Of a stretch of DNA of 64,000 bases, positions 1 through 64,000 are shown one piece after another; positions within the stretch are counted from its first letter, which is position 1, and each line of letters begins with the position of its first letter. Position numbers and translations under genes: made by a program. The notes under the pieces were generated by a model that was not told the DNA's origin, searched no databases, and saw only the letters and a program-made list of their open reading frames with translations. Source of the stretch: a virus. The DNA lies in IMG/VR virus record IMGVR_UViG_3300046507_000506, positions 1 through 64,000 of that record. One strand, 5' to 3'.

Positions 1-261
1 TTCATCACCGTCTGCACCCGACACGCCCACGATGTAGCCGTAATGGAACTTCATGAGGTTCGCGCCGCTCGTGCCGTCGGCGGCGCGCCACTCGCGCTGT
101 GAGCCTCGCGGGTTCTCGATCACCACAGGGATACCGGCCACGCTCTCGCGGCCTTTCTTGTAGTTACCGGCGTCCTGCTGCGCGACGCTAGGCGTCGGCC
201 GCAGGTTGTGACCGTATGCGCTCTCATGCGCGGCTTGTTCGATGTTGGTGTAGGCGTCCAT
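1..261 (-). CDS. Polyvalent-type protein, pyrophosphatase-like N-terminus (partial)
   Basis: Partial leftward gene; the start (ATG at 261) is present and the C-terminus lies outside the window. The visible 87 residues contain NYKKGR, then VVIENPRGS, then MKFHYGYIVGVSGADGDE. That order resembles the inorganic-pyrophosphatase-like domain at the start of large polyvalent proteins of phages and conjugative elements, which are delivered into or act early in a new host. Family assignment is from motif memory only. Leftward reading agrees with the virion and lysis genes at the other edge of the window. Confidence 0.5.
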   Translation of the reverse strand, partial: MDAYTNIEQAAHESAYGHNLRPTPSVAQQDAGNYKKGRESVAGIPVVIENPRGSQREWRAADGTSGANLMKFHYGYIVGVSGADGDE

Positions 262-320
262 TGAGCCATTGTCGGGTCGCGCGCGCGCGCGAGCCCGGCG
301 CGTTTTCCTGCTCAAATCCG

Positions 321-349
321 TTGCACATTCAAACGTGACAACATACAAT
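321..349 (+). promoter_or_regulatory. Early promoter, GTGACAACATACAATT class, copy 1
   Basis: TTGCAC at 321-326, a 17-base spacer, and TACAAT at 344-349 (5 of 6 to TATAAT). The spacer end and -10 share the block GTGACAACATACAATT (335-350) with three other intergenic sites. It precedes the 378 gene; the leader ACTCACCAACGGGG recurs in similar form after copy 3. Confidence 0.6.
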
Positions 350-377
350 TAAGACTCACTCACCAACGGGGGAACCC

Positions 378-707
378 ATGAAACTGAAACTCAGCAAGAA
401 AGTGCAATCGCTCATACTGCCGACGGAAGGCGGGGCGGCTGGTACGGCTCCGTTCGAGGGCGCGCAGTCAGTGCAGGCGATCATTCGCGCCCAGTGGGCG
501 GCGGGCGGCATCGCGAAAGACGGCTCGATCAGCGTTGAGGTGCCGGACCTTCAGGCGGAATTGTTACGCGGGCATGCAACGGCGCGCCTCGCTGCTCTTG
601 AGGTGTCGCTCGCGAACTGTGCGACGGACGAGGAGCGCAAGCCGTTTTTCGGGGAAAACAGCGCATGGCGCGCCCTCATGCGCCAGCTTGATCCAGTCGC
701 GGCGTAA
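378..707 (+). CDS. Hypothetical small early protein
   Basis: 109 residues, ATG with a GGGGGA ribosome site just upstream. N-terminus is basic (KLKLSKKVQ), the rest helical with a DEERKPFF segment. No family recognised. First gene behind a promoter of the GTGACAACA class and followed by a second promoter of the same class, so probably its own early transcription unit. Confidence 0.6.
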   Translation: MKLKLSKKVQSLILPTEGGAAGTAPFEGAQSVQAIIRAQWAAGGIAKDGSISVEVPDLQAELLRGHATARLAALEVSLANCATDEERKPFFGENSAWRALMRQLDPVAA

Positions 708-712
708 TTCGC

Positions 713-741
713 TTGCACCGGGTTTCGTGACAACATACAAT
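713..741 (+). promoter_or_regulatory. Early promoter, GTGACAACATACAATT class, copy 2
   Basis: TTGCAC at 713-718, 17-base spacer, TACAAT at 736-741, with GTGACAACATACAAT from 727. Lies in the 60-base gap before the 768 gene and presumably drives 768-2504. Confidence 0.6.
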
Positions 742-767
742 AGACCAACGCAAACGAGGAGCGCGCC

Positions 768-1322
768 ATGCAACTGAAGTCAAACGCACCGGAGGTCAAG
801 TGGATAATCCGCAATGCTGCGACGGATGACTTCGCGCGCTCACTCGACAAGCGCCTGCGCGAAACCGGCGACTTGACGGATAACATGATCGGCGCGGTCG
901 CACGCATCCTCGCGCGCAACGCTTCGGCCGTCGCCATCGACGCGGCCGGTGTTGAGCGTATCGTTACGTCGTTCACGAATGCGGCGGAAAGCGGCCTGAA
1001 GCGCCCGAAAATGTTTCTCGGCGACTTCACCTTTGCTCTTGCCATGAGCGGGCGCAACAAGGGTGCGATTTGGGTCACGGAAGGGTATGAGCGCGGCGGC
1101 AAGTATCTCGGCAAGGTCGCGGACGCCAAATTCACGGCAAGCGACGCCTGTACGGCTGAGCAACGCGCCGCTGTGCTCGACGCTTGTGCAGACCCGAAGA
1201 AAGCCGCCCAGGCGTTCGGGCAGGAAACCGGCCGCTGCTCGTGCTGCGGTCGCGAACTGACGGACCCGGAAAGCATTGCAAACAGCATCGGCCCGATCTG
1301 CGCCGGGCGCTACGGATTCTAA
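768..1322 (+). CDS. DUF6011-like zinc-binding protein
   Basis: 184 residues, ATG behind GAGGAG. The C-terminus carries CSCCGRELTDPESIANSIGP then ICAGRYGF, a zinc-ribbon ending seen in the DUF6011 group of phage proteins. The first 150 residues are helical and basic and unassigned. Probably a DNA- or protein-binding early factor; function unknown. Starts the small-gene run to 2504. Confidence 0.65.
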   Translation: MQLKSNAPEVKWIIRNAATDDFARSLDKRLRETGDLTDNMIGAVARILARNASAVAIDAAGVERIVTSFTNAAESGLKRPKMFLGDFTFALAMSGRNKGAIWVTEGYERGGKYLGKVADAKFTASDACTAEQRAAVLDACADPKKAAQAFGQETGRCSCCGRELTDPESIANSIGPICAGRYGF

Positions 1323-1333
1323 GGAGAGGGCAC

Positions 1334-1609
1334 ATGCTGGAGCAGTTTGACGAATTCACGATTGAGGACAAGGGCGGCGACGTGATGCCGTTCGTTGTCT
1401 ATGGATGGGCGGACTACCCGCCGCATTCGGTGCTCGCAGGGCAGCGGCGCAAGTCGTTTCTTGAGGCGTTCGAGACTGAGGAATGCGCACGCGCGAAATT
1501 CCCGACGGCTCAGGAGGGAACGCGTTTCCGCAGCGCCAATAACTCGGTATCGCACCTGCCCGGCCCGGATGATCCGGTTGCGGGTGGAATGTACCCCGAC
1601 GACTATTAA
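1334..1609 (+). CDS. Hypothetical small acidic protein
   Basis: 91 residues from ATG 1334, chosen because AAGGAGAGGG lies directly upstream; longer upstream starts would run into the preceding gene. Rich in acidic and aromatic residues, ending MYPDDY. No recognisable family. Twelve bases after the DUF6011-like gene, so cotranscribed. Confidence 0.55.
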   Translation: MLEQFDEFTIEDKGGDVMPFVVYGWADYPPHSVLAGQRRKSFLEAFETEECARAKFPTAQEGTRFRSANNSVSHLPGPDDPVAGGMYPDDY

Positions 1610-1660
1610 CCTCGCCACGGCCCGCATATCGGGCCGTAGGCGTATCTGCGAGTGAGCAGC

Positions 1661-1909
1661 ATGGCAAAGATGACAAAGGCGCAAATCGCCAACCGGCTCG
1701 AACAAATCGCGCTTATGGTCAACCGGCTTGACGCCGACCTGAAGGCGCAATATGGCGAGGAGGCCAACGTGTTTTTCGAGGCCGACGGCGGCATTCACGC
1801 GATGGACGGCGACGATACGGCGACAAATCGCACTAACGCTGGCACACGCCAGAAACACGTCATCGCATCGTGCACGACGTACAGCCGCCACGGCGTAGGA
1901 GCATGGTAA
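1661..1909 (+). CDS. Hypothetical small protein
   Basis: 82 residues from ATG 1661 (GTG 1652 is an in-frame alternative). N-terminal half is a heptad-like helix (AQIANRLEQIALMVNRLDAD) that could be a coiled coil; the C-terminus is polar. The stop overlaps the next start at TAATG, indicating translational coupling. Function unknown. Confidence 0.5.
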   Translation: MAKMTKAQIANRLEQIALMVNRLDADLKAQYGEEANVFFEADGGIHAMDGDDTATNRTNAGTRQKHVIASCTTYSRHGVGAW

Positions 1910-2277
1910 TGGACAAGCATTTTCAGACCATCGAGCGCGAGCTTAATGCCGCAATGGATGCCGTCGAAGCGGGCGAGGGTGATCGCGCTGTGCTGCTCGA
2001 ACGGCTCGAAAGCCTTTTGAACAACGTGCGCGGCAAGCGCTTCGCAACGGGTTTTTCCCTATTCGGAAAGACGTTCAAGCCGGGCGGCGAGGCCGCCGAG
2101 GAGATGGAGGGCGTCGAGCCGCCGCCGCGCGCATTTAACCGCGGTGACCTCGTGCGCACGAAAGACGGCTATCTGGCCTACGTCGGATTTTATGACCACC
2201 GGCAGCGCGTGGTCGCAAACGTCGTCTATCAGGCATGCGAGTTCAACGAGGGTGATCTGACGGCGGTGAAGGAATAA
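1909..2277 (+). CDS. Hypothetical protein
   Basis: 122 residues. ATG 1909 is preferred over ATG 1903 because GGAG at 1898-1901 is 7 bases away and only 1 from the other. N-terminal helix with LLERLESLLNNVRGKRF, then a C-terminal beta-rich part around FNRGDLVRTKDGYLAYVGFY that looks like a small SH3-like fold. No family recognised. Confidence 0.5.
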   Translation: MDKHFQTIERELNAAMDAVEAGEGDRAVLLERLESLLNNVRGKRFATGFSLFGKTFKPGGEAAEEMEGVEPPPRAFNRGDLVRTKDGYLAYVGFYDHRQRVVANVVYQACEFNEGDLTAVKE

Positions 2278-2279
2278 CG

Positions 2280-2504
2280 ATGGTACGGAAACTGATTAAC
2301 GACAAGCCGATGACACCCGCCGAGCGGCGCAAGCGCTCCAATGCCGATAAGGTCGCGCGCGGAGAACGGCTGCTGCATACGTGGCTTGTTCCAGAGGCAG
2401 CGCAGGCGCTCGACTCAGTCACCGGGCCGGACGGCTCACGCGGCGCGATTGCGCAGGCCGTCAATGAAGCCCTGATTGCCTACGCGCGGCGAAAACGTGT
2501 CTGA
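2280..2504 (+). CDS. Putative ribbon-helix-helix type DNA-binding protein
   Basis: 74 residues. MTPAERRKRSNADKVARGE is a very basic start; the core TWLVPEAAQALDSV then GAIAQAVNEALIAYARRK has the strand-helix-helix pattern of small RHH or CopG-like regulators. Last gene of the rightward run; ends nine bases from the convergent structural block with no clear terminator between. Confidence 0.45.
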   Translation: MVRKLINDKPMTPAERRKRSNADKVARGERLLHTWLVPEAAQALDSVTGPDGSRGAIAQAVNEALIAYARRKRV

Positions 2505-2512
2505 CAGAGCGC

Positions 2513-3013
2513 CTAGTCGCCCGTCCAGGGCGTAAGGTCGGACAGTTCATCGCGCGGCGCGAGAATCCATTTTTGCGCATACGGGTAGATGCCGACGGCA
2601 CTCGTCATGCCGACGACTTCATACCCGATCACCACACCGCCGCCTGGCATCATCGCAATCAGGTCGTACTTTTTGACGTGAAAGCCGGGCACATCAATCG
2701 GCTCCACCAACGCCTCAAGCAACTGCGTATCCGGCGCGAGCGCGTCGCGCCGGTCGGTGAGGTCAAGCGTTCCATCAAAGTGGCTTGTAATCAGCACCCG
2801 GCCCTCGCCAAGTGGCTGATAGTCGAATGACTCCTCATCCTCAGGCGTGAGCACGCCGAGCCCGCCCAAGGTCGGCAGGCCGCCCTCAGTCGAGCCGTCC
2901 GGCGCGGTACGGTTCAGCACCTTGCGATAGACGAGACAATCCTGCGCGTTCGGGTGCTTGAGCGTGACTGTGCGCGCTGCATTCTGGATAGCGACGGGGA
3001 CCGAGTTAATCAT
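2513..3013 (-). CDS. Hypothetical structural-module protein
   Basis: 166 residues, beta-rich, no signal peptide. Its start overlaps the stop of the upstream 3010-4047 gene by 4 bases, so it is the last member of the leftward baseplate operon. Segments such as GGGVVIGYEVVGMTSAVGIY suggest a compact beta fold. No family recognised; position suggests a virion or assembly role. Confidence 0.5.
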   Translation of the reverse strand: MINSVPVAIQNAARTVTLKHPNAQDCLVYRKVLNRTAPDGSTEGGLPTLGGLGVLTPEDEESFDYQPLGEGRVLITSHFDGTLDLTDRRDALAPDTQLLEALVEPIDVPGFHVKKYDLIAMMPGGGVVIGYEVVGMTSAVGIYPYAQKWILAPRDELSDLTPWTGD

Positions 3014-4047
3014 TTTGCGTTCTTCATGATTTCGTTGAACTGCTCCTGCGTGATCGCACCAAGCGAGAGCAGGGAGCGGGCATTGCGCTCGATCTTACGC
3101 GCATTGGCTGACGGCTTTTCGGCTTTCGCCTTGGCTACGGCCACTTCCTTTGCAGAGGCGCGCGCGCGGCGTTTGGCGGCCTCCTCAGCCTTTTGCGCCG
3201 ACGTCTTGAGGTTCGTGCTCGACCGGCGTTTGCTCTGCTGCTCGGCGGCGTGCTTGCGAATGTCAGCCGCCTTGGTGCGTTCGGCCTTCAGCGCCTTGTC
3301 TTCGAGCGTATCGCGTTTCTTGATGACCTGATCCGCGATTTTGGCCTGCACCTTGGCATCCTTCAGGATGACGTGCATCACGCGCAATACGTGCTTGCAG
3401 GCACAGCCAACGAGCTTCGGATTTCGGATTTTCGGGAAACCCGTTTCCGCGCGGCCATAGTTGTACTTACCGATGGTCGCGATGTAGCGATACCAAAAGG
3501 TGTGACGGCCGCAATCGCAATCGAATTTGAGCCGCCCCTTTGCCACGGCTTTGCCGATTTTCTTCAGGTCGTTAGGCGATGCGCCCACGGCCGCATCGAA
3601 GTCCATGAATTCGACGTGCACATGGTGCCGCGAAACGTCCGAGTCCGGCCCGGCGTTCGTGATGAAGTGAAAGAGCGGGCCGCGCACCGACACCGGCACG
3701 GCCATGCGGATTTCACTGTTTGCGCGCTTCGTGTCCGCGTCTAGCGCCAGGTCGATCACGCCTTGCGCGGTGATGCCGCCGACAAACTTTTTCTTCAGCC
3801 GGGAGACATTGGACTGAAACGCGCGCAGGTCGCTCAGCGTGATCGGCCTGAGTTCGCCGCGCAACGACGTTTGCAGCAGGCGGCCGCCGTCATACTCGCC
3901 CGATACCTCATTGGGGTTGAGGATGGTTGCGGCGGCCTTGCGGCGGTCAAGATCGGCCCTCGAGTTTTGTTCGGCTTCCTTGCGTGCGGACGGCAGGCGC
4001 GCCGTCGCTCGGTCAATCAAGTGCTGAATAAGCGGCTGCTTCGGCAT
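3010..4047 (-). CDS. SWIM-like zinc-finger phage protein
   Basis: 345 residues. The middle has CDCGRHTFWYRY followed about 30 residues later by GCACKHVLRVM, a CxC...CxH pattern typical of SWIM zinc fingers. The C-terminal 100 residues are a Lys/Arg/Ala-rich helix (KAERTKAADIRKHAAEQQSK), probably a coiled coil or nucleic-acid contact. Lies in the tail operon between a LysM-like protein and an unknown, so a role in virion assembly or a packaged DNA-binding protein is possible. Overlaps both neighbours, so it is operonic. Confidence 0.6.
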   Translation of the reverse strand: MPKQPLIQHLIDRATARLPSARKEAEQNSRADLDRRKAAATILNPNEVSGEYDGGRLLQTSLRGELRPITLSDLRAFQSNVSRLKKKFVGGITAQGVIDLALDADTKRANSEIRMAVPVSVRGPLFHFITNAGPDSDVSRHHVHVEFMDFDAAVGASPNDLKKIGKAVAKGRLKFDCDCGRHTFWYRYIATIGKYNYGRAETGFPKIRNPKLVGCACKHVLRVMHVILKDAKVQAKIADQVIKKRDTLEDKALKAERTKAADIRKHAAEQQSKRRSSTNLKTSAQKAEEAAKRRARASAKEVAVAKAKAEKPSANARKIERNARSLLSLGAITQEQFNEIMKNAK

Positions 4048-4333
4048 CGGTCAGATAGTTGGTTTGACGCTTGATTAGCTGCAACTGGGTGAAGTTGGGC
4101 AGCACGAGCACCTGCTCAGGCAATACCTGTTCGAGCGTATCGAGCCCGGCCGCCGCAAAGATCACCATGAACTGTGAGCGGTCGCCATATGCCCGGTACG
4201 CCGCCAGCGTCAGGTCGCCGCGCTCATCGGGCAGCGTCTGATAGCGGATCGCGCTCGCCCAGTCGGGCGTCTGCGTCGCAAAGCGGCGCACCGCCCGCAC
4301 AAAGGCGGCCGTAGTAACGGGCGTGATGGCCAT
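4013..4333 (-). CDS. LysM-like tail or baseplate protein
   Basis: 106 residues. AYRAYGDRSQFMVIFAAAGL then EQVLPEQVLVLPNFTQLQLI follows the pattern of small LysM-type tail proteins (tail protein X, baseplate hub attachment): a short repeat ending in LP. Overlaps the next gene by 35 bases and the upstream one by a base, so tightly coupled to the fibre genes. Confidence 0.5.
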   Translation of the reverse strand: MAITPVTTAAFVRAVRRFATQTPDWASAIRYQTLPDERGDLTLAAYRAYGDRSQFMVIFAAAGLDTLEQVLPEQVLVLPNFTQLQLIKRQTNYLTDAEAAAYSALD

Positions 4334-5025
4334 TACGAGGCGTCCGTCGTGCCGGTGCTTGCGGCGGCCTGTGCTGCTGCCGCCTGCTCGGCAGCGGCCT
4401 GAGCGGCGGCCTCAGCCTTGGCGGCCTCGTCGGCTTCCACCTGCGTAGTGATCGCAGCCTCGTCGGGCAGCGGCGGCCAGTCGGTCGTCGCCGGGAAGTC
4501 CGGCGCATTGACGACCTTCACGAGACTCCATTGATAGGCGGCCCATGCCTTGAAAATGCCTTCCTCGACCGGGCTCAGCAGGCCCGCTGCCTGCGCATCG
4601 GCCTTGCCGTAGTTCTTCTGGCGCGCAGCGGCCATCAGCGTGTCAAATTCCGCCATTGCGGCGGCGCGCACCTTCGCGATCACGACAGCCTCATCAATCA
4701 CCCACCCGGTGCCGTCCTGCCATTTGTATTCATCGGAGGGCGGTGCGGTTTCGGTGAGCCCGACGTCGTTAGGTGCGATGCCCACCACGGTGATTTCAGT
4801 CGGCGCGCCCGTCGTCTTGCTGTAGAGCGTGATTGCGCGATAGTCGGGCTTGAGAATCCATGCGCCATTCACGAAGAAAGGCCAGGTATTGCGCGGCCGG
4901 TCGGGCATGGGCACGTCGGTGCTGAATGCTGGAATGAGCCAGCCTTTCGGGTTGGACGGGTCCGGGTCGGCGAGACGGCTGGAAATGTACTGGCCGGTGA
5001 TCGAATCGTACTGGTTGACTAGCAT
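4333..5025 (-). CDS. Tail fibre assembly chaperone (Tfa-like)
   Basis: 230 residues. The N-terminus (QYDSITGQYISSRLADPDP) and the central DEYKWQDGTGWVID match the usual layout of caudoviral tail-fibre assembly proteins: fibre-tip-like segment, W-rich linker, helical domain. The end is an Ala/Glu helix with repeated AAEQAAAAQAA. Thirteen bases after the fibre gene it should fold, which is the canonical arrangement. Confidence 0.7.
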   Translation of the reverse strand: MLVNQYDSITGQYISSRLADPDPSNPKGWLIPAFSTDVPMPDRPRNTWPFFVNGAWILKPDYRAITLYSKTTGAPTEITVVGIAPNDVGLTETAPPSDEYKWQDGTGWVIDEAVVIAKVRAAAMAEFDTLMAAARQKNYGKADAQAAGLLSPVEEGIFKAWAAYQWSLVKVVNAPDFPATTDWPPLPDEAAITTQVEADEAAKAEAAAQAAAEQAAAAQAAASTGTTDAS

Positions 5026-5038
5026 GGGGAGCCTTGGG

Positions 5039-6514
5039 TTATTGATAGCGGATCATTGCGAGGAGGGCGACGTTACGGCCGCGCGCTTCGCCGCCGCCGT
5101 CGCCGTTGACGGTGATGCCGTGGGTATGACTGCCAGCGGCACCGATACCGACGTTATGGCCGTGCGTACCGTCGCCGAGAATGCCAATGCCGGTCGGGGC
5201 CGGGTTCGTGAATTGCGGGAATGAGTAACCCTGACCACCACCGCCGAGGCCGTTGCCGCCGCCGCCCGTTTGCACCGTGAAAATGCCGCCTGCTGCCGAG
5301 TGGGAGTGCTGAGGATCGCTCACGCCGTGGCCGTGCCAGCCCTGCGCGTCAGTCCATGCGCTATGGACGTGATCGCCGACTGCCGCAGCGCTCGCGCCGT
5401 GCGCGTGAAAAATGTTCTGCGATGCCTGATAGGTGCCGATACCCCGGCCTGAATCCGCGCCGCGTCCGTCATCCCACGAGCGAATGTGTTCGCCGCGCAC
5501 ATCGGGAATGCGAAAGGTCGTTGCGCCGTCGCCGGTCGAGAAGCACCCCCAACTGTTCGCGGCCCACTGAGCATCAGAGACGAGCGCGCCGCTCGCCTGC
5601 GCATACGCCCACAGGGCAGGGTAGGCCGCGCGACTGAGCACGGTGCCATTCATCTTCAGGTAGCCTGCGCGCGCGCTCGTGCGCGCCTCCCAAACCGTCG
5701 TGCCGACAAGCGCGGTCGAAATGGCGGAAGTCACGTATGCCGTGGTGGACAGGCGCGTGCTGTTGTCCGTTGCGGGCGGCGTGGGCGCTGTCGGTGTGTT
5801 GACGAATGCGGGGCTGTCGAGAAAGGCGAGCTTGCCCTTATCGACTGCGTCTACGGTCACCTTTACCGCGCCTGAGCCATCGCTCGCGAGGCCGAGATAG
5901 ACCTTGTTCGCGCCCTGGCCGATACCGCCGCCCTGCTGCACCGGCGTGAAGCCGATCAGCGGCTGTTTGGTGCTGACGACCTGAGTGAGCGCGGTAACGT
6001 CCGCATCGGTCGCATACTGCGGGTGCGGGTCGGCTTCGGCCTTGTGCTGAAGGATGAGTGCAGCCATGCCTGCCGGGTCCGTCGTGACCGTGACAGTGAC
6101 CGAATCGGACGGCAGCGTGGACACGTCGAGCGTGTACGCGAACGGCACGTCAATGCCCGCCGACTTGATGAACAGGGCAGAATCTGCGCGGCTCCACACG
6201 GCGAAAAGCGTGTTGCCGGAATAGAAGCCGATTTCGCCGATGTACTTGCCATTGGGCGAACGGCCGCCAATGTCAGTGTCGCCGATAGTCGCGCCAAGCT
6301 GGATAGCCGTCGCGCTGGTTTTCGAGCCGCTGGTGACCGCGTAGCGCGCCACTTCGCTTTTCAGCATCACGAAGTCACGCACCGACTCATCGAGCGCGTA
6401 CAGGGCCGTGCCTAGCGCGATGTGCGTGATCGCGACGGCAAAGCCGCTGCCGTTGTTTTGCGGAATGAGCGCAAGCCCGGCTTTCGTGATCTTGGGATTG
6501 AGTGAAAGCGTCAC
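5039..6514 (-). CDS. Tail fibre protein with collar domain
   Basis: 491 residues from GTG 6514, with GAGG upstream. N-terminus (KITKAGLALIPQNNGSGFAV, then GTALYA) is the phage-tail-fibre N-terminal domain that binds the baseplate. The middle has VTALTQVVSTKQPL and the LSTTAYVTSAIS repeat seen in fibres. The C-terminus has the collar motif (AGYLKMNGTVLSRAAYPALW, then GDGATTFRIPDVRGEHIRSW) and a His/Gly-rich tip (GDGTHGHNVGIG) of receptor-binding fibres. Paired with the Tfa-like gene. Confidence 0.85.
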   Translation of the reverse strand: MTLSLNPKITKAGLALIPQNNGSGFAVAITHIALGTALYALDESVRDFVMLKSEVARYAVTSGSKTSATAIQLGATIGDTDIGGRSPNGKYIGEIGFYSGNTLFAVWSRADSALFIKSAGIDVPFAYTLDVSTLPSDSVTVTVTTDPAGMAALILQHKAEADPHPQYATDADVTALTQVVSTKQPLIGFTPVQQGGGIGQGANKVYLGLASDGSGAVKVTVDAVDKGKLAFLDSPAFVNTPTAPTPPATDNSTRLSTTAYVTSAISTALVGTTVWEARTSARAGYLKMNGTVLSRAAYPALWAYAQASGALVSDAQWAANSWGCFSTGDGATTFRIPDVRGEHIRSWDDGRGADSGRGIGTYQASQNIFHAHGASAAAVGDHVHSAWTDAQGWHGHGVSDPQHSHSAAGGIFTVQTGGGGNGLGGGGQGYSFPQFTNPAPTGIGILGDGTHGHNVGIGAAGSHTHGITVNGDGGGEARGRNVALLAMIRYQ

Positions 6515-6584
6515 AATGACCTCAGAATGGTTCGCACCAATTCTCAGGTCGTGTGACGCGCGCGGCGGCGCGCGTTTTCCTACG

Positions 6585-7046
6585 TCAGATGGTCATGAAC
6601 ATGTCCGCCATATCCTGCGCGAACTCCGACGTGTCCTCAATACTCAGGGTGTTACCGGCCGCGTACATGATCGCGAGAATCGCAATCTGGCCGTTCGTGA
6701 TTTCGGGCGAAAGCTGGTATCGCGTGCCGCTCGCATCGACCCCGCCTACCTGAATGGCATTCGTCGGCTTATGCCGCTGCACGGACGCAAGCAGCTCAAC
6801 CATGCCCGTTGAGTCTGCCCGGAAATACCGGTCAATTGCGCCTGCGAGCTTGCCCTCATCGAACAGCATGTCACGCGAGGGCGCGCGCGGGTCGTTGCTC
6901 ACGATGAGCGCGCCCGGTGTGCGCTCGCCGAATGCGACTTCCTGCGAGACGATCACGAGGCCCGTTCCGCCATCGACGGCCGCCAGAATGTTGACGGCCT
7001 GCCCCTTGTAGCCGTTGATTTCGGCTTGCAGAGTGATGACGCTCAA
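6585..7046 (-). CDS. Hypothetical virion-module protein
   Basis: 153 residues. The only fitting start is TTG 7046, overlapping the stop of the 7043-7807 gene as TTGA. Predominantly beta and helix with no signal peptide; a hydrophobic stretch NGQIAILAIMYAAG is near the C-terminus. No family recognised; operon position implies a tail or baseplate component. A gap of 70 bases separates it from the fibre gene. Confidence 0.5.
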   Translation of the reverse strand: MSVITLQAEINGYKGQAVNILAAVDGGTGLVIVSQEVAFGERTPGALIVSNDPRAPSRDMLFDEGKLAGAIDRYFRADSTGMVELLASVQRHKPTNAIQVGGVDASGTRYQLSPEITNGQIAILAIMYAAGNTLSIEDTSEFAQDMADMFMTI

Positions 7047-7807
7047 TTTCGCACCTGTGTGATGTTGCCGTCGTTGTCCACGGTCGTCGTGCTGCCCGCG
7101 CCCGAATACGGGTTGCTCGTGGTGACTTCCGTCACAACCGGGTAGCCTGCCGGTGCGGCCTTGCCGTCGTTGGCCTCATTCGCACCCGGCGCCTGGAACA
7201 CCGGAACCGTTGCGCGAAGCACGATATCGGCGACGTTGATGCGCAGGTTCTTTTGCGACTCCTGTGCCATCGCGCCCACGTTGATATCTTCGAGAACGAC
7301 GGGAAATTCGACTGTCTGCCCGGCGAACTCAACCGGCTGCACGAAGCGCCGCCCATACGGGCCTTGCGTGAAAAGGTTGAACTGCATCGCAAGGCTGTGC
7401 GCCGTCGGCTTCTCAGGCGCGATAAACGCGACCTGCGTGCGGTAGTCATTGACGGATGCGCGCACCTTATAGGCGCGGTTCAGCGGATCGTCGGGAAGCA
7501 TGACGTCAACCGGCGTACCGATGGCCGCGCCAAAGTCCACGAGCGAGGGCGTAAAGTCATCGTCAATGCACACGATAATCACCGGCAGCATGGAGGAGAG
7601 GCCCGGCCCCGATACGTTCTCGTTCTTGCGCCACTCGTTCAGGTACTCATCGACCTTGTCGATCATGCGGCCGGGAGCCCATACGATGCTACTGGCGAGG
7701 CCGCGCCCGATGTATTCGGTCATGCGTGGCGTGTCCGCGACGAGGCCGCTATAGAAGCGGCCCATGTACGCGCCAAAGCCCAATTGCAGGGGTGTTAGCA
7801 GGCTCAC
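7043..7807 (-). CDS. Hypothetical baseplate or tail protein
   Basis: 254 residues from GTG 7807, preferred because GGAG sits 6 bases upstream; TTG 7819 is an alternative. Mixed alpha/beta with IIVCIDDDFTPSLVDFGA and a C-terminal polar tail with GSTTTVDNDGNITQV. No family recognised. It lies between two other virion genes with overlapping ends. Confidence 0.5.
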   Translation of the reverse strand: MSLLTPLQLGFGAYMGRFYSGLVADTPRMTEYIGRGLASSIVWAPGRMIDKVDEYLNEWRKNENVSGPGLSSMLPVIIVCIDDDFTPSLVDFGAAIGTPVDVMLPDDPLNRAYKVRASVNDYRTQVAFIAPEKPTAHSLAMQFNLFTQGPYGRRFVQPVEFAGQTVEFPVVLEDINVGAMAQESQKNLRINVADIVLRATVPVFQAPGANEANDGKAAPAGYPVVTEVTTSNPYSGAGSTTTVDNDGNITQVRN

Positions 7808-7808
7808 G

Positions 7809-8675
7809 TCACACTCCAAGGCCGCGCTTCATTTGCGCAATTGCGGGATCGTCCGGCGTGTCCGGTTCCTCGTCGGGGAGCTTGCCGAACGGCACGAGCT
7901 TGCCGGTGCTGAATGACCGCGCGCGCTTCACGAAATCGTTTGTCGCGCGCGTGCCGACCACGAGCGGGGCAGTGTGTCCGCCTGTGCTGTCGAGCAGCAC
8001 GGTGCCCGCCTGAGCATCCTTCTGTGCCGCGAGTGAGAGCAGTTCGGCGTTCTCCTCGCTAAGCCGCGCGATGGTCTGCATTGCGAGCAGGTGATCTGCC
8101 TGCATCGAATCGAACAAGGTACGCATCATCGCATTGGACATTTGCCACTCGTGCGCGACGGCATCGAACAGCAACTGATCGGAGCCAAAGCCCGCGCTGT
8201 CGAACACGTACCCGCGATTGGTCGTGTAGTTCGGCTCGAACACGTAATCGAAGCCCGCAAAGACGGTCGGCATATGCTTGCCGAAACGGGGCTCGGCATG
8301 GATAGCCGACGAAAACCCACCCTGTTTGCTGCTGAAAAGCCGCTCGGCGATAGCGCCCGCGTCCGTATCGAGGAATTCCGCCTCGTGCGTGATGTTGCCC
8401 TCGCTGTCGGCGCTCAGATGCGTTGTCACGAACGCCGGTTCGATGTTGACCATGCGGCCGTCGAACACAATGGACTCAGGCGGCGTGAGCCCGAAACGGG
8501 CGCGAATCCAGTGCCCGTAAAAGCCGTTGAGGTCGCGGTTTTTGACCCGCTCCTGTACCTCGTTGCCATTCACGAGCGCGGAGAGCGCAGGCAGGTCGAA
8601 ATGCCGATCCTTGCCGACGAACTGGCGGCCACGGTCGTGCACGTTGTAGGTGATCTTGCCGGTTTTCTTTCCCAT
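7809..8675 (-). CDS. Hypothetical tail protein
   Basis: 288 residues. Features include KITYNVHDRGRQFVGKDRHF at the start, PESIVFDGRMVNIEPAFVTT, and a C-terminal helix with LLAMQTIARLSEENAELLSL that may oligomerise. The layout (beta domain, then helix) fits a structural protein. No family recognised. Precedes the 7043-7807 gene with nearly abutting ends. Confidence 0.5.
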   Translation of the reverse strand: MGKKTGKITYNVHDRGRQFVGKDRHFDLPALSALVNGNEVQERVKNRDLNGFYGHWIRARFGLTPPESIVFDGRMVNIEPAFVTTHLSADSEGNITHEAEFLDTDAGAIAERLFSSKQGGFSSAIHAEPRFGKHMPTVFAGFDYVFEPNYTTNRGYVFDSAGFGSDQLLFDAVAHEWQMSNAMMRTLFDSMQADHLLAMQTIARLSEENAELLSLAAQKDAQAGTVLLDSTGGHTAPLVVGTRATNDFVKRARSFSTGKLVPFGKLPDEEPDTPDDPAIAQMKRGLGV

Positions 8676-8686
8676 TTTTACCTCGC

Positions 8687-10015
8687 TTAACTCAATGTGC
8701 CGAAGGCGAGCACCGGCATGACGCCCATCGCGCCGTTTGCCAGAGCAAGGCCGCCGTCGGGGCCAATATCATCAAAAACCGTGGAGAGTTGCAGTTCGAG
8801 CATCAGGCGCGCGGCCAGCACCGAACGGAATGCCTTGCCGACTTCAGCGAGTCCGCGCCCGTTGTCCGAGGAGACGGGCAGCGTCACGCGAATGCGCGAA
8901 GTCCTGAAGTGCATGATCGGCGTGGGCGGAATCGAGCCGTCCGTGAACGTCGCCACGCCGTTTTCATCGACGGTGTAATCCGCATAGGTGACCGGGTTGT
9001 CGCCAGTTGCGAGAAAGCTGTTCGCGACGGTGCCCGGCTCGTCCTGCGCGTAGCACGCGTAGAAGAAAAAGCCCGGCAGCGGGTTCACGCCGTTCGGGTA
9101 GATGCTCAGTTCGAGATGCGTGCGTGGCGCGGCAAGGGTCGCGGTGCTCGACACGCGCACCCACTGATCGAAGGCCGTATACATGCCACTGCCGCCCGAC
9201 TCGATGCCGTCCCATGTCGCGCTGACGCCAAAACGGCCCACCGATTGCCCCGACGGAACCAACACCCATAGCGAGGCTGTACGAGCCCCCGCGACGGCGT
9301 TAATACCCGGCTGGATCGTGAACATGTAGTGCGGATAGCCGGTCGCGGTGAACTTCGTGACGTCGCCGGTGACGTTATCCGGGCCGACCGTAGCCGGGAC
9401 ATTCTGGCTTGTCCAGAAGCCGCCGAGATTTTGCAGCCAGGGAGCCGTGCTCAGATTGCGGCTATGGCGCAAAATGTTCATCGTCGGCGTGCCGTCAGAG
9501 CCCGACGTGAGGCGGGTCTGCCCTTGCCAGCTAGTCCGGTACAGCGTGGGCGCAGCCGTGCCGTCATACGGGTCGTAGACAGCCGTGATGCCGTTGCCGA
9601 GGTCTAAGGTGCCAAGCGGCGTGACGTGCTCAGGGTAGGCGTTAGACGTCGCAAGCGGGTGATACAGCGGCTCGACTTTCCAGACGTTAGGCCACGTCGC
9701 CTGTAAGTACTGGCGCAGAAAGATCATGCCGCGCCGCTTGTTGCGCGAGAACGCCGCTTTCATCAGAAAGGCCGTGCGGGTGTCGTCGCGCCGGATGAGC
9801 GGCAGGCCGTTTGCCTTGAGCACGCGCTCCATGAGGTCGCTGCTGCCGAGGTGCGGCATGCCGTACAGGTTCAACTGGCGTTCGTTCGGGCGTACATACC
9901 CCTCGAACACGGCCATGAAAATGGCCTTGAGCCCGCTTTCGAGTTCGTCATATTCCGCGCTGCCCTGAAGCGGTTGCAGCGCGGGAGTATCGACTGGAAT
10001 CAGAGCCGTCGTCAT
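8687..10015 (-). CDS. Baseplate/tail protein with internal jelly-roll domain
   Basis: 442 residues. The first 150 and last 80 residues frame a central section (about residues 170-340) that looks like a carbohydrate-binding or concanavalin-like jelly roll: NILRHSRNLSTAPWLQNLGG, ASLWVLVPSGQSVGRFGVSA, VRVSSTATLAAPRTHLELSI. An adhesin-like insertion in a baseplate protein is the inference. It sits directly after the wedge protein, three bases away. Confidence 0.5.
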   Translation of the reverse strand: MTTALIPVDTPALQPLQGSAEYDELESGLKAIFMAVFEGYVRPNERQLNLYGMPHLGSSDLMERVLKANGLPLIRRDDTRTAFLMKAAFSRNKRRGMIFLRQYLQATWPNVWKVEPLYHPLATSNAYPEHVTPLGTLDLGNGITAVYDPYDGTAAPTLYRTSWQGQTRLTSGSDGTPTMNILRHSRNLSTAPWLQNLGGFWTSQNVPATVGPDNVTGDVTKFTATGYPHYMFTIQPGINAVAGARTASLWVLVPSGQSVGRFGVSATWDGIESGGSGMYTAFDQWVRVSSTATLAAPRTHLELSIYPNGVNPLPGFFFYACYAQDEPGTVANSFLATGDNPVTYADYTVDENGVATFTDGSIPPTPIMHFRTSRIRVTLPVSSDNGRGLAEVGKAFRSVLAARLMLELQLSTVFDDIGPDGGLALANGAMGVMPVLAFGTLS

Positions 10016-10018
10016 CGC

Positions 10019-11452
10019 TCAGTGACTCCACAGGCCATCGTTGTACGTCGCCTGCGTCACGTTAATCGTGAGCGATGCGGCGGACACGTATCGGCACTGT
10101 TCGGGAAGCAGGGTTGCGGTCTGATCGGGTACGGTGATCTGGAAATCGCTGCCATCGTCTTGCAAGGCCGAAATGGTCTTGAGGGCGTCACTCACTTTCT
10201 TGCTGCTGAGCCTGAGCATGCCCTGCTTGGTCGCGGCGGTGCCCTGCCCGTAGAGGGCGAGCACGGCCGCCTGAATCTGCGCGGTGACGTCGGCGGGATC
10301 GTGCACGACGGACACCTGCGCAGCGACGCCGAGCGGAACCTCGACATTGACCACTGCGCGGAATGACACGATGTAGGAATCGTCGGCCGCCGACACAACG
10401 TTCCTGATCTGCTGTTGCGCCCAGGTCGTGTCGGTGCCGTCGGTGAACTCGAACGCCACGAACAGCTTGTTCACGTTCACGAGGCTCGCGCCGCGCACCG
10501 CCTCCTCGACTTCCTCATTCCAGACGGAGAGGAACGCGATATTGGGCAGGTTGCGACGGATGAGCGCGTCGAAGTTGCCGAGATAGACGGCATTCGCATC
10601 GTACTGCGGCGGCACACTCGCCCACTGGCGCAACGTGTCGATATCGACCGGGTCCGCGCCGGGCTCGGTCACCGACTGAAGCAAAAACGTCGCTTGCCGG
10701 TCGTTCGCATCGACGGTCGTTTCCAGTGTGAAGGGAGCATTGACGCCGACGGCGAGCGCGCCGTATGTCTCCTCAATCACAAAATCAATCTGAGTGCCGT
10801 TCGTGGGTTGGATGCCGAACGTGCTATCCCACCCGAAGCGCACCCAAAGCTGGCGCAATTCGTCCGTTTCGATCACGTAGCCAGGCTGACCGGCCGCGAG
10901 GTTGGCGAATTCCGGCGTGTACGGATAGAGCGTGCCTGCAATCGTCACATACAGGCCGCTAATGATCTGCTCGGCGTCATCGTTGGGCGGAATCTGTACG
11001 GAATAGAACGGCACCGACTGCGAGACGGTATTCGTCAGCGCTCGCGTGGTGACCTGCTTGACGCTCACCGTACCGGTGCCGCCCGGTGGAATGGTTGCCG
11101 CCGACTCGGCGACATAAACGCGGCCATACGAGTCGAGCAGGCGGCGGCCGACCACAATGGCAAGCGCCACGGCGGCCGGGTTGTTGACTGCGAGCACCAC
11201 GCGCGGCGGCCGGGCAAAGGGCAGGATGCCCTTCATCGCCGCGTCCGCGAGCACGGTCGTATCGCGCGTCTTGTTGAACGCCTCGACGCTTTCCACGTCG
11301 ATCTGTGCCGACACCATCGCGAGCATGGTCGCCATTGCGCCGAGCGACATGGTAATGCGCGGGTCACCGGCTTGCAGGTATGTCGCTACCGTCGGGTTGT
11401 TCTGCGCCTCAGCGGTGACGGCCGCAAAAAGGTCATCGCGGGTCAAAGCCAT
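10019..11452 (-). CDS. Baseplate J-like wedge protein
   Basis: 477 residues. The order of segments matches the baseplate-J/gp47 family: helical start (RDDLFAAVTAEAQNNPTVAT), AAMKGILPFARPPRV, a central beta region with VKQVTTRALTNTV, then TLRQWASVPPQYDAN, the RRNLPNIAFLSVWNEEVEEA motif and a C-terminal domain with VPLGVAAQVSV. This protein joins hub to sheath in contractile tails, so the phage is probably a myovirus. Overlaps the next gene by 1 base. Confidence 0.75.
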   Translation of the reverse strand: MALTRDDLFAAVTAEAQNNPTVATYLQAGDPRITMSLGAMATMLAMVSAQIDVESVEAFNKTRDTTVLADAAMKGILPFARPPRVVLAVNNPAAVALAIVVGRRLLDSYGRVYVAESAATIPPGGTGTVSVKQVTTRALTNTVSQSVPFYSVQIPPNDDAEQIISGLYVTIAGTLYPYTPEFANLAAGQPGYVIETDELRQLWVRFGWDSTFGIQPTNGTQIDFVIEETYGALAVGVNAPFTLETTVDANDRQATFLLQSVTEPGADPVDIDTLRQWASVPPQYDANAVYLGNFDALIRRNLPNIAFLSVWNEEVEEAVRGASLVNVNKLFVAFEFTDGTDTTWAQQQIRNVVSAADDSYIVSFRAVVNVEVPLGVAAQVSVVHDPADVTAQIQAAVLALYGQGTAATKQGMLRLSSKKVSDALKTISALQDDGSDFQITVPDQTATLLPEQCRYVSAASLTINVTQATYNDGLWSH

Positions 11453-11745
11453 CAGTTATTGCCCCCTACCTGTACGAATTCACCCGCGACCTCGATGAAC
11501 AGGTTGCGCTTGTCCGGCCCGTCATCGACGGAATACAGGTTGACGCTCCCGGCAGGCAGCGCGCCGAGCAGCGGCACGTCGGCGCGCAGTTTCGCAATGG
11601 TTGCGTCAGCAAGGCCGGATGCCATCGGCTTTTGCAGCATGTCCGTGACGATCTGACCGTAACCGCTTCCGAGATACCCATTCAGGGGCGTCGAAAGCCA
11701 GTGCGTCGTCATGTCAACGAGGTCGGAGGTGGGGATTTTTGCCAT
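11452..11745 (-). CDS. Small baseplate-operon protein
   Basis: 97 residues; first gene of this leftward block. ALPAGSVNLYSVDDGPDKRN looks like a small beta barrel. No family recognised. Its start lies 30 bases from two copies of the ATAGAC-type operator, so repressor control of this block is plausible. Confidence 0.5.
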   Translation of the reverse strand: MAKIPTSDLVDMTTHWLSTPLNGYLGSGYGQIVTDMLQKPMASGLADATIAKLRADVPLLGALPAGSVNLYSVDDGPDKRNLFIEVAGEFVQVGGNN

Positions 11746-11774
11746 GCACAGATGCTACGGGCAGACCTCGAAAT

Positions 11775-11818
11775 ATAGACGCGTCGTTTTCCTACCGCAT
11801 AAATATAGACATACCTAT
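11775..11818. promoter_or_regulatory. Two ATAGAC-type operator sites between divergent genes
   Basis: ATAGACGCGTC (11775-11785, right half degenerate) and ATAGACATACCTAT (11805-11818, two mismatches to the palindrome ATAGACATGTCTAT). They occupy the 99-base gap between the leftward baseplate block and the rightward cassette, where they could control both directions. Confidence 0.5.
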
Positions 11819-11844
11819 TGCAGTAGTTGCGTTTGCTCATTAAT

Positions 11845-12072
11845 ATGTCGATATTCCGTGACGGGAGACGTGAGGTGAAGCCGCGATATCTGTGCACTGC
11901 CTGCGGGTCAACACATAGGCGGCCCAATCTAGCCGTCGAGTGCTGCTCGGCGGGTGACGTGCTGACCTCTGAGGAGCTTGAGGCGATAGGGCAGAAGCGG
12001 CTGTTTGACGACGGCCTGCCGCCTGCGCATCCCGTTGCGGTCGAACCGGACGGGCAGCAGCGCCTGTTCTGA
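11845..12072 (+). CDS. Small zinc-ribbon protein with clamp-like C-terminal tail
   Basis: 75 residues from ATG 11845; GTG 11875 is an alternative with GGGAGACGTGAG upstream. RYLCTACGSTHRRPNLAVEC resembles the ribbon in the 15029 protein (RYLCPSCEKTH). It ends VEPDGQQRLF; QQRLF fits the Q-x-x-L-F pattern of sliding-clamp binding peptides. First gene of the rightward cassette beside repressor-type operator sites. Confidence 0.5.
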   Translation: MSIFRDGRREVKPRYLCTACGSTHRRPNLAVECCSAGDVLTSEELEAIGQKRLFDDGLPPAHPVAVEPDGQQRLF

Positions 12073-12145
12073 GCGGAACAATAATTGACGGACGGCCCTC
12101 GCGCAGCACTGGTGAGGAGTACATATCAGCTAACGGGGTAACAAC

Positions 12146-12460
12146 ATGGCAATCAAGCATTCGCCGTTGCCTTGGTCCGATGCACCGGCCCTCTGTAACG
12201 GGCGCGGGGCGATTGTGGACTGCGACGGAATACAGGTGATGACAGCCGAGCAGGTGCGCCCACGACCGCGCGGCGTGGACATGTTGCGCGATGGCAATCG
12301 CAAGCTGGTCGTGATGGCGACGAATCACCATCACCGGCTGTCGTTTCTGTTGCAGCGCATTCTGGACTATCTGCCGCAAGACCACGCTAACTGGTTGCCA
12401 GCCGAGGTTTATGAGGCGGCGCAAACCGAAATGCAATCACTCAGGGAGGAGTCAAGGTAA
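12146..12460 (+). CDS. Hypothetical early phage protein
   Basis: 104 residues. SPLPWSDAPALCNGRGAIVD followed by an IQVMTAEQ segment is a pattern seen in many short phage early proteins of unknown role. Preceded by GCTAACGGGGTAACAAC. TAATG overlap couples it to the next gene. Confidence 0.5.
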   Translation: MAIKHSPLPWSDAPALCNGRGAIVDCDGIQVMTAEQVRPRPRGVDMLRDGNRKLVVMATNHHHRLSFLLQRILDYLPQDHANWLPAEVYEAAQTEMQSLREESR

Positions 12461-12630
12461 TGGCGGCGCGCAAGACTGATGCGGTAAAGGTGGCCGTCGC
12501 GCTGGTCGTGAAGGGCAAATGCCCGACGGCCTACGCGGCGGCCAAACAGGCGGGTGTATCGGCCTCCTCGATTCACCGCGACCCGATCTACAAGGCATGG
12601 AAAGCAGGCAAGGGGCAAAGCAAGCAATGA
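12460..12630 (+). CDS. Small helix-turn-helix protein
   Basis: 56 residues. CPTAYAAAKQAGVSASSIHR is a compact helix-turn-helix (helix AYAAAKQAG, turn, recognition helix SASSIHRD), with basic flanks. Start overlaps the previous stop (TAATG) and its stop overlaps the next start (ATGA). Likely a small DNA-binding or AlpA/terminase-small-like protein; target unknown. Confidence 0.6.
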   Translation: MAARKTDAVKVAVALVVKGKCPTAYAAAKQAGVSASSIHRDPIYKAWKAGKGQSKQ

Positions 12631-13196
12631 GCACGCAGATAACGCCGTATCAGGTCGAACTGTTGCAGCACACGTTAGGGCTTGCGGGAAAGACGCGCGG
12701 CAATCACGCGCCGTACCGCAATCACTTCGTGGCGGGCGACGGTCACCACGACATGAAACACCTCGAAGCGCTGGAAAGCATGGGCCTGATGGAACGCCGC
12801 CGCTCGCCGGGCTTTCTCGTGGACGGTGACATTGTGTTCGCCGCAACCGATACCGGCACGGCTGCTGCGCTCGCGGCGCTGCCGGAACCCAAGCCGCGCA
12901 CGCGATACGAGGATTATCTCCACGCCGACGGCTGCGCGGGCGATTCGTTCGGCGAGTTCCTTTGCGGCGGCCGTCTGCCCAAGTTCGAGGAACGTAGCTC
13001 GTATTTGGGTCGATATCGCGAGGTCGAATACCGCATGTTCCGCGTCATTCACGTCGATGCGTATGACCTCTACGGCTGGCGCGACGTCGAAGGCGAATGG
13101 TGCAAGACAAGGAAAGAGGCAAAGGCCAGCTACAAGGCCGCGCTCAAACGCCGTCAGGAGACATACCGCGCAGCACTGCGGAGGCCCGCGCAATGA
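12627..13196 (+). CDS. Hypothetical early protein
   Basis: 189 residues. The N-terminal 75 residues look like a winged-helix reader (ALESMGLMERRRSPGFLVDG). The C-terminal part has YRMFRVIHVDAYDLYGWRD then a basic helix KTRKEAKASYKAALKRRQE. Coupled at both ends by 4-base overlaps. Function unknown. Confidence 0.5.
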   Translation: MSTQITPYQVELLQHTLGLAGKTRGNHAPYRNHFVAGDGHHDMKHLEALESMGLMERRRSPGFLVDGDIVFAATDTGTAAALAALPEPKPRTRYEDYLHADGCAGDSFGEFLCGGRLPKFEERSSYLGRYREVEYRMFRVIHVDAYDLYGWRDVEGEWCKTRKEAKASYKAALKRRQETYRAALRRPAQ

Positions 13197-13831
13197 GCTT
13201 CTACGGGGTTCAATTCGGCGAGGAGCAGGCTGAACTGCTCGCGTTCTCCCATGAGCCTAACCGCACGCCACGCCCCGACGTTATCGGTGAGGTGGTTATG
13301 GCCGAAATGTGGCAGGCGCACATGCGCCGTGAGGCGAACGACCCGCAGGACGATTGCGATGAGTACGCATTCCGCGCATTGATGAACGCTTTCCCGTTTG
13401 CGCTCACGCAGCGTCATGCGACAGTCGCGGCCTCGTTCGTGAAATGGCTTGGCACGAACTGCGGGCGGTGCTTCCTGAGCACGGCGGCGCGCATCAGCGC
13501 AAAGCTGGACGGCGCGATGGACGCCTACGCTGCCGCGTGGGCGATGGAGAACACGCGGCATATCGGCATCAACGGCGGCTATCGAACAATCGAGGCAGTT
13601 CTCGCCACCGATGCGAACTACGAAAACGGCAGGCTGACACACATGCCGGACGTGAGCGCGCACGACTGCGAGGTGATTGACCACGTCGTTACATGGCTCG
13701 GCATGCGTGATGGGCAGGCGTTCGTCGCCGCCTGCGAAAAGGAAATCACGGCACGGCTCGACGCGCAGCGCGAGGAACGCATGCGCAAATTCTATGCGCC
13801 AAAGCCGAAAAACCGGGATTTATATCGATGA
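13193..13831 (+). CDS. Hypothetical early protein
   Basis: 212 residues, start ATG 13193 overlapping the previous stop. Contains NDPQDDCDEYAFRALMNAFP and WLGTNCGRCFLSTAARISAK; two Cys in CGRC may be redox or metal binding. No family recognised. Ends in a basic YAPKPKNRDLYR tail. Confidence 0.5.
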   Translation: MSFYGVQFGEEQAELLAFSHEPNRTPRPDVIGEVVMAEMWQAHMRREANDPQDDCDEYAFRALMNAFPFALTQRHATVAASFVKWLGTNCGRCFLSTAARISAKLDGAMDAYAAAWAMENTRHIGINGGYRTIEAVLATDANYENGRLTHMPDVSAHDCEVIDHVVTWLGMRDGQAFVAACEKEITARLDAQREERMRKFYAPKPKNRDLYR

Positions 13832-14184
13832 GATTCGACCTGAAAAAGCCGTGTCACAACTGCCCGTTTCGCACCGACGTGCCGCCCTTTCTGCATACGG
13901 CGCGCGTCGAGGAGTTGTGCGAGGCGATCATCACCAAGGACAAGACGTTTCAGTGCCACAAGACGATCACGCGCGACGACGAAGGCCGCGCGCGCTCGAC
14001 CGACAAGGATCAGCACTGCGCGGGCGCACTCATCATGCTCGAAAAGATGGACCGGCCGAATCAGATGATGCGCATTGCCTACCGGCTCGGCATTTACGAC
14101 AAACGCAAGCTGCACATGCGCGCGCCAGTGTACGACCAGGCGACAGACATGATCGAGCGGCATCGCGAACACAACGAGGATTGA
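13828..14184 (+). CDS. DUF6283-like cysteine/histidine protein
   Basis: 118 residues. PCHNCPFR near the start, FQCHKT, then QHCAGALIMLEK form the conserved Cys/His set of the DUF6283 phage family, probably metal binding. Typical of early accessory regions in proteobacterial phages; role unknown. Overlaps the previous stop by 4 bases. Confidence 0.6.
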   Translation: MRFDLKKPCHNCPFRTDVPPFLHTARVEELCEAIITKDKTFQCHKTITRDDEGRARSTDKDQHCAGALIMLEKMDRPNQMMRIAYRLGIYDKRKLHMRAPVYDQATDMIERHREHNED

Positions 14185-14189
14185 CCCGA

Positions 14190-14270
14190 ATGAAAAGCAG
14201 CATGTTCCGGCTTGCGCATGCAGCCGTACTCGCCATCGTCTTTATCACGCTGTACGCGACGGCCCGATAA
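14190..14270 (+). CDS. Single-span micropeptide
   Basis: 26 residues: MKSSMFRLAHAAVLAIVFIT then LYATAR. One predicted membrane span with a basic N-terminus. It fits exactly in the gap between the DUF6283-like gene and the dUTPase, without overlap. Possibly a membrane-acting early micropeptide; could be non-functional. Confidence 0.35.
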   Translation: MKSSMFRLAHAAVLAIVFITLYATAR

Positions 14271-14286
14271 GAATTCACCACACCAC

Positions 14287-15027
14287 ATGAGCACAACAAT
14301 GATCGACCTGAAAATCAAACGCCTGCACCCGGACGCCGTTATCCCCCAATACGCAACCGCTGGCGCGGCATGCTTCGACCTGTGCGCCGTCGAGCCCGGC
14401 GACGCCTTCAAGCCGCATCCAGTCGATCAGCACGCGGCCATTTTCCGCACTGGCCTCGCGTTTGAAGTGCCGCCCGGCTTCGCCCTGATGATCTACAGCC
14501 GCAGCGGCCACGGCTTCAAAGAAGCGATGCGCCTTTCTAACTGCGTGGGGGTGATCGACTCGGACTATCGCGGCGAAGTCATGGTTTCGCTTCGCGCCGA
14601 CGGCGAAAGCTGCGCGAAGGTCCGCACCGGCGACCGGATCGCGCAGGCCATGCTCACGCTTGTGCCAGTCGCGCAACTGATCGAGGTCAATGAACTCAGC
14701 GAGACGGCGCGCGGCGAGGGCGGTTTCGGCTCGACCGGCACCGGCGCAATTCCGGCGCAGACGGCCGTGCTCGATATGGTTCAGTACGAGCGCGACGACG
14801 AGAGCATTCAATGCGCGCTGCTGCTTGTCGGCGAGGTCAAGGAAGTTCCGCTCGACGTGATCGCAACGTGGACGCTCGAACAGTGCATTCAGGCGCACGA
14901 CTGGGCGCTTGCCGTGCACATGAAGGCATCGGATAACGATGATGTAGTGGTGCCGCCGCGCCCGGCGTTTCTCGACGCCTACGAAATGACCGCCGACGAG
15001 CGCTACAGCGGCTTTCGGATCGTCTGA
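14287..15027 (+). CDS. dut: dUTPase with C-terminal extension
   Basis: 246 residues. All five trimeric dUTPase motifs are present: ATAGAACFDL, YSRSGHGFK, NCVGVIDSDYRGEV, RTGDRIAQAML and EGGFGSTGTG. The enzyme hydrolyses dUTP to dUMP and keeps uracil out of phage DNA. The usual subunit is about 150 residues; here about 90 more follow motif 5 (WTLEQCIQAHDWALAVHMKA), with no recognised fold, so motif 5 is internal rather than terminal. Confidence 0.85.
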   Translation: MSTTMIDLKIKRLHPDAVIPQYATAGAACFDLCAVEPGDAFKPHPVDQHAAIFRTGLAFEVPPGFALMIYSRSGHGFKEAMRLSNCVGVIDSDYRGEVMVSLRADGESCAKVRTGDRIAQAMLTLVPVAQLIEVNELSETARGEGGFGSTGTGAIPAQTAVLDMVQYERDDESIQCALLLVGEVKEVPLDVIATWTLEQCIQAHDWALAVHMKASDNDDVVVPPRPAFLDAYEMTADERYSGFRIV

Positions 15028-15028
15028 C

Positions 15029-15475
15029 ATGAGCACACTTGAACTGACTGGAATAAGTGCGGAATCGGACGGTCTGCCCTTGCAAATGACTATCACGTCC
15101 GACCGGCTCAAGCAGGCCAGAAACAAGCGCTACCTGCGCTATCTGTGCCCTAGCTGTGAGAAAACGCACGAGTCCGAATTCAGCGCGCAGGAATGCTGCC
15201 CGCCAGAAGTAGAGGAAGTCTACGTGTGCCCCGAGTGCGAGGAAACACACGGCACGGCCGATGATGCGGAGAAGTGCGAGGCAGGGCACGGCAATGAGTT
15301 CGTGTCCGATCCTTTGTCGCTGGCAAAGTGCCCGGTTTGCATGGGGCAGCAGGACGACATTGAAGACGCGGTAGAGCACTGCCTTTGGAAGCGCATGGGT
15401 TGGGCCGAACGCGATCAACTCATCCGTGACGTCCGCTTGGGCCGCCACCGGCCGGAAAGCTACAGGAGCCATTGA
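15029..15475 (+). CDS. Multi-zinc-ribbon protein
   Basis: 148 residues with three Cys-pair modules: YLCPSCEKTHESEFSAQECC, VYVCPECEETHGTADDAEKC, and KCPVCMGQQ. The first resembles the 11845 protein, suggesting a small family. Acts probably as a nucleic-acid or protein adaptor. Two bases after the dUTPase and overlapping the next gene by one base. Confidence 0.6.
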   Translation: MSTLELTGISAESDGLPLQMTITSDRLKQARNKRYLRYLCPSCEKTHESEFSAQECCPPEVEEVYVCPECEETHGTADDAEKCEAGHGNEFVSDPLSLAKCPVCMGQQDDIEDAVEHCLWKRMGWAERDQLIRDVRLGRHRPESYRSH

Positions 15476-16065
15476 TGCCGGACAAAAAGAAAGCTAAGGG
15501 CGACAAGCCCCTGCTCGCGTACACCGTTCACGACGGCGAGGAAGGCTATACGGTCGTTTTCGAACGCAGCAGCGCAGCAGCGCGCCGCGATGGCGCGAAC
15601 GAACTCAACTGCGGATTTGAGGACATCGCGTATTGCAGGCGCGCCCCTGAGTTCGATCAGTACGCGCCCGGCCCAGTGCCGCCGCAAGCGCAAATCGAGA
15701 ATGGCAACTGGTGGTACGAGTGCATGGAGTGCACCGAGTACGTCAGCGACGAGACGCCGGAACCGGCCTATCTCGGACAGTTCGTGTTCTGCTCGAAAAC
15801 GTGTTGCGCGCTGTTCGAGCGTGACCGGCGCGACGCGGTCGATTTCGAGGACATGGCCTGCGAGCTATTGGCAGCCTGCTATCCGGGCGCGCGGCTTGAA
15901 CACGTCGAGCGGGTAAAGCACGATAGCCGCGTACCACTAAAACTCATGTTCACTTTTCCGGGCAGCCAGTATTCAGTGACGTGGACAACCGGCGAATCGA
16001 CCGCGCTGGTTCATCCCGACGATGTAGACGCTTTTGTTTCCCTTTACCGTAAGAACCAACAATGA
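15475..16065 (+). CDS. Zinc-finger-containing hypothetical protein
   Basis: 196 residues from ATG 15475, overlapping the previous TGA. The middle has WYECMECTEYVSDETPEPAY followed by FCSKTCCALFERDRRD, a treble-clef/FYVE-like Cys arrangement. Remaining parts are unassigned beta-rich sequence. Overlaps the macrodomain gene by 4 bases. Confidence 0.5.
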   Translation: MPDKKKAKGDKPLLAYTVHDGEEGYTVVFERSSAAARRDGANELNCGFEDIAYCRRAPEFDQYAPGPVPPQAQIENGNWWYECMECTEYVSDETPEPAYLGQFVFCSKTCCALFERDRRDAVDFEDMACELLAACYPGARLEHVERVKHDSRVPLKLMFTFPGSQYSVTWTTGESTALVHPDDVDAFVSLYRKNQQ

Positions 16066-16604
16066 AAATCAAATTCTGCGACACAAACCCGGTTGTGGCG
16101 AACGCGCTGCATGTCGTTTTCGCCGATGTGGCGGACGTTACCGTAATGAACGGCAACATTCTGACGCTCACCGGCGACGCTGTCGTGAGCCCGGCCAACA
16201 GCTACGGCAGAATGGACGGCGGCATCGACGCGGCCTATGTGCGCCAGTTCGGCATCGAGATTCAGCGGCGCGTGCAGGCCGCTATCGGCGCGTACTTTGA
16301 GGACGGCATGCCAGTCGGTGAGGCAGTCACGGTCAAGACGGGACATGCCAAGGTGCCGCTTCTGATTTCCGCGCCTACCATGCGCGTGCCTGGAGTCGTC
16401 AGCGGCACGGAAAACGCCTATCTGGCGATGCGCGCAGCGCTGAAGCAGGCGCGACAACATCGCGTGGAGACGCTTCTATGTCCGGGCCTGTGCACGCTCA
16501 CTGGCCGCATGGACCCGATGGAAGCCGCGACGCAGATGCGCCGCGCATATGCCGAGTTCCATATCAAACCGGACGGCGCATTGCTCGAACCCGCCGCGCT
16601 TTAA
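16062..16604 (+). CDS. Macrodomain protein
   Basis: 180 residues. DAVVSPANSYGRMDGGIDAA is the ADP-ribose-binding loop of macrodomains (NxxxxxxGGxD type), followed by GEAVTVKTGHAKVPLLISAP and the helix ENAYLAMRAALKQA. It occupies nearly the whole length, so it is a stand-alone domain. Family members bind or remove ADP-ribose; here this could reverse host ADP-ribosylation during infection, or bind NAD-derived metabolites. Last gene before a new promoter. Confidence 0.75.
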   Translation: MKIKFCDTNPVVANALHVVFADVADVTVMNGNILTLTGDAVVSPANSYGRMDGGIDAAYVRQFGIEIQRRVQAAIGAYFEDGMPVGEAVTVKTGHAKVPLLISAPTMRVPGVVSGTENAYLAMRAALKQARQHRVETLLCPGLCTLTGRMDPMEAATQMRRAYAEFHIKPDGALLEPAAL

Positions 16605-16617
16605 TTCGCCCCTACTC

Positions 16618-16660
16618 ATAGACATATCTATTGACAACCTCAATTGTGACAACATACGAT
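16618..16660 (+). promoter_or_regulatory. Early promoter copy 3 with overlapping ATAGAC operator
   Basis: ATAGACATATCTAT (16618-16631, one mismatch to the palindrome) runs into TTGACA (16631-16636); an 18-base spacer and TACGAT (16655-16660) follow, with GTGACAACATACGATT shared with the other copies. Two different recurring signals meet here, so the promoter could be both repressor-controlled and part of the GTGACAACA group. Confidence 0.6.
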
Positions 16661-16689
16661 TGAGGCTCACACACAACGGGGCAGCGGAC

Positions 16690-16899
16690 ATGTTCAGCGT
16701 CAAACTAAAAACCAAAATCAGCGCATGGCTCAAGCGACTCATCAACCGGGCACCGCTGCAAGTGCAGAAGCCCGCTGAAAAAGTAGCAGAGCGGCCCTTG
16801 CTGCATCTGGGCTTCCGCCCCTGCTCGTGCGGCGAAAATCTCAGCGAAGGATGGGTGTGCAAATGCAATTACCACCTCATCGCGGATCGCGACAAATGA
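16690..16899 (+). CDS. Small cysteine-containing protein
   Basis: 69 residues. Basic amphipathic N-terminus (KLKTKISAWLKRLINRA) and a Cys module RPCSCGENLSEGWVCKCNYH that could bind zinc. Unknown function. First gene behind promoter copy 3. Confidence 0.5.
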   Translation: MFSVKLKTKISAWLKRLINRAPLQVQKPAEKVAERPLLHLGFRPCSCGENLSEGWVCKCNYHLIADRDK

Positions 16900-17012
16900 G
16901 CCCGCATGACGCTGACGACGTACGCATGCTGCTCGACGCGTTCAGCATCGTGACGGGCGGCGTCACGGCTCTGATGGTCGCGGCGGCGTACCTCTATCCG
17001 GTGCTGCAATGA
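16896..17012 (+). CDS. Single-span small protein
   Basis: 38 residues with an acidic start (SPHDADDVRML) and one hydrophobic span (IVTGGVTALMVAAAYLYPV). Overlaps both neighbours by 4 bases (ATGA), which supports translation. Resembles the 23091 protein in size and type. Function unknown. Confidence 0.45.
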   Translation: MSPHDADDVRMLLDAFSIVTGGVTALMVAAAYLYPVLQ

Positions 17013-17218
17013 CTGGTGAGAGCGTCAATCACGCGTACATGGCCCGCGTCTTTCTCGCGCAGGCGCGCGCAAAGCGTCATCTACCGGCAGCGCATGCGCT
17101 GCTGATGGGATGGGCCGCAAACCGGCGTTTGCGCCACGCTCAGGCAATGAAAGACGCGGCACAGGCCGCCATCAAACCCACGCCCGCACAGGGCGATTTA
17201 TTCGAAGGATTGTTCTGA
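17009..17218 (+). CDS. Small helical protein with clamp-like C-terminal tail
   Basis: 69 residues, mostly basic helix (ARVFLAQARAKRHLPAAHAL). It ends PTPAQGDLFEGLF; QGDLF matches the Q-x-x-L-F pattern of sliding-clamp binding motifs. Coupled to its neighbours by overlapping stop/start codons. Confidence 0.5.
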   Translation: MTGESVNHAYMARVFLAQARAKRHLPAAHALLMGWAANRRLRHAQAMKDAAQAAIKPTPAQGDLFEGLF

Positions 17219-17538
17219 TGAACGCCCCGACTGACGAAAACATTGCTGCTCGTGCCGTCGCGCTGCTGCGAGAGACTGGCCCGAAGCGCATCAAACCGAT
17301 GGTGGCCGCGCTCAATACCTCATACGGCCGACTGATCGTGATTCTCATGCGCCTCGTGAAGGAGGGCCGCCTTGTGCGCCTGCCCGATGGCACCCGCGAT
17401 AACAACACGGTCTACAAGTTCGCCGTGCCCGACGATGACGGCGCGAGCTATCCGGCACAGCGCTTCAATGCAGCGCAGACGCTTGCAGCTTTTCAGGATG
17501 CCGCTCGCCGCTTTGCAATGGGCGCATCGCCCACCTAA
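17218..17538 (+). CDS. Winged-helix type small protein
   Basis: 106 residues. NIAARAVALLRETGPKRIKP, then SYGRLIVILMRLVKEGRLVR and an LPDGTRDNNTVYKF wing, gives the helix-helix-helix-wing pattern of DNA-binding readers. Probably a regulator. Start overlaps the previous stop (TGATG). Confidence 0.55.
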   Translation: MNAPTDENIAARAVALLRETGPKRIKPMVAALNTSYGRLIVILMRLVKEGRLVRLPDGTRDNNTVYKFAVPDDDGASYPAQRFNAAQTLAAFQDAARRFAMGASPT

Positions 17539-17555
17539 ACACAAAGGAGATTCAA

Positions 17556-18095
17556 ATGGGCTGGAAGCTGTTGAAAGAGACGTTCGGGATCAAGCACCAT
17601 GTGCAGGTATCGAGCGAGGGTGTGCACATTGGTTCCGGGTATGTTTCCGACCTCGCGACCATCAACCCTAAAACTGGGGCGATTCGTGAGAATCAGACGT
17701 TCAGCCGCTTTCTGAGCGCGAACTATCCGGGCCTGCTCAACGCTAAGCCGGAAACACTCGTCAATATCCTCAACACGCCGGACACGTTTTTGCAATCGAT
17801 CACCGTCTACACCTATGACGGAGGCGAAATCATCGAGAAGCAATGTGAGACGCCTGAATGGCCGAACGTCACACATGACGGCTGCATGATGTACGAAAAC
17901 ACCTTCTCAACCGACAAGGCTGAAGTCGTCAAATGGGCGAAGCGCAATGCGTCTCTTGCCGTCCACTATACCGGTGAGAGTATCGAGCGGGCCGAAAGCG
18001 AGCTTGCTTCGCTTCGCACCCGCCTCGCGGGTTTCGAGGCGGAAAAAAGCAAGCTGGATACGGAATATCCGACCATCGTAGCCGATCAGGAATGA
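17556..18095 (+). CDS. Hypothetical early protein
   Basis: 179 residues behind AAAGGAGA. N-terminal beta region (VQVSSEGVHIGSGYVSDLAT), C-terminal coiled-coil-like helix (ESELASLRTRLAGFEAEKSK). No family recognised. Overlaps the next start by 4 bases. Confidence 0.5.
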   Translation: MGWKLLKETFGIKHHVQVSSEGVHIGSGYVSDLATINPKTGAIRENQTFSRFLSANYPGLLNAKPETLVNILNTPDTFLQSITVYTYDGGEIIEKQCETPEWPNVTHDGCMMYENTFSTDKAEVVKWAKRNASLAVHYTGESIERAESELASLRTRLAGFEAEKSKLDTEYPTIVADQE

Positions 18096-18364
18096 ACATC
18101 ATCCACGAGCACGACACCGGCAAGGGATTCAAAATCCGGCGCGGCGGCGTATATCGCGGCAGCACCGGCGAGGATCGCCATGTTCACCTGATTCACAAGC
18201 CCGGCAGCGGCTACAGCGTGACGTGGGATAGCGTGCCGCTTGCTGAATACTATCGGCTCGGCGGCGCGCGCTACAGCGAGCGCGGTGACCGGCCACACGG
18301 CTATATGACGATGAAAGCGTTCAAGGATTGGGCAGTACGAGACGTATCGGAGGGCGTGAAGTGA
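18092..18364 (+). CDS. Hypothetical small protein
   Basis: 90 residues, rich in Gly, Arg and aromatic residues (GKGFKIRRGGVYRGSTGEDR). Beta-rich with a final basic helix FKDWAVRDV. No family recognised. Stop overlaps the GTG start of the next gene. Confidence 0.45.
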   Translation: MNIIHEHDTGKGFKIRRGGVYRGSTGEDRHVHLIHKPGSGYSVTWDSVPLAEYYRLGGARYSERGDRPHGYMTMKAFKDWAVRDVSEGVK

Positions 18365-19107
18365 ACGACATACTTACGGCAGAAGGGCAGGCGTGGCTTG
18401 CTGCCGCAACCGAGGGCGGCAACGCGCCCGCCATCGAGCCGCCCGCACCGGACGGCGAGACACCCATATCCGACACGCCGCCGACCGTGCACCCGTCGCT
18501 CGATGCTGTTGGCCGCCTGACGCACGACAAGGCGGCTCGCATTGAGGAGCGGAACAATTACGAGGTCACCGGCTACGTGATGACGCACCGCGCGCTCGCG
18601 AAAAAGTGTGTGATCGACATGGCCGCCGTACGCTGGTTTCCGAACGTGCCGGAATTCATGCTGATAATGACCGGCCAGAAGGTCACGCCCGGCCCCGGTA
18701 CGCCGCCGCTTGGGTATGCCGATATCGCCGAGCTACCGACGCCGGTGGCCACGGCCGTGCCGATCATTGCGAGCGCACCCTCGCGCCCAATCCTGACCGC
18801 GCCACCATCGGCGCGCATGCTCGGATCGACCGAAGAAGCACTAGACGAACTCGCGCGCGATCTAGGCATCGTTCAGAACGAGTCTATCCCGCACAACGCG
18901 GGCTGGTTCGTACCGGGCAAGGCCAATGCCTACGCCAGTTCGTTCGATGCCATCAAGGCGCTTGCGTATCACCTGAAAAGCGGCGGCACCGTCTACTACC
19001 CGGCACCCGCCGCCGTCGCCACGGCCATCACGGAAACAGCGAAGGCCGCGCCGCCGAAGAAGGTCATGGAGCCCGCGCCGGATGCGCCGCAAGGCGCGCT
19101 GTTCTAG
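18361..19107 (+). CDS. Hypothetical protein with clamp-like C-terminal tail
   Basis: 248 residues from GTG 18361 (overlaps the previous TGA). A folded part around YVMTHRALAKKCVIDMAAVR sits between low-complexity Pro/Ala linkers. The C-terminus reads APDAPQGALF; QGALF fits the Q-x-x-L-F clamp-binding pattern at the end of a flexible tail, the usual placement. Confidence 0.5.
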   Translation: MNDILTAEGQAWLAAATEGGNAPAIEPPAPDGETPISDTPPTVHPSLDAVGRLTHDKAARIEERNNYEVTGYVMTHRALAKKCVIDMAAVRWFPNVPEFMLIMTGQKVTPGPGTPPLGYADIAELPTPVATAVPIIASAPSRPILTAPPSARMLGSTEEALDELARDLGIVQNESIPHNAGWFVPGKANAYASSFDAIKALAYHLKSGGTVYYPAPAAVATAITETAKAAPPKKVMEPAPDAPQGALF

Positions 19108-19177
19108 TTGGAATGGGCGCGCACGAAACCGGGTAGGGGACTGCTATAACTTGGCTCCCATACCCGGAGAAAATGCA

Positions 19178-19426
19178 ATGTCCGACCTCACCACGCGGCG
19201 TCAACCGCAGCCCGTCTGCCCAACATGCGCCCACGTCATGACCTACGATGAACTGATCGCCGTATGTGCCGACGTGAACGCCGTGCCCGTCGATCTTACG
19301 CGGCTCGCACCCGATGAAGCGATGGCGCAAATCTATTGCGTGAACATCGAATGCGGCAAGCCGTTCTGGATCAATGGAGGCTTTGCCGCTTTCTACACTA
19401 CGGCCGTCGATCAGGACGACGTTTAA
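19178..19426 (+). CDS. Small zinc-ribbon protein
   Basis: 82 residues, ATG behind CCGGAGAAAATGCA. CPTCAHVM near the N-terminus and CVNIECGKPFWINGG later give two Cys pairs, the spacing of a zinc ribbon. The 70-base gap upstream holds GACTGCTATAAC, a possible -10. Ends 12 bases from the convergent fibre genes. Confidence 0.55.
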   Translation: MSDLTTRRQPQPVCPTCAHVMTYDELIAVCADVNAVPVDLTRLAPDEAMAQIYCVNIECGKPFWINGGFAAFYTTAVDQDDV

Positions 19427-19438
19427 GCGTCCACCGAC

Positions 19439-20160
19439 TCAGGCTGCCGGATTGAGCGCGACCGATACCGCGCCGTACTGGTAGGACTTGCTCAACGTGC
19501 CCGACGTCGGCGTGTATGCCCCGGCCGCGATGCGCGCCTTGCTCAGTGCAGCGAACGTCACTTCCGCATCGTCGGTTACATAGCCATTCACCTGCGAGGT
19601 CGAGGACACTGCCAGCGTGTAATCCGCTGATGGCGTGTAGGAGGTGGATACCGCGTTCGTGAAGTTGCCGCCTTGCGCCACGACCTGCAAAACGTACATC
19701 GCCTTTGGCAAGGTGATCGCAGGAAAGACCGGCGTGACCGCTGCAACTGCCTTGCGCGCGGTCGCCGCGACACCGTTGAACGGGCTCGCGCTGTTGACGC
19801 CGGAAAGCTGGATGATGCCGATGTTCATCGCATAGCAGGCCGCACCATTGAAAGCGTACGAGGCGGGCTCTGAGGCGGTCGCGATCTTCCAGAACACGCC
19901 TATATTTCCGAAGTTGTTACGCGTCGAAAACTGGAATGTCACGAGCAGCGTCCATCCCGTTGACGTGATCGTCGTCGGTGCCGTGCTGTCATCGCACGAA
20001 AACACCGCGAGCAGCAGATTGCCCGCCACGATGCCCGACGGCGCGGGAATGGAAACCGCACCGACGAAAGAGGGCGGCGCGACCTCAGCACCGCCCTGCG
20101 ACGTCGAGACGACGGCAATGGGCGTCGAAGCCGACGCGCGGTAACGGCAAAGCGCGGGGA

Positions 20161-20164
<4 letters not shown>
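19439..20164 (-). CDS. Fibre-associated protein, beta-rich
   Basis: 241 residues from GTG 20164, which overlaps the collagen fibre stop as GTGA. Repeating Ser/Thr/Ala beta segments (TITSTGWTLLVTFQFSTRNN, EPASYAFNGAACYAMNIGII) are typical of a jelly-roll or receptor-binding tip. No family recognised. Coupled to the collagen-like fibre, so probably its tip or partner. Confidence 0.5.
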
Positions 20165-21803
<1,639 letters not shown>

Positions 21804-21807
<4 letters not shown>

Positions 21808-22217
21808 TGTGCAGCGACCTCGCGCATGAGGGCGGGCGTGATGTTGTATTCACCGCGCGCGAGCGCATAGGGCACGCTGTCCTGATTCCAGATGCGCCAC
21901 TCGAAAAAGCCCGCCTTGTATTTCTTCGCGCACTCGATGACAGGCGAAATGGGATATGCACCGGGCGCGGGCGTCATCGACTGGGTATGCGCGGCCGTGA
22001 AGTGCGCAATCAGTTGACCGTTATTGATTTCGATGCCGCTGTTTTCCGTCGTGAGGTCCACGAGCGGGGTCGTATCGGTGAGATTCGCGAACAGTTGCAG
22101 GCGCGATTTGCAGCCGCTAAGGTCGTACTGCTGGCCCTTGCTGTCGAGCCATTCGCTGATGACGACGTCGCGCGGGATGCCCTGCTCAAAGTCGATATTG
22201 AAGATTGCTGCTGGCAT
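21804..22217 (-). CDS. Fibre operon leader protein (BppU-like)
   Basis: 137 residues from ATG 22217; longer upstream extension is rejected as it is Arg-rich shadow sequence. Beta-rich, with FNIDFEQGIPRDVVISEWLD then CKSRLQLFANLTDTTPLVDL, the pattern of small upper-baseplate or fibre-anchoring domains. Its stop overlaps the collagen fibre start, so it probably anchors that fibre. Confidence 0.55.
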
Positions 22218-22617
22218 GGTGTGCAAAGCCTTGGAAGGTGGGCGATGGCCTGCCTGTGCGCCTCTGCACGGTCGCCCTCGCATGAACCAGCTACGGAGCA
22301 TCGTTGCGAAATGCCGTAGCCGAGCCAGGTGCGTTAGCACAGGGAGACAGACCATCGCGTGAGCGCGCGACGAGGGCTGCGCGCTGGCGTGATAGACCGT
22401 CGGATATCGTTAGGATTCCTACTCGACTTTACATAATAAAAGTTATCACCGGCATCGCAAAACGCGGTGAGGGCGCGCGAATCCGGCTATCCACGCGGTG
22501 CAGCCTTGCTCTGTGGACTTCGCGCTGCGGTGTCATCGTCATCCCCAACTCACTTTCGATTGTGCGGTCAGCCGCGCGCACGAGCGCCGTGCGTTTTCCT
22601 GTGTCCTCAAAAAACGC
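22218..22617. other. Intergenic region between divergent blocks
   Basis: About 400 bases between the leftward fibre genes and the rightward cassette. I see no convincing gene; short frames here lack ribosome sites and have shadow composition. An AT-rich patch at about 22425-22445 (CTTTACATAATAAAAG) is the best place for a leftward promoter. Confidence 0.4.
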
Positions 22618-22647
22618 TTGACACAATCAAACGTGACAACATACATT
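22618..22647 (+). promoter_or_regulatory. Early promoter, GTGACAACATACAATT class, copy 4
   Basis: TTGACA at 22618-22623 (perfect), an 18-base spacer, TACATT at 22642-22647, with AAACGTGACAACATACAT shared almost exactly with copy 1. Drives 22699 onward. Confidence 0.6.
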
Positions 22648-22653
22648 TGAGCC

Positions 22654-22678
22654 CTCAGCAGCAAGTGCTGAGTTTTTT
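22654..22678 (+). terminator. Intrinsic terminator or attenuator right after promoter copy 4
   Basis: CTCAGCA (22654-22660), loop GCAAG, TGCTGAG (22666-22672), then TTTTTT (22673-22678). A perfect 7-base-pair stem plus U-run starting about 7 bases after the -10. It lies between promoter and first gene, so it would act as an attenuator. Confidence 0.6.
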
Positions 22679-22698
22679 AACCACGAGGAGTCATCGTC

Positions 22699-22854
22699 AT
22701 GTTTCGATCTTTCAATTTTCGCGACCACTTCATAATAATGACCGCGCTGCGTTCGAAGTTTGAGCGTAGCGCTTCCGCCGCGAGGTGCGCCGCACCCGCC
22801 GAGTTGTACCCTCTCTATGAGAGGCATCGCACGAGAAAATCACCTGAGATATAG
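22699..22854 (+). CDS. Small basic hypothetical protein
   Basis: 51 residues, ATG 22699 with GAGGAG 8 bases upstream. Very basic (RSKFERSASAARCAAPAELY, then HRTRK). No family recognised. First gene after the attenuator. Confidence 0.4.
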   Translation: MFRSFNFRDHFIIMTALRSKFERSASAARCAAPAELYPLYERHRTRKSPEI

Positions 22855-22867
22855 GGGTGTGCGAAAA

Positions 22868-23083
22868 ATGAGGCCATCGGCCAGAGTAGTCACAGAGGCG
22901 GCCCGCGCTTATGCCGCCGCAGTAAAAGTCACCAATCCGCTGATTCACCGACTCGCCGACGCAGTAGCGCAGGACATGGCGAACGAAATGGGCGGCGCGG
23001 TGCGTATCATCCTGCCGGGCGGCGTCGTTATCGAACGCGCCCCGCAGGTAGTCCATCCAGTAACCCGCCTGATGCGGGCATGA
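22868..23083 (+). CDS. Hypothetical small protein
   Basis: 71 residues. ARVVTEAARAYAAAVKVTNP then a beta hairpin GGAVRIILPGGVVIERAP. No family recognised; spacing of 13 bases from the previous gene fits one operon. Confidence 0.45.
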   Translation: MRPSARVVTEAARAYAAAVKVTNPLIHRLADAVAQDMANEMGGAVRIILPGGVVIERAPQVVHPVTRLMRA

Positions 23084-23090
23084 GGCTGAC

Positions 23091-23210
23091 ATGCTTTTAA
23101 TCATTGCATCGCACGCGGTTACTCTCATCATCGGCACGTCGTTCGGCTGCGTGATCGCGGCCTCACTGCGCGGATTTGCGCGAAACAACGAGGATGCAAG
23201 CAATGACTAA
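23091..23210 (+). CDS. Single-span small protein
   Basis: 39 residues: MLLIIASHAVTLIIGTSFGC then VIAASLRGFARNNEDASND. One hydrophobic span and a polar tail. Seven bases after the previous stop and overlapping the next gene by 8 bases. Comparable to the 38-residue protein at 16896. Function unknown. Confidence 0.45.
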   Translation: MLLIIASHAVTLIIGTSFGCVIAASLRGFARNNEDASND

Positions 23211-23853
23211 TGTGAACCCGCCGCTTGAAGCGAACGGCTCGATACCGGCCGCGTGTAGCTGCGCGACGTGCCGCCCTATGTCTATGACAGACATGCGTAT
23301 GATTCTGTGTGCACAGTGCGGGAACAAGCGCTGCCCGCACGCCGCCGATCATCGTCTCGCGTGCACGAACAGCAACGAGCCGGGACAGCCCGGCAGCAAC
23401 TACCCGCGCGTACCGGCCGCCGCCGACCTACCCCGCTTCCCTACAGTGCTGCGCAAAATGTGGAGCGGCGGCGAGGTTCAGGCGTGGCTCGATGAGCACG
23501 TCGCGCCGGTAGTCGGCGAAAACGCATACGTCGAAAAGCGATTGGCTGAAAGCCTCGCGGAGGTCTACGCCACGATCCTTGGTGATGATGCGCGGGATCA
23601 GGATGACAGTCTCAACGCTATCGAGCGCGTGAAGAAAGCCGCGCAGGTGCTGAGGCTTGAGGTCGATCTTTACCGGGAAAATGCTGATGCATCGGTGCAA
23701 TCAGTCAAGCCAGTGGCGGAAGTTCAAGGCTCTGATCTAGTTATCGGTCGAGAGTCGCGCGCCTTGCGCTGGTTGCCCGGTATTGACCCTTACGCGACGA
23801 AGCCCGGCACGAAGCTCTATACCGGACCTCAATCGACGCAGGAAAAGGATTGA
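23203..23853 (+). CDS. Cys-rich N-terminal hypothetical protein
   Basis: 216 residues from ATG 23203. N-terminal 50 residues have CSCATCRP, CAQCGNKRCPHAADHRLAC, a probable zinc cluster. The middle has a conserved-looking AQAWLDEHVAPVVGENAYVE-like helix pair and the C-terminus is polar. Unknown role; rightward accessory cassette. Confidence 0.5.
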   Translation: MTNVNPPLEANGSIPAACSCATCRPMSMTDMRMILCAQCGNKRCPHAADHRLACTNSNEPGQPGSNYPRVPAAADLPRFPTVLRKMWSGGEVQAWLDEHVAPVVGENAYVEKRLAESLAEVYATILGDDARDQDDSLNAIERVKKAAQVLRLEVDLYRENADASVQSVKPVAEVQGSDLVIGRESRALRWLPGIDPYATKPGTKLYTGPQSTQEKD

Positions 23854-23855
23854 CC

Positions 23856-24845
23856 ATGACCGCAATAACAGACGAACAGATTGCTGCCTTCGAGGGGCTC
23901 GATGTTGTACAGGCGAAGTTCTACTTTGACCGCCGCAATGCCGATGGCCGCACACATCGCGAAATGGTCGAAGCTCTGCTATCTGCAAGTAAGCCTGCCG
24001 CGCCGATGGGGCAGATGCAGGCGGCGGAAATCATCAAGCAATGGATTCGCGACCACGAGTCTGAACTTAACTACACCGAATTCGCGCGTATCGACGCATC
24101 GCTCGAACGGCTGATGATGCACCTCGCGCTCGCCGCATCCCCTGCCGTGCCAGCGCAATCGCCCGCGCTTATCGGCTGGTGGGACTCTGCCGAGGCGTCC
24201 GGTTTCCGCTGGAAGGAAGGCATCGTGCGCGGCGACCTCAGTGACGGAACGCCGATCTATGCCAACTCTGCCGCACCAGCGCAATCGGGGGATCCGATCT
24301 ATCAGGTGCGCGTGCTTCGTTCGATGATGCGCCCTTGGATTGACACCGAAAAAGAGTTTGCGGAGAAGTTGGAAAAAGAGGGTCGCCACGAAATGCGCGT
24401 ACTCTACGCCGCCCCGCAACTAGCACAGACTGCGCCCACGAGAGAGCCACTTTCACCAGAAGCTCGCGCCTTCTATGCGAGACATGAGGCGCGTATGGGG
24501 CGTGTCGGACCAGCGCAACCAGTGGAGCAGACTGCCCGCACGTACACCACGAAAGCGGGGGAGGCCGTCGCGGGTATCGCGCTTCGCCAATGTGGCAATG
24601 AAGCCGATTGGCGGCATATCCTCGCGTGTAATCCGAAATTTGCAGACATGTTGCCGAGCGACTATTTTCCAGTTGGCACCGTCTTGACTTTGCCGCCCGC
24701 CCCGCAGCCCGCGAAACCTCTGACCCGTTGCGCGGCATCGCGCGATGGTGAGTGTGCTCATGCGCAGTGCCCGCAGCTTCGCGACGGCGAACCGGCCAAA
24801 ACTGGCCGCCACTGCCCTATTGATAACTGCGGAGAGGACGATTGA
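23856..24845 (+). CDS. Ead/Ea22-like modular protein with LysM-like domain
   Basis: 329 residues from ATG 23856. A modular early protein: N-terminal helical domain with FYFDRRNADGRTHREMVEAL, a WWDSAEASGFRWKEGI motif, a VLYAAPQ junction typical of Ead/Ea22-type phage proteins, then a LysM-like unit at about residues 228-281 (TYTTKAGEAVAGIALRQCGN, ending VGTVLTLP), and a Cys-rich tail. There is no signal peptide, so the LysM-like domain would be cytoplasmic. Function unknown. Confidence 0.5.
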   Translation: MTAITDEQIAAFEGLDVVQAKFYFDRRNADGRTHREMVEALLSASKPAAPMGQMQAAEIIKQWIRDHESELNYTEFARIDASLERLMMHLALAASPAVPAQSPALIGWWDSAEASGFRWKEGIVRGDLSDGTPIYANSAAPAQSGDPIYQVRVLRSMMRPWIDTEKEFAEKLEKEGRHEMRVLYAAPQLAQTAPTREPLSPEARAFYARHEARMGRVGPAQPVEQTARTYTTKAGEAVAGIALRQCGNEADWRHILACNPKFADMLPSDYFPVGTVLTLPPAPQPAKPLTRCAASRDGECAHAQCPQLRDGEPAKTGRHCPIDNCGEDD

Positions 24846-25078
24846 CTGACGCCGAAGAAGCACGCCTGGCTCAATTGGCTATCGACGCGATCACCAAAAA
24901 CGGCATCGCTACGATGACGCGCGAGCAGCGCACGGTATATCTCACGGCCTTGGGCCAAGCCGCGCACCAGTTGCTACGCTCCAACGAGGGCGATGGTTAC
25001 GTGCGCGGCTGGCTCGAAACCGCGCTTGATGACCTCACCCGCCCCGCCTTTCTGGCATTCAGGAAACTAGACGCATGA
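24842..25078 (+). CDS. Hypothetical small protein
   Basis: 78 residues from TTG 24842, overlapping the preceding TGA. Helical, with EEARLAQLAIDAITKNGIAT and a C-terminal WLETALDDLTRPAFLAF. No family recognised. Stop overlaps the next ATG. Confidence 0.45.
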   Translation: MTDAEEARLAQLAIDAITKNGIATMTREQRTVYLTALGQAAHQLLRSNEGDGYVRGWLETALDDLTRPAFLAFRKLDA

Positions 25079-25428
25079 ACATCGCAAAGGCAATCAGGAG
25101 CCTGAGCGCGGCCTTGCTGCGCGACGGCCACCGCATGAAAACGAGCGTCGCGACGGACGACCTGCATCAACTGCTGACTGAGTTCGCCAGGACGGATCGG
25201 ATCGCGCGCGCCGCCGCAATGCACACCGCAGAGGGAATGCAGAGATACGCACTGCGCGACCGCTTTGAGGCGTTCTTTCGCTCCCACGAGAGCGCGGAAG
25301 GCATCGAGCCGGATTCCAGTGCGCACGCCATCGGCCCTGACGGCAAGTACGAGTGGCCGCATAAACAGGACATGTGGACGGCTTATCAGGCGGCCAGCAC
25401 GCCGGTTCCTGCGGAGGTAGTAGCGTGA
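25075..25428 (+). CDS. Hypothetical early protein (EaA/Ead-like fragment)
   Basis: 117 residues. Contains ESAEGIEPDSSAHAIGPDGK then YEWPHKQDMWTAYQAA, a module common at the end of Ead-like phage early proteins (the W-x-AYQAA ending). N-terminus is basic and helical. Unknown function. Confidence 0.5.
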   Translation: MNIAKAIRSLSAALLRDGHRMKTSVATDDLHQLLTEFARTDRIARAAAMHTAEGMQRYALRDRFEAFFRSHESAEGIEPDSSAHAIGPDGKYEWPHKQDMWTAYQAASTPVPAEVVA

Positions 25429-25859
25429 GTGAGCAATTCAAGTTCGAGCGGTTCGACGTAGACGGAAGCGGGCATTGGGAGACGAGCGACGGCGACTGGA
25501 TTAGAGCGCAAGATGCGCTGGACCGGGAAGCCGTCTTGCTGGCGAAAATCAGCACTCTCGAAGCGCAGTGGAATGAGGCGGAAAAGCGTGCAAGGCTGAA
25601 TCATAAAAAGTGGGCCGCGCTCGACACTGATTCGATGAACGTCATCGCGCAGCTACGCAGGACGATTGCAAGCGGCGACGTTGAAATCATGAGGCTGCGC
25701 ACCCTTGTCGCCGAGACGCGCGATAACGCATTGGACGAAGCTGCAACGGTCGTCGCGCAGCACGACCGCGAGGGTCGCGGCTGGATTCCCGGCAGCTTGT
25801 GGGACACCCTTGCGAACGAAGCGGCGGCGCGCGTGCGCGCATTGAAACAAGGGAGCTAA
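25425..25859 (+). CDS. Coiled-coil early protein
   Basis: 144 residues from GTG 25425 (overlaps the previous TGA). FERFDVDGSGHWETSDGDWI opens a short beta domain; the rest is a long heptad-like helix (REAVLLAKISTLEAQWNEAE). The end AATVVAQHDREGRGWIPGSL is also seen in Ead-type proteins. Unknown function. Confidence 0.45.
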   Translation: MSEQFKFERFDVDGSGHWETSDGDWIRAQDALDREAVLLAKISTLEAQWNEAEKRARLNHKKWAALDTDSMNVIAQLRRTIASGDVEIMRLRTLVAETRDNALDEAATVVAQHDREGRGWIPGSLWDTLANEAAARVRALKQGS

Positions 25860-26021
25860 CCTGATGCCTGGCTATATCGCTGAATTCGGCGGCAAGTTCG
25901 TATGAGCCCGCAATCCGGTTCTTCGACGTAACCGGCTATGCCCCCTACTGCTGAGCCACACGCGGCGCGCTTCCTTACGCTGTATTACAATCCGTTTCTC
26001 AAAATTACAGAGACATTGCAA

Positions 26022-26243
26022 ATGTTGTTTTTTCGGGGAAAGAAGAAAACCGGCAATGCACCGGTAGTGACACAATTCGCACGGCATGGTAACGATACGC
26101 TCGTACGCTGCCCGACGTGCGCGGAGCCGATGGTGATTGAAGGCCCGGACAGGCGCGTTTTCGGCCGCAGCTTCGAGCATGCCCGCTGCGGCAAGTCGTT
26201 CGTGATCGCGCGCGACGCGCAATACGATCCGCAAATCGCCTGA
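26022..26243 (+). CDS. Small zinc-ribbon protein
   Basis: 73 residues from ATG 26022; an earlier ATG at 25938 is possible but lacks a ribosome site. Basic start (MLFFRGKKKTGNAPV), then RCPTCAEPMVIEG and ARCGKSFVIARD, two Cys pairs of a ribbon. The 160 bases upstream hold no convincing gene. Followed by a terminator. Confidence 0.5.
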   Translation: MLFFRGKKKTGNAPVVTQFARHGNDTLVRCPTCAEPMVIEGPDRRVFGRSFEHARCGKSFVIARDAQYDPQIA

Positions 26244-26269
26244 CGCGCCGCTGCTGTACCGCTTCGTCC

Positions 26270-26318
26270 AAGCGCTCCCTCGCCATTCCACGGCGCGAAC
26301 AGAGGGAGCGCTTTCTTT
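26270..26318 (+). terminator. Intrinsic terminator
   Basis: AAGCGCTCCCTC (26270-26281) pairs perfectly with GAGGGAGCGCTT (26302-26313), followed by TCTTTTT. It closes the rightward cassette immediately before the convergent leftward adsorption block. Confidence 0.75.
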
Positions 26319-26322
26319 TTCC

Positions 26323-26553
26323 TTACGGCGACTCGACCGTGATGCCCTGCGCCGCAAACCATGCCACAGCGGGCTCAGGAAGGTCCGACAGATGCGACGT
26401 GACCTGCATCATGAATGCGCTCTCGAACTCGGCAGGCGGCGCGCAATCGCGCGCAAAGTTGTGCGACGCCTCCAGGAGACCGAACGCCTCGCTGTAGCCG
26501 TCCGAGTCCCTGAATTGCCCTATCGCCTGCAATAGATCGCTTGAAGTCGTCAT
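26323..26553 (-). CDS. Small protein of the adsorption block
   Basis: 76 residues, acidic and helical (FRDSDGYSEAFGLLEASHNF). No signal or membrane segment. Nine bases after the FAD protein gene, so it may be its small partner or chaperone. Unknown family. Confidence 0.5.
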   Translation of the reverse strand: MTTSSDLLQAIGQFRDSDGYSEAFGLLEASHNFARDCAPPAEFESAFMMQVTSHLSDLPEPAVAWFAAQGITVESP

Positions 26554-26561
26554 TGCTCGCC

Positions 26562-28667
26562 TCAGTTGTAATAGAGCGGCACGAGCGCCATTGCATCGGC
26601 GACGACATAGCCAGTCGTGCCGGTGTTGCTCACCACCACCTTGTTATTCGCCTGGTCGCCTGCGGTGAATGAGTAGGTTCCAATGAGCTTCCACGCGCCG
26701 CTACTGTACTGGTTGATGTTGACTGCCGCCTGTGCCACGCCGCCAGCGGTCACCGTATGCGGCACGTTGCCCGCGCGCGTGGCCCCTTCTGGAAAGAACG
26801 CATAAACCGCGTAAGTGCCCGCTTTCGCCAGATTGAAACGGAACTCGACCGTGCCGGTCCCCTTGTTCACCGCGTTGTCAGTGATGTAGGTTGGCCCATA
26901 TGCAGAGGCTTCACTGAAGGTGGCGAAGGTCTGCGCTTCCTGCCACGTACCGGCGACGACCATCTGACCGTTCGGATCAGCATACGTGCCTGCCGCGCTC
27001 GCACCGGGCGGCAGGTCGAGCACGATTGCGCCGGGCGGGAAATAGCCCATCGCTTCCCTGATCTTGTACGGGTCAACCGCCTGCACAGTGGTTGCGAGGT
27101 CAATCGCACGCGCCGCCGCATAGCCCGCCGCCTCGCCCAGTTGCATCGCGATAGGCTCGACGCGGATAGACGCGAACGCAGCATGCGACGCCGACACGGC
27201 GAACGTAACGAGCAGGTTCGTGCACTCGGCGGCCTTCGGACACATGGCCTTGTAGCTGATCCAGTAGCGGCCATCCTGCCCGCCCGCCTGCGTTTTCTGG
27301 AAGAACCCGCCTTCGAGCGCGACGTACCCGTTATAGACGACCGTCTGACAGTGATGCGAGTCCATTGCATAGAAGCCGACGCAGATGCCGTCGGTCACCA
27401 GATCGATGCGCTGGCAATGCCGATCCGTCATGACGAAGTCGCCGACCATGCGGCGGCCCTCGCGCACGTACAACTGCTTCGGCATGCCGTGACGGGTAGG
27501 CATCTGCGAATACGGCGGCAGGCCGAATCCGGCGAGCGTCGTTTTGATGTTCGCAGGCACGCGCGCATCCTCGCGCAGGAACTTGAACAGCCCGAGCGTC
27601 CAATCGACATGCTGCTTATAGATGGCGGCGCGCTGCGCATACGTCGCCGTCGGCCACGCGTCCGCGCCGCCGATGAAATCAAGCTGTTGCAGGGCCGCGC
27701 CCGCATTGAGGTCGGTCACGCCATCTTTGCAAAGCCGGTCATTGAAAAGGCCGGGCGGGCTCGCGTTGTCGCTCCACGCCGTGATATGCCCGGCCGCGAA
27801 CTGACGCCCAAGAATCTCGTAATTGAGCGGGTTGTAGGTCGTCGGCTCAGGAAACCTGCGGTACGTTCCCGGCCCGCCACTGGTCGAAACGACGTTGACG
27901 CGGAACCCGTACGCCTGCACGCGGCTATCGCCCGATCCAACTGCGCCGACAGCAGCATTCACGCCCGGCAGCAAACCGGAAGCGGCAACACCGGCAGTCA
28001 CGTACGGATCGACCTGCCACGCGCCGCCCTTGTTGTAGGGCGCGACGACGCCGTTGTATGTCTCGTTGTACTGGCTGTTCGGCTCCCGCCCGACGGTGAA
28101 CGAGCACCCTGCCGCCGCCATAAGATCGCCTTCATAGGTCGCGTCGATATAGACCGACGCAGTCACCGAAAGCAGAGGAGCCGTGACCGGCGTAAGCGCA
28201 TCCTCAAACGTCACCGCCGTTATTTTCGTGCCGGTCTTTTTAACGCCAGTCGCAACCACGCGGTAGTTGTGCCGCACGACAATCCGACTCGCGGCAAGCA
28301 GCGCCGTCAGTTGCGTGGCCATCGTCTTTGGCGAGCCGTTGAGACTTTGCCCCCAAAAGGTCGGGTAGTCCGTCGCATTGGCAGTGTAGTTCGCGCTCCA
28401 TATGGCGCGATACAGCACGTTCGCCAGCCCCTTGAGCACGTTGCAATCGCCGCCCGCACGGTCGGTATAGCTCAGGCCGCCTTGCGTTGGCATACCCCCG
28501 AATATCGCATCCGGGTTGATGAGTTCAACGAGCATGCCGTTCTGAGCCGCAGACACGGCGGCCATGATGCCGCTTGCCGTTGCACCATATACGCAAACAT
28601 CAACGTTCCGTGTCGCGTACAGCGAATCAGCCTTTTTTCTGGAGATCGGCGGCGGTCCCATATCCAT
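26562..28667 (-). CDS. FAD-dependent oxidoreductase fused to golvesin-like domain
   Basis: 701 residues. Near residues 20-55: VDVCVYGATASGIMAAVSAA, a Rossmann FAD loop of the FAD_oxidored family (GxTxSG variant), then LINPDAIFGGMPTQGGLSYT, the flavin-site GGxxTxGG element. VYIDATYEGDLMAAAGCSF and VEPIAMQLGEAAGYAAARAI are further family blocks. The last 130 residues (about GTWQEAQTFATFSEASAYGP to YVVADAMALVPL) match the golvesin/xylanase-associated beta domain. It lacks a signal peptide and sits among fibre genes behind a fibre-adaptor gene, so the inference is a virion-borne enzyme, perhaps oxidising surface glycans. Confidence 0.7.
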   Translation of the reverse strand: MDMGPPPISRKKADSLYATRNVDVCVYGATASGIMAAVSAAQNGMLVELINPDAIFGGMPTQGGLSYTDRAGGDCNVLKGLANVLYRAIWSANYTANATDYPTFWGQSLNGSPKTMATQLTALLAASRIVVRHNYRVVATGVKKTGTKITAVTFEDALTPVTAPLLSVTASVYIDATYEGDLMAAAGCSFTVGREPNSQYNETYNGVVAPYNKGGAWQVDPYVTAGVAASGLLPGVNAAVGAVGSGDSRVQAYGFRVNVVSTSGGPGTYRRFPEPTTYNPLNYEILGRQFAAGHITAWSDNASPPGLFNDRLCKDGVTDLNAGAALQQLDFIGGADAWPTATYAQRAAIYKQHVDWTLGLFKFLREDARVPANIKTTLAGFGLPPYSQMPTRHGMPKQLYVREGRRMVGDFVMTDRHCQRIDLVTDGICVGFYAMDSHHCQTVVYNGYVALEGGFFQKTQAGGQDGRYWISYKAMCPKAAECTNLLVTFAVSASHAAFASIRVEPIAMQLGEAAGYAAARAIDLATTVQAVDPYKIREAMGYFPPGAIVLDLPPGASAAGTYADPNGQMVVAGTWQEAQTFATFSEASAYGPTYITDNAVNKGTGTVEFRFNLAKAGTYAVYAFFPEGATRAGNVPHTVTAGGVAQAAVNINQYSSGAWKLIGTYSFTAGDQANNKVVVSNTGTTGYVVADAMALVPLYYN

Positions 28668-28677
28668 AACGACCTCC

Positions 28678-29100
28678 TTAGCTAATCGTAATTTCGGGTT
28701 GGTAGATCACAACGCCGTCAGCGTCGCGGGTGACGGCAGGCTGTGTGATCGTCTTACTGACGGTGCCATTGACGTACGTCGCATGCCATGCATTGATGGC
28801 CCCGTCATCAGTGGTCGCGTCAGTCACATAGACGCCAGTCGCGCCGTCCGGCCACACGATGTTTGCCGTTGTCACAACGCCATTGGCGTCAAGCGGAATA
28901 GGATTCGACGTTGGTCTGTACGCGCCTGAATATGCCCATTGCAGCAGGTTCTGCGGGAGCATCGCGGCCAATGCCGCACTGACTGTTTCGGCACTTTCCT
29001 CGGCGGCGGAAGCACTCGCCCTCGCCTGAGTGACGAGCGCCTTCATTGATTTCGCCACACCGGAAAGCTGGTAGTTGCGAGTCCAGTCGCCATAGCTCAT
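28678..29100 (-). CDS. Fibre adaptor protein, short paralogue
   Basis: 140 residues. The N-terminus (MSYGDWTRNYQLSGVAKSMK then ALVTQARASASAAEE) matches that of the 32468-33079 protein (MNYGEWIKLWQLTGISKTMK); the remainder is unrelated. This suggests a shared attachment domain with swapped distal parts. It precedes the FAD gene by 10 bases. Confidence 0.6.
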   Translation of the reverse strand: MSYGDWTRNYQLSGVAKSMKALVTQARASASAAEESAETVSAALAAMLPQNLLQWAYSGAYRPTSNPIPLDANGVVTTANIVWPDGATGVYVTDATTDDGAINAWHATYVNGTVSKTITQPAVTRDADGVVIYQPEITIS

Positions 29101-29156
29101 GGCTTCACCAATACGCTTTCGCCGGACTGGGTTGGATGGTCAACGATGATCGTCAT
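29097..29156 (-). CDS. 19-residue remnant of the 33076 family
   Basis: MTIIVDHPTQSGESVLVKP, overlapping the following adaptor start (ATGA). Its ends resemble those of the 64-residue protein at 33076 (MAIIYD...TSESAWVKQ), which also immediately precedes an adaptor gene. Likely a trimmed paralogue kept for translational coupling. Confidence 0.4.
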   Translation of the reverse strand: MTIIVDHPTQSGESVLVKP

Positions 29157-29281
29157 GAAGGCTCCATTAGTATGGCGATATGTTAGGAGCCTTCCGCAAA
29201 CGTTTAATTGGCCTTTTTCCTATATTGCGTGCCATATCCGAGCACTCGCCTACCTGTGGCTTATGCAGAAAAGGCGCTTTT

Positions 29282-29524
29282 TCAGAAGGTCGTTTTTCGG
29301 TTTCCCACCATGACATTGGGGAACTGCCGTGCGCCGTGCGGCGTCGCGAGCCGCTGCGGAAAGATACGCGGCTGCACGGCGCGCTGAAGGTGCCGCACCA
29401 ACTTTTGCGGGTCTTCCGCGACCGTCTCACCGCTGCCCGTCACGCGGACATGCCGCACCACCTGGACGACTGGCGGATTCGCCAGAAACTGGTTAGGTGC
29501 GGCCGGGTTGTTTTCCTGAGCCAT
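29282..29524 (-). CDS. Hypothetical small protein of the adsorption block
   Basis: 80 residues, ATG behind GAGGAGAG. Basic, with QFLANPPVVQVVRHVRVTGS. No family recognised. Thirteen bases after the large glycosidase gene. The 125 bases that follow hold only an 8-base inverted repeat (29158-29193) with no U-run. Confidence 0.45.
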   Translation of the reverse strand: MAQENNPAAPNQFLANPPVVQVVRHVRVTGSGETVAEDPQKLVRHLQRAVQPRIFPQRLATPHGARQFPNVMVGNRKTTF

Positions 29525-29537
29525 CGGCTTACTCTCC

Positions 29538-32468
29538 TCAATAGCGCTTGATGCGGTAACGCTTGAACGCGTTGGTCGTGATTCGCTGAGACGGTGTTTC
29601 GACCACGATGTTGCTGGCCGGTACGTTCAGCGCAATCGTGGACGTCCAGCTTAGGAAGCCCTTTTTGCGATCCTCCGTCGCGCAGTAGTTTCGCAGCTCA
29701 TCGCCGCTCGCGTCCGCGTTGCAGTAGTTCAGGCTGTAGACGTCGAAAACGTGCTTCGCGCGCAGCGTCATCAGCTGCTCGTTGACCTCCTTGGAGAACG
29801 CAAGCGAGTCCGCGTCTGTGAGCTTGAAATAAGCCCCGGTGTTCTCATTCCATCCCGTCAGCCACGACTCGAACATCACGCCCGAACACGACTGGATATA
29901 GTTGTTCAGGTTCGAGAATCCCCGGTTTGAAATCAGCTTCGTGCCGGTTCGCGCCTTCAGGTTGTTCACGAGCGCAGCCATCGCGTCGCCCATCTGCGGA
30001 TACACGTCGGCATCGTCAGGCGTGTCCATGAAAATGCCGTTCATGCGGTGCCCCTTGCGGGTGTACGAAATCAGCAAGGTCTGATTCGCCGTCACCGCAG
30101 GCGTGATGCCCGCATTGAACACAAAGGCTCCCGTCTTCATGTCCATCGTGTAGTCCGCATTCTTGCGATAGATGCCCGTCACGCCATCGAGCGTGGTGAG
30201 GGTGATATCCGCGTCCGCATCAATCGGGAATTGCGCCGTATCGAACACGAGCACCGGACCTGATGAAATCGTGGCCGCCTTGACCGTGACCGCCTCGTTT
30301 GTCACGACGACCGGGCCTCCGAGCACGGTCGGCACGTAGTAGCTCATGATGCGATCCAGCCACGACGGCTTGCCCGCGTCCGCGTAGTACGCCGCCCACA
30401 CGCCATTCTGATCGGGCACGGTCGGATTGGCGATGCTGAAGTCCTGCATGTAGCCGCCATCGACCTGTTGATATTTCGGGCACTTGGTGCCCGTTTGCAG
30501 TTGGTGGATGGGCTTGTAGCTTGGGCAGGTTGCGTTCGTGCAGGCGGTGTTCGCATCCGGCCGCTGCCATTTGTTCGCCGACGTGAAGCCCGCACCGCAA
30601 GCGCCACCGGTTGAAAACGCCAGATACCCGTTCAGGCTGTCGAAGCTACAGGCCGCGCTGCAACGGCCGGTTCCCATGAAGTACATAGGTTGGGCCTGCG
30701 CACAGGTCTTGGTGCCCGCCACGGCCTGATTGTCGAATGTGCACTCGGTGCATTCGCGACCCTGATACCCGCCCTTCATGTAGTAGCTGGCATTGCCACC
30801 CGGCCCGCCACCATCGCCGACATAAGGCGCATTGGCCGAAAGGAAGTCGTACCGGTTCGAGTAGAAACCATCCTCCTCGCCTATCGAGATATAGCCGTAC
30901 ACCTCGATACCCATTGCCTGCCACGCCAGCACGTCGGCCGCGCGCGCCGCAAACGGATCGACAATCAGAATGTCGTACTGCGCGAGGGTATCGGCATAGC
31001 CCGGCTGGTAGCACACGGCATAGGTCGGAAAGCGCTCAAGCACCTCGGTGTATGCGATGTTGCTGTTCTGCCGCACGACCGCGCCGGACGAATCGAGCGC
31101 ACCCGCCACCGGCGCATCGTAGGAAAGCGAATAGCCATCGTCCGCCACATTGACCACCGGCAGCGCATACGGCTGCTGCGCATTGGCAACGATGTTCACC
31201 GTCTCGGTGATCTGCGAATAGAACGCGCTCGCGGTCCAGCTTGCCGAGACAAAAATCACGAACTTTTTGCTCGTCGTGCTCTGGCGTAACACGCAGGTAT
31301 TCGTGCCGGTCGCGGGCCATCCCGAAATCGTTGCGGTGAAAAGCTGATCCTGATTTGCATTACATGACACGGTCCCCATGAGGGTGCCGTTACCGTCATA
31401 GACGTTGAAAATCCCGTAGCCGAAATCCTGCTCGACCGTGATCGACAACGATGAACCGGTGAAGGTAAAGGAAAGCTGGTTCGACGCGCTCCCGGCTGCA
31501 TTGTTGTAGATACGCGTCACGCCGCCGGGCGCGGCCGTGTCCTTTGACCATGCACCCGTCGCGGTGATCGCGGAACTGTCCGCCGCCATTGTCACATTGA
31601 CGGCCTGGCTGATCGTTCCATTCGGGTCTTGATACAGCGCCGAGAGCGCGAGCGGAAACACCTTCTGCCCGCTGACTTCGTCGCCGGTGAAAGCGGGCAT
31701 GATGACCTGATGCACCGGCGCGCCGTCATTGAGCACGGCCGCGCTGGTTGGAGCGAGCGCAGCATTGTTCGCATCCACCACCGTGGCCGGATAGGTGAGC
31801 GAGACATTGGTAATCGCCTTGCCGCTGCGATTGACGAGGCTCAGCGTCTGCTGGTTCTGCACGAGCTTTTTGCTCGACGGCACAATCCAGACAGCGTCCT
31901 GCACGAGGTCACGGCTCTGGAAGCTGTACGTCTTGTAGCCTGCGAGCGCGAGATACGCCTCGCCGGTGCCGTTCGCATAGATCACGCAGGTATGCGGACC
32001 ATTGCTCAGGCCGTCGGCCACGAGCACATCAGCGTAGTCCGGCCCGTCTAGCTGGTAGGTTGCCGAGTCGCAGGAAACCGTGTTCGCGTAGCCAAGAATG
32101 CCGCTGATGGTCGAGGGCTGTACGCCGTCGATAAAGACCTTATGCGCGGTCCCCCATCCAAAGTCCGTATTCAGACGCAGCACGAGCGTTGTGCCGGTGA
32201 AATGGATTGTGACCGCACCCTTCAGACAGAAGGCGCGCTTTTCCTGCAACGTCGTCGGGATTGTGTTCGGGCCGCTGTCGCGCACCCAGTCGCTTGTCCC
32301 GACGTTCGTGCTCGGCGGAATGGTGAAATTGCCACTCGATAGCGAGACGCTGGCGTCATCAATGCTGGCCCACTGGGAGCGGTTATCACGGTAGTTCGTA
32401 CCAACGCCGTCCCACGTCTGACTGCTCTGGATCAACACCGCATCGGTGTATTTTACGAGCGCTGCCAT
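29538..32468 (-). CDS. GH114-like glycosidase with beta-sandwich N-terminus (putative depolymerase)
   Basis: 976 residues. Residues about 1-430 hold repeated galactose-binding-like sandwiches (TTLVLRLNTDFGWGTAHKVF and SSLSITVEQDFGYGIFNVYD are related). From about 450 comes a TIM-barrel of GH114/polygalactosaminidase type: YDILIVDPFAARAADVLAWQ, GIEVYGYISIGEEDGFYSNR, RMNGIFMDTPDDADVYPQMG, TKLISNRGFSNLNNYIQ and VMFESWLTGWN. A Cys-rich insert (about 590-680, with ECTECTFD and TACTNATCPSYK) interrupts the barrel. Likely degrades a galactosamine-type surface polysaccharide. Confidence 0.65.
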   Translation of the reverse strand: MAALVKYTDAVLIQSSQTWDGVGTNYRDNRSQWASIDDASVSLSSGNFTIPPSTNVGTSDWVRDSGPNTIPTTLQEKRAFCLKGAVTIHFTGTTLVLRLNTDFGWGTAHKVFIDGVQPSTISGILGYANTVSCDSATYQLDGPDYADVLVADGLSNGPHTCVIYANGTGEAYLALAGYKTYSFQSRDLVQDAVWIVPSSKKLVQNQQTLSLVNRSGKAITNVSLTYPATVVDANNAALAPTSAAVLNDGAPVHQVIMPAFTGDEVSGQKVFPLALSALYQDPNGTISQAVNVTMAADSSAITATGAWSKDTAAPGGVTRIYNNAAGSASNQLSFTFTGSSLSITVEQDFGYGIFNVYDGNGTLMGTVSCNANQDQLFTATISGWPATGTNTCVLRQSTTSKKFVIFVSASWTASAFYSQITETVNIVANAQQPYALPVVNVADDGYSLSYDAPVAGALDSSGAVVRQNSNIAYTEVLERFPTYAVCYQPGYADTLAQYDILIVDPFAARAADVLAWQAMGIEVYGYISIGEEDGFYSNRYDFLSANAPYVGDGGGPGGNASYYMKGGYQGRECTECTFDNQAVAGTKTCAQAQPMYFMGTGRCSAACSFDSLNGYLAFSTGGACGAGFTSANKWQRPDANTACTNATCPSYKPIHQLQTGTKCPKYQQVDGGYMQDFSIANPTVPDQNGVWAAYYADAGKPSWLDRIMSYYVPTVLGGPVVVTNEAVTVKAATISSGPVLVFDTAQFPIDADADITLTTLDGVTGIYRKNADYTMDMKTGAFVFNAGITPAVTANQTLLISYTRKGHRMNGIFMDTPDDADVYPQMGDAMAALVNNLKARTGTKLISNRGFSNLNNYIQSCSGVMFESWLTGWNENTGAYFKLTDADSLAFSKEVNEQLMTLRAKHVFDVYSLNYCNADASGDELRNYCATEDRKKGFLSWTSTIALNVPASNIVVETPSQRITTNAFKRYRIKRY

Positions 32469-33079
32469 TACTGAATCCCAAGGAGCTTGATTTCCACATC
32501 CAGCGTCATTGGGTTGGCATCAATGTTCGTGACGAGCACAAACAGATTGCCGGACGCAAGCGGCGGAATGAAAAAGGAGGCGTTGTCGATAAAGGCCGGA
32601 TCGGTGATCCCGCTCGACCGGTAGAGCAGCGCACCGGCCGCGCTGCCGTCATAAAACTCCAGTTCGTAGTTCTGGTTGCCGACGGTCTGATTGGTCGCCT
32701 TCACCTGCAACACGAACGAACCGAACGCCGTGCCCACGGCGAGCGTTGCATTGGCTGTTGCGCCAACGGCGGCAGCAACCGCGATAGACGGCGGCGCGAG
32801 CGTGCGCGATGCCACGCCCTCCGTTGCGGTCGAGGCCGCAAGTTGGGCGGCGGCGGCACTGTCAGAAGCCTGTTGCGCGCTTGTCGATGCGTGGCCCTCC
32901 GACGTGGATGCAGCTTGGGCGGCAGCTTCGGCGGCGGCAGCAGAGGCAGCGGCATCGCCGATCTGACCCAACGCCGTCGTCGCGGTCTGCGCAGCGTCCG
33001 TCGCCTGCGCGACAAGCGCTTTCATCGTCTTGGAAATGCCCGTAAGCTGCCAGAGCTTTATCCACTCGCCATAGTTCAT
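32468..33079 (-). CDS. Fibre adaptor protein, long paralogue
   Basis: 203 residues. N-terminal adaptor (MNYGEWIKLWQLTGISKTMK), an Ala/Ser-rich coiled-coil stem (AAASAAAAEAAAQAASTSEG), and a beta-rich end. Overlaps the glycosidase start by 1 base and the 33076 gene by 4. Probably anchors the glycosidase to the tail. Confidence 0.6.
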   Translation of the reverse strand: MNYGEWIKLWQLTGISKTMKALVAQATDAAQTATTALGQIGDAAASAAAAEAAAQAASTSEGHASTSAQQASDSAAAAQLAASTATEGVASRTLAPPSIAVAAAVGATANATLAVGTAFGSFVLQVKATNQTVGNQNYELEFYDGSAAGALLYRSSGITDPAFIDNASFFIPPLASGNLFVLVTNIDANPMTLDVEIKLLGIQ

Positions 33080-33270
33080 TGCTTCACCCAGGCGCTTTCG
33101 CTGGTCATGCCCATCGCGGTGAAGGTGTAGGTCTTCTTGAACTTCGTCACGCCGTCCGGTGCCGTGACGGTGTCGCTGTCCATCTGCCCGTCAGGACCGT
33201 TGTACGTGTAGTCGTGCTTGCACAGTTCCGTGTCGATAAACCCGGCTGTCGCGTCATAGATAATTGCCAC
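33076..33270 (-). CDS. Small protein preceding the adaptor
   Basis: 64 residues from GTG 33270. Beta-rich (CKHDYTYNGPDGQMDSDTVT). First gene of the leftward adsorption block; paralogue of the 19-residue remnant at 29097. The preceding bases carry CTATAGATACC, a weak ATAGAC-type half site. Function unknown. Confidence 0.5.
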   Translation of the reverse strand: MAIIYDATAGFIDTELCKHDYTYNGPDGQMDSDTVTAPDGVTKFKKTYTFTAMGMTSESAWVKQ

Positions 33271-33346
33271 GGAATGCCCCTATAGATACCGTGCGTCGAT
33301 TATCAGAGGGCAAGGCGGCGCGGGCGGGCGTGCTTTTCCGAGGAGC

Positions 33347-33532
33347 TTATTCGAGCGCGGTTTTCACGAGCACCGCGAGGCGTAGATACTCGCCTACCCA
33401 CTTCGGGAACCTCTGCGCGCCCATCCATCGCGAAACGGTCGTCGGATCGACGCCGAGGCGGCGCGCGAACTCTGCTTGCGTCCATCCAAGCGTGGCGAGA
33501 GAATGGGAAAAGTCGGCTGTTTTCATAGCCAT
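33347..33532 (-). CDS. Small Cro/XRE-type HTH regulator
   Basis: 61 residues. LGWTQAEFARRLGVDPTTVS then RWMGAQRFPKWVGEYLRLAV is a clear helix-turn-helix with recognition helix DPTTVSRWM. Divergent from the 33596 gene with a perfect inverted repeat between them, so it is probably self-regulated and a repressor of 33596 and perhaps the RNA behind it. Confidence 0.75.
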   Translation of the reverse strand: MAMKTADFSHSLATLGWTQAEFARRLGVDPTTVSRWMGAQRFPKWVGEYLRLAVLVKTALE

Positions 33533-33539
33533 GATCTTA

Positions 33540-33585
33540 GCAAAATGCAGAGCTTTGCGCGGGTCAGTATCTGCATTTTGCAGAT
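33540..33585. promoter_or_regulatory. Inverted-repeat operator between HTH gene and 33596
   Basis: GCAAAATGCAG (33540-33550) and CTGCATTTTGC (33571-33581) are a perfect 11-base inverted repeat; the right arm lies in its own palindrome ATCTGCATTTTGCAGAT (33569-33585). Likely two binding sites for the HTH protein. Confidence 0.65.
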
Positions 33586-33595
33586 TGGAGGGTTT

Positions 33596-33844
33596 ATGGA
33601 CTTACCGCAAGCTGATGGCGCTGACCCGGCCACCGTTTTCACGGCCGCACTTGCCGCCCTGTTCAGCACACACCCCGATCCTGCGGCCCTCCTGAAGGCT
33701 TGGGAGCCCGTCGCCACGTCCATCCCCCTGATGATGCTGAAGAACGGCGCTACGGACGTGCACGCGAATGCAAACGTGGTGATCGCGCAGGCACTGCTCC
33801 ATATCGCGCGAGTGAATGCAGGCGCGCCGCCACCTGTTGACTAG
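33596..33844 (+). CDS. Hypothetical small protein next to the RNA region
   Basis: 82 residues from ATG 33596, behind TTGGAGGGTTT. Helical and hydrophobic (TVFTAALAALFSTHPDPAAL, NVVIAQALLHIARVNAG). No family recognised. The only coding gene between the operator and the structured RNA region, which starts at its stop codon and may be cotranscribed. Confidence 0.55.
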   Translation: MDLPQADGADPATVFTAALAALFSTHPDPAALLKAWEPVATSIPLMMLKNGATDVHANANVVIAQALLHIARVNAGAPPPVD

Positions 33845-34650
33845 GAAACCCGCGCTTCATACACTGGCGACGCTTTCACACATGGCGGCTTGGTGCAGTA
33901 AGAGCCTGCCCCGCCAGTGCCAGCCGGTCGCGCGAGCGACGTATGCGGATAGCCGCCATTGTGAAAGCCGCTCCCATGCGGTCCAGTTAGCAAGTCGCCT
34001 TGTGCCGCTTGTCCGCATCGCTGCAATGGGAGCACCTTCAGCACGGCCGTAGCTCAGTTGGTAGAGCGCCCCTCGTATGGGGAGAGAAGTAGTCGCGAAA
34101 TGGCGGTAGCGCCCGCGCGACGATCTTCCGGTATCGGCCGGTACGCGCGCGGGTTCGAATCCCGTCGGCCGTGCTGAGGGTGAATGGTGGACGTGAAACT
34201 ATGTCCCTTACTTTGCATGCACTGACCTGCCTCTGACTGTACTGCGAATCAGACCGAGTCATCATTCACTCTCAACAGATGCGGAACCGTGGGCGGCGGT
34301 GAGTCAGTAGGGAAAGCGTCGATTGAACGATGTAGCGTTCGGCGCGGAGCCCGAAAGCAATAGACCGTGCGAGTGGTCGAGCATGCCGTTAAAGCGCAAG
34401 GTTCTGGCGCATGAGCAGGGGAAGGGCCTGCACTCTCACGCATGGCGATCGGTGGAGTACCGTTCAAGAAATCGTCAGTTCCGTGCGCTTGCGGAACCAG
34501 TCGCCATGACGTGAGAGTGATCGGATAGTGGAAAGCGCAGGCGTCACAGCCGTCTAGCAGGGTTCGATACCGTGCCCTTTCACTCTCAACGCGCGGCCTG
34601 TAAGGGTTGTACCGGCCAGCCAGTGACCCCTTAAAAGGTCCGCCGCGCAC
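33845..34650 (+). ncRNA. Putative large structured RNA with embedded tRNA-like element
   Basis: About 800 bases without a credible gene but dense in long-range complementarity. Helix A: 33872-33880 with 33960-33968 and 33882-33890 with 33951-33959 (18 pairs, one bulge), capped inside by a GCGA tetraloop hairpin (33927-33940) and crossed by a pseudoknot 33862-33869 / 33912-33919 (8 pairs). Helix B: 33970-33977 / 34026-34033. Helix C: 34040-34049 / 34166-34175, closing the tRNA-like element. Helix D: 34175-34187 / 34262-34274. Helix E: 34420-34426 / 34575-34581. Helix F: 34431-34448 / 34501-34519 (18 pairs, one bulge). Kissing pair 34392-34398 / 34484-34490 (7 pairs). End limits are inferred. 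Ornate phage RNAs such as GOLLD and ROOL are the known comparison; identity with either cannot be shown here. Confidence 0.7.
34043..34173 (+). tRNA. tRNA-like element with 66-base insertion in the variable region
   Basis: Acceptor ACGGCCG / CGGCCGT pairs perfectly; TA, D-stem GCTC/GAGC with loop AGTTGGTA, and T-arm GCGGG-TTCGAAT-CCCGT are canonical. The anticodon arm is not: CCCC and GGGG close a 6-base loop TCGTAT (CGT, Thr, is the nearest reading). Bases 34083-34148 replace the variable loop and fold into two hairpins (34092-34121, 34128-34141). The acceptor helix extends to 10 pairs and no CCA is encoded. A working tRNA is doubtful; a structural module is more likely. Confidence 0.55.
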
Positions 34651-34672
34651 CCTTCCCCCTCACACCACCACC

Positions 34673-35155
34673 ATGACATTTCCCTTCCGCGATACCGAAG
34701 CGGCGCTAATGGCCGCCGAAATTCGAGAGCAGATTTACGAGGATTTCCGTTCGGTTGTGGGCACGAATGAGCCCAAGCCTTATACACCGCCCGCGCCGAT
34801 GCCGACATACGAGGAAATGACCGAGCAGTTGCATCGCGCGGCGAATCCCACGCCTGCCGACGTGGCGGCGCGCATGCTCAACCAGCAAGCGCAATCCGGT
34901 GCACCGCCTTGGTCTTGGGAATGGGTGATGGGCGAACCGCTATGGCTCGAAATGCGCCGGGCAATGAAGCGCGTGAAGCGTGAAGCGCCCGCGTATGCGC
35001 CGCTGCCGGAAAGCGTCACCAAGCCGGAAGTGCTCGACCTGGTAGACCTGCGCGACGCTGGCTATGAGTTGTTGGACGTGACAGCCGACGGCGTTGTTAC
35101 GCTGCGCTCGCCCCATACCGTGCGAGCCGTCTACATGACTGCGACCATTCGCTAG
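34673..35155 (+). CDS. Hypothetical phage protein
   Basis: 160 residues from ATG 34673; the longer reading from 34607 is Arg/Pro-rich RNA-region sequence and rejected. Helical, with YEEMTEQLHRAANPTPADVA and WEWVMGEPLWLEMRRAMKRV. No family recognised. Followed by a bidirectional terminator. Confidence 0.55.
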   Translation: MTFPFRDTEAALMAAEIREQIYEDFRSVVGTNEPKPYTPPAPMPTYEEMTEQLHRAANPTPADVAARMLNQQAQSGAPPWSWEWVMGEPLWLEMRRAMKRVKREAPAYAPLPESVTKPEVLDLVDLRDAGYELLDVTADGVVTLRSPHTVRAVYMTATIR

Positions 35156-35174
35156 TGATCGCGCCAAGCCAACG

Positions 35175-35204
35175 AAAAGGCCCGGCATTGCGTCCGGGCC
35201 TTTT
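35175..35204. terminator. Bidirectional intrinsic terminator
   Basis: AAAAGGCCCGG (35175-35185), loop CATTGCGT, CCGGGCCTTTT. A-run and T-run on both sides let it serve the rightward 34673 gene and the convergent leftward operon. Confidence 0.8.
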
Positions 35205-35213
35205 CACATTCCG

Positions 35214-35612
35214 CTAGATCGGGTGATTCTTTACGAGGTATTCGCTCGCCTCGTCTACCGTATCAAACTCAGCGAGCACAACGTAATCCTCATCCGGGCG
35301 TTGCGGCATTCGCGCCAGCTTGACCTTGGGCACGTCCATGATGATGGTCGGACGCTGGCGACCGCGCAGATAGTCCGCCTGCAACGCCTCTGCCAGTATG
35401 CAAGCCTCATCATAGGTATCGACCATGCCGAGGTATGTGGGCCGGTCCCACGCGCCGCCGTTCAGGCATCGGACCTCGATCTTTCCATCGTCTCGCGTTA
35501 CGCCGTAAGGATGATCCCACCAGGCATCAAGCTCGGCTTTGCTGCGCTCCTCATTGGGCGTGGCGTCGAACATTTCCGGCAGGTCTGGATCAAGGGGAAT
35601 GCGGTTGGGCAT
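35214..35612 (-). CDS. Hypothetical protein
   Basis: 132 residues. RIPLDPDLPEMFDATPNEER start and YVVLAEFDTVDEASEYLVKN end; mixed alpha/beta. No family recognised. Last gene of a long leftward operon, ending at the bidirectional terminator. Confidence 0.55.
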   Translation of the reverse strand: MPNRIPLDPDLPEMFDATPNEERSKAELDAWWDHPYGVTRDDGKIEVRCLNGGAWDRPTYLGMVDTYDEACILAEALQADYLRGRQRPTIIMDVPKVKLARMPQRPDEDYVVLAEFDTVDEASEYLVKNHPI

Positions 35613-35654
35613 GGCGGCTCCTTTTGTGGTGTCCCGCCATTGTGCCGCAACCGC

Positions 35655-36008
35655 TCACCTTCTACCTATACCGCGCATCTGCTTGCGCTTGCGACGGTCC
35701 TGATTCACGCGGGCATTGAACAGCGCCCGCGCCTGCTTTTCACGCCACACGTTCTCGCGTCGCAGCCGCGCCGTCTCGCGCCGGTAGCTGTCGTCATAGA
35801 CCGGCTCGCACTCCTGCTCGAATCGCGCCGGGTAGCGCGTGCGCACGAGGGCGTCGAGGTCAAGCGCGGGCGGCTCGTCTTTGGGCAGGAGCACGCGCGC
35901 GCCGCAATCCTGCACGATGACGTTCGCCACCTCATGCGCGAGCGCAAGGGCCAGCGCACGGCCAGCCGCGCCGCCCGTAAAGATGATGACGCCGCAGCCC
36001 CTGCTCAC
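35655..36008 (-). CDS. Hypothetical protein
   Basis: 117 residues from GTG 36008, overlapping the previous TGA. Hydrophobic start (GCGVIIFTGGAAGRALALAL) then a long Arg/Glu helix (RRETARLRRENVWREKQARA). Looks like a small membrane-associated protein with a basic coiled tail. Function unknown. Confidence 0.5.
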   Translation of the reverse strand: MSRGCGVIIFTGGAAGRALALALAHEVANVIVQDCGARVLLPKDEPPALDLDALVRTRYPARFEQECEPVYDDSYRRETARLRRENVWREKQARALFNARVNQDRRKRKQMRGIGRR

Positions 36009-36310
36009 GCCCTGCCCTCGCGCCCCGCGCCGAACCCGATCAGCAGCAGGAACACCACGAGCGCGAGCACGCGCAATGCGCTATCGGCGGTGAAGGGTTG
36101 GCCGGGCTCGCCGATACCCTTGATCGCCGCGATGACGGCCAGAACGATGATGGCGATTGCGAGTGTGCGGCGGCCTGACCTGCACACGAAGCGGCCGACA
36201 ACGCACGCCGCCGCGAGCATCCATTCAGCCAGGACAATGAACGCCTTGCCGAGATAGGCACACATCACCCATACGACGTACCAAAATAACTCTTTGACCT
36301 GATCTTTCAT
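36005..36310 (-). CDS. Small multi-span membrane protein
   Basis: 101 residues with three hydrophobic spans (ELFWYVVWVMCAYLGKAFIV, LAIAIIVLAVIAAIKGIG, LRVLALVVFLLLIGFGAG). Overlaps both neighbours by 4 bases. One of four consecutive small membrane proteins at 36005-36952. Function unknown. Confidence 0.55.
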   Translation of the reverse strand: MKDQVKELFWYVVWVMCAYLGKAFIVLAEWMLAAACVVGRFVCRSGRRTLAIAIIVLAVIAAIKGIGEPGQPFTADSALRVLALVVFLLLIGFGAGREGRA

Positions 36311-36504
36311 TGCACTTCCTTCTGTAATGCCCGCAGGTGGGCGAGTTGATTCGACACGAGCGAGTGACGCGTTTCGAGCCAGTTGTTGTACTGCTCGATG
36401 CGGTTCGCCTTGCGCTTATGGCGCAGACAGTCAAATTCCGCCCACACCCATCCGGCGATAGCAAACGCGAGCATGACTGCGAGGGCGATACTCAGTGTCG
36501 TCAT
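36307..36504 (-). CDS. Small single-span protein with coiled tail
   Basis: 65 residues: one N-terminal span (LSIALAVMLAFAIAGWVWAE) and a C-terminal helix (NNWLETRHSLVSNQLAHLRA). This layout, span plus coil, resembles an inner-membrane spanin but lacks a partner lipoprotein nearby, so it is left unassigned. Confidence 0.5.
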   Translation of the reverse strand: MTTLSIALAVMLAFAIAGWVWAEFDCLRHKRKANRIEQYNNWLETRHSLVSNQLAHLRALQKEVQ

Positions 36505-36608
36505 TCCTTATCTCCCTGTTTGCGCGGCTGTTGAGCGGCGAACGGATTGCAGGCATGCGCCATCACCTGCCAGAAAAGCACCCATGCGGTGTACGGATTC
36601 AGGCCCAT
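36501..36608 (-). CDS. Very small membrane protein
   Basis: 35 residues from ATG 36608, which overlaps the stop of the DUF3307 gene: MGLNPYTAWVLFWQVMAHAC then NPFAAQQPRKQGDKE. One short hydrophobic segment and a basic tail. Overlap at both ends supports translation. Confidence 0.45.
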   Translation of the reverse strand: MGLNPYTAWVLFWQVMAHACNPFAAQQPRKQGDKE

Positions 36609-36952
36609 GCGCGCCACTCCATCACGGCCACAACCCAACACACCTTGCAAAACAGGTGGATGGCTTGGTCGGCATTCAGCGAAATGCGCTTCTGGCACTT
36701 CGCATGATCGACATAGGCATGAATCACCGCCTCCAACAGAGCGAGCGCAATCGAGCCAGTGAAAAGCGCGACGAATGCGGCATGAATGAACGCGTGCGCC
36801 GCCAGTGCGTGAGGCCAGAACAGCTTGCCGAGAGCGCTATTGCGGTCCTTTGCCGTCGCGAGGAAATCGCCTTGCAGCGGATAGTCGGCGAGGAAATGCC
36901 CCGCCACGAGCCAGAACAGCATGACGGCGGGCGTGAGGTGCAGGTCGATCAT
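36599..36952 (-). CDS. DUF3307-like membrane protein
   Basis: 117 residues. GHFLADYPLQGDFLATAKDR, PHALAAHAFIHAA and a YVDHAKCQKR segment, then DQAIHLFCKVCW, follow the DUF3307 pattern of conserved His/Asp in several membrane spans. Function of the family is unknown. Overlaps both neighbours. Confidence 0.65.
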   Translation of the reverse strand: MIDLHLTPAVMLFWLVAGHFLADYPLQGDFLATAKDRNSALGKLFWPHALAAHAFIHAAFVALFTGSIALALLEAVIHAYVDHAKCQKRISLNADQAIHLFCKVCWVVAVMEWRAWA

Positions 36953-37476
36953 TTCGCCTCCAGTTCGGCAACACGCGCGCGCAGGCGGGCAATCTCGGAA
37001 ACGCGGTCGCGCCAGCCGGGAATGAACTCATCCAGTTCGCTGGTTCCGAAGCCACCGCGACAGTTACGCCCGGCCAGGTCGATCAGGGCCGGTTGCGGGC
37101 TCCACCGTTTGCAATATGCGTCGTAGGCTTCAAGGTGGAGCGACCAAGGGATGCCCGGCGTATAGCCCTGTACCGGCGCGCGCTTTTCGGACACTGCCGC
37201 GCTCATCGCATCGCCGCGAGCCGCGCGGAAAGCCTCCTCACGAGCAAGGAAGGTGAAGTGCGGCCACGCCTTGCGGATCGCATCGGAGCGCGCCGCCGCG
37301 CGGCCCTTCTCCTCTACGAAGTCTTCCGGCAGGTTGCACGAAGCCTCGCCGCGCTCGGTCCAGCCGTTGTCAAACCTCAGTTCGCAAAGCGTGGTGCGGC
37401 CATCCGGGCGCGTTTCGTATGCGCTCGATACGATGCGCGCCTCGATCATGTGGAGTGTGATGCGTTGGATTTTCAT
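36949..37476 (-). CDS. Gp49-like phage protein
   Basis: 175 residues. The first 75 residues (HMIEARIVSSAYETRPDGRT, then LCELRFDNGWTERGEASCNL) fit the Gp49 phage family: recognition of a short beta domain followed by AWPHFTFLAREEAFRA. The C-terminus ends in a coiled coil (EIARLRARVAELEAK). Role unknown. Confidence 0.55.
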   Translation of the reverse strand: MKIQRITLHMIEARIVSSAYETRPDGRTTLCELRFDNGWTERGEASCNLPEDFVEEKGRAAARSDAIRKAWPHFTFLAREEAFRAARGDAMSAAVSEKRAPVQGYTPGIPWSLHLEAYDAYCKRWSPQPALIDLAGRNCRGGFGTSELDEFIPGWRDRVSEIARLRARVAELEAK

Positions 37477-37478
37477 GA

Positions 37479-38255
37479 TTACGCGCCTCCCATGCGCAGC
37501 AGCGTCGCCTCAATCACGCGCCGCCCGAACGCTTCGAGAATCGCATCGCCGTGATCGCCCGGCTCGACGTTCGCCAGCACGTCCTCGCTCTTCATGGAGT
37601 TGTACAGCGCGAGCAATTCCGGGCCGCTGAACTTCGCCGAACGCTGGCGCGCCGCCGTTTCGAGCGCGTGAATGAGGAACAGTGCAATCGCGTCCGCGTC
37701 CGTAAAGCCTTCGGTCACGTCGAGCGAGACGTGTATCCCTTCTTCCACGCCTGCATCAATGCAGATACGCAGGGGAGTCCGGGTAACGTCGCCCATGCGC
37801 GAATTCAGCACGAAGCTCAGGTTCGGCAGGTCCACGCGCGAGACGTATTTCGCGAGGCTATCGGCCACCTGCCCGGCGATAGTCGGCGGCGCGGGTGCAG
37901 GCGGCTCGTCCGCTACCAGTTCCACGACCGTACCGGCAGGAGCCTGAACAGTCGCGGATACCGGCTCCATGGGGCACGGGCCACGGTCGCACGAGAGCTT
38001 TTCACCCGCCACGCAACGCGCACCGCACCGCTTGCAGGCGTAGGCCGCGACCGCTTCAGGCGCATCCGCATCCTGCTGGCCTTCAACGATGGGCAGGGTG
38101 CGCGTCAATGTGCCGTCAAGTCTCACCGGACCTAGAAAATACGCCTCGCGATCAAGGCTAACTACGCCATTGAGCACGATGTGCCCGCCCCTCACCGTGA
38201 TTTCGACCGGGCCAGTGCTGTCCGGGCAGACGCGAATATTCATTACGCCGCTCAT
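37479..38255 (-). CDS. Hypothetical protein with zinc module
   Basis: 258 residues from ATG 38255, overlapping the previous stop as ATGA. Beta-rich N-terminus (VEITVRGGHIVLNGVVSLDR), Cys module YACKRCGARCVAGEKLSCDR, helical C-terminus with ALFLIHALETAARQRSA. No family recognised. Confidence 0.5.
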   Translation of the reverse strand: MSGVMNIRVCPDSTGPVEITVRGGHIVLNGVVSLDREAYFLGPVRLDGTLTRTLPIVEGQQDADAPEAVAAYACKRCGARCVAGEKLSCDRGPCPMEPVSATVQAPAGTVVELVADEPPAPAPPTIAGQVADSLAKYVSRVDLPNLSFVLNSRMGDVTRTPLRICIDAGVEEGIHVSLDVTEGFTDADAIALFLIHALETAARQRSAKFSGPELLALYNSMKSEDVLANVEPGDHGDAILEAFGRRVIEATLLRMGGA

Positions 38256-38794
38256 TGCTGCACCTGCGTCGGTTGTTGCAGGGCAATGGTGCGCTCGCAC
38301 GCGGTGCGGATCGCTTCGAGCACGAGGCGGCGCTCAGGCGTCGTCTCGACACTCAGGCCATCGGCCGCAATCGCCTGAATGATGCTCAGGTGATCGTCGC
38401 TGTGACCGAGCACGATGGACGTTTCAATGCCGCGCACGAGCCCGGCTTTCTCCATCATCCGGCCAAGCGCACGTGTCGGCATCTTGCGTGCGATCTGTGC
38501 GGCCTGAACGACAGCAGCGGGCACGACTGGCGTTGCGGGCTGCTCGGCCTCGATCACTTCCATTTGGCCGTTCGCCCACGAGTCGTCCATATCGAGCGCG
38601 TCAGCCTCCTTGACCTTGACTGCCTGCGCCTTCACGTCGGACCAGTTCATGTTGTTTTTCGCCCAGTCCAGCAGGTCCGAATCGTGCCCCGGATCGTTCG
38701 GGTAGTTCGCCCTGATATCGGCGAGCACAATCGCTGCCGGAAGATGCCACTTGCTGCCGTCAAGCGCTGTCAGTACGAGAACCTTGTTTTTCAT
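38252..38794 (-). CDS. Hypothetical protein
   Basis: 180 residues. VLVLTALDGSKWHLPAAIVL start, acidic middle, helical C-terminus with MMEKAGLVRGIETSIVLGHS. No family recognised. Operonic with its neighbours. Confidence 0.5.
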   Translation of the reverse strand: MKNKVLVLTALDGSKWHLPAAIVLADIRANYPNDPGHDSDLLDWAKNNMNWSDVKAQAVKVKEADALDMDDSWANGQMEVIEAEQPATPVVPAAVVQAAQIARKMPTRALGRMMEKAGLVRGIETSIVLGHSDDHLSIIQAIAADGLSVETTPERRLVLEAIRTACERTIALQQPTQVQQ

Positions 38795-38820
38795 AGCGGG
38801 TGAGTTGGTTGGTTATGGGT

Positions 38821-39141
38821 TTAAACGGCCGCCTGAGCGGCTTGCTGCTTCTCTTGCTTCAAACGGTCCCTGCGGGCTCGAACGCGGGTCTTGATGGCGT
38901 CCGAGTTCTTCACGTAGTACTCGCGCTTGGCGTCCAGAATCCGAGCCTTGTGGCGGCCGTAGTGCTCCTTCACCGTGCGCCGCGACCGCTCGCGATTGCA
39001 CTCGCAACAGATACCGCTTTTCACGTAGTGCTCTGTCTTGTGACCATCGCGACACACGCGGCCGTCATAGAACCGGACGAGTCCCGCAGTGCGCGCATCA
39101 GCACGACTGATTATCGGGAGGGTGTTTTCCTTACTGTCCAT
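38821..39141 (-). CDS. Small basic zinc-binding protein
   Basis: 106 residues from ATG 39141. VCRDGHKTEHYVKSGICCEC is followed by very basic helices (NRERSRRTVKEHYGRHKARI, KTRVRARRDRLKQEKQQ). The Cys/His start plus repeated Tyr-rich basic helix resembles zinc-containing endonuclease VII/HNH accessory proteins, but no catalytic motif is clear. Adjacent to terminase. Confidence 0.5.
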   Translation of the reverse strand: MDSKENTLPIISRADARTAGLVRFYDGRVCRDGHKTEHYVKSGICCECNRERSRRTVKEHYGRHKARILDAKREYYVKNSDAIKTRVRARRDRLKQEKQQAAQAAV

Positions 39142-39154
39142 CGGTTTTCCTAAG

Positions 39155-40714
39155 TCAATGGTCTGCGTGTTGCGCGGCCTGCGCAGCCTGCTGATTGAGT
39201 GTTGCGAGAATCCGGGCGCGCGCATCCTCCTTCGCGCCGCCAGCGGCAGGCGAATCGAAGTCCTCAGCGAGCGAGTAGTGCGCGTCTTCGAGGAACACGA
39301 ACGAGCACGTATCCCAAATGTCCGGCGACGGGATGCCGTCGGTGCGCATGTCCTCTTTCTTTGCGATCACGCGTCGGGCCTTCTCGTCATAGTGGTAAGG
39401 GATGCGCGAGCCCTGCTCAACGAGCTTGTCAACGAACGAAGCGGGCACTTCCGGCGAGATACCAAAGCGGCCTTCCTGCACGGCCCGCGTGAGGCCGCAG
39501 ATAGCCTGCGCACGCTGGTTGAAATAGCGCTCCTTGTATTCCTTGGCGAAGTTCGGGTTACCCCAGTTCACCTTGCGGTAGTTCGCAAAGCCGTCGAGGT
39601 CGAGCTGCTTGCACACCACAAGGCCCATACCGCCCGCGTCGATGAGCGCACCGGCGTTGGCGCGTTCGCGCGATTCGGTGAGCACATGGCCGTGCAGTTC
39701 GGCCGGGTTGATACTGTTCGAGAACACCGGCACAGAGACAAGCTGCGCGCGGCGCGCGTCCGGCCCGTATTCGCCCAGGCCGTTGACCTTGAACGCAGGC
39801 ATAACCGACGCGTCGCGGTAGCCGCCGCCGCCCACGTCGAGCGGCAGAAGCCAGCCGTACTGATCGCCCGGCTTGATGACTTCGAGCCCCTTGCACGCCT
39901 CGATAGCCTTGCGGCCAAGCAGGAACTTGCTGCTGTTCTCAGGGAACTCGCCGCGCACCTTGATGGAGTACTCCTCCTCGGTGTACTGCTGTTTCTTTTC
40001 CGCGATGAACTCGGCGGACACAATCGGCGAATCCTCGCTGTTGAAAACGAGGTTGTTCCACCGGCCGCCCTTTCCGATAGAGAGCTTGTGGTGCGTGTCG
40101 TAGAAGAAACCGGACGGCCGCGTAGGCTGCGAGGCAATCGCCATGCGGTTGCGCTTGTCCGTCAGCGAGCCGGTGATGACGCCAAAGTTCTCATCCGTGA
40201 TACCGCTCGCCTCGTCGCCGAGCCAAAGCAACCAGTCGCGGTGAGCCCCCGCCAAATTTTCAGGGGAGCCGCGCGGGGCCGTCTTTGCGATGACAAACCA
40301 GTTCGCCTTGAAACCCTTCACAAAGACGCGCTCTGTCTCAATGGTGAAGTAGTCCCATATCCACGCCTGGCGGCCGTTCTGAATCTTTGCCGAGAGGTCG
40401 GCGAACTCCTTCCAGACGCCGTCCGACACGGTCGAGATTTTCGGCGCAGTGAGGATGGTGTTCGAGAGGAAGTAGCAGAGCAGGTGCCACAGGGCGATGA
40501 TGGCAAAGCCCGACGTCTTACCCGTACCGTGGCCGGACGATACCGACGTGCGCGAGCCCGGATCGCTGACGCTGTCAAACAGGTCGATCTGCTGCCACGT
40601 CGGCTTGAGCCCGCATACCTCAATGGCAAAGCGGGTGCAGTCGAACGCGTACCGCTGCACGAACTCCTTGTAGCGCGGGTCCGCAGGCAGAAAGATGCGT
40701 GCTTTTGTTGCCAC
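39155..40714 (-). CDS. terL: Terminase large subunit
   Basis: 519 residues from GTG 40714. ATPase: SVSSGHGTGKTSGFAIIALW (Walker A GHGTGKT) and WLLWLGDEASGITDE (Walker B with catalytic Glu), then MAIASQPTRPSGFF coupling motif. Nuclease: LLPLDVGGGGYRDASVMP, ALIDAGGMGLV and GIPSPDIWDTCSFVF supply the acidic residues. It powers DNA packaging. TerS is the upstream gene, separated by no bases. Confidence 0.9.
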   Translation of the reverse strand: MATKARIFLPADPRYKEFVQRYAFDCTRFAIEVCGLKPTWQQIDLFDSVSDPGSRTSVSSGHGTGKTSGFAIIALWHLLCYFLSNTILTAPKISTVSDGVWKEFADLSAKIQNGRQAWIWDYFTIETERVFVKGFKANWFVIAKTAPRGSPENLAGAHRDWLLWLGDEASGITDENFGVITGSLTDKRNRMAIASQPTRPSGFFYDTHHKLSIGKGGRWNNLVFNSEDSPIVSAEFIAEKKQQYTEEEYSIKVRGEFPENSSKFLLGRKAIEACKGLEVIKPGDQYGWLLPLDVGGGGYRDASVMPAFKVNGLGEYGPDARRAQLVSVPVFSNSINPAELHGHVLTESRERANAGALIDAGGMGLVVCKQLDLDGFANYRKVNWGNPNFAKEYKERYFNQRAQAICGLTRAVQEGRFGISPEVPASFVDKLVEQGSRIPYHYDEKARRVIAKKEDMRTDGIPSPDIWDTCSFVFLEDAHYSLAEDFDSPAAGGAKEDARARILATLNQQAAQAAQHADH

Positions 40715-41635
40715 TTACTCGCCCTGCCCGGCCATCTGCGATTCAGCCTGAGCCTGACGGCGGCGCGCGGCCACTGAGTTCCGCCCGGCCTCAGCATTCG
40801 CGATTCCCTCCTGATAGACCTTGTCCAGTTCATCGGCGGTTGCCTGCGTCACAGTCGCCGTCACGGTCTGATCGATCTGATCGCGCCAGCCCGCAATATT
40901 CTTCAGCGCAAGGTTGGCAATCCGCGACTCATAGAGCCCGCCAAGTCCACCCTCAGTGAGCAATGCGGCTTGCAGGTCGCGCGCGCGCGCGTAGGTGTAA
41001 GAAAATTCCGGGTGCCTGAGTGTCACACCGTCCTCAGTCACGGACGTTGCCCAGTCATGCAGGGTCTGCCGGGTGACGTCGATTGAGTCGGCGAAGCGTT
41101 CGAGTGTCGGAAAGCGATTGACGACCGTTTCAGTCACGGTGACGGGCCTGCCGTCCTTATCCTGCTTGGTGACCTCTACCTGTTTCTCCAGGTCAATGCG
41201 AAAGTACGATAGCAGCATGTCGCAGAACTCGTCGCGGTAGACAGTCGGGCGCCCTACCCTGCGTTTCTCTACCGGTGCGGCAGTCGATGCAGGCTCTACA
41301 GGCGGTTTGCCTGCCTTGGGTGCGGCCTTACCCTTTGCGGGCGTCTTGGCGGCTGTCTTGCGCGCCGCCGTGCGCTTTTCCTTGCTATCCTGTGCGGCTG
41401 GCTTCTGTGCTGCCTTACGCGCGGGCCGCTTCTTTGCCTCGCCATCCGGCCAATCCGTCACCGTGTGCGTGGGCGGCACCTTGCGCGGCTTCTTTCCCGG
41501 CGCGTGCTCGATCACTCCATCGCGCGAATGAACCGCCACCGTCTCGCCCCTCGCGTTAGCCTGAGCAATTTCCTTCTTCAGCGCGGTCGTCTTGCCTGCG
41601 CGCCGCCCGCCCGTCGTGATTGTTTTCGTTGCCAT
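40715..41635 (-). CDS. terS: Terminase small subunit
   Basis: 306 residues. The C-terminal 180 match the TerS_6/gp3-like family: VGRPTVYRDEFCDMLLSYF, NRFPTLERFADSIDVTRQTL, HDWATS, then SRIANLALKNIAGWRDQ. The N-terminal 120 are a Lys/Ala/Pro-rich basic tail (KRPARKAAQKPAAQDSKEKR), unusual for TerS and probably a DNA clamp. Abuts the large subunit. Confidence 0.8.
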   Translation of the reverse strand: MATKTITTGGRRAGKTTALKKEIAQANARGETVAVHSRDGVIEHAPGKKPRKVPPTHTVTDWPDGEAKKRPARKAAQKPAAQDSKEKRTAARKTAAKTPAKGKAAPKAGKPPVEPASTAAPVEKRRVGRPTVYRDEFCDMLLSYFRIDLEKQVEVTKQDKDGRPVTVTETVVNRFPTLERFADSIDVTRQTLHDWATSVTEDGVTLRHPEFSYTYARARDLQAALLTEGGLGGLYESRIANLALKNIAGWRDQIDQTVTATVTQATADELDKVYQEGIANAEAGRNSVAARRRQAQAESQMAGQGE

Positions 41636-41650
41636 GCTGTGTGTGCGTGA

Positions 41651-42469
41651 TTAGTTTCTGAGATCAAGCGATATCTGTTGCAGCCGCTGTTTCTGCCTGC
41701 GACCTAGCCGCTTGCCGCTCGCCGCGCGAATCTCTAGCTCGGACGCGAACGGCACCGGGCATGCGCGGCCGGACTCGACGTCGTCGGTGTAGCGTTCAGT
41801 GAGGTAGGGAATTGCCGTCGAGCGACCGCTGCGCAGGTCATCGATATAGGTTTCGATGGAGCGGTAGTGACTGACCTTCTGGCGTAACGGTGCGACAGCG
41901 CGCGCGAGGTCCGTTGCGGCGGCAACAAGCGTCGCGCTCCCCTGCACGTCATCGAGCCCGAATCGCTTGCGCATGGTCGTGAGCGCGCGGTCGATACGCT
42001 CTGCCGCGTCCGTGACGCGCGTGAAATCGTCCTGGACGGGCTGCGTCTGGTTGGTGTACTGGATCATGGCCGTCGCGAACTGTGCGGCGACCTGCCCCAA
42101 TATCGACTCAGCCCCGCGCATGAGGGCGTGCTGATGAGCAACGCGCGAGTCAAACTCCGTGTGCGGTGAGAGTCCGAGCAGAAAGTCCGTCGAGACGGCA
42201 TAGACATGCGCGGCCTGCCGCAGGAACTGATGATCGCGCGGCGTGGGCCGCTCGCCGGACTCGATGAGGCTAATCTGCGTCGAGTTCTTGTAGCCAAAGT
42301 GCCCGGCCGCCTCGACGGCGGTCATACCCGACAGCACCCGCGCAACGATCAGGTTATAGCGCAGCGTTTCCAGTTCCTCAGGCTTGTTCTTGTTGCGCAC
42401 GAAGCGCCGCAGAGCCTGTTTCACCTGTGCATCACGTTGCGCGTCTGTGACGGCTGTTCTGTTTTTCAT
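41651..42469 (-). CDS. XRE-type helix-turn-helix regulator
   Basis: 272 residues. LSGMTAVEAAGHFGYKNSTQ then ISLIESGERPTPRDHQFLRQ is an XRE fold. The remaining 190 residues are helical (FATAMIQYTNQTQPVQDDFT, RIDRALTTMRKRFGLDD), perhaps an oligomer or sensor domain. Located immediately upstream of terminase, so it may govern the switch to late genes. Confidence 0.65.
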   Translation of the reverse strand: MKNRTAVTDAQRDAQVKQALRRFVRNKNKPEELETLRYNLIVARVLSGMTAVEAAGHFGYKNSTQISLIESGERPTPRDHQFLRQAAHVYAVSTDFLLGLSPHTEFDSRVAHQHALMRGAESILGQVAAQFATAMIQYTNQTQPVQDDFTRVTDAAERIDRALTTMRKRFGLDDVQGSATLVAAATDLARAVAPLRQKVSHYRSIETYIDDLRSGRSTAIPYLTERYTDDVESGRACPVPFASELEIRAASGKRLGRRQKQRLQQISLDLRN

Positions 42470-42939
42470 CCAACGAACCCCAGTATGCGGTCTACCTTCT
42501 CATTGACTACCGCGTCCAGTTGGGCGCGGGTGTATCGACACAGCACTTTTTGCAGCAACACATTCGCCGCCGCGCTGTACAGCTTTTCGAAGTCTTCTTC
42601 TTCCATCGAGCCGAAACTGATGCTCTGCGGCGTCACGCGCACACGGCCGCTCAGGCTCGTGCTCACGTCGAAATAGCCCGCAGAGATGGTCACATTCGCG
42701 CGGAACTGTTTGAAATTGGTCTGTACCTCGAATCCCTTGTATTCCGTCATGGGCGGCTCCCACGACTCGAAACCGACCTGCAACAGGGCAAAGAACTTGC
42801 GCAGAAAGCGCGGATTGCGCACGCGCTTCATGTCGGCGCGGATCAGCTTGCCGACGGGCAGCTTGGCCGCGAGTTCGGCCTGTTCGGCGTCGGCGGGCAC
42901 GAACGAGCCGTCCGCGCGTTTGATAAGCAGCACTTCCAC
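42466..42939 (-). CDS. DUF1367-like protein
   Basis: 157 residues from GTG 42939. KRVRNPRFLRKFFALLQVGF then WEP, ISFGSMEEEDFEKLYSAAAN and VLLQKVLCRYTRAQLD match the DUF1367 phage family found beside replication and recombination genes. Biochemical role unknown. Confidence 0.75.
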   Translation of the reverse strand: MEVLLIKRADGSFVPADAEQAELAAKLPVGKLIRADMKRVRNPRFLRKFFALLQVGFESWEPPMTEYKGFEVQTNFKQFRANVTISAGYFDVSTSLSGRVRVTPQSISFGSMEEEDFEKLYSAAANVLLQKVLCRYTRAQLDAVVNEKVDRILGFVG

Positions 42940-42942
42940 GGC

Positions 42943-43434
42943 TCAGACCTCGCGCACGAGCAGGCTGTGCTCGCTCATCATCAAGTGCTTTTTGATGCGG
43001 TATTCAGGCGTGCTCATGCCCTTGGCGTCCTCTACGACCATTTCTCCCACCTCGCCGAGTTCGCACTCCTCGCGGACGATGTAGACGAAGTCAGCGTAGT
43101 AGCGCAGCGCGGGCTTCTTACGCTTGCCGCCGAGGTCCACCGCAGGCGCGAGAACAAAGCGCACCTGGCATTGCAGGTCGCTGATCGTCCCGGCGAGTTG
43201 CAGCAGCACCAGTTCGCTGTACCGGTTTGCTTCACGCATGCTGGCGAATACGCGCTCGCCGATGGCCACGCGCTTGTTGCCGTACTTGGGAGTTGACGCG
43301 GGCACAGCCCCATCGTCGCGACGCTCACGCGCCGCCGCGTTGCGCTGCATGGCAGCGAACTGCGCTTCTGTGAGGCGCTTGCGCGGGCGCTTGTCGCGGC
43401 TTTTGATCCGGCGCATCTGCGACTTATTCACCAC
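42943..43434 (-). CDS. DUF1064-like nuclease
   Basis: 163 residues from GTG 43434. PKYGNKRVAIGERVFASMRE, then EANRYSELVLLQLAGTISDL, YYADFVYIV and MVVEDAKGMSTPEYRIKKHL follow the DUF1064 pattern, a PD-(D/E)xK nuclease (D of ADFVY, E-x-K of VEDAKG). Probably processes branched DNA. Basic, KxxxK-rich start. Confidence 0.75.
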   Translation of the reverse strand: MVNKSQMRRIKSRDKRPRKRLTEAQFAAMQRNAAARERRDDGAVPASTPKYGNKRVAIGERVFASMREANRYSELVLLQLAGTISDLQCQVRFVLAPAVDLGGKRKKPALRYYADFVYIVREECELGEVGEMVVEDAKGMSTPEYRIKKHLMMSEHSLLVREV

Positions 43435-43660
43435 GCACGCCCCGCTTCAGCCAGTAGGTGCGCACGCCCATGAGCCATGCGCCCGTATAGAAAACGGACA
43501 GCAGGAACATGCCCCATTGCCCGGCGTTGCACGTTGCATAGAGCCAGAAAGGCTGACCGGCGAGCCCGATCAGGCAGGCGACGCGGCTCGCTTTCAGACT
43601 TCCCACTTGCGTGAGCCATATCGCGAGCGCGCCGGACAACAGAATCACCGCTTGAACCAT
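43424..43660 (-). CDS. Small membrane protein
   Basis: 78 residues with two to three spans (VILLSGALAIWLTQVGSLKA, GQWGMFLLSVFYTGAWLMGV). Overlaps the nuclease gene by 11 bases. First gene downstream of a perfect ATAGAC palindrome. Function unknown. Confidence 0.55.
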   Translation of the reverse strand: MVQAVILLSGALAIWLTQVGSLKASRVACLIGLAGQPFWLYATCNAGQWGMFLLSVFYTGAWLMGVRTYWLKRGVRGE

Positions 43661-43697
43661 GTATCACGCCCTATAAACGCTTCTATACGTGCGATAC

Positions 43698-43718
43698 ATT
43701 ATATAGACGCGTCTATAT
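43698..43718 (-). promoter_or_regulatory. Leftward -10 embedded in a perfect ATAGAC palindrome
   Basis: ATATAGACGCGTCTATAT (43701-43718) is a perfect 18-base palindrome. Read leftward, TATAAT (43703 to 43698) overlaps its edge, so the site would block the promoter for 43660 and the genes below. A second, weaker copy (ATAAACGCTTCTAT) is 30 bases to the left. Confidence 0.6.
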
Positions 43719-43724
43719 CAGCGG

Positions 43725-43952
43725 TTAAATTTTTTTGGCTAGGAGACTTTCGATAGCGGGCATCGTTTCCGGGTCGTTCTCCTCGATCATTGGGAGCAGG
43801 TCAATAAGCGCGCTCTCTAATGCCCGTATGCGTTTGCGGTCATCATCAACTGCGCGCGTGTTCAAGCGCCGGTCATAGCTGCGCAAGGTGTTTTCCAGCA
43901 TCGAAATGCGATTGCGCAGGATTGCCTCAACGCTCATTACATCAATAGACAT
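43725..43952 (-). CDS. Small coiled-coil protein
   Basis: 75 residues. VEAILRNRISMLENTLRSYD and RALESALIDLLPMIEEN form amphipathic helices. Its start codon lies within the palindrome at 43944-43959. Unknown function. Confidence 0.5.
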   Translation of the reverse strand: MSIDVMSVEAILRNRISMLENTLRSYDRRLNTRAVDDDRKRIRALESALIDLLPMIEENDPETMPAIESLLAKKI

Positions 43953-43959
43953 GTCTATT
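43944..43959. promoter_or_regulatory. Perfect ATAGAC palindrome over a start codon
   Basis: AATAGACATGTCTATT is a perfect 16-base palindrome whose central ATG is the start of the leftward 43952 gene, with GGAG just upstream. Confidence 0.55.
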
Positions 43960-44200
43960 TTCTCCTTTCCGGCTGACCGGTTTTCGCCCGTTGCTCGACG
44001 CCGCGCTGATATTCCGCCTTCACGAGTTCGATCACGGCCGTGAGCGATTCCCGGCCGCCGCGCTCCTCAATGCGCGCGTATTCGCGCCGCCGCCGCTCCT
44101 TCGGCATGTTCGCGAGCAGCCTGATCTGACAGCACCGGCAGAAGTTGCTATAGAGCCCGGAAAACTTCTCATCGAGCGGGCAGCGTGTCAGTGCATCCAC
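43955..44200 (-). CDS. Small zinc-binding protein
   Basis: 81 residues from GTG 44200, overlapping the previous gene by 13 bases. RCPLDEKFSGLYSNFCRCCQ has three to four Cys, then a basic helix (KERRRREYARIEERGG). Unknown function; shape fits small phage nucleic-acid-binding proteins. Confidence 0.45.
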   Translation of the reverse strand: MDALTRCPLDEKFSGLYSNFCRCCQIRLLANMPKERRRREYARIEERGGRESLTAVIELVKAEYQRGVEQRAKTGQPERRK

Positions 44201-44430
44201 CGCCGCTCTCCCGTTCGCGTGAGTTCGTGCTCGCTCGCACACAACACCTCACCCGTCTCCTCGAACTGCACGTCATACACGCCGCCGAACGTCTCCAGTG
44301 CGTCGCCATTGGCCAGATGCATGCCGAGGTATCGCATGCGCACCGTGCAGAGCTTGCCGACGAGGCGATGCAACGCGGTGCGGCGCGGCCGGTACACGAG
44401 CGTCTCCTCAACCTCATAGGCGAAGTGCAT
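44188..44430 (-). CDS. Hypothetical small protein
   Basis: 80 residues from ATG 44430, overlapping the preceding TGA. Beta-rich (YRPRRTALHRLVGKLCTVRM, GGVYDVQFEETGEVLCASEH). No family recognised. Competing frames here lack overlaps and ribosome sites. Confidence 0.5.
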   Translation of the reverse strand: MHFAYEVEETLVYRPRRTALHRLVGKLCTVRMRYLGMHLANGDALETFGGVYDVQFEETGEVLCASEHELTRTGERRWMH

Positions 44431-45554
44431 CACGCGCTCACCTCGTCGGGCGTGCACAGGTGCGCGCGACACGCGTTGCGATCCATGTAGTAAGGAAAAT
44501 GCGGATCGATGCGCACGGCGGGCGCGCTGCACTGCGCGCACGTCTCGATGTGCCTGTTCTGCATGCGGGCATCGGCAATCAGCATCGTCTCGCACGCGGA
44601 CCAATCCTTATCCGGCACATAGCACTCGTCTTCGCCCATTGCGCGGAAGCCCTGACCCACGCGCGGGGCGTCGTAGTACTCGCCTCGCGCGAGCCGGTTG
44701 ACGGCGTTCTGGAGCAGGCGCACGGCGGCGGCATCGCACGGCGCGACGTACGAGCCGATGAACGCACAGGCGCGCGGCTTCTCATCCTCAGTCCAGTGCG
44801 CCCGGTAATCGTCCAGGCGCACGACGGTGCCGACGGGCAGACGCTGGCACAACACGTCACCCTCTTTCGTTCGTACGTTCAGCGTGCTCATGCCGTCGGT
44901 GAGCGCCACGAGGTACACGTAGCCAGTCGCATCGACGTGCTCGCCGACGTGCCGCCCCCATCCGTACAGCTCGACCTTCTGCGTGTTGACCGTACCCACC
45001 ACAACATCGCCTTCAGGGCGGTCCTCTCTCGTGTCGAGCACGTACGCGGCGGCGAGCGCTTCGGTCACGAACCGGTGCGCGGCGACGGTGTCAGCGACCT
45101 CGATGCGGCCCACCACTTCCAATGGGCTCACGGCCGGAATGCGCACGCCAGCGCGCCGCACGTATTCGATGCAGTCGGCGCGCGTCATGCCGCGATCTGC
45201 GAGCACGGCATACACCGCAAAACCGTTGTACGCATTCATGTACGCGTCATAGCGGCCCTGCTCCTCAACGGGCACACCGATCACATGCGCATCAGTGTCG
45301 AGCCGGTAGAGGCCCGTCTGATCGACCACGGTAAGCGGCTCGGTGATCGCGGCGGCCGGGTCATTCAGCAGCACGACGGGCACACCAAGCCAGTCCATCG
45401 CGTCGATCAGGTAATGCGCGTCTATCTCGGCGCGCAGCGCGACGACTACGAGCGGCAGGGTCTGCGCGCTGTGCTCGTTCTCGCGTATCGCGAGCTTCGT
45501 CGCGGCGAGTGAGGCGGGGTCATTGGTGAGCCAGCAAACGATGCGACGGGTCAT
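44430..45554 (-). CDS. PAPS-reductase-like protein with altered nucleotide loop
   Basis: 374 residues. The start, RRIVCWLTNDPASLAATKLA then IRENE...LPLVVVALRAE, and AHYLIDAMDWLGVPVVLLND, align with phage PAPS-reductase-like proteins, whose loop is normally SGGxxS; here it reads TNDPAS. The central and C-terminal domains are unassigned, with CSAPAVR and ETCAQC as a Cys pair. If homologous, the N-type ATP pyrophosphatase site is probably lost. Confidence 0.4.
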   Translation of the reverse strand: MTRRIVCWLTNDPASLAATKLAIRENEHSAQTLPLVVVALRAEIDAHYLIDAMDWLGVPVVLLNDPAAAITEPLTVVDQTGLYRLDTDAHVIGVPVEEQGRYDAYMNAYNGFAVYAVLADRGMTRADCIEYVRRAGVRIPAVSPLEVVGRIEVADTVAAHRFVTEALAAAYVLDTREDRPEGDVVVGTVNTQKVELYGWGRHVGEHVDATGYVYLVALTDGMSTLNVRTKEGDVLCQRLPVGTVVRLDDYRAHWTEDEKPRACAFIGSYVAPCDAAAVRLLQNAVNRLARGEYYDAPRVGQGFRAMGEDECYVPDKDWSACETMLIADARMQNRHIETCAQCSAPAVRIDPHFPYYMDRNACRAHLCTPDEVSA

Positions 45555-46477
45555 TACGCGGAGTCTCCGGTCAGGTGTTTGGGAACGCTGGTGCGCCGGG
45601 CGAGGTCGCGCAGAGCGGCGCGGGCTTCTTCCGGCATGGGTGCGCGGGCAGCAGCGTCCGGCACCGGATCAAGGGGAGTAACGGGTTGTGCGCGCGGCGT
45701 GGGCGGCTTGCCGCCGTTGTCGATAGCGGCGCGAATGCGCGCATGCCACGAATCATTCGACTCGCCGCTGTGCGCCGGGCCTACGCCCACCTCGATAGCT
45801 TTCGCGAGCGCAGTCTCTGGCGAACGGAACCAGCCAGCGTTTGCCTGACGCACTGCCTCTGGATTGCTCAACGGGTTGCGGCACCAGTTGCGCCACGTCG
45901 CGAACCAGTCTTTCATCGGCTTGCCGGTAGCGAGCCAGTGATCGTGAAAAATCTCGGCGGTCAGGCGGATATGGTCGGCATCCCACCCGCCGCGCTTTTG
46001 CAGACGTTCATCGGCGAGCGCCCATTCGCCCCATTTTTTCGGCAATTTCCAATCATCTGGAAGCGCCGCGCGCTTCTTACGGTTGGTTGATGATTGTTGG
46101 TGGTTATTTGCGGGTGCACCACTTGTTGCACCCTTTCTGCCGCCAACTGCACCCTTTTCGTCGTCGCTTGCACCGTTTTCGCGGGGTGCAATTTCTGCAC
46201 CCTTTAACCAGTCGGGGTTGATGACGTACTCATTCGACATGTTGCGACCGCCGTTACCGGCATTCACAAGAATGATGAAGCCATCGCCCTCCATCTTGCG
46301 AAGCTGGTATTGAACCGTACGCACCGACTGACGCGTCTTCTTTGCCAGTGTTGCGACTTTCGGCCAAATGTGCGTACCGTCGTCGTGTGCGTGATCGGCG
46401 AGCGCGAGCGCGAGCGTCAACTCGCCGCCGCCGTTTGGGTAGCGCTGCCACACCTGCGATGAAACAAAAACACTCAC
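45554..46477 (-). CDS. Replication protein, helix-turn-helix (O/DnaT-like)
   Basis: 307 residues from GTG 46477. N-terminal winged helix: LTLALALADHAHDDGTHIWP, ATLAKKTRQSVRTVQYQLRK, then EGDGFIILVNAG, as in phage replication initiators. Middle linker is polar; FHDHWLATGKPMKDWFATWR-NWCRN is the conserved C-terminal element of these proteins, which recruits helicase. Likely directs lytic replication. Confidence 0.7.
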   Translation of the reverse strand: MSVFVSSQVWQRYPNGGGELTLALALADHAHDDGTHIWPKVATLAKKTRQSVRTVQYQLRKMEGDGFIILVNAGNGGRNMSNEYVINPDWLKGAEIAPRENGASDDEKGAVGGRKGATSGAPANNHQQSSTNRKKRAALPDDWKLPKKWGEWALADERLQKRGGWDADHIRLTAEIFHDHWLATGKPMKDWFATWRNWCRNPLSNPEAVRQANAGWFRSPETALAKAIEVGVGPAHSGESNDSWHARIRAAIDNGGKPPTPRAQPVTPLDPVPDAAARAPMPEEARAALRDLARRTSVPKHLTGDSA

Positions 46478-46923
46478 TGCTCTACCCCGCTACGTCTTGT
46501 CACTGTCACTTCAATTTGCGCACGCATGTCATAGCTCGCGATCTGCGCGCCGCGCATGCAATGCTCCTCCCACGCCGCCAGGTCGGCCGCACTCATCGCG
46601 CTCGTTCGGATGCGCTGCGATTCGGGCACGAATCCTCGCCGGGCTGACTGGTCAATGTTGAGGATCGGCTGTAGATCGGCAATCGCGTCCGCCTCTGCTT
46701 TCAGCGCTTCGCGCTTGCTTTTGAACGTGACGAACGTATAGCCCTCATAGTCCGCCCACGCGGCACGCGCGTGCTTCGCGATGCGCTGAGGCAAGTCCTT
46801 TGTGTATCCGACGTAGACGACTTTGCCAGCCGTCCACAAGGCATAAACGCAATATGTATCGCGATGCAGCGGGATGAGCGACGCATCGTTGAGCAGGCGA
46901 TCCCGAAAATCCTCACCTTTCAT
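46474..46923 (-). CDS. GIY-YIG endonuclease
   Basis: 149 residues. YCVYALWTAGKVVYVGYTKD then LPQRIAKHARAA is the GIY-YIG core (GKVVYVGYT with Arg of QRIAKH), followed by the Glu of LKAEADAIADLQP. Stand-alone and with no intron or intein at its flanks, so probably a phage DNA-processing enzyme. Confidence 0.75.
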   Translation of the reverse strand: MKGEDFRDRLLNDASLIPLHRDTYCVYALWTAGKVVYVGYTKDLPQRIAKHARAAWADYEGYTFVTFKSKREALKAEADAIADLQPILNIDQSARRGFVPESQRIRTSAMSAADLAAWEEHCMRGAQIASYDMRAQIEVTVTRRSGVEQ

Positions 46924-47517
46924 TTAGCGGCTCCCGAATGGGCGGGATTGCAGGCGGTTCGCGGACATGAGCTTGCGTTTGGGCCAGCGGTTCGCACTCT
47001 TGATGGTCGGCTTTTCCTTAGTCGGGTTTGCCGATATAATTGCGGTTCTCACTGCATTTCCTTTCGAAAAGCCGCGACCTGCTCCAACAGGTTCGCGGCT
47101 TCGTCGTTCTACGGGCGTCACTTTCTTTTCGATGGTCCGCGCCGCCAGCGGCGTGACCTTCTTCGTGATCGGCTTGTGAGCCGTAACGGGTTTCGACGCC
47201 AGAAACTCGTCAGTCGGCCAGAGCCCCTTACGCTTTAACTTCTCCTCGCTCTCGCGCATCGCGGCGGCAAACCGCGTGAGCACGAATTCGCGCGTCATGC
47301 CGTCCGGGCGCTTTGCCTGCCCATCGAGCACCATGTGGCACGCGTAGCAGGCGTATGCGCCGATGTGATCGACGCGCGCGAGCTTCTTGCCTTTCGCCTT
47401 GCCGCCCTCGTGCGAGTTCGAGTGCGCCCAAACCGTTGTTTCCCAGTTCCCATTGCACACGCCGGGCAAACGCAAGGCGCACGTTTCCCCGCGTGCCGAT
47501 TCAGTGATTCGGCTCAC
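46924..47517 (-). CDS. DUF1364-like HNH nuclease
   Basis: 197 residues from GTG 47517. SRITESARGETCALRLPGVC, TTVWAHSNSHEGGKAKGKK and GAYACYACHMVLDGQ are the DUF1364 signature: Cys pairs and His residues of an HNH-type site. The C-terminal half is a long basic low-complexity tail (RRSREPVGAGRGFSKGNAVR). Next to GIY-YIG and replication genes. Confidence 0.75.
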   Translation of the reverse strand: MSRITESARGETCALRLPGVCNGNWETTVWAHSNSHEGGKAKGKKLARVDHIGAYACYACHMVLDGQAKRPDGMTREFVLTRFAAAMRESEEKLKRKGLWPTDEFLASKPVTAHKPITKKVTPLAARTIEKKVTPVERRSREPVGAGRGFSKGNAVRTAIISANPTKEKPTIKSANRWPKRKLMSANRLQSRPFGSR

Positions 47518-47542
47518 GTCGTATTCTCAGAAAATGGGGGTG

Positions 47543-47716
47543 TTACTGACTGGCGCGCTTCGCCTTGTAGCAGGTGGCGCACATACCGTAACGCTCAAGC
47601 TGGATCGAGGTGACTACCTTGTTACAGGCGCACCTCTTGCGAACATGCGACAACGGCAAAGCGCTTGCCGTTGTCGCGCGGAATTTCGCAATCGCATTAG
47701 GATCGGCGCGATGCAT
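47543..47716 (-). CDS. Small zinc-finger protein
   Basis: 57 residues: MHRADPNAIAKFRATTASAL, RKRCACNKVVTSIQLERYGM, CATCYKAKRASQ. CAC...CATC spacing fits one zinc finger. Nine bases after the preceding stop. Fills what would otherwise be a 200-base gap. Confidence 0.5.
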   Translation of the reverse strand: MHRADPNAIAKFRATTASALPLSHVRKRCACNKVVTSIQLERYGMCATCYKAKRASQ

Positions 47717-47725
47717 CTTGACGTC

Positions 47726-48121
47726 TTACTGGATTGCCTTGGCTGCCTGATGGGTGACACGCGCGGCGTCCGTCATGCCATAGCGGTTCAGCAGCCACGA
47801 CATACCCCACGGCGTGACCAGCACGTCCGGGCGGTTCGCATCGTCGCTCTCGACGGCGGCGAAATAGCCGGTATCGAGATAGTGCTGATACGGCAGTCCG
47901 TCCGCCTGGAGCAGGCCATCCGACACCATGCGCTCATGCAGGTCGGCATGGCCGAGGAATTGGGCGATGTAATCGATGGTGCAGCAGTTATCGACATTCG
48001 TGACGCGCTCGCGCACGGCCACGGCGCGAGTGCGCGGAATGCGCTGATACGAGCGCAGCGCAACCGCTGCGGTAATGGTGTTGTTACAGGAAACGGCTGA
48101 GTTTTTTATGTGTTCGTTCAC
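47726..48121 (-). CDS. Hypothetical regulator (KilA-C-like end)
   Basis: 131 residues from GTG 48121. The C-terminus (NRPDVLVTPWGMSWLLNRYG) loosely resembles the KilAC domain of antirepressors, and DYIAQFLGHADLHERMVSDG could be a helix-turn-helix. Assignment is tentative. Position below the Cro-like gene suits a regulatory role. Confidence 0.4.
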   Translation of the reverse strand: MNEHIKNSAVSCNNTITAAVALRSYQRIPRTRAVAVRERVTNVDNCCTIDYIAQFLGHADLHERMVSDGLLQADGLPYQHYLDTGYFAAVESDDANRPDVLVTPWGMSWLLNRYGMTDAARVTHQAAKAIQ

Positions 48122-48188
48122 GCGAAATCCCGGTCCAATGTTGCGGCCTTTCGGCCTGTCTTTTTGTGCTGCAACTATGCGAGTCGGC

Positions 48189-48695
48189 CTATGCCGCCTC
48201 GCGATAAAGATTCCCTTCCTTGACGCGTCGGCCTACCTCGACGCCAGCAGCAATCAATTCGCCCTGCCCGGCGACTTCGGCCTGCGCACAAACTACGTCG
48301 AATGCGCGTTGCAAGGCCGCTCGCCCTACTTCGTCAAATTGCCAGGTGCCTCGACGCTTGAAGCAGATGTTTGCGCGGAATACGGCATCGAGTGCGGCGA
48401 CAACGTCTTTCTCGTATTGCGGGCCGTGGCCCCGCGTGCAGAGCACCAATGCCAGATTGCACATTTCCGCCAAGATCCTGATGTGCTCGACGGTTCCCTT
48501 CCCGTTCACAATTGCATCGAGACTCGCGCCGAAGGCAATCGCCACGTCGCGCTGATCGTCTGCATTGAGCGGCTGATAGAACTCCGCATTCACTTCCCGC
48601 ATGACGTGCGAGTTGTTGAGCACACGCGCAAACGAGCCAATGCCGTCCAGACCTTTCGGCCGATACTTGCGGCGGGGTTTCTTCGTGCCAGCCAT
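48189..48695 (-). CDS. Hypothetical protein of the immunity operon
   Basis: 168 residues from ATG 48695 (upstream extension is shadow sequence). Basic start (TKKPRRKYRPKG), then a helical body with MREVNAEFYQPLNADDQRDV and AEMCNLALVLCTRGHGPQYE. Resembles small phage proteins found between Cro and replication genes; function unknown. Confidence 0.5.
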   Translation of the reverse strand: MAGTKKPRRKYRPKGLDGIGSFARVLNNSHVMREVNAEFYQPLNADDQRDVAIAFGASLDAIVNGKGTVEHIRILAEMCNLALVLCTRGHGPQYEKDVVAALDAVFRANICFKRRGTWQFDEVGRAALQRAFDVVCAQAEVAGQGELIAAGVEVGRRVKEGNLYREAA

Positions 48696-48699
48696 CGCT

Positions 48700-48918
48700 T
48701 TAAGAATCCATCCGCGTCGGGGCGGCCAGCCTGCGCGCGTAACGGCGCTTGAGCTTGGTGATGCCAGCAACAATGTCCGCGCTCGGACGCGGGTTGTTCG
48801 CCGGGTGATTCTCCAGGTGCGAGACATGCGCCTGCGACCGGTTGATTGCCGCCGCGATTTCCTTCTGAGTCAGGCCCGCTTTCTGGCGCAGGGCGCGGAT
48901 TTCTTCAGCTATCTGCAT
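48700..48918 (-). CDS. Cro-like XRE repressor
   Basis: 72 residues. EEIRALRQKAGLTQKEIAAA then INRSQAHVSHLENHPA is a full helix-turn-helix. It is divergent from the CI-type repressor with about 230 bases between, the lambda-like immunity layout. Its leftward promoter carries an ATAGAC-type operator. Confidence 0.75.
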   Translation of the reverse strand: MQIAEEIRALRQKAGLTQKEIAAAINRSQAHVSHLENHPANNPRPSADIVAGITKLKRRYARRLAAPTRMDS

Positions 48919-49149
48919 TTTTTACCTGTCAGTTACGTTTTGTGACCATCCTTACAGCGAGGCAAAGTATAAGCATGTCTATGGTTTGTGGCAAGGCGCA
49001 CATAGATGCGTTTGTTTTCGGCAAGATAGATAAATAGATACCCTGATCGACGCGCAAAACTTCCATAGACACGCTATTCCGTGCTATAAGCTCGACAGGC
49101 AGAACATAAGTATTCTTATAAAAAGAAACGATTGGGAATCGCAAAATCA
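48919..49149. promoter_or_regulatory. Divergent immunity control region
   Basis: Leftward promoter: TTGCCA (48994 to 48989), 17-base spacer, TATACT (48971 to 48966), with operator ATAAGCATGTCTAT (48969-48982) over the -10. Further ATAGAC-like sites at 49003 (ATAGATGCGTTTGT) and 49065 (ATAGACACGCTATT). Rightward, TATAAG (49085-49090) with a weak -35 probably serves the repressor gene. Arrangement matches a CI/Cro switch. Confidence 0.65.
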
Positions 49150-49875
49150 ATGACGGACAAACTGAACATGACAGCCGAGCCGCCCGAAACACTGGGGGAC
49201 CGCATTCGTGCGCGTCGAACTGAGTTAGGCATGTCTCAGGGGGCACTAGCCAGGCAGGTTGGACTGACTCAGCCAACGATCTCTAGCCTGGAAAGAAACG
49301 AGTCAATGCAGACAAGCAGTATTGGCTCAATTGCTCATGCCCTTCATGTCTCAGCGCTATGGCTAGAAACGGGACTGGGAGATAAGAAACTAACAAACCA
49401 GCCCAAGGGTTTCCGCCGCACATACAAGGGCGGCTCAGACATGGAGTTTGAGATTCAGTTGTTGCCGTCCAAGGGAAGCTGCGGGGGTAACACAGCAGGC
49501 AAGCCGGACGTCTCCGACATCCAGGCGGCCCTGCTCCCAATAATCAAAGATCAGGCTTTCTTTGACCGTTTTGAGGTCGAACCAGCGGACGTGATCGCTC
49601 TCATTGCTGACGGCGATAGTGGGGCAAATTTCATCGTGCATGGCGATACCGTTCTCTTTCGCACCTCTCAATGCGAACGCCTTGAAAGCGGACTGATTTA
49701 TGCCCTCGATACGCCGGATGGTCCGCGCATCAAAAGGGTTCATCGCCGCAGTGATGGTCACGTCATCCTGTCTTGCGACAATCCCGACAAAGTCCGCTAC
49801 CCCGACGAGGACTACACCGCCGAAGCTGCGGAAAATCTCAGACCTCTGGGACGCTATCTCTATCGGCAGGGGTGA
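49150..49875 (+). CDS. CI/LexA-type prophage repressor (HTH + S24 peptidase)
   Basis: 241 residues from ATG 49150. N-terminal XRE: LGDRIRARRTELGMSQGALA then RQVGLTQPTISSLERNESM. C-terminal S24 domain: VIALIADGDSGANFIVHGDT (Ser of GDSG nucleophile), and YALDTPDGPRIKRVHRRSDG (Lys of RIKR general base). Such repressors self-cleave with RecA filaments after DNA damage and release the lytic genes. Followed by a strong terminator. Confidence 0.85.
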   Translation: MTDKLNMTAEPPETLGDRIRARRTELGMSQGALARQVGLTQPTISSLERNESMQTSSIGSIAHALHVSALWLETGLGDKKLTNQPKGFRRTYKGGSDMEFEIQLLPSKGSCGGNTAGKPDVSDIQAALLPIIKDQAFFDRFEVEPADVIALIADGDSGANFIVHGDTVLFRTSQCERLESGLIYALDTPDGPRIKRVHRRSDGHVILSCDNPDKVRYPDEDYTAEAAENLRPLGRYLYRQG

Positions 49876-49931
49876 CATTTCAAATGTAACGTGACCTGTG
49901 TCAATTTGTTACGAACGTAAGTAAACCATAC

Positions 49932-49960
49932 AAAAGGCCCACGATTGTGGGCCTTTTTTT
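49932..49960 (+). terminator. Intrinsic terminator after the repressor
   Basis: AAAAGGCCCAC, loop GATT, GTGGGCC then TTTTTTT. Eleven-pair stem with a clean U-run. Confidence 0.85.
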
Positions 49961-50243
49961 ATCTTAAGTTTGCGTGCGCTGCAACATAATCGGCACAACT
50001 TACCGAATCTCACACGCGCTCGATCAATGGCAAACGCTTGCGCGCACCAATTATGCGCACCACATGCGTGTTTAACCGGCTATTAGGCTAGTTGCCGTTT
50101 CACTTTCATCACCGCTGCAATGATCTGTCGTCGGCTTGCAACACCGTAAATATTGTAACGGCGCAGGCATTGTCACTTCTATACAACACATAGACGCCGC
50201 TGCCGAAATACCCGGTTTTTCGTCAAAAAAACAGGCGCATCTA

Positions 50244-50295
50244 TTGACGTCTATATTTACGTACCTATAATCACGGACATAGACATGTCTATGTC
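50244..50295 (+). promoter_or_regulatory. Strong early promoter with 20-base operator
   Basis: TTGACG (50244-50249), 16-base spacer, TATAAT (50266-50271, perfect). A perfect 20-base palindrome GACATAGACATGTCTATGTC (50276-50295) covers the start point; a compressed copy (ATTGACGTCTAT) overlaps the -35, and a half site lies at 50189. This fits a lambda PR-like promoter shut by the CI-type repressor. The remaining bases 49961-50243 hold no gene I can support. Confidence 0.75.
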
Positions 50296-50331
50296 TATCA
50301 ACCGGCAGCACTTACCGATTAGGGGACGCAG

Positions 50332-50472
50332 ATGAAGACGTTCGCAGTGACGATAACGACGCAGGAAGGTGCGAAGCACCAGTACACCGCTATCAGTTCG
50401 CACAGTTTCGATGTGTGGGATGCAGCCATCACCACGTTTGGCCTGTGCAAGGTCAAGGTCACCCTTCAGTAA
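50332..50472 (+). CDS. Small hypothetical protein
   Basis: 46 residues, ATG 50332 behind GGGGACGCAG. Beta-rich (FAVTITTQEGAKHQYTAISS) with WDAAITTFGLCKVKVTL. First gene of the early rightward operon; the fold may be a small SSB- or ferredoxin-like unit, but no family is recognised. Confidence 0.5.
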   Translation: MKTFAVTITTQEGAKHQYTAISSHSFDVWDAAITTFGLCKVKVTLQ

Positions 50473-50515
50473 GTACGCCTAACCCCTTCCACGCAACCAC
50501 CACGCGAGACACCAA

Positions 50516-51862
50516 ATGACGAACATGAGCGACGTTTCCGAAGTCATCGATACCGTTGAATCAGCGGAGGGTGCAAAAGACCTCGTATCGCGCACGCTGG
50601 CTCTTGTTGAGGCACCGGAACCCCTCAAAATCAAGCCGTTTCTCGACAAGCCGACGGTCACGAGTGATGGCGAAATCATCGCCAATATCAAGCCGATCCA
50701 GTACCCGGTGCGCGATCTGCACATTGCAGCGCTGCACCACTACCTCGACGGTGCACAGTTCGCCGTGACGACGGCCGAGGGCATGAGCGAGGCCAAGCAG
50801 GTTGCCGCGCGCCTTTCCAAGCTGAAAACAGCGATGAAGGATGCCTACACCACATGGAACGGCCCGATTCTCGAAATGACGGCGGACGCGCGCAGCAAGC
50901 GCGATCACATCATTGCCGAGGTCGATCTGATCCTCGCGCCGATCAAGGAACAGATCGACACGCAGGCGGCGATTGAGGCTGAAGTGCGTACCCGCAAGGC
51001 GCGTGAAGAAAGCGAGCGCGTAGCAGCGCACACGGCCGCCCTCAAGGTGCTTGAGGACATGCCGGGCAAGTATCTGTCGGAGCCGTCGGAAACCATTGCG
51101 AAAGTCGTCACGGAGATTTCCTCGTTTGACTACCTCTCGCGCCGTGACTGGCAGGAATACCTGCCCGCTGCAACGGACGCGATCCGCGCCGCTATCGCCA
51201 CGCTCGAACAGCACCTGACCAACGCCATGGCGCGCGAAGAACTGGCGCGCATTCAGGCCACGCAGGCCGCCGCCGATCAGGAGCGCCTTGAGCGCGAGCA
51301 GGCAGCAGAGCGCGAGCGTGAACGCATCGCCGGTCTGCGCGAGCGCATCCATAACATCGAGCTTGCGCCCACGACGGTTGTCGGTGCAACGAGCGAGGCC
51401 ATTCAGAAGAAGCTGGCGCGCCTCGAACAAACCGAGCCGTCCTCGTTTGAGGAAATGGCATCCGAAGCGACCGCCGCCATCGAGAACGTGCGCAACGTGC
51501 TGCAAACGATGCTCGACGGCGCGCTGAAGGCAGAGGCCGCACAACGGCAGGCCGACACTGATGCGGCCGAACTCGCGGCGTTCCGCGCCGCTGCCGCACG
51601 TCAGCAGCAGGAGCAGCAGGAAGCGGCCGACCGCGCCGCGAACGAGGCCCGGCAGGCGGCAGAAGCCGAGCAGCGCGAAAAGCAGGAACAGGCTGAGCGC
51701 GAGCAGCGTGAGAGAGACGAAGTCGCGCGCATCGCACGCGAACGCGCCCAAGCCGTTGCAGAAATCCTGCGCGACCTGCTCGTTGAAGCGCGCCCGCACG
51801 TTCCGGCCGGTGACCTCGCCGAGCGCATCGACGTCGCAATTGCAGCCGCCCAAGGGGAGTAA
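50516..51862 (+). CDS. Coiled-coil recombination-operon protein (DUF1351-like)
   Basis: 448 residues. After an N-terminal domain with YPVRDLHIAALHHYLDGAQF, the sequence becomes long charged helices (EEMASEATAAIENVRNVLQT, EREQAAERERERIAGLRERI, EQREKQEQAEREQRERDEVA). Similar large coiled-coil proteins precede ERF/RecT and YqaJ genes in many phages; their role is unclear. The A+Q+E-rich end has the strongest coil signal. Confidence 0.6.
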   Translation: MTNMSDVSEVIDTVESAEGAKDLVSRTLALVEAPEPLKIKPFLDKPTVTSDGEIIANIKPIQYPVRDLHIAALHHYLDGAQFAVTTAEGMSEAKQVAARLSKLKTAMKDAYTTWNGPILEMTADARSKRDHIIAEVDLILAPIKEQIDTQAAIEAEVRTRKAREESERVAAHTAALKVLEDMPGKYLSEPSETIAKVVTEISSFDYLSRRDWQEYLPAATDAIRAAIATLEQHLTNAMAREELARIQATQAAADQERLEREQAAERERERIAGLRERIHNIELAPTTVVGATSEAIQKKLARLEQTEPSSFEEMASEATAAIENVRNVLQTMLDGALKAEAAQRQADTDAAELAAFRAAAARQQQEQQEAADRAANEARQAAEAEQREKQEQAEREQRERDEVARIARERAQAVAEILRDLLVEARPHVPAGDLAERIDVAIAAAQGE

Positions 51863-51868
51863 GACGCC

Positions 51869-52630
51869 ATGAACGCACCACTTCAATTAACGCCTGAACA
51901 AGCTTTCCCGTCGCTCGAAGTGAACCTGATCCCGCTGCCGGACGGTCACATGGGCGAGTTCTTTGGTGCGCTCGCTGCCGCTCAGGGCGCATTCGATCAT
52001 ATCGAGAAAAGCAAGCATGTGATGATCCGCCCGCGTGACGCAAGCAAGGCCGCCTACTCATTCAAGTATGCGGACCTCGCTGAAATCCGCAGCAAGACTA
52101 CGCCCGCGCTGGCCGCCAATAAACTCGCGCTCACGCAACTCGTGACGAACAAGCCGCGCGAGGTCGGCGGCATCATGATCCGCACGATTCTCGGTCACGC
52201 AAGCGGCGCGCGCATGGAGGCCGTGCTTGACCTCCCCAAGACAAATGGCGACGTCAAGGATTTGGGCGCGTATATCACCTATCTGCGCCGTTATGTCGTT
52301 GGGCCGATGCTTGGCATCGCGGCCGATGATGACCTTGATGAGGATGGCGAGCCGCCTGCCGGTTCGTCACCAATGGGCTACTCGGCGGAACCGTCCACGC
52401 TGCGCAATCCGGCACCGTCGAACCCGGCTGAAACGCCCCTGCTGCGCGACGCGAAAAGCATCAAGGAACTGACGACGGCGTTCAACAAGTTTTCGCCGGA
52501 AAACAAAGACCGTTTCCGCGCGCAGTATGAACGCCTGCTCGAAGCGCTTGACGTCCCGCCCCCTACCGCTGCTGCCGCCAAGGGTGCGACACCGGCCGCC
52601 GCCGCTGCAAAGCCCAAGGATGACCTGTGA
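51869..52630 (+). CDS. erf: ERF-type single-strand annealing protein
   Basis: 253 residues. FFGALAAAQGAFDHIEKSKH, then AAYSFKYADLAEIRSKTTPA and NKLALTQLVTNK, GGIMIRTILGHASG and KDLGAYITYLRRYVVGPMLG give the ERF family core: YADLAEI and GAYITYLRRY motifs. Anneals single strands during phage recombination. C-terminal 80 residues are a flexible linker plus short helix. Overlaps the exonuclease by 4 bases. Confidence 0.8.
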   Translation: MNAPLQLTPEQAFPSLEVNLIPLPDGHMGEFFGALAAAQGAFDHIEKSKHVMIRPRDASKAAYSFKYADLAEIRSKTTPALAANKLALTQLVTNKPREVGGIMIRTILGHASGARMEAVLDLPKTNGDVKDLGAYITYLRRYVVGPMLGIAADDDLDEDGEPPAGSSPMGYSAEPSTLRNPAPSNPAETPLLRDAKSIKELTTAFNKFSPENKDRFRAQYERLLEALDVPPPTAAAAKGATPAAAAAKPKDDL

Positions 52631-53352
52631 TCGTCGTTGACTGCGATCAGGGCACGCCCGAATGGCACGCTGCGCGTGCTGGCGTCATCACCGCCAGCAT
52701 GTTCAGCACCGCCCGCAAGTACAAGGCGGGCGGCGAAATGTCGGAAACCGCCAAAAACTACGCGTTCAAGCTTGCCATCGAGCGGATCAGCGGCGTGCCG
52801 CTCGATGAGTGCCATCAAACGTGGCAGATGACGCGTGGCCAACGGCTCGAACCTGAAGCCCGCGATCACCACATGGCTGATATTGGCCGCCGCGTCAAAC
52901 AGGTCGGGCTCGTGCTCAGTGATGACCGGAAGTTCGGCGCGAGCGCGGACGGCGCGATTGACGGTGACCCGCAAGGGCCGGGCGGTGCCGAATACAAGTG
53001 TCTCGTGAGCCCGCTCGAACTGCGCAAGGTCTACACCGAGAACGACTACATGAAGTTCTACGATCAGGTGATGGGCGGCCTGTGGCTCACCGGCAAAAAC
53101 TGGTGGGACTTTTGTGTGTACTGCCCCGCCATGCGCAACGTGAACAAGCATTTCAGGCGCTGGCGCATCCGGCGCGATGACGACTATATCGACGCCATGT
53201 CGCTCGACCTCGTTGCATTCGACAACCTGGTCGAGAGCTACCGCGCCACGCTGATGATCGAAGCCGATCCGGCAGTAATGGAGGCCGCTGCTGCAACGCT
53301 CGACCCGCTTTCGCGCGCCCTTCTGATACCACCTGGTATCAGTGTTATGTGA
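52627..53352 (+). CDS. YqaJ-type recombination exonuclease
   Basis: 241 residues from GTG 52627, overlapping the ERF stop. [20 protein letters not shown] is the YqaJ start; [22 protein letters not shown] carries catalytic Asp and the ExK motif. Lambda-exonuclease relative that resects ends for the annealing protein. Its last codons include the TGATACCA palindrome (53323-53342). Confidence 0.8.
53323..53342. promoter_or_regulatory. TGATACCA palindrome upstream of rdgC
   Basis: CTGATACCA, two bases, TGGTATCAG: 9-base arms, perfect. It is within the end of the exonuclease gene, 45 bases before rdgC, and repeats the sites ahead of parA. Confidence 0.6.
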
Positions 53353-53386
53353 CCTTGTAACACAACATAAAAACAGGATATTTCAC

Positions 53387-54508
53387 ATGTGGTTTCGTAA
53401 TCTCACCCTCTACTCGTTTGACAGCATCCCGACGCTGGAAAGCCTGAATGCCGCGCTCATGACGCGCCGCTATACGCCGTGCACGGACATAGAGCAGTCC
53501 TCAGCCGGGTTCGTGCCGCCGCGCGGCGACGATGCCCTGCTCGTGCTGCCGGTCGATACCCAGTGGCAGATTGCGCTGTGCATCGAGCAGAAGGTGCTGC
53601 CCGGCTCTGTCGTGCGCGACGAAACCGAACGGCGCGCGGCCGAAGTCGAGCGCTTGCAGGGTTTCAAGCCCGGCCGCAAGCAGCGCCGCGAAATCAAGGA
53701 TGAGGCAACCGACATGCTGCTCGCGCAGGCATTCAGCAGGCGCAAGACGGTGCGCGGCTGGATCGACACGCGCCGCGCGATTCTCGCCATCGATACCGCC
53801 TCGACCACGACCGCCGATCTGTTCGTGGCGAACCTGCTGCGCGCCATCGAGGCCAATATCGGCCTGCGCCCGCTCAAAACCGTGCTGAGTCCGGTTGACG
53901 TAATGACGGCATGGGTTGGCGAGAGCGACGCGCCTGACGGCTTCACGATTGACAGCGACGCGACGTTCTCAGGCTCCAATCGCGGCGTCGTGAAGTACTC
54001 GAACACCGCCCTTGAGGGTGCGGACGTGGCAAGCCAGATTGAAGCCGGAAAGCGCGTGACGCGCCTCGCAATGACTTGGGGTGACAAAGTCTCGTTCGTG
54101 TTTTCGTCTGACCTCGTGATCCGCCGCGTGAACCCGCTCGACGTGCTCAAGGAAAAGCCGGAAGACGGCAAGCTGTCGGCCGCTGCCGATTTCCTGCTGA
54201 TGGCCGAATGCCTCGCCGCGCTCGTGCAGGCGCTCGTTGCCTCGCTTGATGGCATCGCGCCGGTGTCCGACCTCGCCGACGAGGAGCCTGCCGCCCCTAC
54301 CCTGCCCGCCGACGGCGACGACCTGCTGCCGCAGGCCCGCGATATCGTCATCAAGAATGAGCGCGCGTCTATCTCGCTCGTGCAGCGGCACCTGCGCATT
54401 GGCTACAACCGCGCTGCCGCCCTGCTCGAAGCCCTGGAGGCCGCTGGCGTGGTAAGCGAAATGAAATCCAATGGCTCGCGTGACGTTCTCGCAGGAGCGC
54501 AAGCATGA
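53387..54508 (+). CDS. rdgC: RdgC fused to an FtsK gamma-like DNA-binding domain
   Basis: 374 residues from ATG 53387. [60 protein letters not shown] and [20 protein letters not shown] are RdgC family blocks. RdgC is a ring-shaped DNA binder that limits RecA, usually about 300 residues. Here residues about 310-372 add [20 protein letters not shown] then [26 protein letters not shown], the winged-helix gamma domain normally at the end of FtsK/SpoIIIE. It is joined by an Ala/Pro/Asp linker. The fusion is not one I know. Confidence 0.75.
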
Positions 54509-55404
54509 CGAACCTCGTGAGCCTGAAGAAGATCGCCGAGGACAAGACGCAGACGGCCATCGGCATCAAGAAAATGACCGATTACATGCTCGACCCCCGC
54601 GCGATCAGCATCAAGCCGAATTTCAACGCGCGCGACATGGTCAACATGAGCCGTCGCACGCGGGAGCACGTCGATAGCATCAAGGCGGCCGTTCGCGCCG
54701 GTGAGACAATGCCGCCGCTCGACGTGCGCATCGAGGGCGACAAGATCTACGTGGTGGAGGGTCACTGCCGCCTCGTCGCCTACCTCGAACTGATCGCCGA
54801 GGGCGTGGAAATCATGCTCGTGGCGGTGCGCCAGTTCAACGGCAACGATGAGGACGCGGATTTTCACGTGCTCAACAGCGCGAGCCAGTTGCACCTGACC
54901 CGGCTCGAACAGGGCCGCAAGTACAAGGGCCGCGTCAGCCTGGGATGGACGGTCGCACAGATTGCCGAGCGCGCGCGCAAGTCGCCGAGCTACGTCGAGC
55001 AAAACCTGATGCTAGCGAACGCGGATTCGGACGTTCAGCGCCTGCTCGAAGACGAGACGGTATCGGCGAAAGTCGCGCTTACCGCAATTCGCAAGCACGG
55101 CGCGAAGGCCGGTGCCTACCTGCAAAGCATTGTGGATGGCACTGACGGCAAGGTCACGCCGAGCAAGATCGGCCCTACCCTCTCGCCGAAACTCGCCGCG
55201 CGCGCGGCCGATTCGATGGCCGGTTTGTTCGGCAATTTTCAGCCTTCCCGCCTGGAGGCGATTCGCGTCGCGGAGCCGGACGAGGTCATTTCCCTGCGCG
55301 CCGCCGACCTGCAAGCGCTGCTCGCGGTGTACGACGCACACCTCGCGAAAGCCGCCCGCAAGGCCGGAAACAACGCCGTCGGGGCCGCCGCCGATGCCTC
55401 GTAA
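54505..55404 (+). CDS. ParB-like partition or regulatory protein
   Basis: 299 residues, overlapping the rdgC stop. [20 protein letters not shown] then [11 protein letters not shown] matches the ParB/Srx N-terminal fold (EGHCR corresponds to the ParB GxRR box). [26 protein letters not shown] is the ParB-type helix-turn-helix, followed by a helical dimer domain. It lies in the recombination operon, upstream of parA, not after it. It could load on TGATACCA sites. Confidence 0.7.
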
Positions 55405-55633
55405 CGGATGCTTTGACCGCCCGCAAGGGCGGCCATCCTACTTCGCACAGGATGGCTATATCGAAGTTTCGCAGCCATTCGGACACGTCATCCGAACGCC
55501 GAAATGGGTTGTCGTGGAGGACACCGTCATGTCAAAAGACTGCCGCCACAGTGCCCTGAAAGTCGATCCGGCCTGCGAAGGCTGCAAGCACAATCAACGC
55601 GGCATGGCCGCTCCGACCGAGGAGACGCAATGA
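55394..55633 (+). CDS. Small cysteine-containing protein
   Basis: 79 residues from ATG 55394, overlapping the ParB-like stop by 11 bases. VSQPFGHVIRTPKWVVVEDT then CRHSALKVDPACEGCKHNQR supplies a Cys/His module. Unknown function; the motif CEGCKHN recurs in short phage proteins. Confidence 0.5.
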   Translation: MPRNGCFDRPQGRPSYFAQDGYIEVSQPFGHVIRTPKWVVVEDTVMSKDCRHSALKVDPACEGCKHNQRGMAAPTEETQ

Positions 55634-55848
55634 AAAATCTGATTCGAGAGCTTCCCGTCACGATGCTCGCGTGCGCCGGTGCACTCGCCCTGCTTATGCT
55701 TCAGGCTACGCTCGACGCGCCGCGCAGCGCGCCGGAATGCCGCGCCAGCGGACCCGCCGACCCCGCCCGGACGGCCCTTTACAAGGCGTCGCACCGCCCT
55801 GAGTGTGACAGCGCCCGACCCCGCCTAACCGCGCAGCATCCCGTATAA
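55630..55848 (+). CDS. Small exported or membrane protein
   Basis: 72 residues from ATG 55630, overlapping the previous TGA. A signal-like hydrophobic segment (LPVTMLACAGALALLMLQAT) then a Cys/Pro/Arg-rich tail. Could be a membrane anchor. Low certainty about the tail. Confidence 0.45.
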   Translation: MKNLIRELPVTMLACAGALALLMLQATLDAPRSAPECRASGPADPARTALYKASHRPECDSARPRLTAQHPV

Positions 55849-56451
55849 GCTCACCCTGATTGACTTGGTTGCGTGTGACTGATACCAGTTGGTATCAGTC
55901 ACACCGCACAAAACCATTCCCCATCCTATCGCCCCACACTTCCCCGCGCACCGCGCGGCTAATACCAGTTGGTATTAGTCCCATAACGTATTTTCTGTTC
56001 TGTTTTTGTCTTTTCTGACTTGGCCTTGCCTGTTTTGGCCTGATCTTCCCACCTCAAGTCATGCAATTTCAAGTTTGAACACACAAAATAACGTATTTCC
56101 GCTTCACACCGTGTCTTTTCTAGTAAAACCGGTTCAAACATGGCATGTACACGTTAGCCAACACCCAAAATGAACGGAAAACAGTAAATCTGTTGCTTTT
56201 CGACTCAGTTTTATGGATTTACGTTTGGCTTCGTTGGCCCTAGACAGAGTTTTGAACGGAAAAGAACAGAGAACGTCCGAGAACCCTTGCGCGGCGGGAC
56301 TGGTATCAGTTGGTATCAATCACACTAGGCCCAGTCTTACATGAGGTGTCCCGGTATGGCTCTGTGCCTTGTGGCCTGAGGTGTTCCGGCTTGTCCGAAT
56401 ATAAGGAAGTAAATACACTGCGCGACATACCAAACCAACAGAGGTCGCGTC
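55849..56451. promoter_or_regulatory. parA upstream region with centromere-like palindromes
   Basis: About 600 bases, AT-rich, no gene I can support. GTGTGACTGATACCA / TGGTATCAGTCACAC (55873-55904) is a perfect palindrome with 15-base arms and a 2-base centre. CTAATACCA / TGGTATTAG (55959-55978) has 9-base arms. CTGGTATCAGTTGGTATCAATCAC from 56300 repeats the right half twice directly. Likely parS or parA operator. Confidence 0.6.
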
Positions 56452-57111
56452 ATGTCTATTACTGTCGTAGCTCACACGAAGGGAGGCGTGAGCAAAACAA
56501 CGACCGCCGTCAACCTCGCCGTCATGCTCATGTCGGCCGGGCGCGACGTTCTCCTCGTGGACAGCGACACCGGGCAATCAGCCCGACGCTTCGCCAGCAA
56601 GCGCGCGAAAGCGCCCGGCCTGCCGTTTGTCGAGTGCGTTGCGCTGTTCGATAACGAGGGTGACTATCACCGCCAACTCGCCGCGCTCGCCGCTCGCCAT
56701 GATGAGGTCATTGTGGACGTTGGCGGGGAAGGGCAGGGCGCGCGTGAAATCCGCCTTGCCCTCACCGTCGCCAATCGCGTCCTGACGCCGTGTCGCCCGT
56801 CGCCCGCTGACATTCAGCGACTGGACATGATGCACGGCATGATCGAACTGGCACGCGACCTGAATCCGGGCCTCGACGCAATGCTTTTCCCGGTTCAGGC
56901 GTCAACGAACGCCAAAGCCACGGACGTAGACGTTTTCTATGAGAAAGCCGTCGAATTTCCACAGTTTCGCCTGCTCGATGCCGTCGTGTGCATGCGCGAT
57001 GCCTACAAGCCGTGGGCTGACACCGGCGAGGCGGTTTTCGAGCAGGTCAAGCTGGATAAAAAGGCGATGGCCGAAATGACCAAACTCTACAAAGAGGTAT
57101 TCAATGGCTGA
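56452..57111 (+). CDS. parA: ParA-type partition ATPase
   Basis: 219 residues. VVAHTKGGVSKTTTAVNLAV is a deviant Walker A with KGGVSKTT where KGGVGKTT is usual. VLLVDSDTGQSARRFA is the A'/switch segment and VIVDVGGEGQGAREIRL Walker B. Short ParA without an HTH extension (type Ib size), so operon control should rest on a partner. Its C-terminus overlaps the next gene by 8 bases. Confidence 0.8.
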   Translation: MSITVVAHTKGGVSKTTTAVNLAVMLMSAGRDVLLVDSDTGQSARRFASKRAKAPGLPFVECVALFDNEGDYHRQLAALAARHDEVIVDVGGEGQGAREIRLALTVANRVLTPCRPSPADIQRLDMMHGMIELARDLNPGLDAMLFPVQASTNAKATDVDVFYEKAVEFPQFRLLDAVVCMRDAYKPWADTGEAVFEQVKLDKKAMAEMTKLYKEVFNG

Positions 57112-57646
57112 ACTCTCCGAGAAGGAACAGCGGCAGGCGGCAGCCCGCGAGGCCGCCCGCGAAAAGCGGATTCGTGAGTTTGCTGCCGGGGCTGATGCCC
57201 GCCCGGCATCGGCCGCGCCGGGTATCACGCCCGCACCGGCCGCCCCGCCCATTGCCGAGCCCACGACCCCGACTGACCTGCAAACGGCCGTTGAGAGCCC
57301 CGCAGAGGCCGCCGCCGCGCCCGATGAGGTGCAGACCGCCACCAATGCGCCGCAGGCGGCTGAGGAGGCCGCCAGCGAGCCCGTCGCGACCGCGACCGAT
57401 TCCGAGGCACCGGCCGCCGCAACGAAGCCCGCCAGCAAGGTTAGAAAGGGCAAGGACGCCGGATTGCCGTGGGAGCACGCCCACCCAAGGGTAGAGGTGA
57501 ACTTTTCGACCAAGCTCTCTGAAGAACAGCACATGAAGCTGACCTGGCTTGTCCAGAACATGACCGGCCGCCAGTCAATCCAGAAGCTCGTACACGAGGG
57601 CATCGACATGATGCTCGACAAGCGCATCAAGGAGGTTCTCAAATGA
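57104..57646 (+). CDS. ParA partner, RHH-like C-terminus, copy 1
   Basis: 180 residues. The first 120 are Ala/Pro/Thr-rich and disordered (PAAPPIAEPTTPTDLQTAVE), with a basic start. The C-terminal 60 (LPWEHAHPRVEVNFSTKLSE, EQHMKLTWLVQNMTGRQSIQ, KLVHEGIDMM) have the strand-helix-helix pattern of a ribbon-helix-helix centromere binder. Related to the next protein. Position directly after parA fits a ParG-like role. Confidence 0.6.
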   Translation: MAELSEKEQRQAAAREAAREKRIREFAAGADARPASAAPGITPAPAAPPIAEPTTPTDLQTAVESPAEAAAAPDEVQTATNAPQAAEEAASEPVATATDSEAPAAATKPASKVRKGKDAGLPWEHAHPRVEVNFSTKLSEEQHMKLTWLVQNMTGRQSIQKLVHEGIDMMLDKRIKEVLK

Positions 57647-57984
57647 AATACGCGCTCAAGCCCGGTTTCGCATTTCAGCCCGGTGACCTCGTGCCGGTGG
57701 AGGAGGGCACGGCGCGCCCGGCCGCGCTCACGATGGTTGCGCAGAAGGGCGAGCCTGAGCAGGGCAAGCTCGACCTGAAGGCCAAGCCGCGCAGGCCGTG
57801 GGAGGATGCTCACCCGAAAGTCACCGTGCCGTTTAATCTGCGGCCCAAGCAGGAGCTTCACGCCAAGCTCAAATGGCTCGCAGAACGGATGCCTGCCACG
57901 TCCATGCAGAAGATCGCCATGCAGGGCATCGAGGCCGAAGTAGACCGCCTGCTTAAAATCTACGACAAGCCCGACCGCGACTAA
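57643..57984 (+). CDS. ParA partner, RHH-like C-terminus, copy 2
   Basis: 113 residues, overlapping copy 1 by 4 bases. RRPWEDAHPKVTVPFNLRPK, QELHAKLKWLAERMPATSMQ and KIAMQGIEAEVDRLLKIYDK align with copy 1 across the whole C-terminal domain. A short N-terminus replaces the long disordered one. Tandem duplication with divergence is inferred. Confidence 0.6.
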   Translation: MKYALKPGFAFQPGDLVPVEEGTARPAALTMVAQKGEPEQGKLDLKAKPRRPWEDAHPKVTVPFNLRPKQELHAKLKWLAERMPATSMQKIAMQGIEAEVDRLLKIYDKPDRD

Positions 57985-58000
57985 GATAGATACGTCTATC
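57985..58000. promoter_or_regulatory. ATAGAC operator after the par operon
   Basis: GATAGATACGTCTATC is one mismatch from the palindrome. It starts at the stop codon of the last par gene, just before a terminator and the origin. Confidence 0.5.
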
Positions 58001-58004
58001 GCCG

Positions 58005-58036
58005 AGCCCGACACTCGCAAGAGGTCGGGCTTTTTG
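58005..58036 (+). terminator. Intrinsic terminator of the par operon
   Basis: AGCCCGAC (58005-58012), loop, GTCGGGCT (58024-58031), then TTTTT. Eight-pair stem and U-run. Confidence 0.75.
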
Positions 58037-58160
58037 CTTTTCAGGGTTGGAAATCTCTCAAAAAAACAACAAGGGGTTGTTGGTGTTTTTTAAAAGACAA
58101 CACCTTTAAAAACCTTTAGCCAGGCGAGAGCCTTATCTGGCTTGGCTTTGCCGGGAGATA

Positions 58161-58485
58161 GGTAACCTTTCCGGGTTACTCAGGTAACCATTCCGGGTGA
58201 GGTTTTTGACGCTCAGGTAACCGTTTAGGGTTTGAAGTTACCGTATCGGGTAGACCCATCAAAACCCTCGAAAAACACGCCTAAGTAACTGATTTTAAAC
58301 GATATATATGCGTCTATATCCTCATTCAGGTAACTATATCGGGTTGCTCAGGTAACGAAATCGGGTTCCCGGCCTCGCGGACCTCGCTTGAGGTAACCAA
58401 ATCGGGTTTCAGGTAACCAAACCGGGTTTCCTTTGTGCGGCTCACCCTCTAAAGTAACCTTGCAAGTGTTGCGCATGGTTACTTT
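58161..58485. repeat. Origin region: iterons and Rep operator
   Basis: Direct repeats with consensus GGTAACCAAATCGGGTT at 58161, 58183, 58216, 58236 (variant), 58329, 58351, 58392 and 58412, plus a degraded copy near 58284; spacings 20-22 bases inside pairs. Next to rep, AAAGTAACC (58451-58459) and GGTTACTTT (58477-58485) form an inverted repeat, the usual Rep autoregulation site. An AT-rich stretch with AAAAAACAACAAGGGG lies just left (58058-58120), and an ATAGAC-like site (58305-58318) lies among the iterons. Confidence 0.85.
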
Positions 58486-58522
58486 GCGGCGTACGATACC
58501 GCCGAATGAAGGAGGGCATCCA

Positions 58523-59755
58523 ATGCCGAGAGCAAAACCCAAGACACTGGAAGCGCCGCCGAGCATCGGCGGCCGTAGCGAAGTCAAGAAACACAATAAC
58601 GCAATTCACGTCAGCGGCGAGCTTTCGCTCGTTGGCCGCAAGCTCGTGAATGTGCTGCTGCTCAATGCATACGACAATCTCGCGCGGCAGCGCGATCACA
58701 CCATTCCGGTGCCGCTGCTGTGCGACCTGATCGGTTGGGAGAGTAGCGGCAACATCGACAGCCTCAAAGACGCGCTGCGTCAGTTGGCATCGACGCCAAT
58801 AGAGTTCGACCTGTTCAACCGCGACGGCAAGCCCACATGGGACGTTACCGCGATGGTTGCGCACGCACGCATTGAGGGCGGCGTGTGCCGGTACGAGTAC
58901 AGCAAATTCCTGTCTGAAAAACTCTCGGACCCGGAAATGTATTCGATCATCAATATCGGCGTGCAGCGCGAGTTCAAGGGCGCGTACTCCCTTACCCTAT
59001 ATGAGAACTGTCTGCGCTTTCGCGGCACAGAAAGCGGCTCGACGGGATGGTGGCCTATCGCGACGTGGCGCAAGGTGCTCGGCGCAAATGCCGCGCTATA
59101 CGACGAGTTCAAGTTCTTTTCGAGCAAGGTCATCAAGCCCGCCGTTGACGAAATCAACAAGGTTTCCGACCTGATCGTTGAGCCCGAATACCAGCGTAAG
59201 GGCCGCTTCGTCACAGATATCCGGTTTCTCGTGAAAGACAATCCGCAGCGTTCACTGCTCGACATGACGACAGACGCGAGCGGCGCAAAGGATTCGGACG
59301 CCTACAAACTGCTCGTTGAACTGGGCGTCGGCGCGACGCTCGCGCTCTCGATGGTGACGAAAGACGAGGCGCGCGCGGCTGAGATTGCCCGCTACACAAA
59401 GGAACGGCTCGATAGCGGTGAAATCACCGGCAGCGCGGGCGGCTATGCGCGCACGCTGTTCGAGACAAACGCGGTCGTGAAGAAACCGGCGAAACGAAAG
59501 GGTGCAGACAAGAAAGCCGATGGAGTGGGGGAGGGCGGGAGCGAGGCCGACGAGCAAGCCAGCAAGACGCGCGCGGCGGTTGCGGCGTTGACCGCAGAGG
59601 AGCGGGCCGCGCTCGCTGCCGAGTTCATCACGAACACCGGAACGAGCGCGACATATGATGCAGGCAAAGACAAGGTTGGCACCCTGGTGGAGACTCGCCA
59701 GTATCGCGACTTCACGCGGCAGCGGGCGGCCGACGTGATCGCCGCGCGCCGTTAG
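58523..59755 (+). CDS. rep: Rep_3-type replication initiator
   Basis: 410 residues from ATG 58523 behind GGAGGG; ATG 58475 is weaker and overlaps the operator. HNNAIHVSGELSLVGRKLVN, VPLLCDLIGWESSGNIDSLK, YEYSKFLSEKLSDPEMYSII and SLTLYENCLRFRGTESGST-GWW mark the two winged-helix domains of the Rep_3 family (RepB/RepA/TrfA-like). Residues 240-410 add a helical basic tail with KKPAKRKGADKKADG. Binds the iterons upstream and starts plasmid replication. Ends overlapping the convergent lysis block. Confidence 0.85.
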   Translation: MPRAKPKTLEAPPSIGGRSEVKKHNNAIHVSGELSLVGRKLVNVLLLNAYDNLARQRDHTIPVPLLCDLIGWESSGNIDSLKDALRQLASTPIEFDLFNRDGKPTWDVTAMVAHARIEGGVCRYEYSKFLSEKLSDPEMYSIINIGVQREFKGAYSLTLYENCLRFRGTESGSTGWWPIATWRKVLGANAALYDEFKFFSSKVIKPAVDEINKVSDLIVEPEYQRKGRFVTDIRFLVKDNPQRSLLDMTTDASGAKDSDAYKLLVELGVGATLALSMVTKDEARAAEIARYTKERLDSGEITGSAGGYARTLFETNAVVKKPAKRKGADKKADGVGEGGSEADEQASKTRAAVAALTAEERAALAAEFITNTGTSATYDAGKDKVGTLVETRQYRDFTRQRAADVIAARR

Positions 59756-60231
59756 TGGTGCGCGTAGGTAATCGACGCCATCAACGCGGCGCATGCTGCG
59801 CTGCCGTCCGGCAGCGATACCGGCTGAGCGGCCGCCTTGTCGGCTGATGAACTTTCATCGGTTGCCGCCGTGCCCCAGTGCGACCATCCAAAGGCGCGCA
59901 CACCCGCCCACATGAGTTGACGTCTCCACCACGGCACCGCTGTAGCAGCCGATGCCTCGCGCAATACCGCGTCCGCGACGTCTCGCGTGACGATATGCGT
60001 TGAATAGAGGTAGTCATGCACCGTCGCCGCCGCGCTCGACGTGTCGCCTGCCAGTTCATAGATGACGGGCAGGCGCGGGACGCTCGCGAAATTGGTCACG
60101 AAGCCTTCAGGCACGGTGATCGTGAACCCGGCGACGTCGGACTGATAGACGAGGTCGGCGAGCAATAGCCAGTTACCGTCATCTTTATCCGTCGCAGGTT
60201 GTACCTTCAGAGCGGTTTTAAACTCGCTCAT
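59752..60231 (-). CDS. DUF1353-like protein
   Basis: 159 residues. VPEGFVTNFASVPRLPVIYE then AAATVHDYLYSTH matches the DUF1353 pattern (GFxTxFASVPR and HDYLY). Common near the lysis genes of phages; role unknown. The C-terminal 40 residues are low complexity. Confidence 0.75.
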   Translation of the reverse strand: MSEFKTALKVQPATDKDDGNWLLLADLVYQSDVAGFTITVPEGFVTNFASVPRLPVIYELAGDTSSAAATVHDYLYSTHIVTRDVADAVLREASAATAVPWWRRQLMWAGVRAFGWSHWGTAATDESSSADKAAAQPVSLPDGSAACAALMASITYAHH

Positions 60232-60761
60232 TGCGTGTTCACTACCGCGAGCAGCAGCGCAGCCTGCATGCCGGTAATCGCGAGATTCGCAGCGGTCTTT
60301 TGAGGCTCAGTCAGGCTCGATGTTTTCACGAGCGTAAGCAGGCCCGGTAGCTGCGAATCGGCGAACGCTTTCACGGTTGCGAGGTCGAGTGTTGGCAAGG
60401 GCGCACCACTCACCGGGTGCGCAATCGCGGCGGCGACGGTGCAGACCTTACCCGCCCGGTCCTGCGCGTCTTTCAGGAACGCGATGGCGGCCGGGTCCGT
60501 CTCGATAACGATCATCGACGCGAGGAACGGCTGTCCGACAGTGCAGTTTTTATCGACCGTCACCGCGAGCGCCGCGAGCTTTTGCGCCGCTGCCTGAGCG
60601 GGCGTTTGCGTGCTGGCCGGTGCGGTGGCGGTTGCCTGCGCACCGCTGCCGGTTGCAATGGCCGTGGCAGGGCCGCTCGTGTTCACAGTGGCGCAACCTG
60701 CCATCATAGCCACGCCGACCAACGCGCCGGGCATCAAAATACGTCTGAACGATTTCTGCAT
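60228..60761 (-). CDS. Phage lipoprotein
   Basis: 177 residues. Basic start then LMPGALVGVAMMAGCATVNT: signal peptide ending in lipobox MAGC, so Cys at about 23 would be lipid-modified. Mature part is Ala/Thr-rich and helical, with DKNCTVGQPFLASMIVIE. In the lysis block but too long for a typical Rz1 spanin; may alter the host envelope. Confidence 0.6.
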   Translation of the reverse strand: MQKSFRRILMPGALVGVAMMAGCATVNTSGPATAIATGSGAQATATAPASTQTPAQAAAQKLAALAVTVDKNCTVGQPFLASMIVIETDPAAIAFLKDAQDRAGKVCTVAAAIAHPVSGAPLPTLDLATVKAFADSQLPGLLTLVKTSSLTEPQKTAANLAITGMQAALLLAVVNTQ

Positions 60762-60804
60762 GTGTGTACCTGTAGAGGCAGTTAAAAAAGCGATCGCGCC
60801 GGGC

Positions 60805-61377
60805 TCAGTCGTGCCCGTCGCCTTCGAAGTGGTGAATGGTTGTCGTGCTCGAAAACACGTAACCCTCCAGGCCGTAGCGTTTCGCGACCCAGATAGGGAA
60901 GGGCGAATCGTGAATTCCGTCGTTCTTTCCGGTGTGGTGCTGCTTCGTGAGCAGCATGCCGTTGACCGTCATGTCATCCACGAACAGGTACGGATCGCGC
61001 GGCCTGACGATCTGCTTATCGTTTTCGAGCGGGTGCGCGGCCGGAATGACCGTCACAATCGGGTCTTTGAAAAATCCATCCCAATCGAATGCCTGCGCGT
61101 GCGGCCCCCACTGGCCTTTTTTGCAATCGGCTGCAAAACGATGCCAGTCGATCATGTTCGCCATCGATCTTTCGATGGGATAGTGATGGGCTTCCAGCGG
61201 ATGACCGCTTTCTTCGGCGGTTGCCCCCGAAATCCAGCAACGCCCACCCTCGCGCTCAATCAGTAGCTTTTTCGAGTGCGTGAAAAGCGCCGTCGTCGTT
61301 CGCGCCTCATGCCCCGGAATGTTGACTTCAACCGAGAGCGTTTCACGCTCGACGTGAACCTGTTCTACCGTGCTCAT
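60805..61377 (-). CDS. HNH-like nuclease or zinc protein
   Basis: 190 residues from ATG 61377, overlapping the endolysin stop. LLIEREGGRCWISGATAEES then GHPLEAHHYPIERSMANMID has the HNH-like order (Cys, HH, Asn). The second half is unassigned (VVPAAHPLEN-type loop, HHFEGDGHD end). Between endolysin and lipoprotein, an odd place for a nuclease. Confidence 0.5.
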   Translation of the reverse strand: MSTVEQVHVERETLSVEVNIPGHEARTTTALFTHSKKLLIEREGGRCWISGATAEESGHPLEAHHYPIERSMANMIDWHRFAADCKKGQWGPHAQAFDWDGFFKDPIVTVIPAAHPLENDKQIVRPRDPYLFVDDMTVNGMLLTKQHHTGKNDGIHDSPFPIWVAKRYGLEGYVFSSTTTIHHFEGDGHD

Positions 61378-62006
61378 GCAATCACTTCCTTCGTCAGTTG
61401 CCACAGGCCGATGCGCGCTGCACCGCCGATATCGCCGCCGTTGACGACGGCCGTCGTACCCTTGAAATTGCCGGTGTCGGCAATCTCGTTCAGGCCATGC
61501 GACTTCCAGAACCACGCACCGGCACGCGCTGCGTGCAGGGGCTGTTCGAGCAGTTCGGGATGCGCGATAACGTCGATCTTCAGGGCCGTTTTTGCGGCGA
61601 GGTAGTTCGCTTTTCCAGTCAGGTGCAACAGGCACCGGCCGCGATACGCAAAGCCGTCGCCGCTCGCCTCGTCGCCGTTGCCTAGCCGGTTTGCGTAGAC
61701 GTTGTTCCCGATGGCCTGCGGATTGCGTGCGAGGCGCAGCGCGAGCGCATTGGGCGGGCCGCCCCGTTTTCCGCTCGCGCTGTAGCGGTCCCATGTGTTC
61801 GCCAGCCCTTGCGCGGAGTAATTCAGGTTTTCCGACAGCCGCGACAGGCTTGCCGTCTCGTGCAGGCTTTGTGCGAGGAACATTTCAATGCGCTGTTCCG
61901 TCGTGATGCCAAACTCCAGCATCGCGGCATTGATCGCATCGACCCATACGGGGCTTGCGGCCGGACCCGGCGCAAGCCGCTGCAATTGCGCAAGCGTGAT
62001 CTGCAT
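61374..62006 (-). CDS. GH19-type endolysin
   Basis: 210 residues from ATG 62006. FLAQSLHETASLSRLSENLN-YS carries both catalytic Glu of GH19 lysins (HE and SEN). NNVYANRLGNGDEASGDGFA then YRGRCLLHLTGKANY is the conserved second half. No signal peptide, so it depends on a holin, which is the next gene upstream. Overlaps both neighbours. Confidence 0.85.
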   Translation of the reverse strand: MQITLAQLQRLAPGPAASPVWVDAINAAMLEFGITTEQRIEMFLAQSLHETASLSRLSENLNYSAQGLANTWDRYSASGKRGGPPNALALRLARNPQAIGNNVYANRLGNGDEASGDGFAYRGRCLLHLTGKANYLAAKTALKIDVIAHPELLEQPLHAARAGAWFWKSHGLNEIADTGNFKGTTAVVNGGDIGGAARIGLWQLTKEVIA

Positions 62007-62431
62007 TACGCGCCCTCGCCCGGCGTAGTGCCGCTCATACGGCTCACCCATGCCACGAAGCCGCTGACGGCCGGTTCAAGGATTCGCGAGCCGCTATAGC
62101 CGCCAAGCGTGATGAGCCCGGCCTGCACGACGGATTGCCAGTTGAAATACGAGCCGAGAAAGAAAATGCAGAGCCCCACCACAATCGAGGTCAACAGGTC
62201 TTTCACGATTTCGAGCGCCACGCTTCTGACGACAGTTGCCGGGTCCGCGATCTTTTGCGCCGTGTACGCCGAGCCGCCGATGATCGCGAGCAGCACTGAG
62301 ATGCCGATTGCAGCGGGCGGAATGTCGCGCAGGTCATGCGCGAACGTCACCTGAGCGGCGAGGGCAGCGGCCGACCAAAAGAGCAGCAGGAGCGCGTAAA
62401 AGAGTTGTTTCAGTTGCAGGCTTTGAAGCAT
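62006..62431 (-). CDS. Holin-like membrane protein
   Basis: 141 residues. An N-terminal hydrophobic segment (LFYALLLLFWSAAALAA, possibly a signal-arrest or first span), then IGISVLLAIIGGSAYTA and DLLTSIVVGLCIFFLGSYF. Short polar loops between. Directly before the endolysin with a 1-base overlap, so holin is the simplest reading. Confidence 0.65.
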   Translation of the reverse strand: MLQSLQLKQLFYALLLLFWSAAALAAQVTFAHDLRDIPPAAIGISVLLAIIGGSAYTAQKIADPATVVRSVALEIVKDLLTSIVVGLCIFFLGSYFNWQSVVQAGLITLGGYSGSRILEPAVSGFVAWVSRMSGTTPGEGA

Positions 62432-62841
62432 GTCGCGTCCTTGGAGCGTTGGTGTGCGTCAATCAGAGAAAAGGTCACGACGAGCAGCGCATGCCAAAGA
62501 CACGCTATCGCGAGGCCCAACGATGCGAGCTTGAGCACTGCGATAAACAACACGGCGACGTAACAGAAGGCGAGGAAGGCAAAGCCGAAGTGCCGGTGCG
62601 CTCGAACCCACGCGAATTGCACCGGCACGAGAGGTGTATCGTTGATGAGGACATCGAGCGCGCCCGCGATGCCACAGATGAGCATGAGCCAGAGCAGGGT
62701 GTAGCCCTCATCGCTAATGGCGATTTGGGCGTACAGGGATCGCGGCTCATTCATGCCGATGTACCACGTCAGAATGGCGACTCCACAGACGTACAGCCGG
62801 AACAGGGCACTTGCTACACACACTTGCGGGCGCGATTTCAT
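62410..62841 (-). CDS. Multi-span membrane protein of lysis block
   Basis: 143 residues with four spans (ALFRLYVCGVAILTWYIGM, TLLWLMLICGIAGALDVLI, GFAFLAFCYVAVLFIAVLK, LGLAIACLWHALLVVTFSLI). Overlaps the holin by 22 bases. Could be a second holin or antiholin. Confidence 0.6.
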   Translation of the reverse strand: MKSRPQVCVASALFRLYVCGVAILTWYIGMNEPRSLYAQIAISDEGYTLLWLMLICGIAGALDVLINDTPLVPVQFAWVRAHRHFGFAFLAFCYVAVLFIAVLKLASLGLAIACLWHALLVVTFSLIDAHQRSKDATCFKACN

Positions 62842-62871
62842 CGTGCGTCGCCTTAATCTAGGGTCACGGGT

Positions 62872-63123
62872 TCAGCGCATACGTCTCGCTGCCATCACCT
62901 TGCCAAGGCCGCCGATAGCGCGAACGATGTTATCGAGCCGTTCGCATATCGCCAGGAACCGGGAGCCTTGCGCCTCACGCGCCTTCTTCCAGTCCTCAAA
63001 CGCTTTGCTCTCAAACAGCGCCTTGCAGTCCGAGCGTTGCATGGCCATTGCCTTGTCCAAGGGTTGATCGAAGTTTAAGAACAGTGAGGCGACCTGCTCA
63101 TTCAGATTTTCCAGTGACGCCAA
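62872..63123 (-). CDS. Hypothetical small helical protein
   Basis: 83 residues if started at TTG 63123; no ATG or GTG fits without larger overlap. NEQVASLFLNFDQPLDKAMA then SKAFEDWKKAREAQGSRFLA. No family recognised. The start is uncertain. Confidence 0.4.
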   Translation of the reverse strand: MASLENLNEQVASLFLNFDQPLDKAMAMQRSDCKALFESKAFEDWKKAREAQGSRFLAICERLDNIVRAIGGLGKVMAARRMR

Positions 63124-63877
63124 GCGCAAGCTCACCGACGACGGAACGCACGAGAAATCGCGCCGCAGGCGTGACCGCCTGCGCTCCGTGCGGTAGCAGT
63201 TTAGGCAGCACAATGACGCCCTCGCGGTCGAACCAGATTCTGAAAAACTGCGTGTCGCGGTCGAGCGCAATGCGATACTGCGCATACATGCGGTCGAACG
63301 TGGACGCAGGCAGGCCCGCCATCACGGCGATGCGCTTCGCCAGCCATTTCACATAGCCGGTTGCGTCCACGACGGCATCAGGCACGCCCTGCTCGTGATC
63401 GGATGCGCGCAGCAGTTGGGCGGCCATTGCAGCCGTCATCCAGTGCGCGACGCCTGTGAGTGTTGTCGAGCCTTGCAGCGATTCAATCGCTTCGGCCATT
63501 GCGCCGGTGAGCGGGTGAAGCGTCCAAGTATCGCCTGCCTCCTCGAACGTAGAGGGCTCAGGCAGGTCGCGCGCAACGTCCAGATAGTCTGACAGCGTGG
63601 ACGTGTCGGTGACCGCGTAGTCCGGCCGATCCTCGCGCGTATGCACGCAATAGTGCGCGAGGGCAAAGAGGCGTTCGCCGACGGTCCACGCGCGCGTATC
63701 GGACACATGGCGCGGCGAAGGCACGCCCGCGTATTCGACGGCGCGGCGCAAAAACTCGCTCATCGTCGCCTCGTGCGCGGTTTCATGCGTCTGACAGAGC
63801 GCGATTTCGTCGCCAAACGAGAGTTCGCGAAGGCGTACATCAAGGCGCGCGGTGCGCAGGGGTTCGAATCGGATCAT
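63098..63877 (-). CDS. Tail-assembly region protein
   Basis: 259 residues. IRFEPLRTARLDVRLRELSF, GDEIALCQTHETAHEATMSE and FDRMYAQYRIALDRDTQFFR resemble tail-assembly chaperone or baseplate-associated proteins near tape-measure genes; this is a weak memory-based match. Overlaps its upstream neighbour by 4 bases. Confidence 0.45.
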   Translation of the reverse strand: MIRFEPLRTARLDVRLRELSFGDEIALCQTHETAHEATMSEFLRRAVEYAGVPSPRHVSDTRAWTVGERLFALAHYCVHTREDRPDYAVTDTSTLSDYLDVARDLPEPSTFEEAGDTWTLHPLTGAMAEAIESLQGSTTLTGVAHWMTAAMAAQLLRASDHEQGVPDAVVDATGYVKWLAKRIAVMAGLPASTFDRMYAQYRIALDRDTQFFRIWFDREGVIVLPKLLPHGAQAVTPAARFLVRSVVGELALGVTGKSE

Positions 63878-64000
63878 TTGATGTTGAAATAGCCCGCAAC
63901 GTCTCGGCGGTCGATTGCCGTGAGCGTCGCAACGGTGAGTTGAACGGCCACATTGAGCACTTCACCCTGGCTTGTGCGCGGCACGGTGAAGGGCTTCGAA
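63874..64000 (-). CDS. Virion-module protein (partial, C-terminus)
   Basis: Only the last 41 residues are visible: SKPFTVPRTSQGEVLNVAVQ, LTVATLTAIDRRDVAGYFNI, K. Stop overlaps the ATG of 63877. Identity unknown; leftward virion operon continues past the right edge. Confidence 0.5.
   Translation of the reverse strand, partial: SKPFTVPRTSQGEVLNVAVQLTVATLTAIDRRDVAGYFNIK

Follow-up and report, generated by a model that had tools for sequence, protein, structure and literature searches.

A golvesin-bearing FAD oxidoreductase in a phage tail-fibre locus as a candidate virion-docked enzyme

Why should a phage encode a 701-residue flavoprotein next to the adaptors of its tail fibres? To our knowledge, the virion-borne enzymes that act on glycans are hydrolases, lyases, esterases and deacetylases. 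The original prediction for this locus, made from the DNA alone, was that the protein is a redox enzyme carried on the virion and acting on surface glycans. We examined the gene and its surroundings in the first 64 kb (here called the window) of a 93,641-base virus record. Taken as a whole, the model that we find rather probable is that the FAD enzyme is a virion-docked payload which oxidises host surface or extracellular polysaccharide. The features on which the analysis relies are collected in Table 1.

Table 1. Features of the flavoprotein locus in the window (positions are those of the window)
Feature	Position	Strand	Basis
FAD oxidoreductase-golvesin gene, payload, 701 aa	26562..28667	-	PF12831 and PF25275 matches, dN/dS
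Golvesin_C beta domain, residues 567-696	26580..26969	-	Pfam; kin to 6F2P C-terminal domain
FAD_oxidored domain, residues 23-539	27051..28601	-	Pfam, AlphaFold, invariant-residue check
Divergent docking peptide (proposed), residues 1-18, MDMGPPPISRKKADSLYA	28614..28667	-	Comparison with consensus MGILDAPG.S..AD..Y
Ribosome-binding site AAGGAGG, overlapping the adaptor stop codon	28673..28679	-	Sequence reading
Adaptor gene (140 aa), directly before the payload gene	28678..29100	-	Gene reading, alignment, AlphaFold
Adaptor C-terminal beta domain, residues 60-140, proposed payload-docking domain	28681..28923	-	Alignments and AlphaFold
Start point of DNA similarity to other FAD phages	28866..28890	.	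DNA comparison; similarity runs up to the FAD stop codon
Helix of the adaptor (residues 6-58), probable stalk, with anchor-like N-terminus MSYGDWTRNYQLSGVAKSMKALV	28927..29085	-	AlphaFold and record-wide search
976-aa protein behind the second adaptor, probable second payload	29538..32468	-	phrog_37372; weak resemblance to GH114 and CE2_N, below threshold
Second adaptor, 203 aa, same N-terminal anchor MNYGEWIKLWQLTGISKTMKALV, different C-terminal domain	32468..33079	-	Record-wide search; weak tail-fibre PHROG match

The flavoprotein and its predicted flavin site

The FAD gene starts with an ATG located 10 bases past the stop of the upstream adaptor gene and preceded, 5 bases upstream, by its ribosome-binding site. 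Both domains named in the original prediction were recovered by Pfam far above cut-off, PF12831 (FAD_oxidored) with an E value of 7.8e-75 (253 bits against a cut-off of 27; profile positions 1–415 of 416) and PF25275 (Golvesin_C) with an E value of 1.4e-20 (74 bits against 31.6). In profile comparison, the latter is related to the C-terminal domain of the Paenibacillus xanthan lyase 6F2P (E 3e-30). Across four phages, dN/dS was 0.06–0.08 over residues 19–540 and 0.06–0.13 elsewhere. Purifying selection on the gene is strong (dN/dS about 0.07) and the reading frame is therefore a selected protein, so that the predicted combination of domains in a single ORF holds at the level of both profiles and codons. 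No PHROG family matched the protein. A hydrolase or lyase tailspike depolymerase was ruled out, FAD_oxidored and Golvesin_C being the only domains above the Pfam cut-off, with no beta-helix, glycosidase, lyase or SGNH domain. A sugar oxidase of the GMC/AA3 type was ruled out as well, GMC_oxred giving no Pfam match in the protein at E values up to 0.1.

The AlphaFold model, computed from a 48-row alignment, had a mean pLDDT of 84, with values of 93–98 in the Rossmann core and in the closing FAD segment. The domain contains the Rossmann motif G28xT30xxG33, G57, G58, G64, D69, the DxxYEGD (175–181) and GRE (193–195) motifs and, further along, R402, R406, N484, R502 and E504. Among the residues checked, every one that is invariant in 40 bacterial homologues is kept (G28, G58, G64, D69, D175, E179, G180, D181, R194, E195, E202, D330, R346, R402, R406, R502 and E504), and the phage clade to which the window protein belongs retains G28, T30, G33, G57, G58 and G64 together with every invariant charged residue. 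The Thr at the middle Rossmann glycine is found in 39 of the 40 bacterial rows. The usual ribose-binding acid, E51 in 32 of these rows, is Asn in the window clade. Thus, none of the flavin-contacting residues whose absence would have spoken against the original prediction is missing from this confidently folded, ligand-free model, the ribose acid being replaced by Asn. That the fold binds flavin is predicted with high confidence.

Foldseek comparison of the model retrieved flavocytochrome c3, Thi4, 3-ketosteroid dehydrogenase and complex II (E 1e-9 to 1e-7), and xanthan lyase for the golvesin part. TM-scores were low (0.2–0.3), as the fold in its entirety is not represented among solved structures; hence none of these corresponds to the substrate domain. 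A Foldseek search of BFVD gave neither a whole-length relative nor a tail-associated FAD protein.

The adaptor and its pairing with an N-terminal peptide

As the original prediction stated, the gene belongs to a fibre-adaptor neighbourhood: one adaptor is directly upstream, and a second adaptor and a 976-aa protein lie farther upstream. The adjoining adaptor is predicted to form a 53-residue helix followed by an 80-residue beta domain (AlphaFold monomer, pLDDT 93). Pfam gave no match for the beta domain and PHROG none for the adaptor, and a structure comparison of the monomer returned no PDB fold match below E 0.46. The T4gp10-like branching dock of Klebsiella and G7C phages was set aside on this last result. 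The beta domain aligns with 19 adaptor domains of other phages, W38, D40, G44, G55, T74, Q75, R80 and P90 being invariant in the alignment. In addition, the C-terminal half of the adaptor is matched by genes in 41 phages of Arthrobacter and Gordonia. In the three of these phages that were examined, the 3' neighbour of the matching gene encodes a glucosaminyl deacetylase, an SGNH/GDSL hydrolase or a hydrolase, and one of the three matching genes, followed by the SGNH hydrolase, is annotated as a minor tail protein.

The peptide proposed to dock on this domain was defined as an N-terminal M[GS]xLDxPG...AD..Y. It reads MGILDAPGLARHQADSLYA and MGFLDAPGVSKSKADALYA in close FAD relatives, of which L005 and L006 match the consensus. 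In the window protein the LDAPG core is lost (MDMGPPPIS) and the second half (KADSLYA) is intact. The same peptide opens enzymes of unrelated fold that are encoded behind the adaptor, such as an SGNH hydrolase (MGVLDIPGMSRAQADRFYS) and a deacetylase (MSFLDAPGVTAAGLDSA).

The association was sampled from both sides. When viral contigs were scanned for ATG-GG-x-LDAPG, 32 stretches were obtained, and in nearly all of those with a payload-sized ORF the adaptor beta domain was found immediately upstream, with L110 and L136 as clear exceptions. Independently, 80 loci were retrieved by scanning for the adaptor domain. A protein starting with M[GS]xLDxP was encoded by 57 of the 72 next genes versus 3 of the 1,024 other ORFs of these loci (odds ratio 1,293; Fisher one-sided p 4e-77, a value that is only indicative given near-duplicate loci). 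The three other ORFs carry the full peptide, and their loci contain tandem adaptors or a second fibre gene. By Pfam, the payloads were SGNH/GDSL (31), FAD_oxidored (3), GH43 (3), pectate-lyase-like (3) and polysaccharide deacetylase (2) proteins, with single matches to BNR, Phage_depo_C and alpha/beta hydrolase; no redox class other than the FAD oxidoreductase occurs among them. At their N-termini, other adaptors carry Mtd_N, phage_tail_N, PTR or collagen domains and match tail fibre, minor tail or head fibre PHROG families. Together with the pairing, this variety of virion-type N-termini suggests that diverse virion proteins end in the beta domain and that the peptide is its partner on the payload side. 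We infer that the two bind each other directly. In five loci (L126, L102, L153, L186 and L207), adaptors occur in tandem or the adaptor domain follows a beta-helix protein, and more than one LDxPG payload is present; these are possible multi-headed arrays.

The N-terminus of the adjoining adaptor recurs once in the whole record, at the start of the second adaptor, which precedes the 976-aa protein. One anchor with two heads is the pattern expected of a branched fibre. The anchor motif MxYGxW...MKALV, searched as a DNA pattern, had no match in viral_contigs, and tblastn with the second adaptor gave none in phages. The sole close phage relative of the 976-aa protein is orf52 of Pseudomonas phage SCYZ1, and the gene before it likewise encodes a coiled-coil protein with a particle-protein annotation. 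A GH114 assignment is not claimed for the 976-aa protein, the match being below the Pfam cut-off. With its adaptor, this protein probably makes up a second adaptor/payload pair, which would use another docking domain. The window contains a further fibre-type locus (20161–22217) beyond the P1-like one at 3–12 kb; it encodes a 548-aa collagen-like tail-fibre protein with dozens of GDKG repeats and has a small phrog_1084-type gene upstream.

Cassette borders and relatives in phages and bacteria

Terminase and baseplate proteins of the window have relatives in P1, D6, Xanthomonas phage Rb1 and Acinetobacter phage ABMM1; the phage is P1-like and possibly a phage-plasmid. Genes for an Erf-like ssDNA-annealing protein and a recombination exonuclease (51869–54508) fit a recombinogenic phage of this type. 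DNA similarity to L008 or L009 begins within the adaptor beta domain, at 28866 or 28890, and extends as far as the FAD stop codon. The terminase and baseplate proteins of the window had no match in L008, L009 or L010, and the L008 terminase was found only in L009 among the compared records. Hence, the stretch from the adaptor beta domain to the FAD stop codon, shared across unrelated backbones, moves as a cassette. Similarity to L010 begins precisely where the first Rossmann strand does, at 28610; this record keeps the enzyme without the docking peptide and without the adaptor domain, which indicates that docking is not obligatory. Downstream of the cassette in L009 (12149–18898), two proteins of 1,561 and 514 aa have an ITKRDGTxV-type N-terminus and a common segment near the C-terminus.

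PF12831 also occurs in the FAD-dependent oxidoreductase proteins of Rhizobium phages N3_19, Y55 and I72 (MN988527, MN988500 and MN988554), whose gene sits between the portal and capsid genes. In these phages and in several viral contigs, the FAD domain follows an N-terminal domain of about 300 aa that is common to other phage proteins, and in L016 it is fused to a tail-fibre-like N-terminus. The Rhizobium phage proteins differ from the window protein in this N-terminal fusion, in having no golvesin domain and in forming a separate clade, and in two of them the flavin motif is degraded. In the Rhizobium-type proteins L003, L004 and L017, GYGFEAQT or AYGFTVQS replaces the GxTxxG Rossmann motif and the other family-invariant residues are kept. 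Flavin binding is possibly lost or changed in these three proteins, and the fold can therefore persist without a canonical flavin site.

In the tree, the Rhizobium-type proteins stand apart and the window clade falls among bacterial golvesin-bearing proteins. Two label changes were counted, with a single change in 38% of bootstraps and with L015 and L016 on long branches. Capture of the FAD domain by phages more than once is likely on this tree; a single phage origin, as in the bootstraps with one change, is the less probable alternative. Secreted bacterial proteins with PF12831 and Golvesin_C resemble the window protein over both domains at near full length (33–37% identity, invariants in common). 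Their genes adjoin those of SusC/D, TonB receptor, sulfatase, GH3, GH42, GH30 and GFO/IDH/MocA proteins. The bacterial N-termini look signal-like by eye, whereas the phage protein has no signal peptide; in phages, a docking peptide stands in this place and the gene follows an adaptor.

Proposed function, alternative explanations and known systems

The adaptor-peptide pairing, the DNA borders of the cassette and the fusions of FAD domains to N-terminal domains, a tail-fibre-like one among them, strongly support, by comparison, the first half of the original prediction, a virion location through fibre adaptors, which had been guessed from gene position. The FAD protein is very probably docked on the virion. 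The second half, redox action on surface glycans, is plausible by analogy. In the proposed mechanism, the N-terminal helix and anchor would hold the adaptor on the particle, and its C-terminal beta domain would bind the N-terminal peptide of the enzyme encoded right after it. A FAD oxidoreductase with a golvesin-type, carbohydrate-associated domain would thereby take the slot that esterases, deacetylases and lyases occupy in other phages. Upon host contact, the enzyme would oxidise surface or extracellular polysaccharide and might loosen it in this way. We lean slightly towards a redox activity of the protein on glycan. Polysaccharide is our best guess for the substrate, from the golvesin domain, the sister payloads and the bacterial gene context. 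O2, giving H2O2, is our guess for the electron acceptor, being the simplest for an enzyme outside the cell. More speculatively, oxidation to a keto-sugar followed by beta-elimination could let an oxidoreductase help to open a polysaccharide layer. A characterised PF12831-golvesin enzyme of known reaction was not found. Literature searches for a tail-fibre or tailspike FAD oxidoreductase, GILDAPG, golvesin with FAD oxidoreductase and PF12831 with polysaccharide retrieved nothing, most subscription journals being outside the search.

A docked protein could also be non-catalytic, the FAD fold and the golvesin domain together forming a glycan-binding adhesin, a former enzyme turned receptor-binding head. 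The loss of the Rossmann glycines in L003, L004 and L017 with retention of the fold, the change of Glu51 to Asn in the window clade and the need of a virion-fixed enzyme for an external electron acceptor are all in keeping with such a role. However, the window clade keeps the glycines and the invariant charged residues at a dN/dS of about 0.07. A protein that only binds would gain nothing by keeping these residues, so that their retention counts against the adhesin, which we regard as unlikely.

Still less likely is lysogenic conversion, in which the enzyme would act inside the host or after release from it, altering surface polysaccharide or blocking superinfection, and its position among fibre genes would be incidental. 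The phage is P1-like, perhaps a phage-plasmid, and conversion genes are carried by phages of this kind; in addition, L010 has no adaptor. Yet the phage protein is made without a signal peptide, its gene is linked in translation to an adaptor gene that elsewhere precedes depolymerase-type payloads, among others, the pairing of adaptor and peptide is tight, and FAD domains elsewhere are fused to a tail-fibre-like N-terminus. An ordinary auxiliary metabolic flavoenzyme acquired from a bacterium, for which one could cite the abundance of the FAD-golvesin architecture in Bacteroidota, Planctomycetota and Verrucomicrobiota, is very improbable, as there are no metabolic genes around the FAD gene and as several phages with differing backbones have it in the same position with the same partner, the borders falling at the docking domain.

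If the docked-enzyme model is true, a tail-docked flavoprotein adds a redox class to the ways in which phages cross surface polysaccharides. The pairing rule allows payload genes to be annotated from their position and first eight residues, and predicts virion enzymes that homology alone would leave as hypothetical proteins or metabolic genes. A broader proposal, which we advance only tentatively, is that the uncatalogued beta domain and M[GS]xLDxPG constitute a widespread, interchangeable docking standard that loads many enzymes, here a flavoenzyme which would break polysaccharide oxidatively, or redox-neutrally by oxidation, beta-elimination and reduction, and not by hydrolysis or ordinary lyase chemistry.

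Flavoenzyme chemistry on sugars has a model in the FAD-dependent GMC/AA3 oxidases, pyranose oxidase and glycoside 3-oxidases (PMC10646112), which form keto-sugars with O2 as acceptor, although the window protein has no GMC match in Pfam. Keto-sugar formation followed by a beta-elimination that cleaves the glycosidic bond is described for other enzymes (PMC10628242). The principle of peptide-docked enzymes is already known. In the branched receptor-binding proteins of K1-5, K1E and SP6, a short N-terminal peptide docks separately encoded enzymes, and the same has been proposed for Klebsiella phages (PMC6872550). These systems share with the present one, proposed here from sequence, a virion anchor or adaptor, a short conserved peptide and payloads swapped by horizontal transfer. 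In the former, each phage group has its own peptide, and a T4gp10-like protein or an adaptor serves as the dock (PMC6872550), whereas here one peptide and one beta domain extend from proteobacterial-type phages to those of Gordonia and Arthrobacter, with an oxidoreductase as payload. What looks new is therefore the adaptor domain with its peptide, their spread across host groups and the presence of an oxidoreductase among the payloads.
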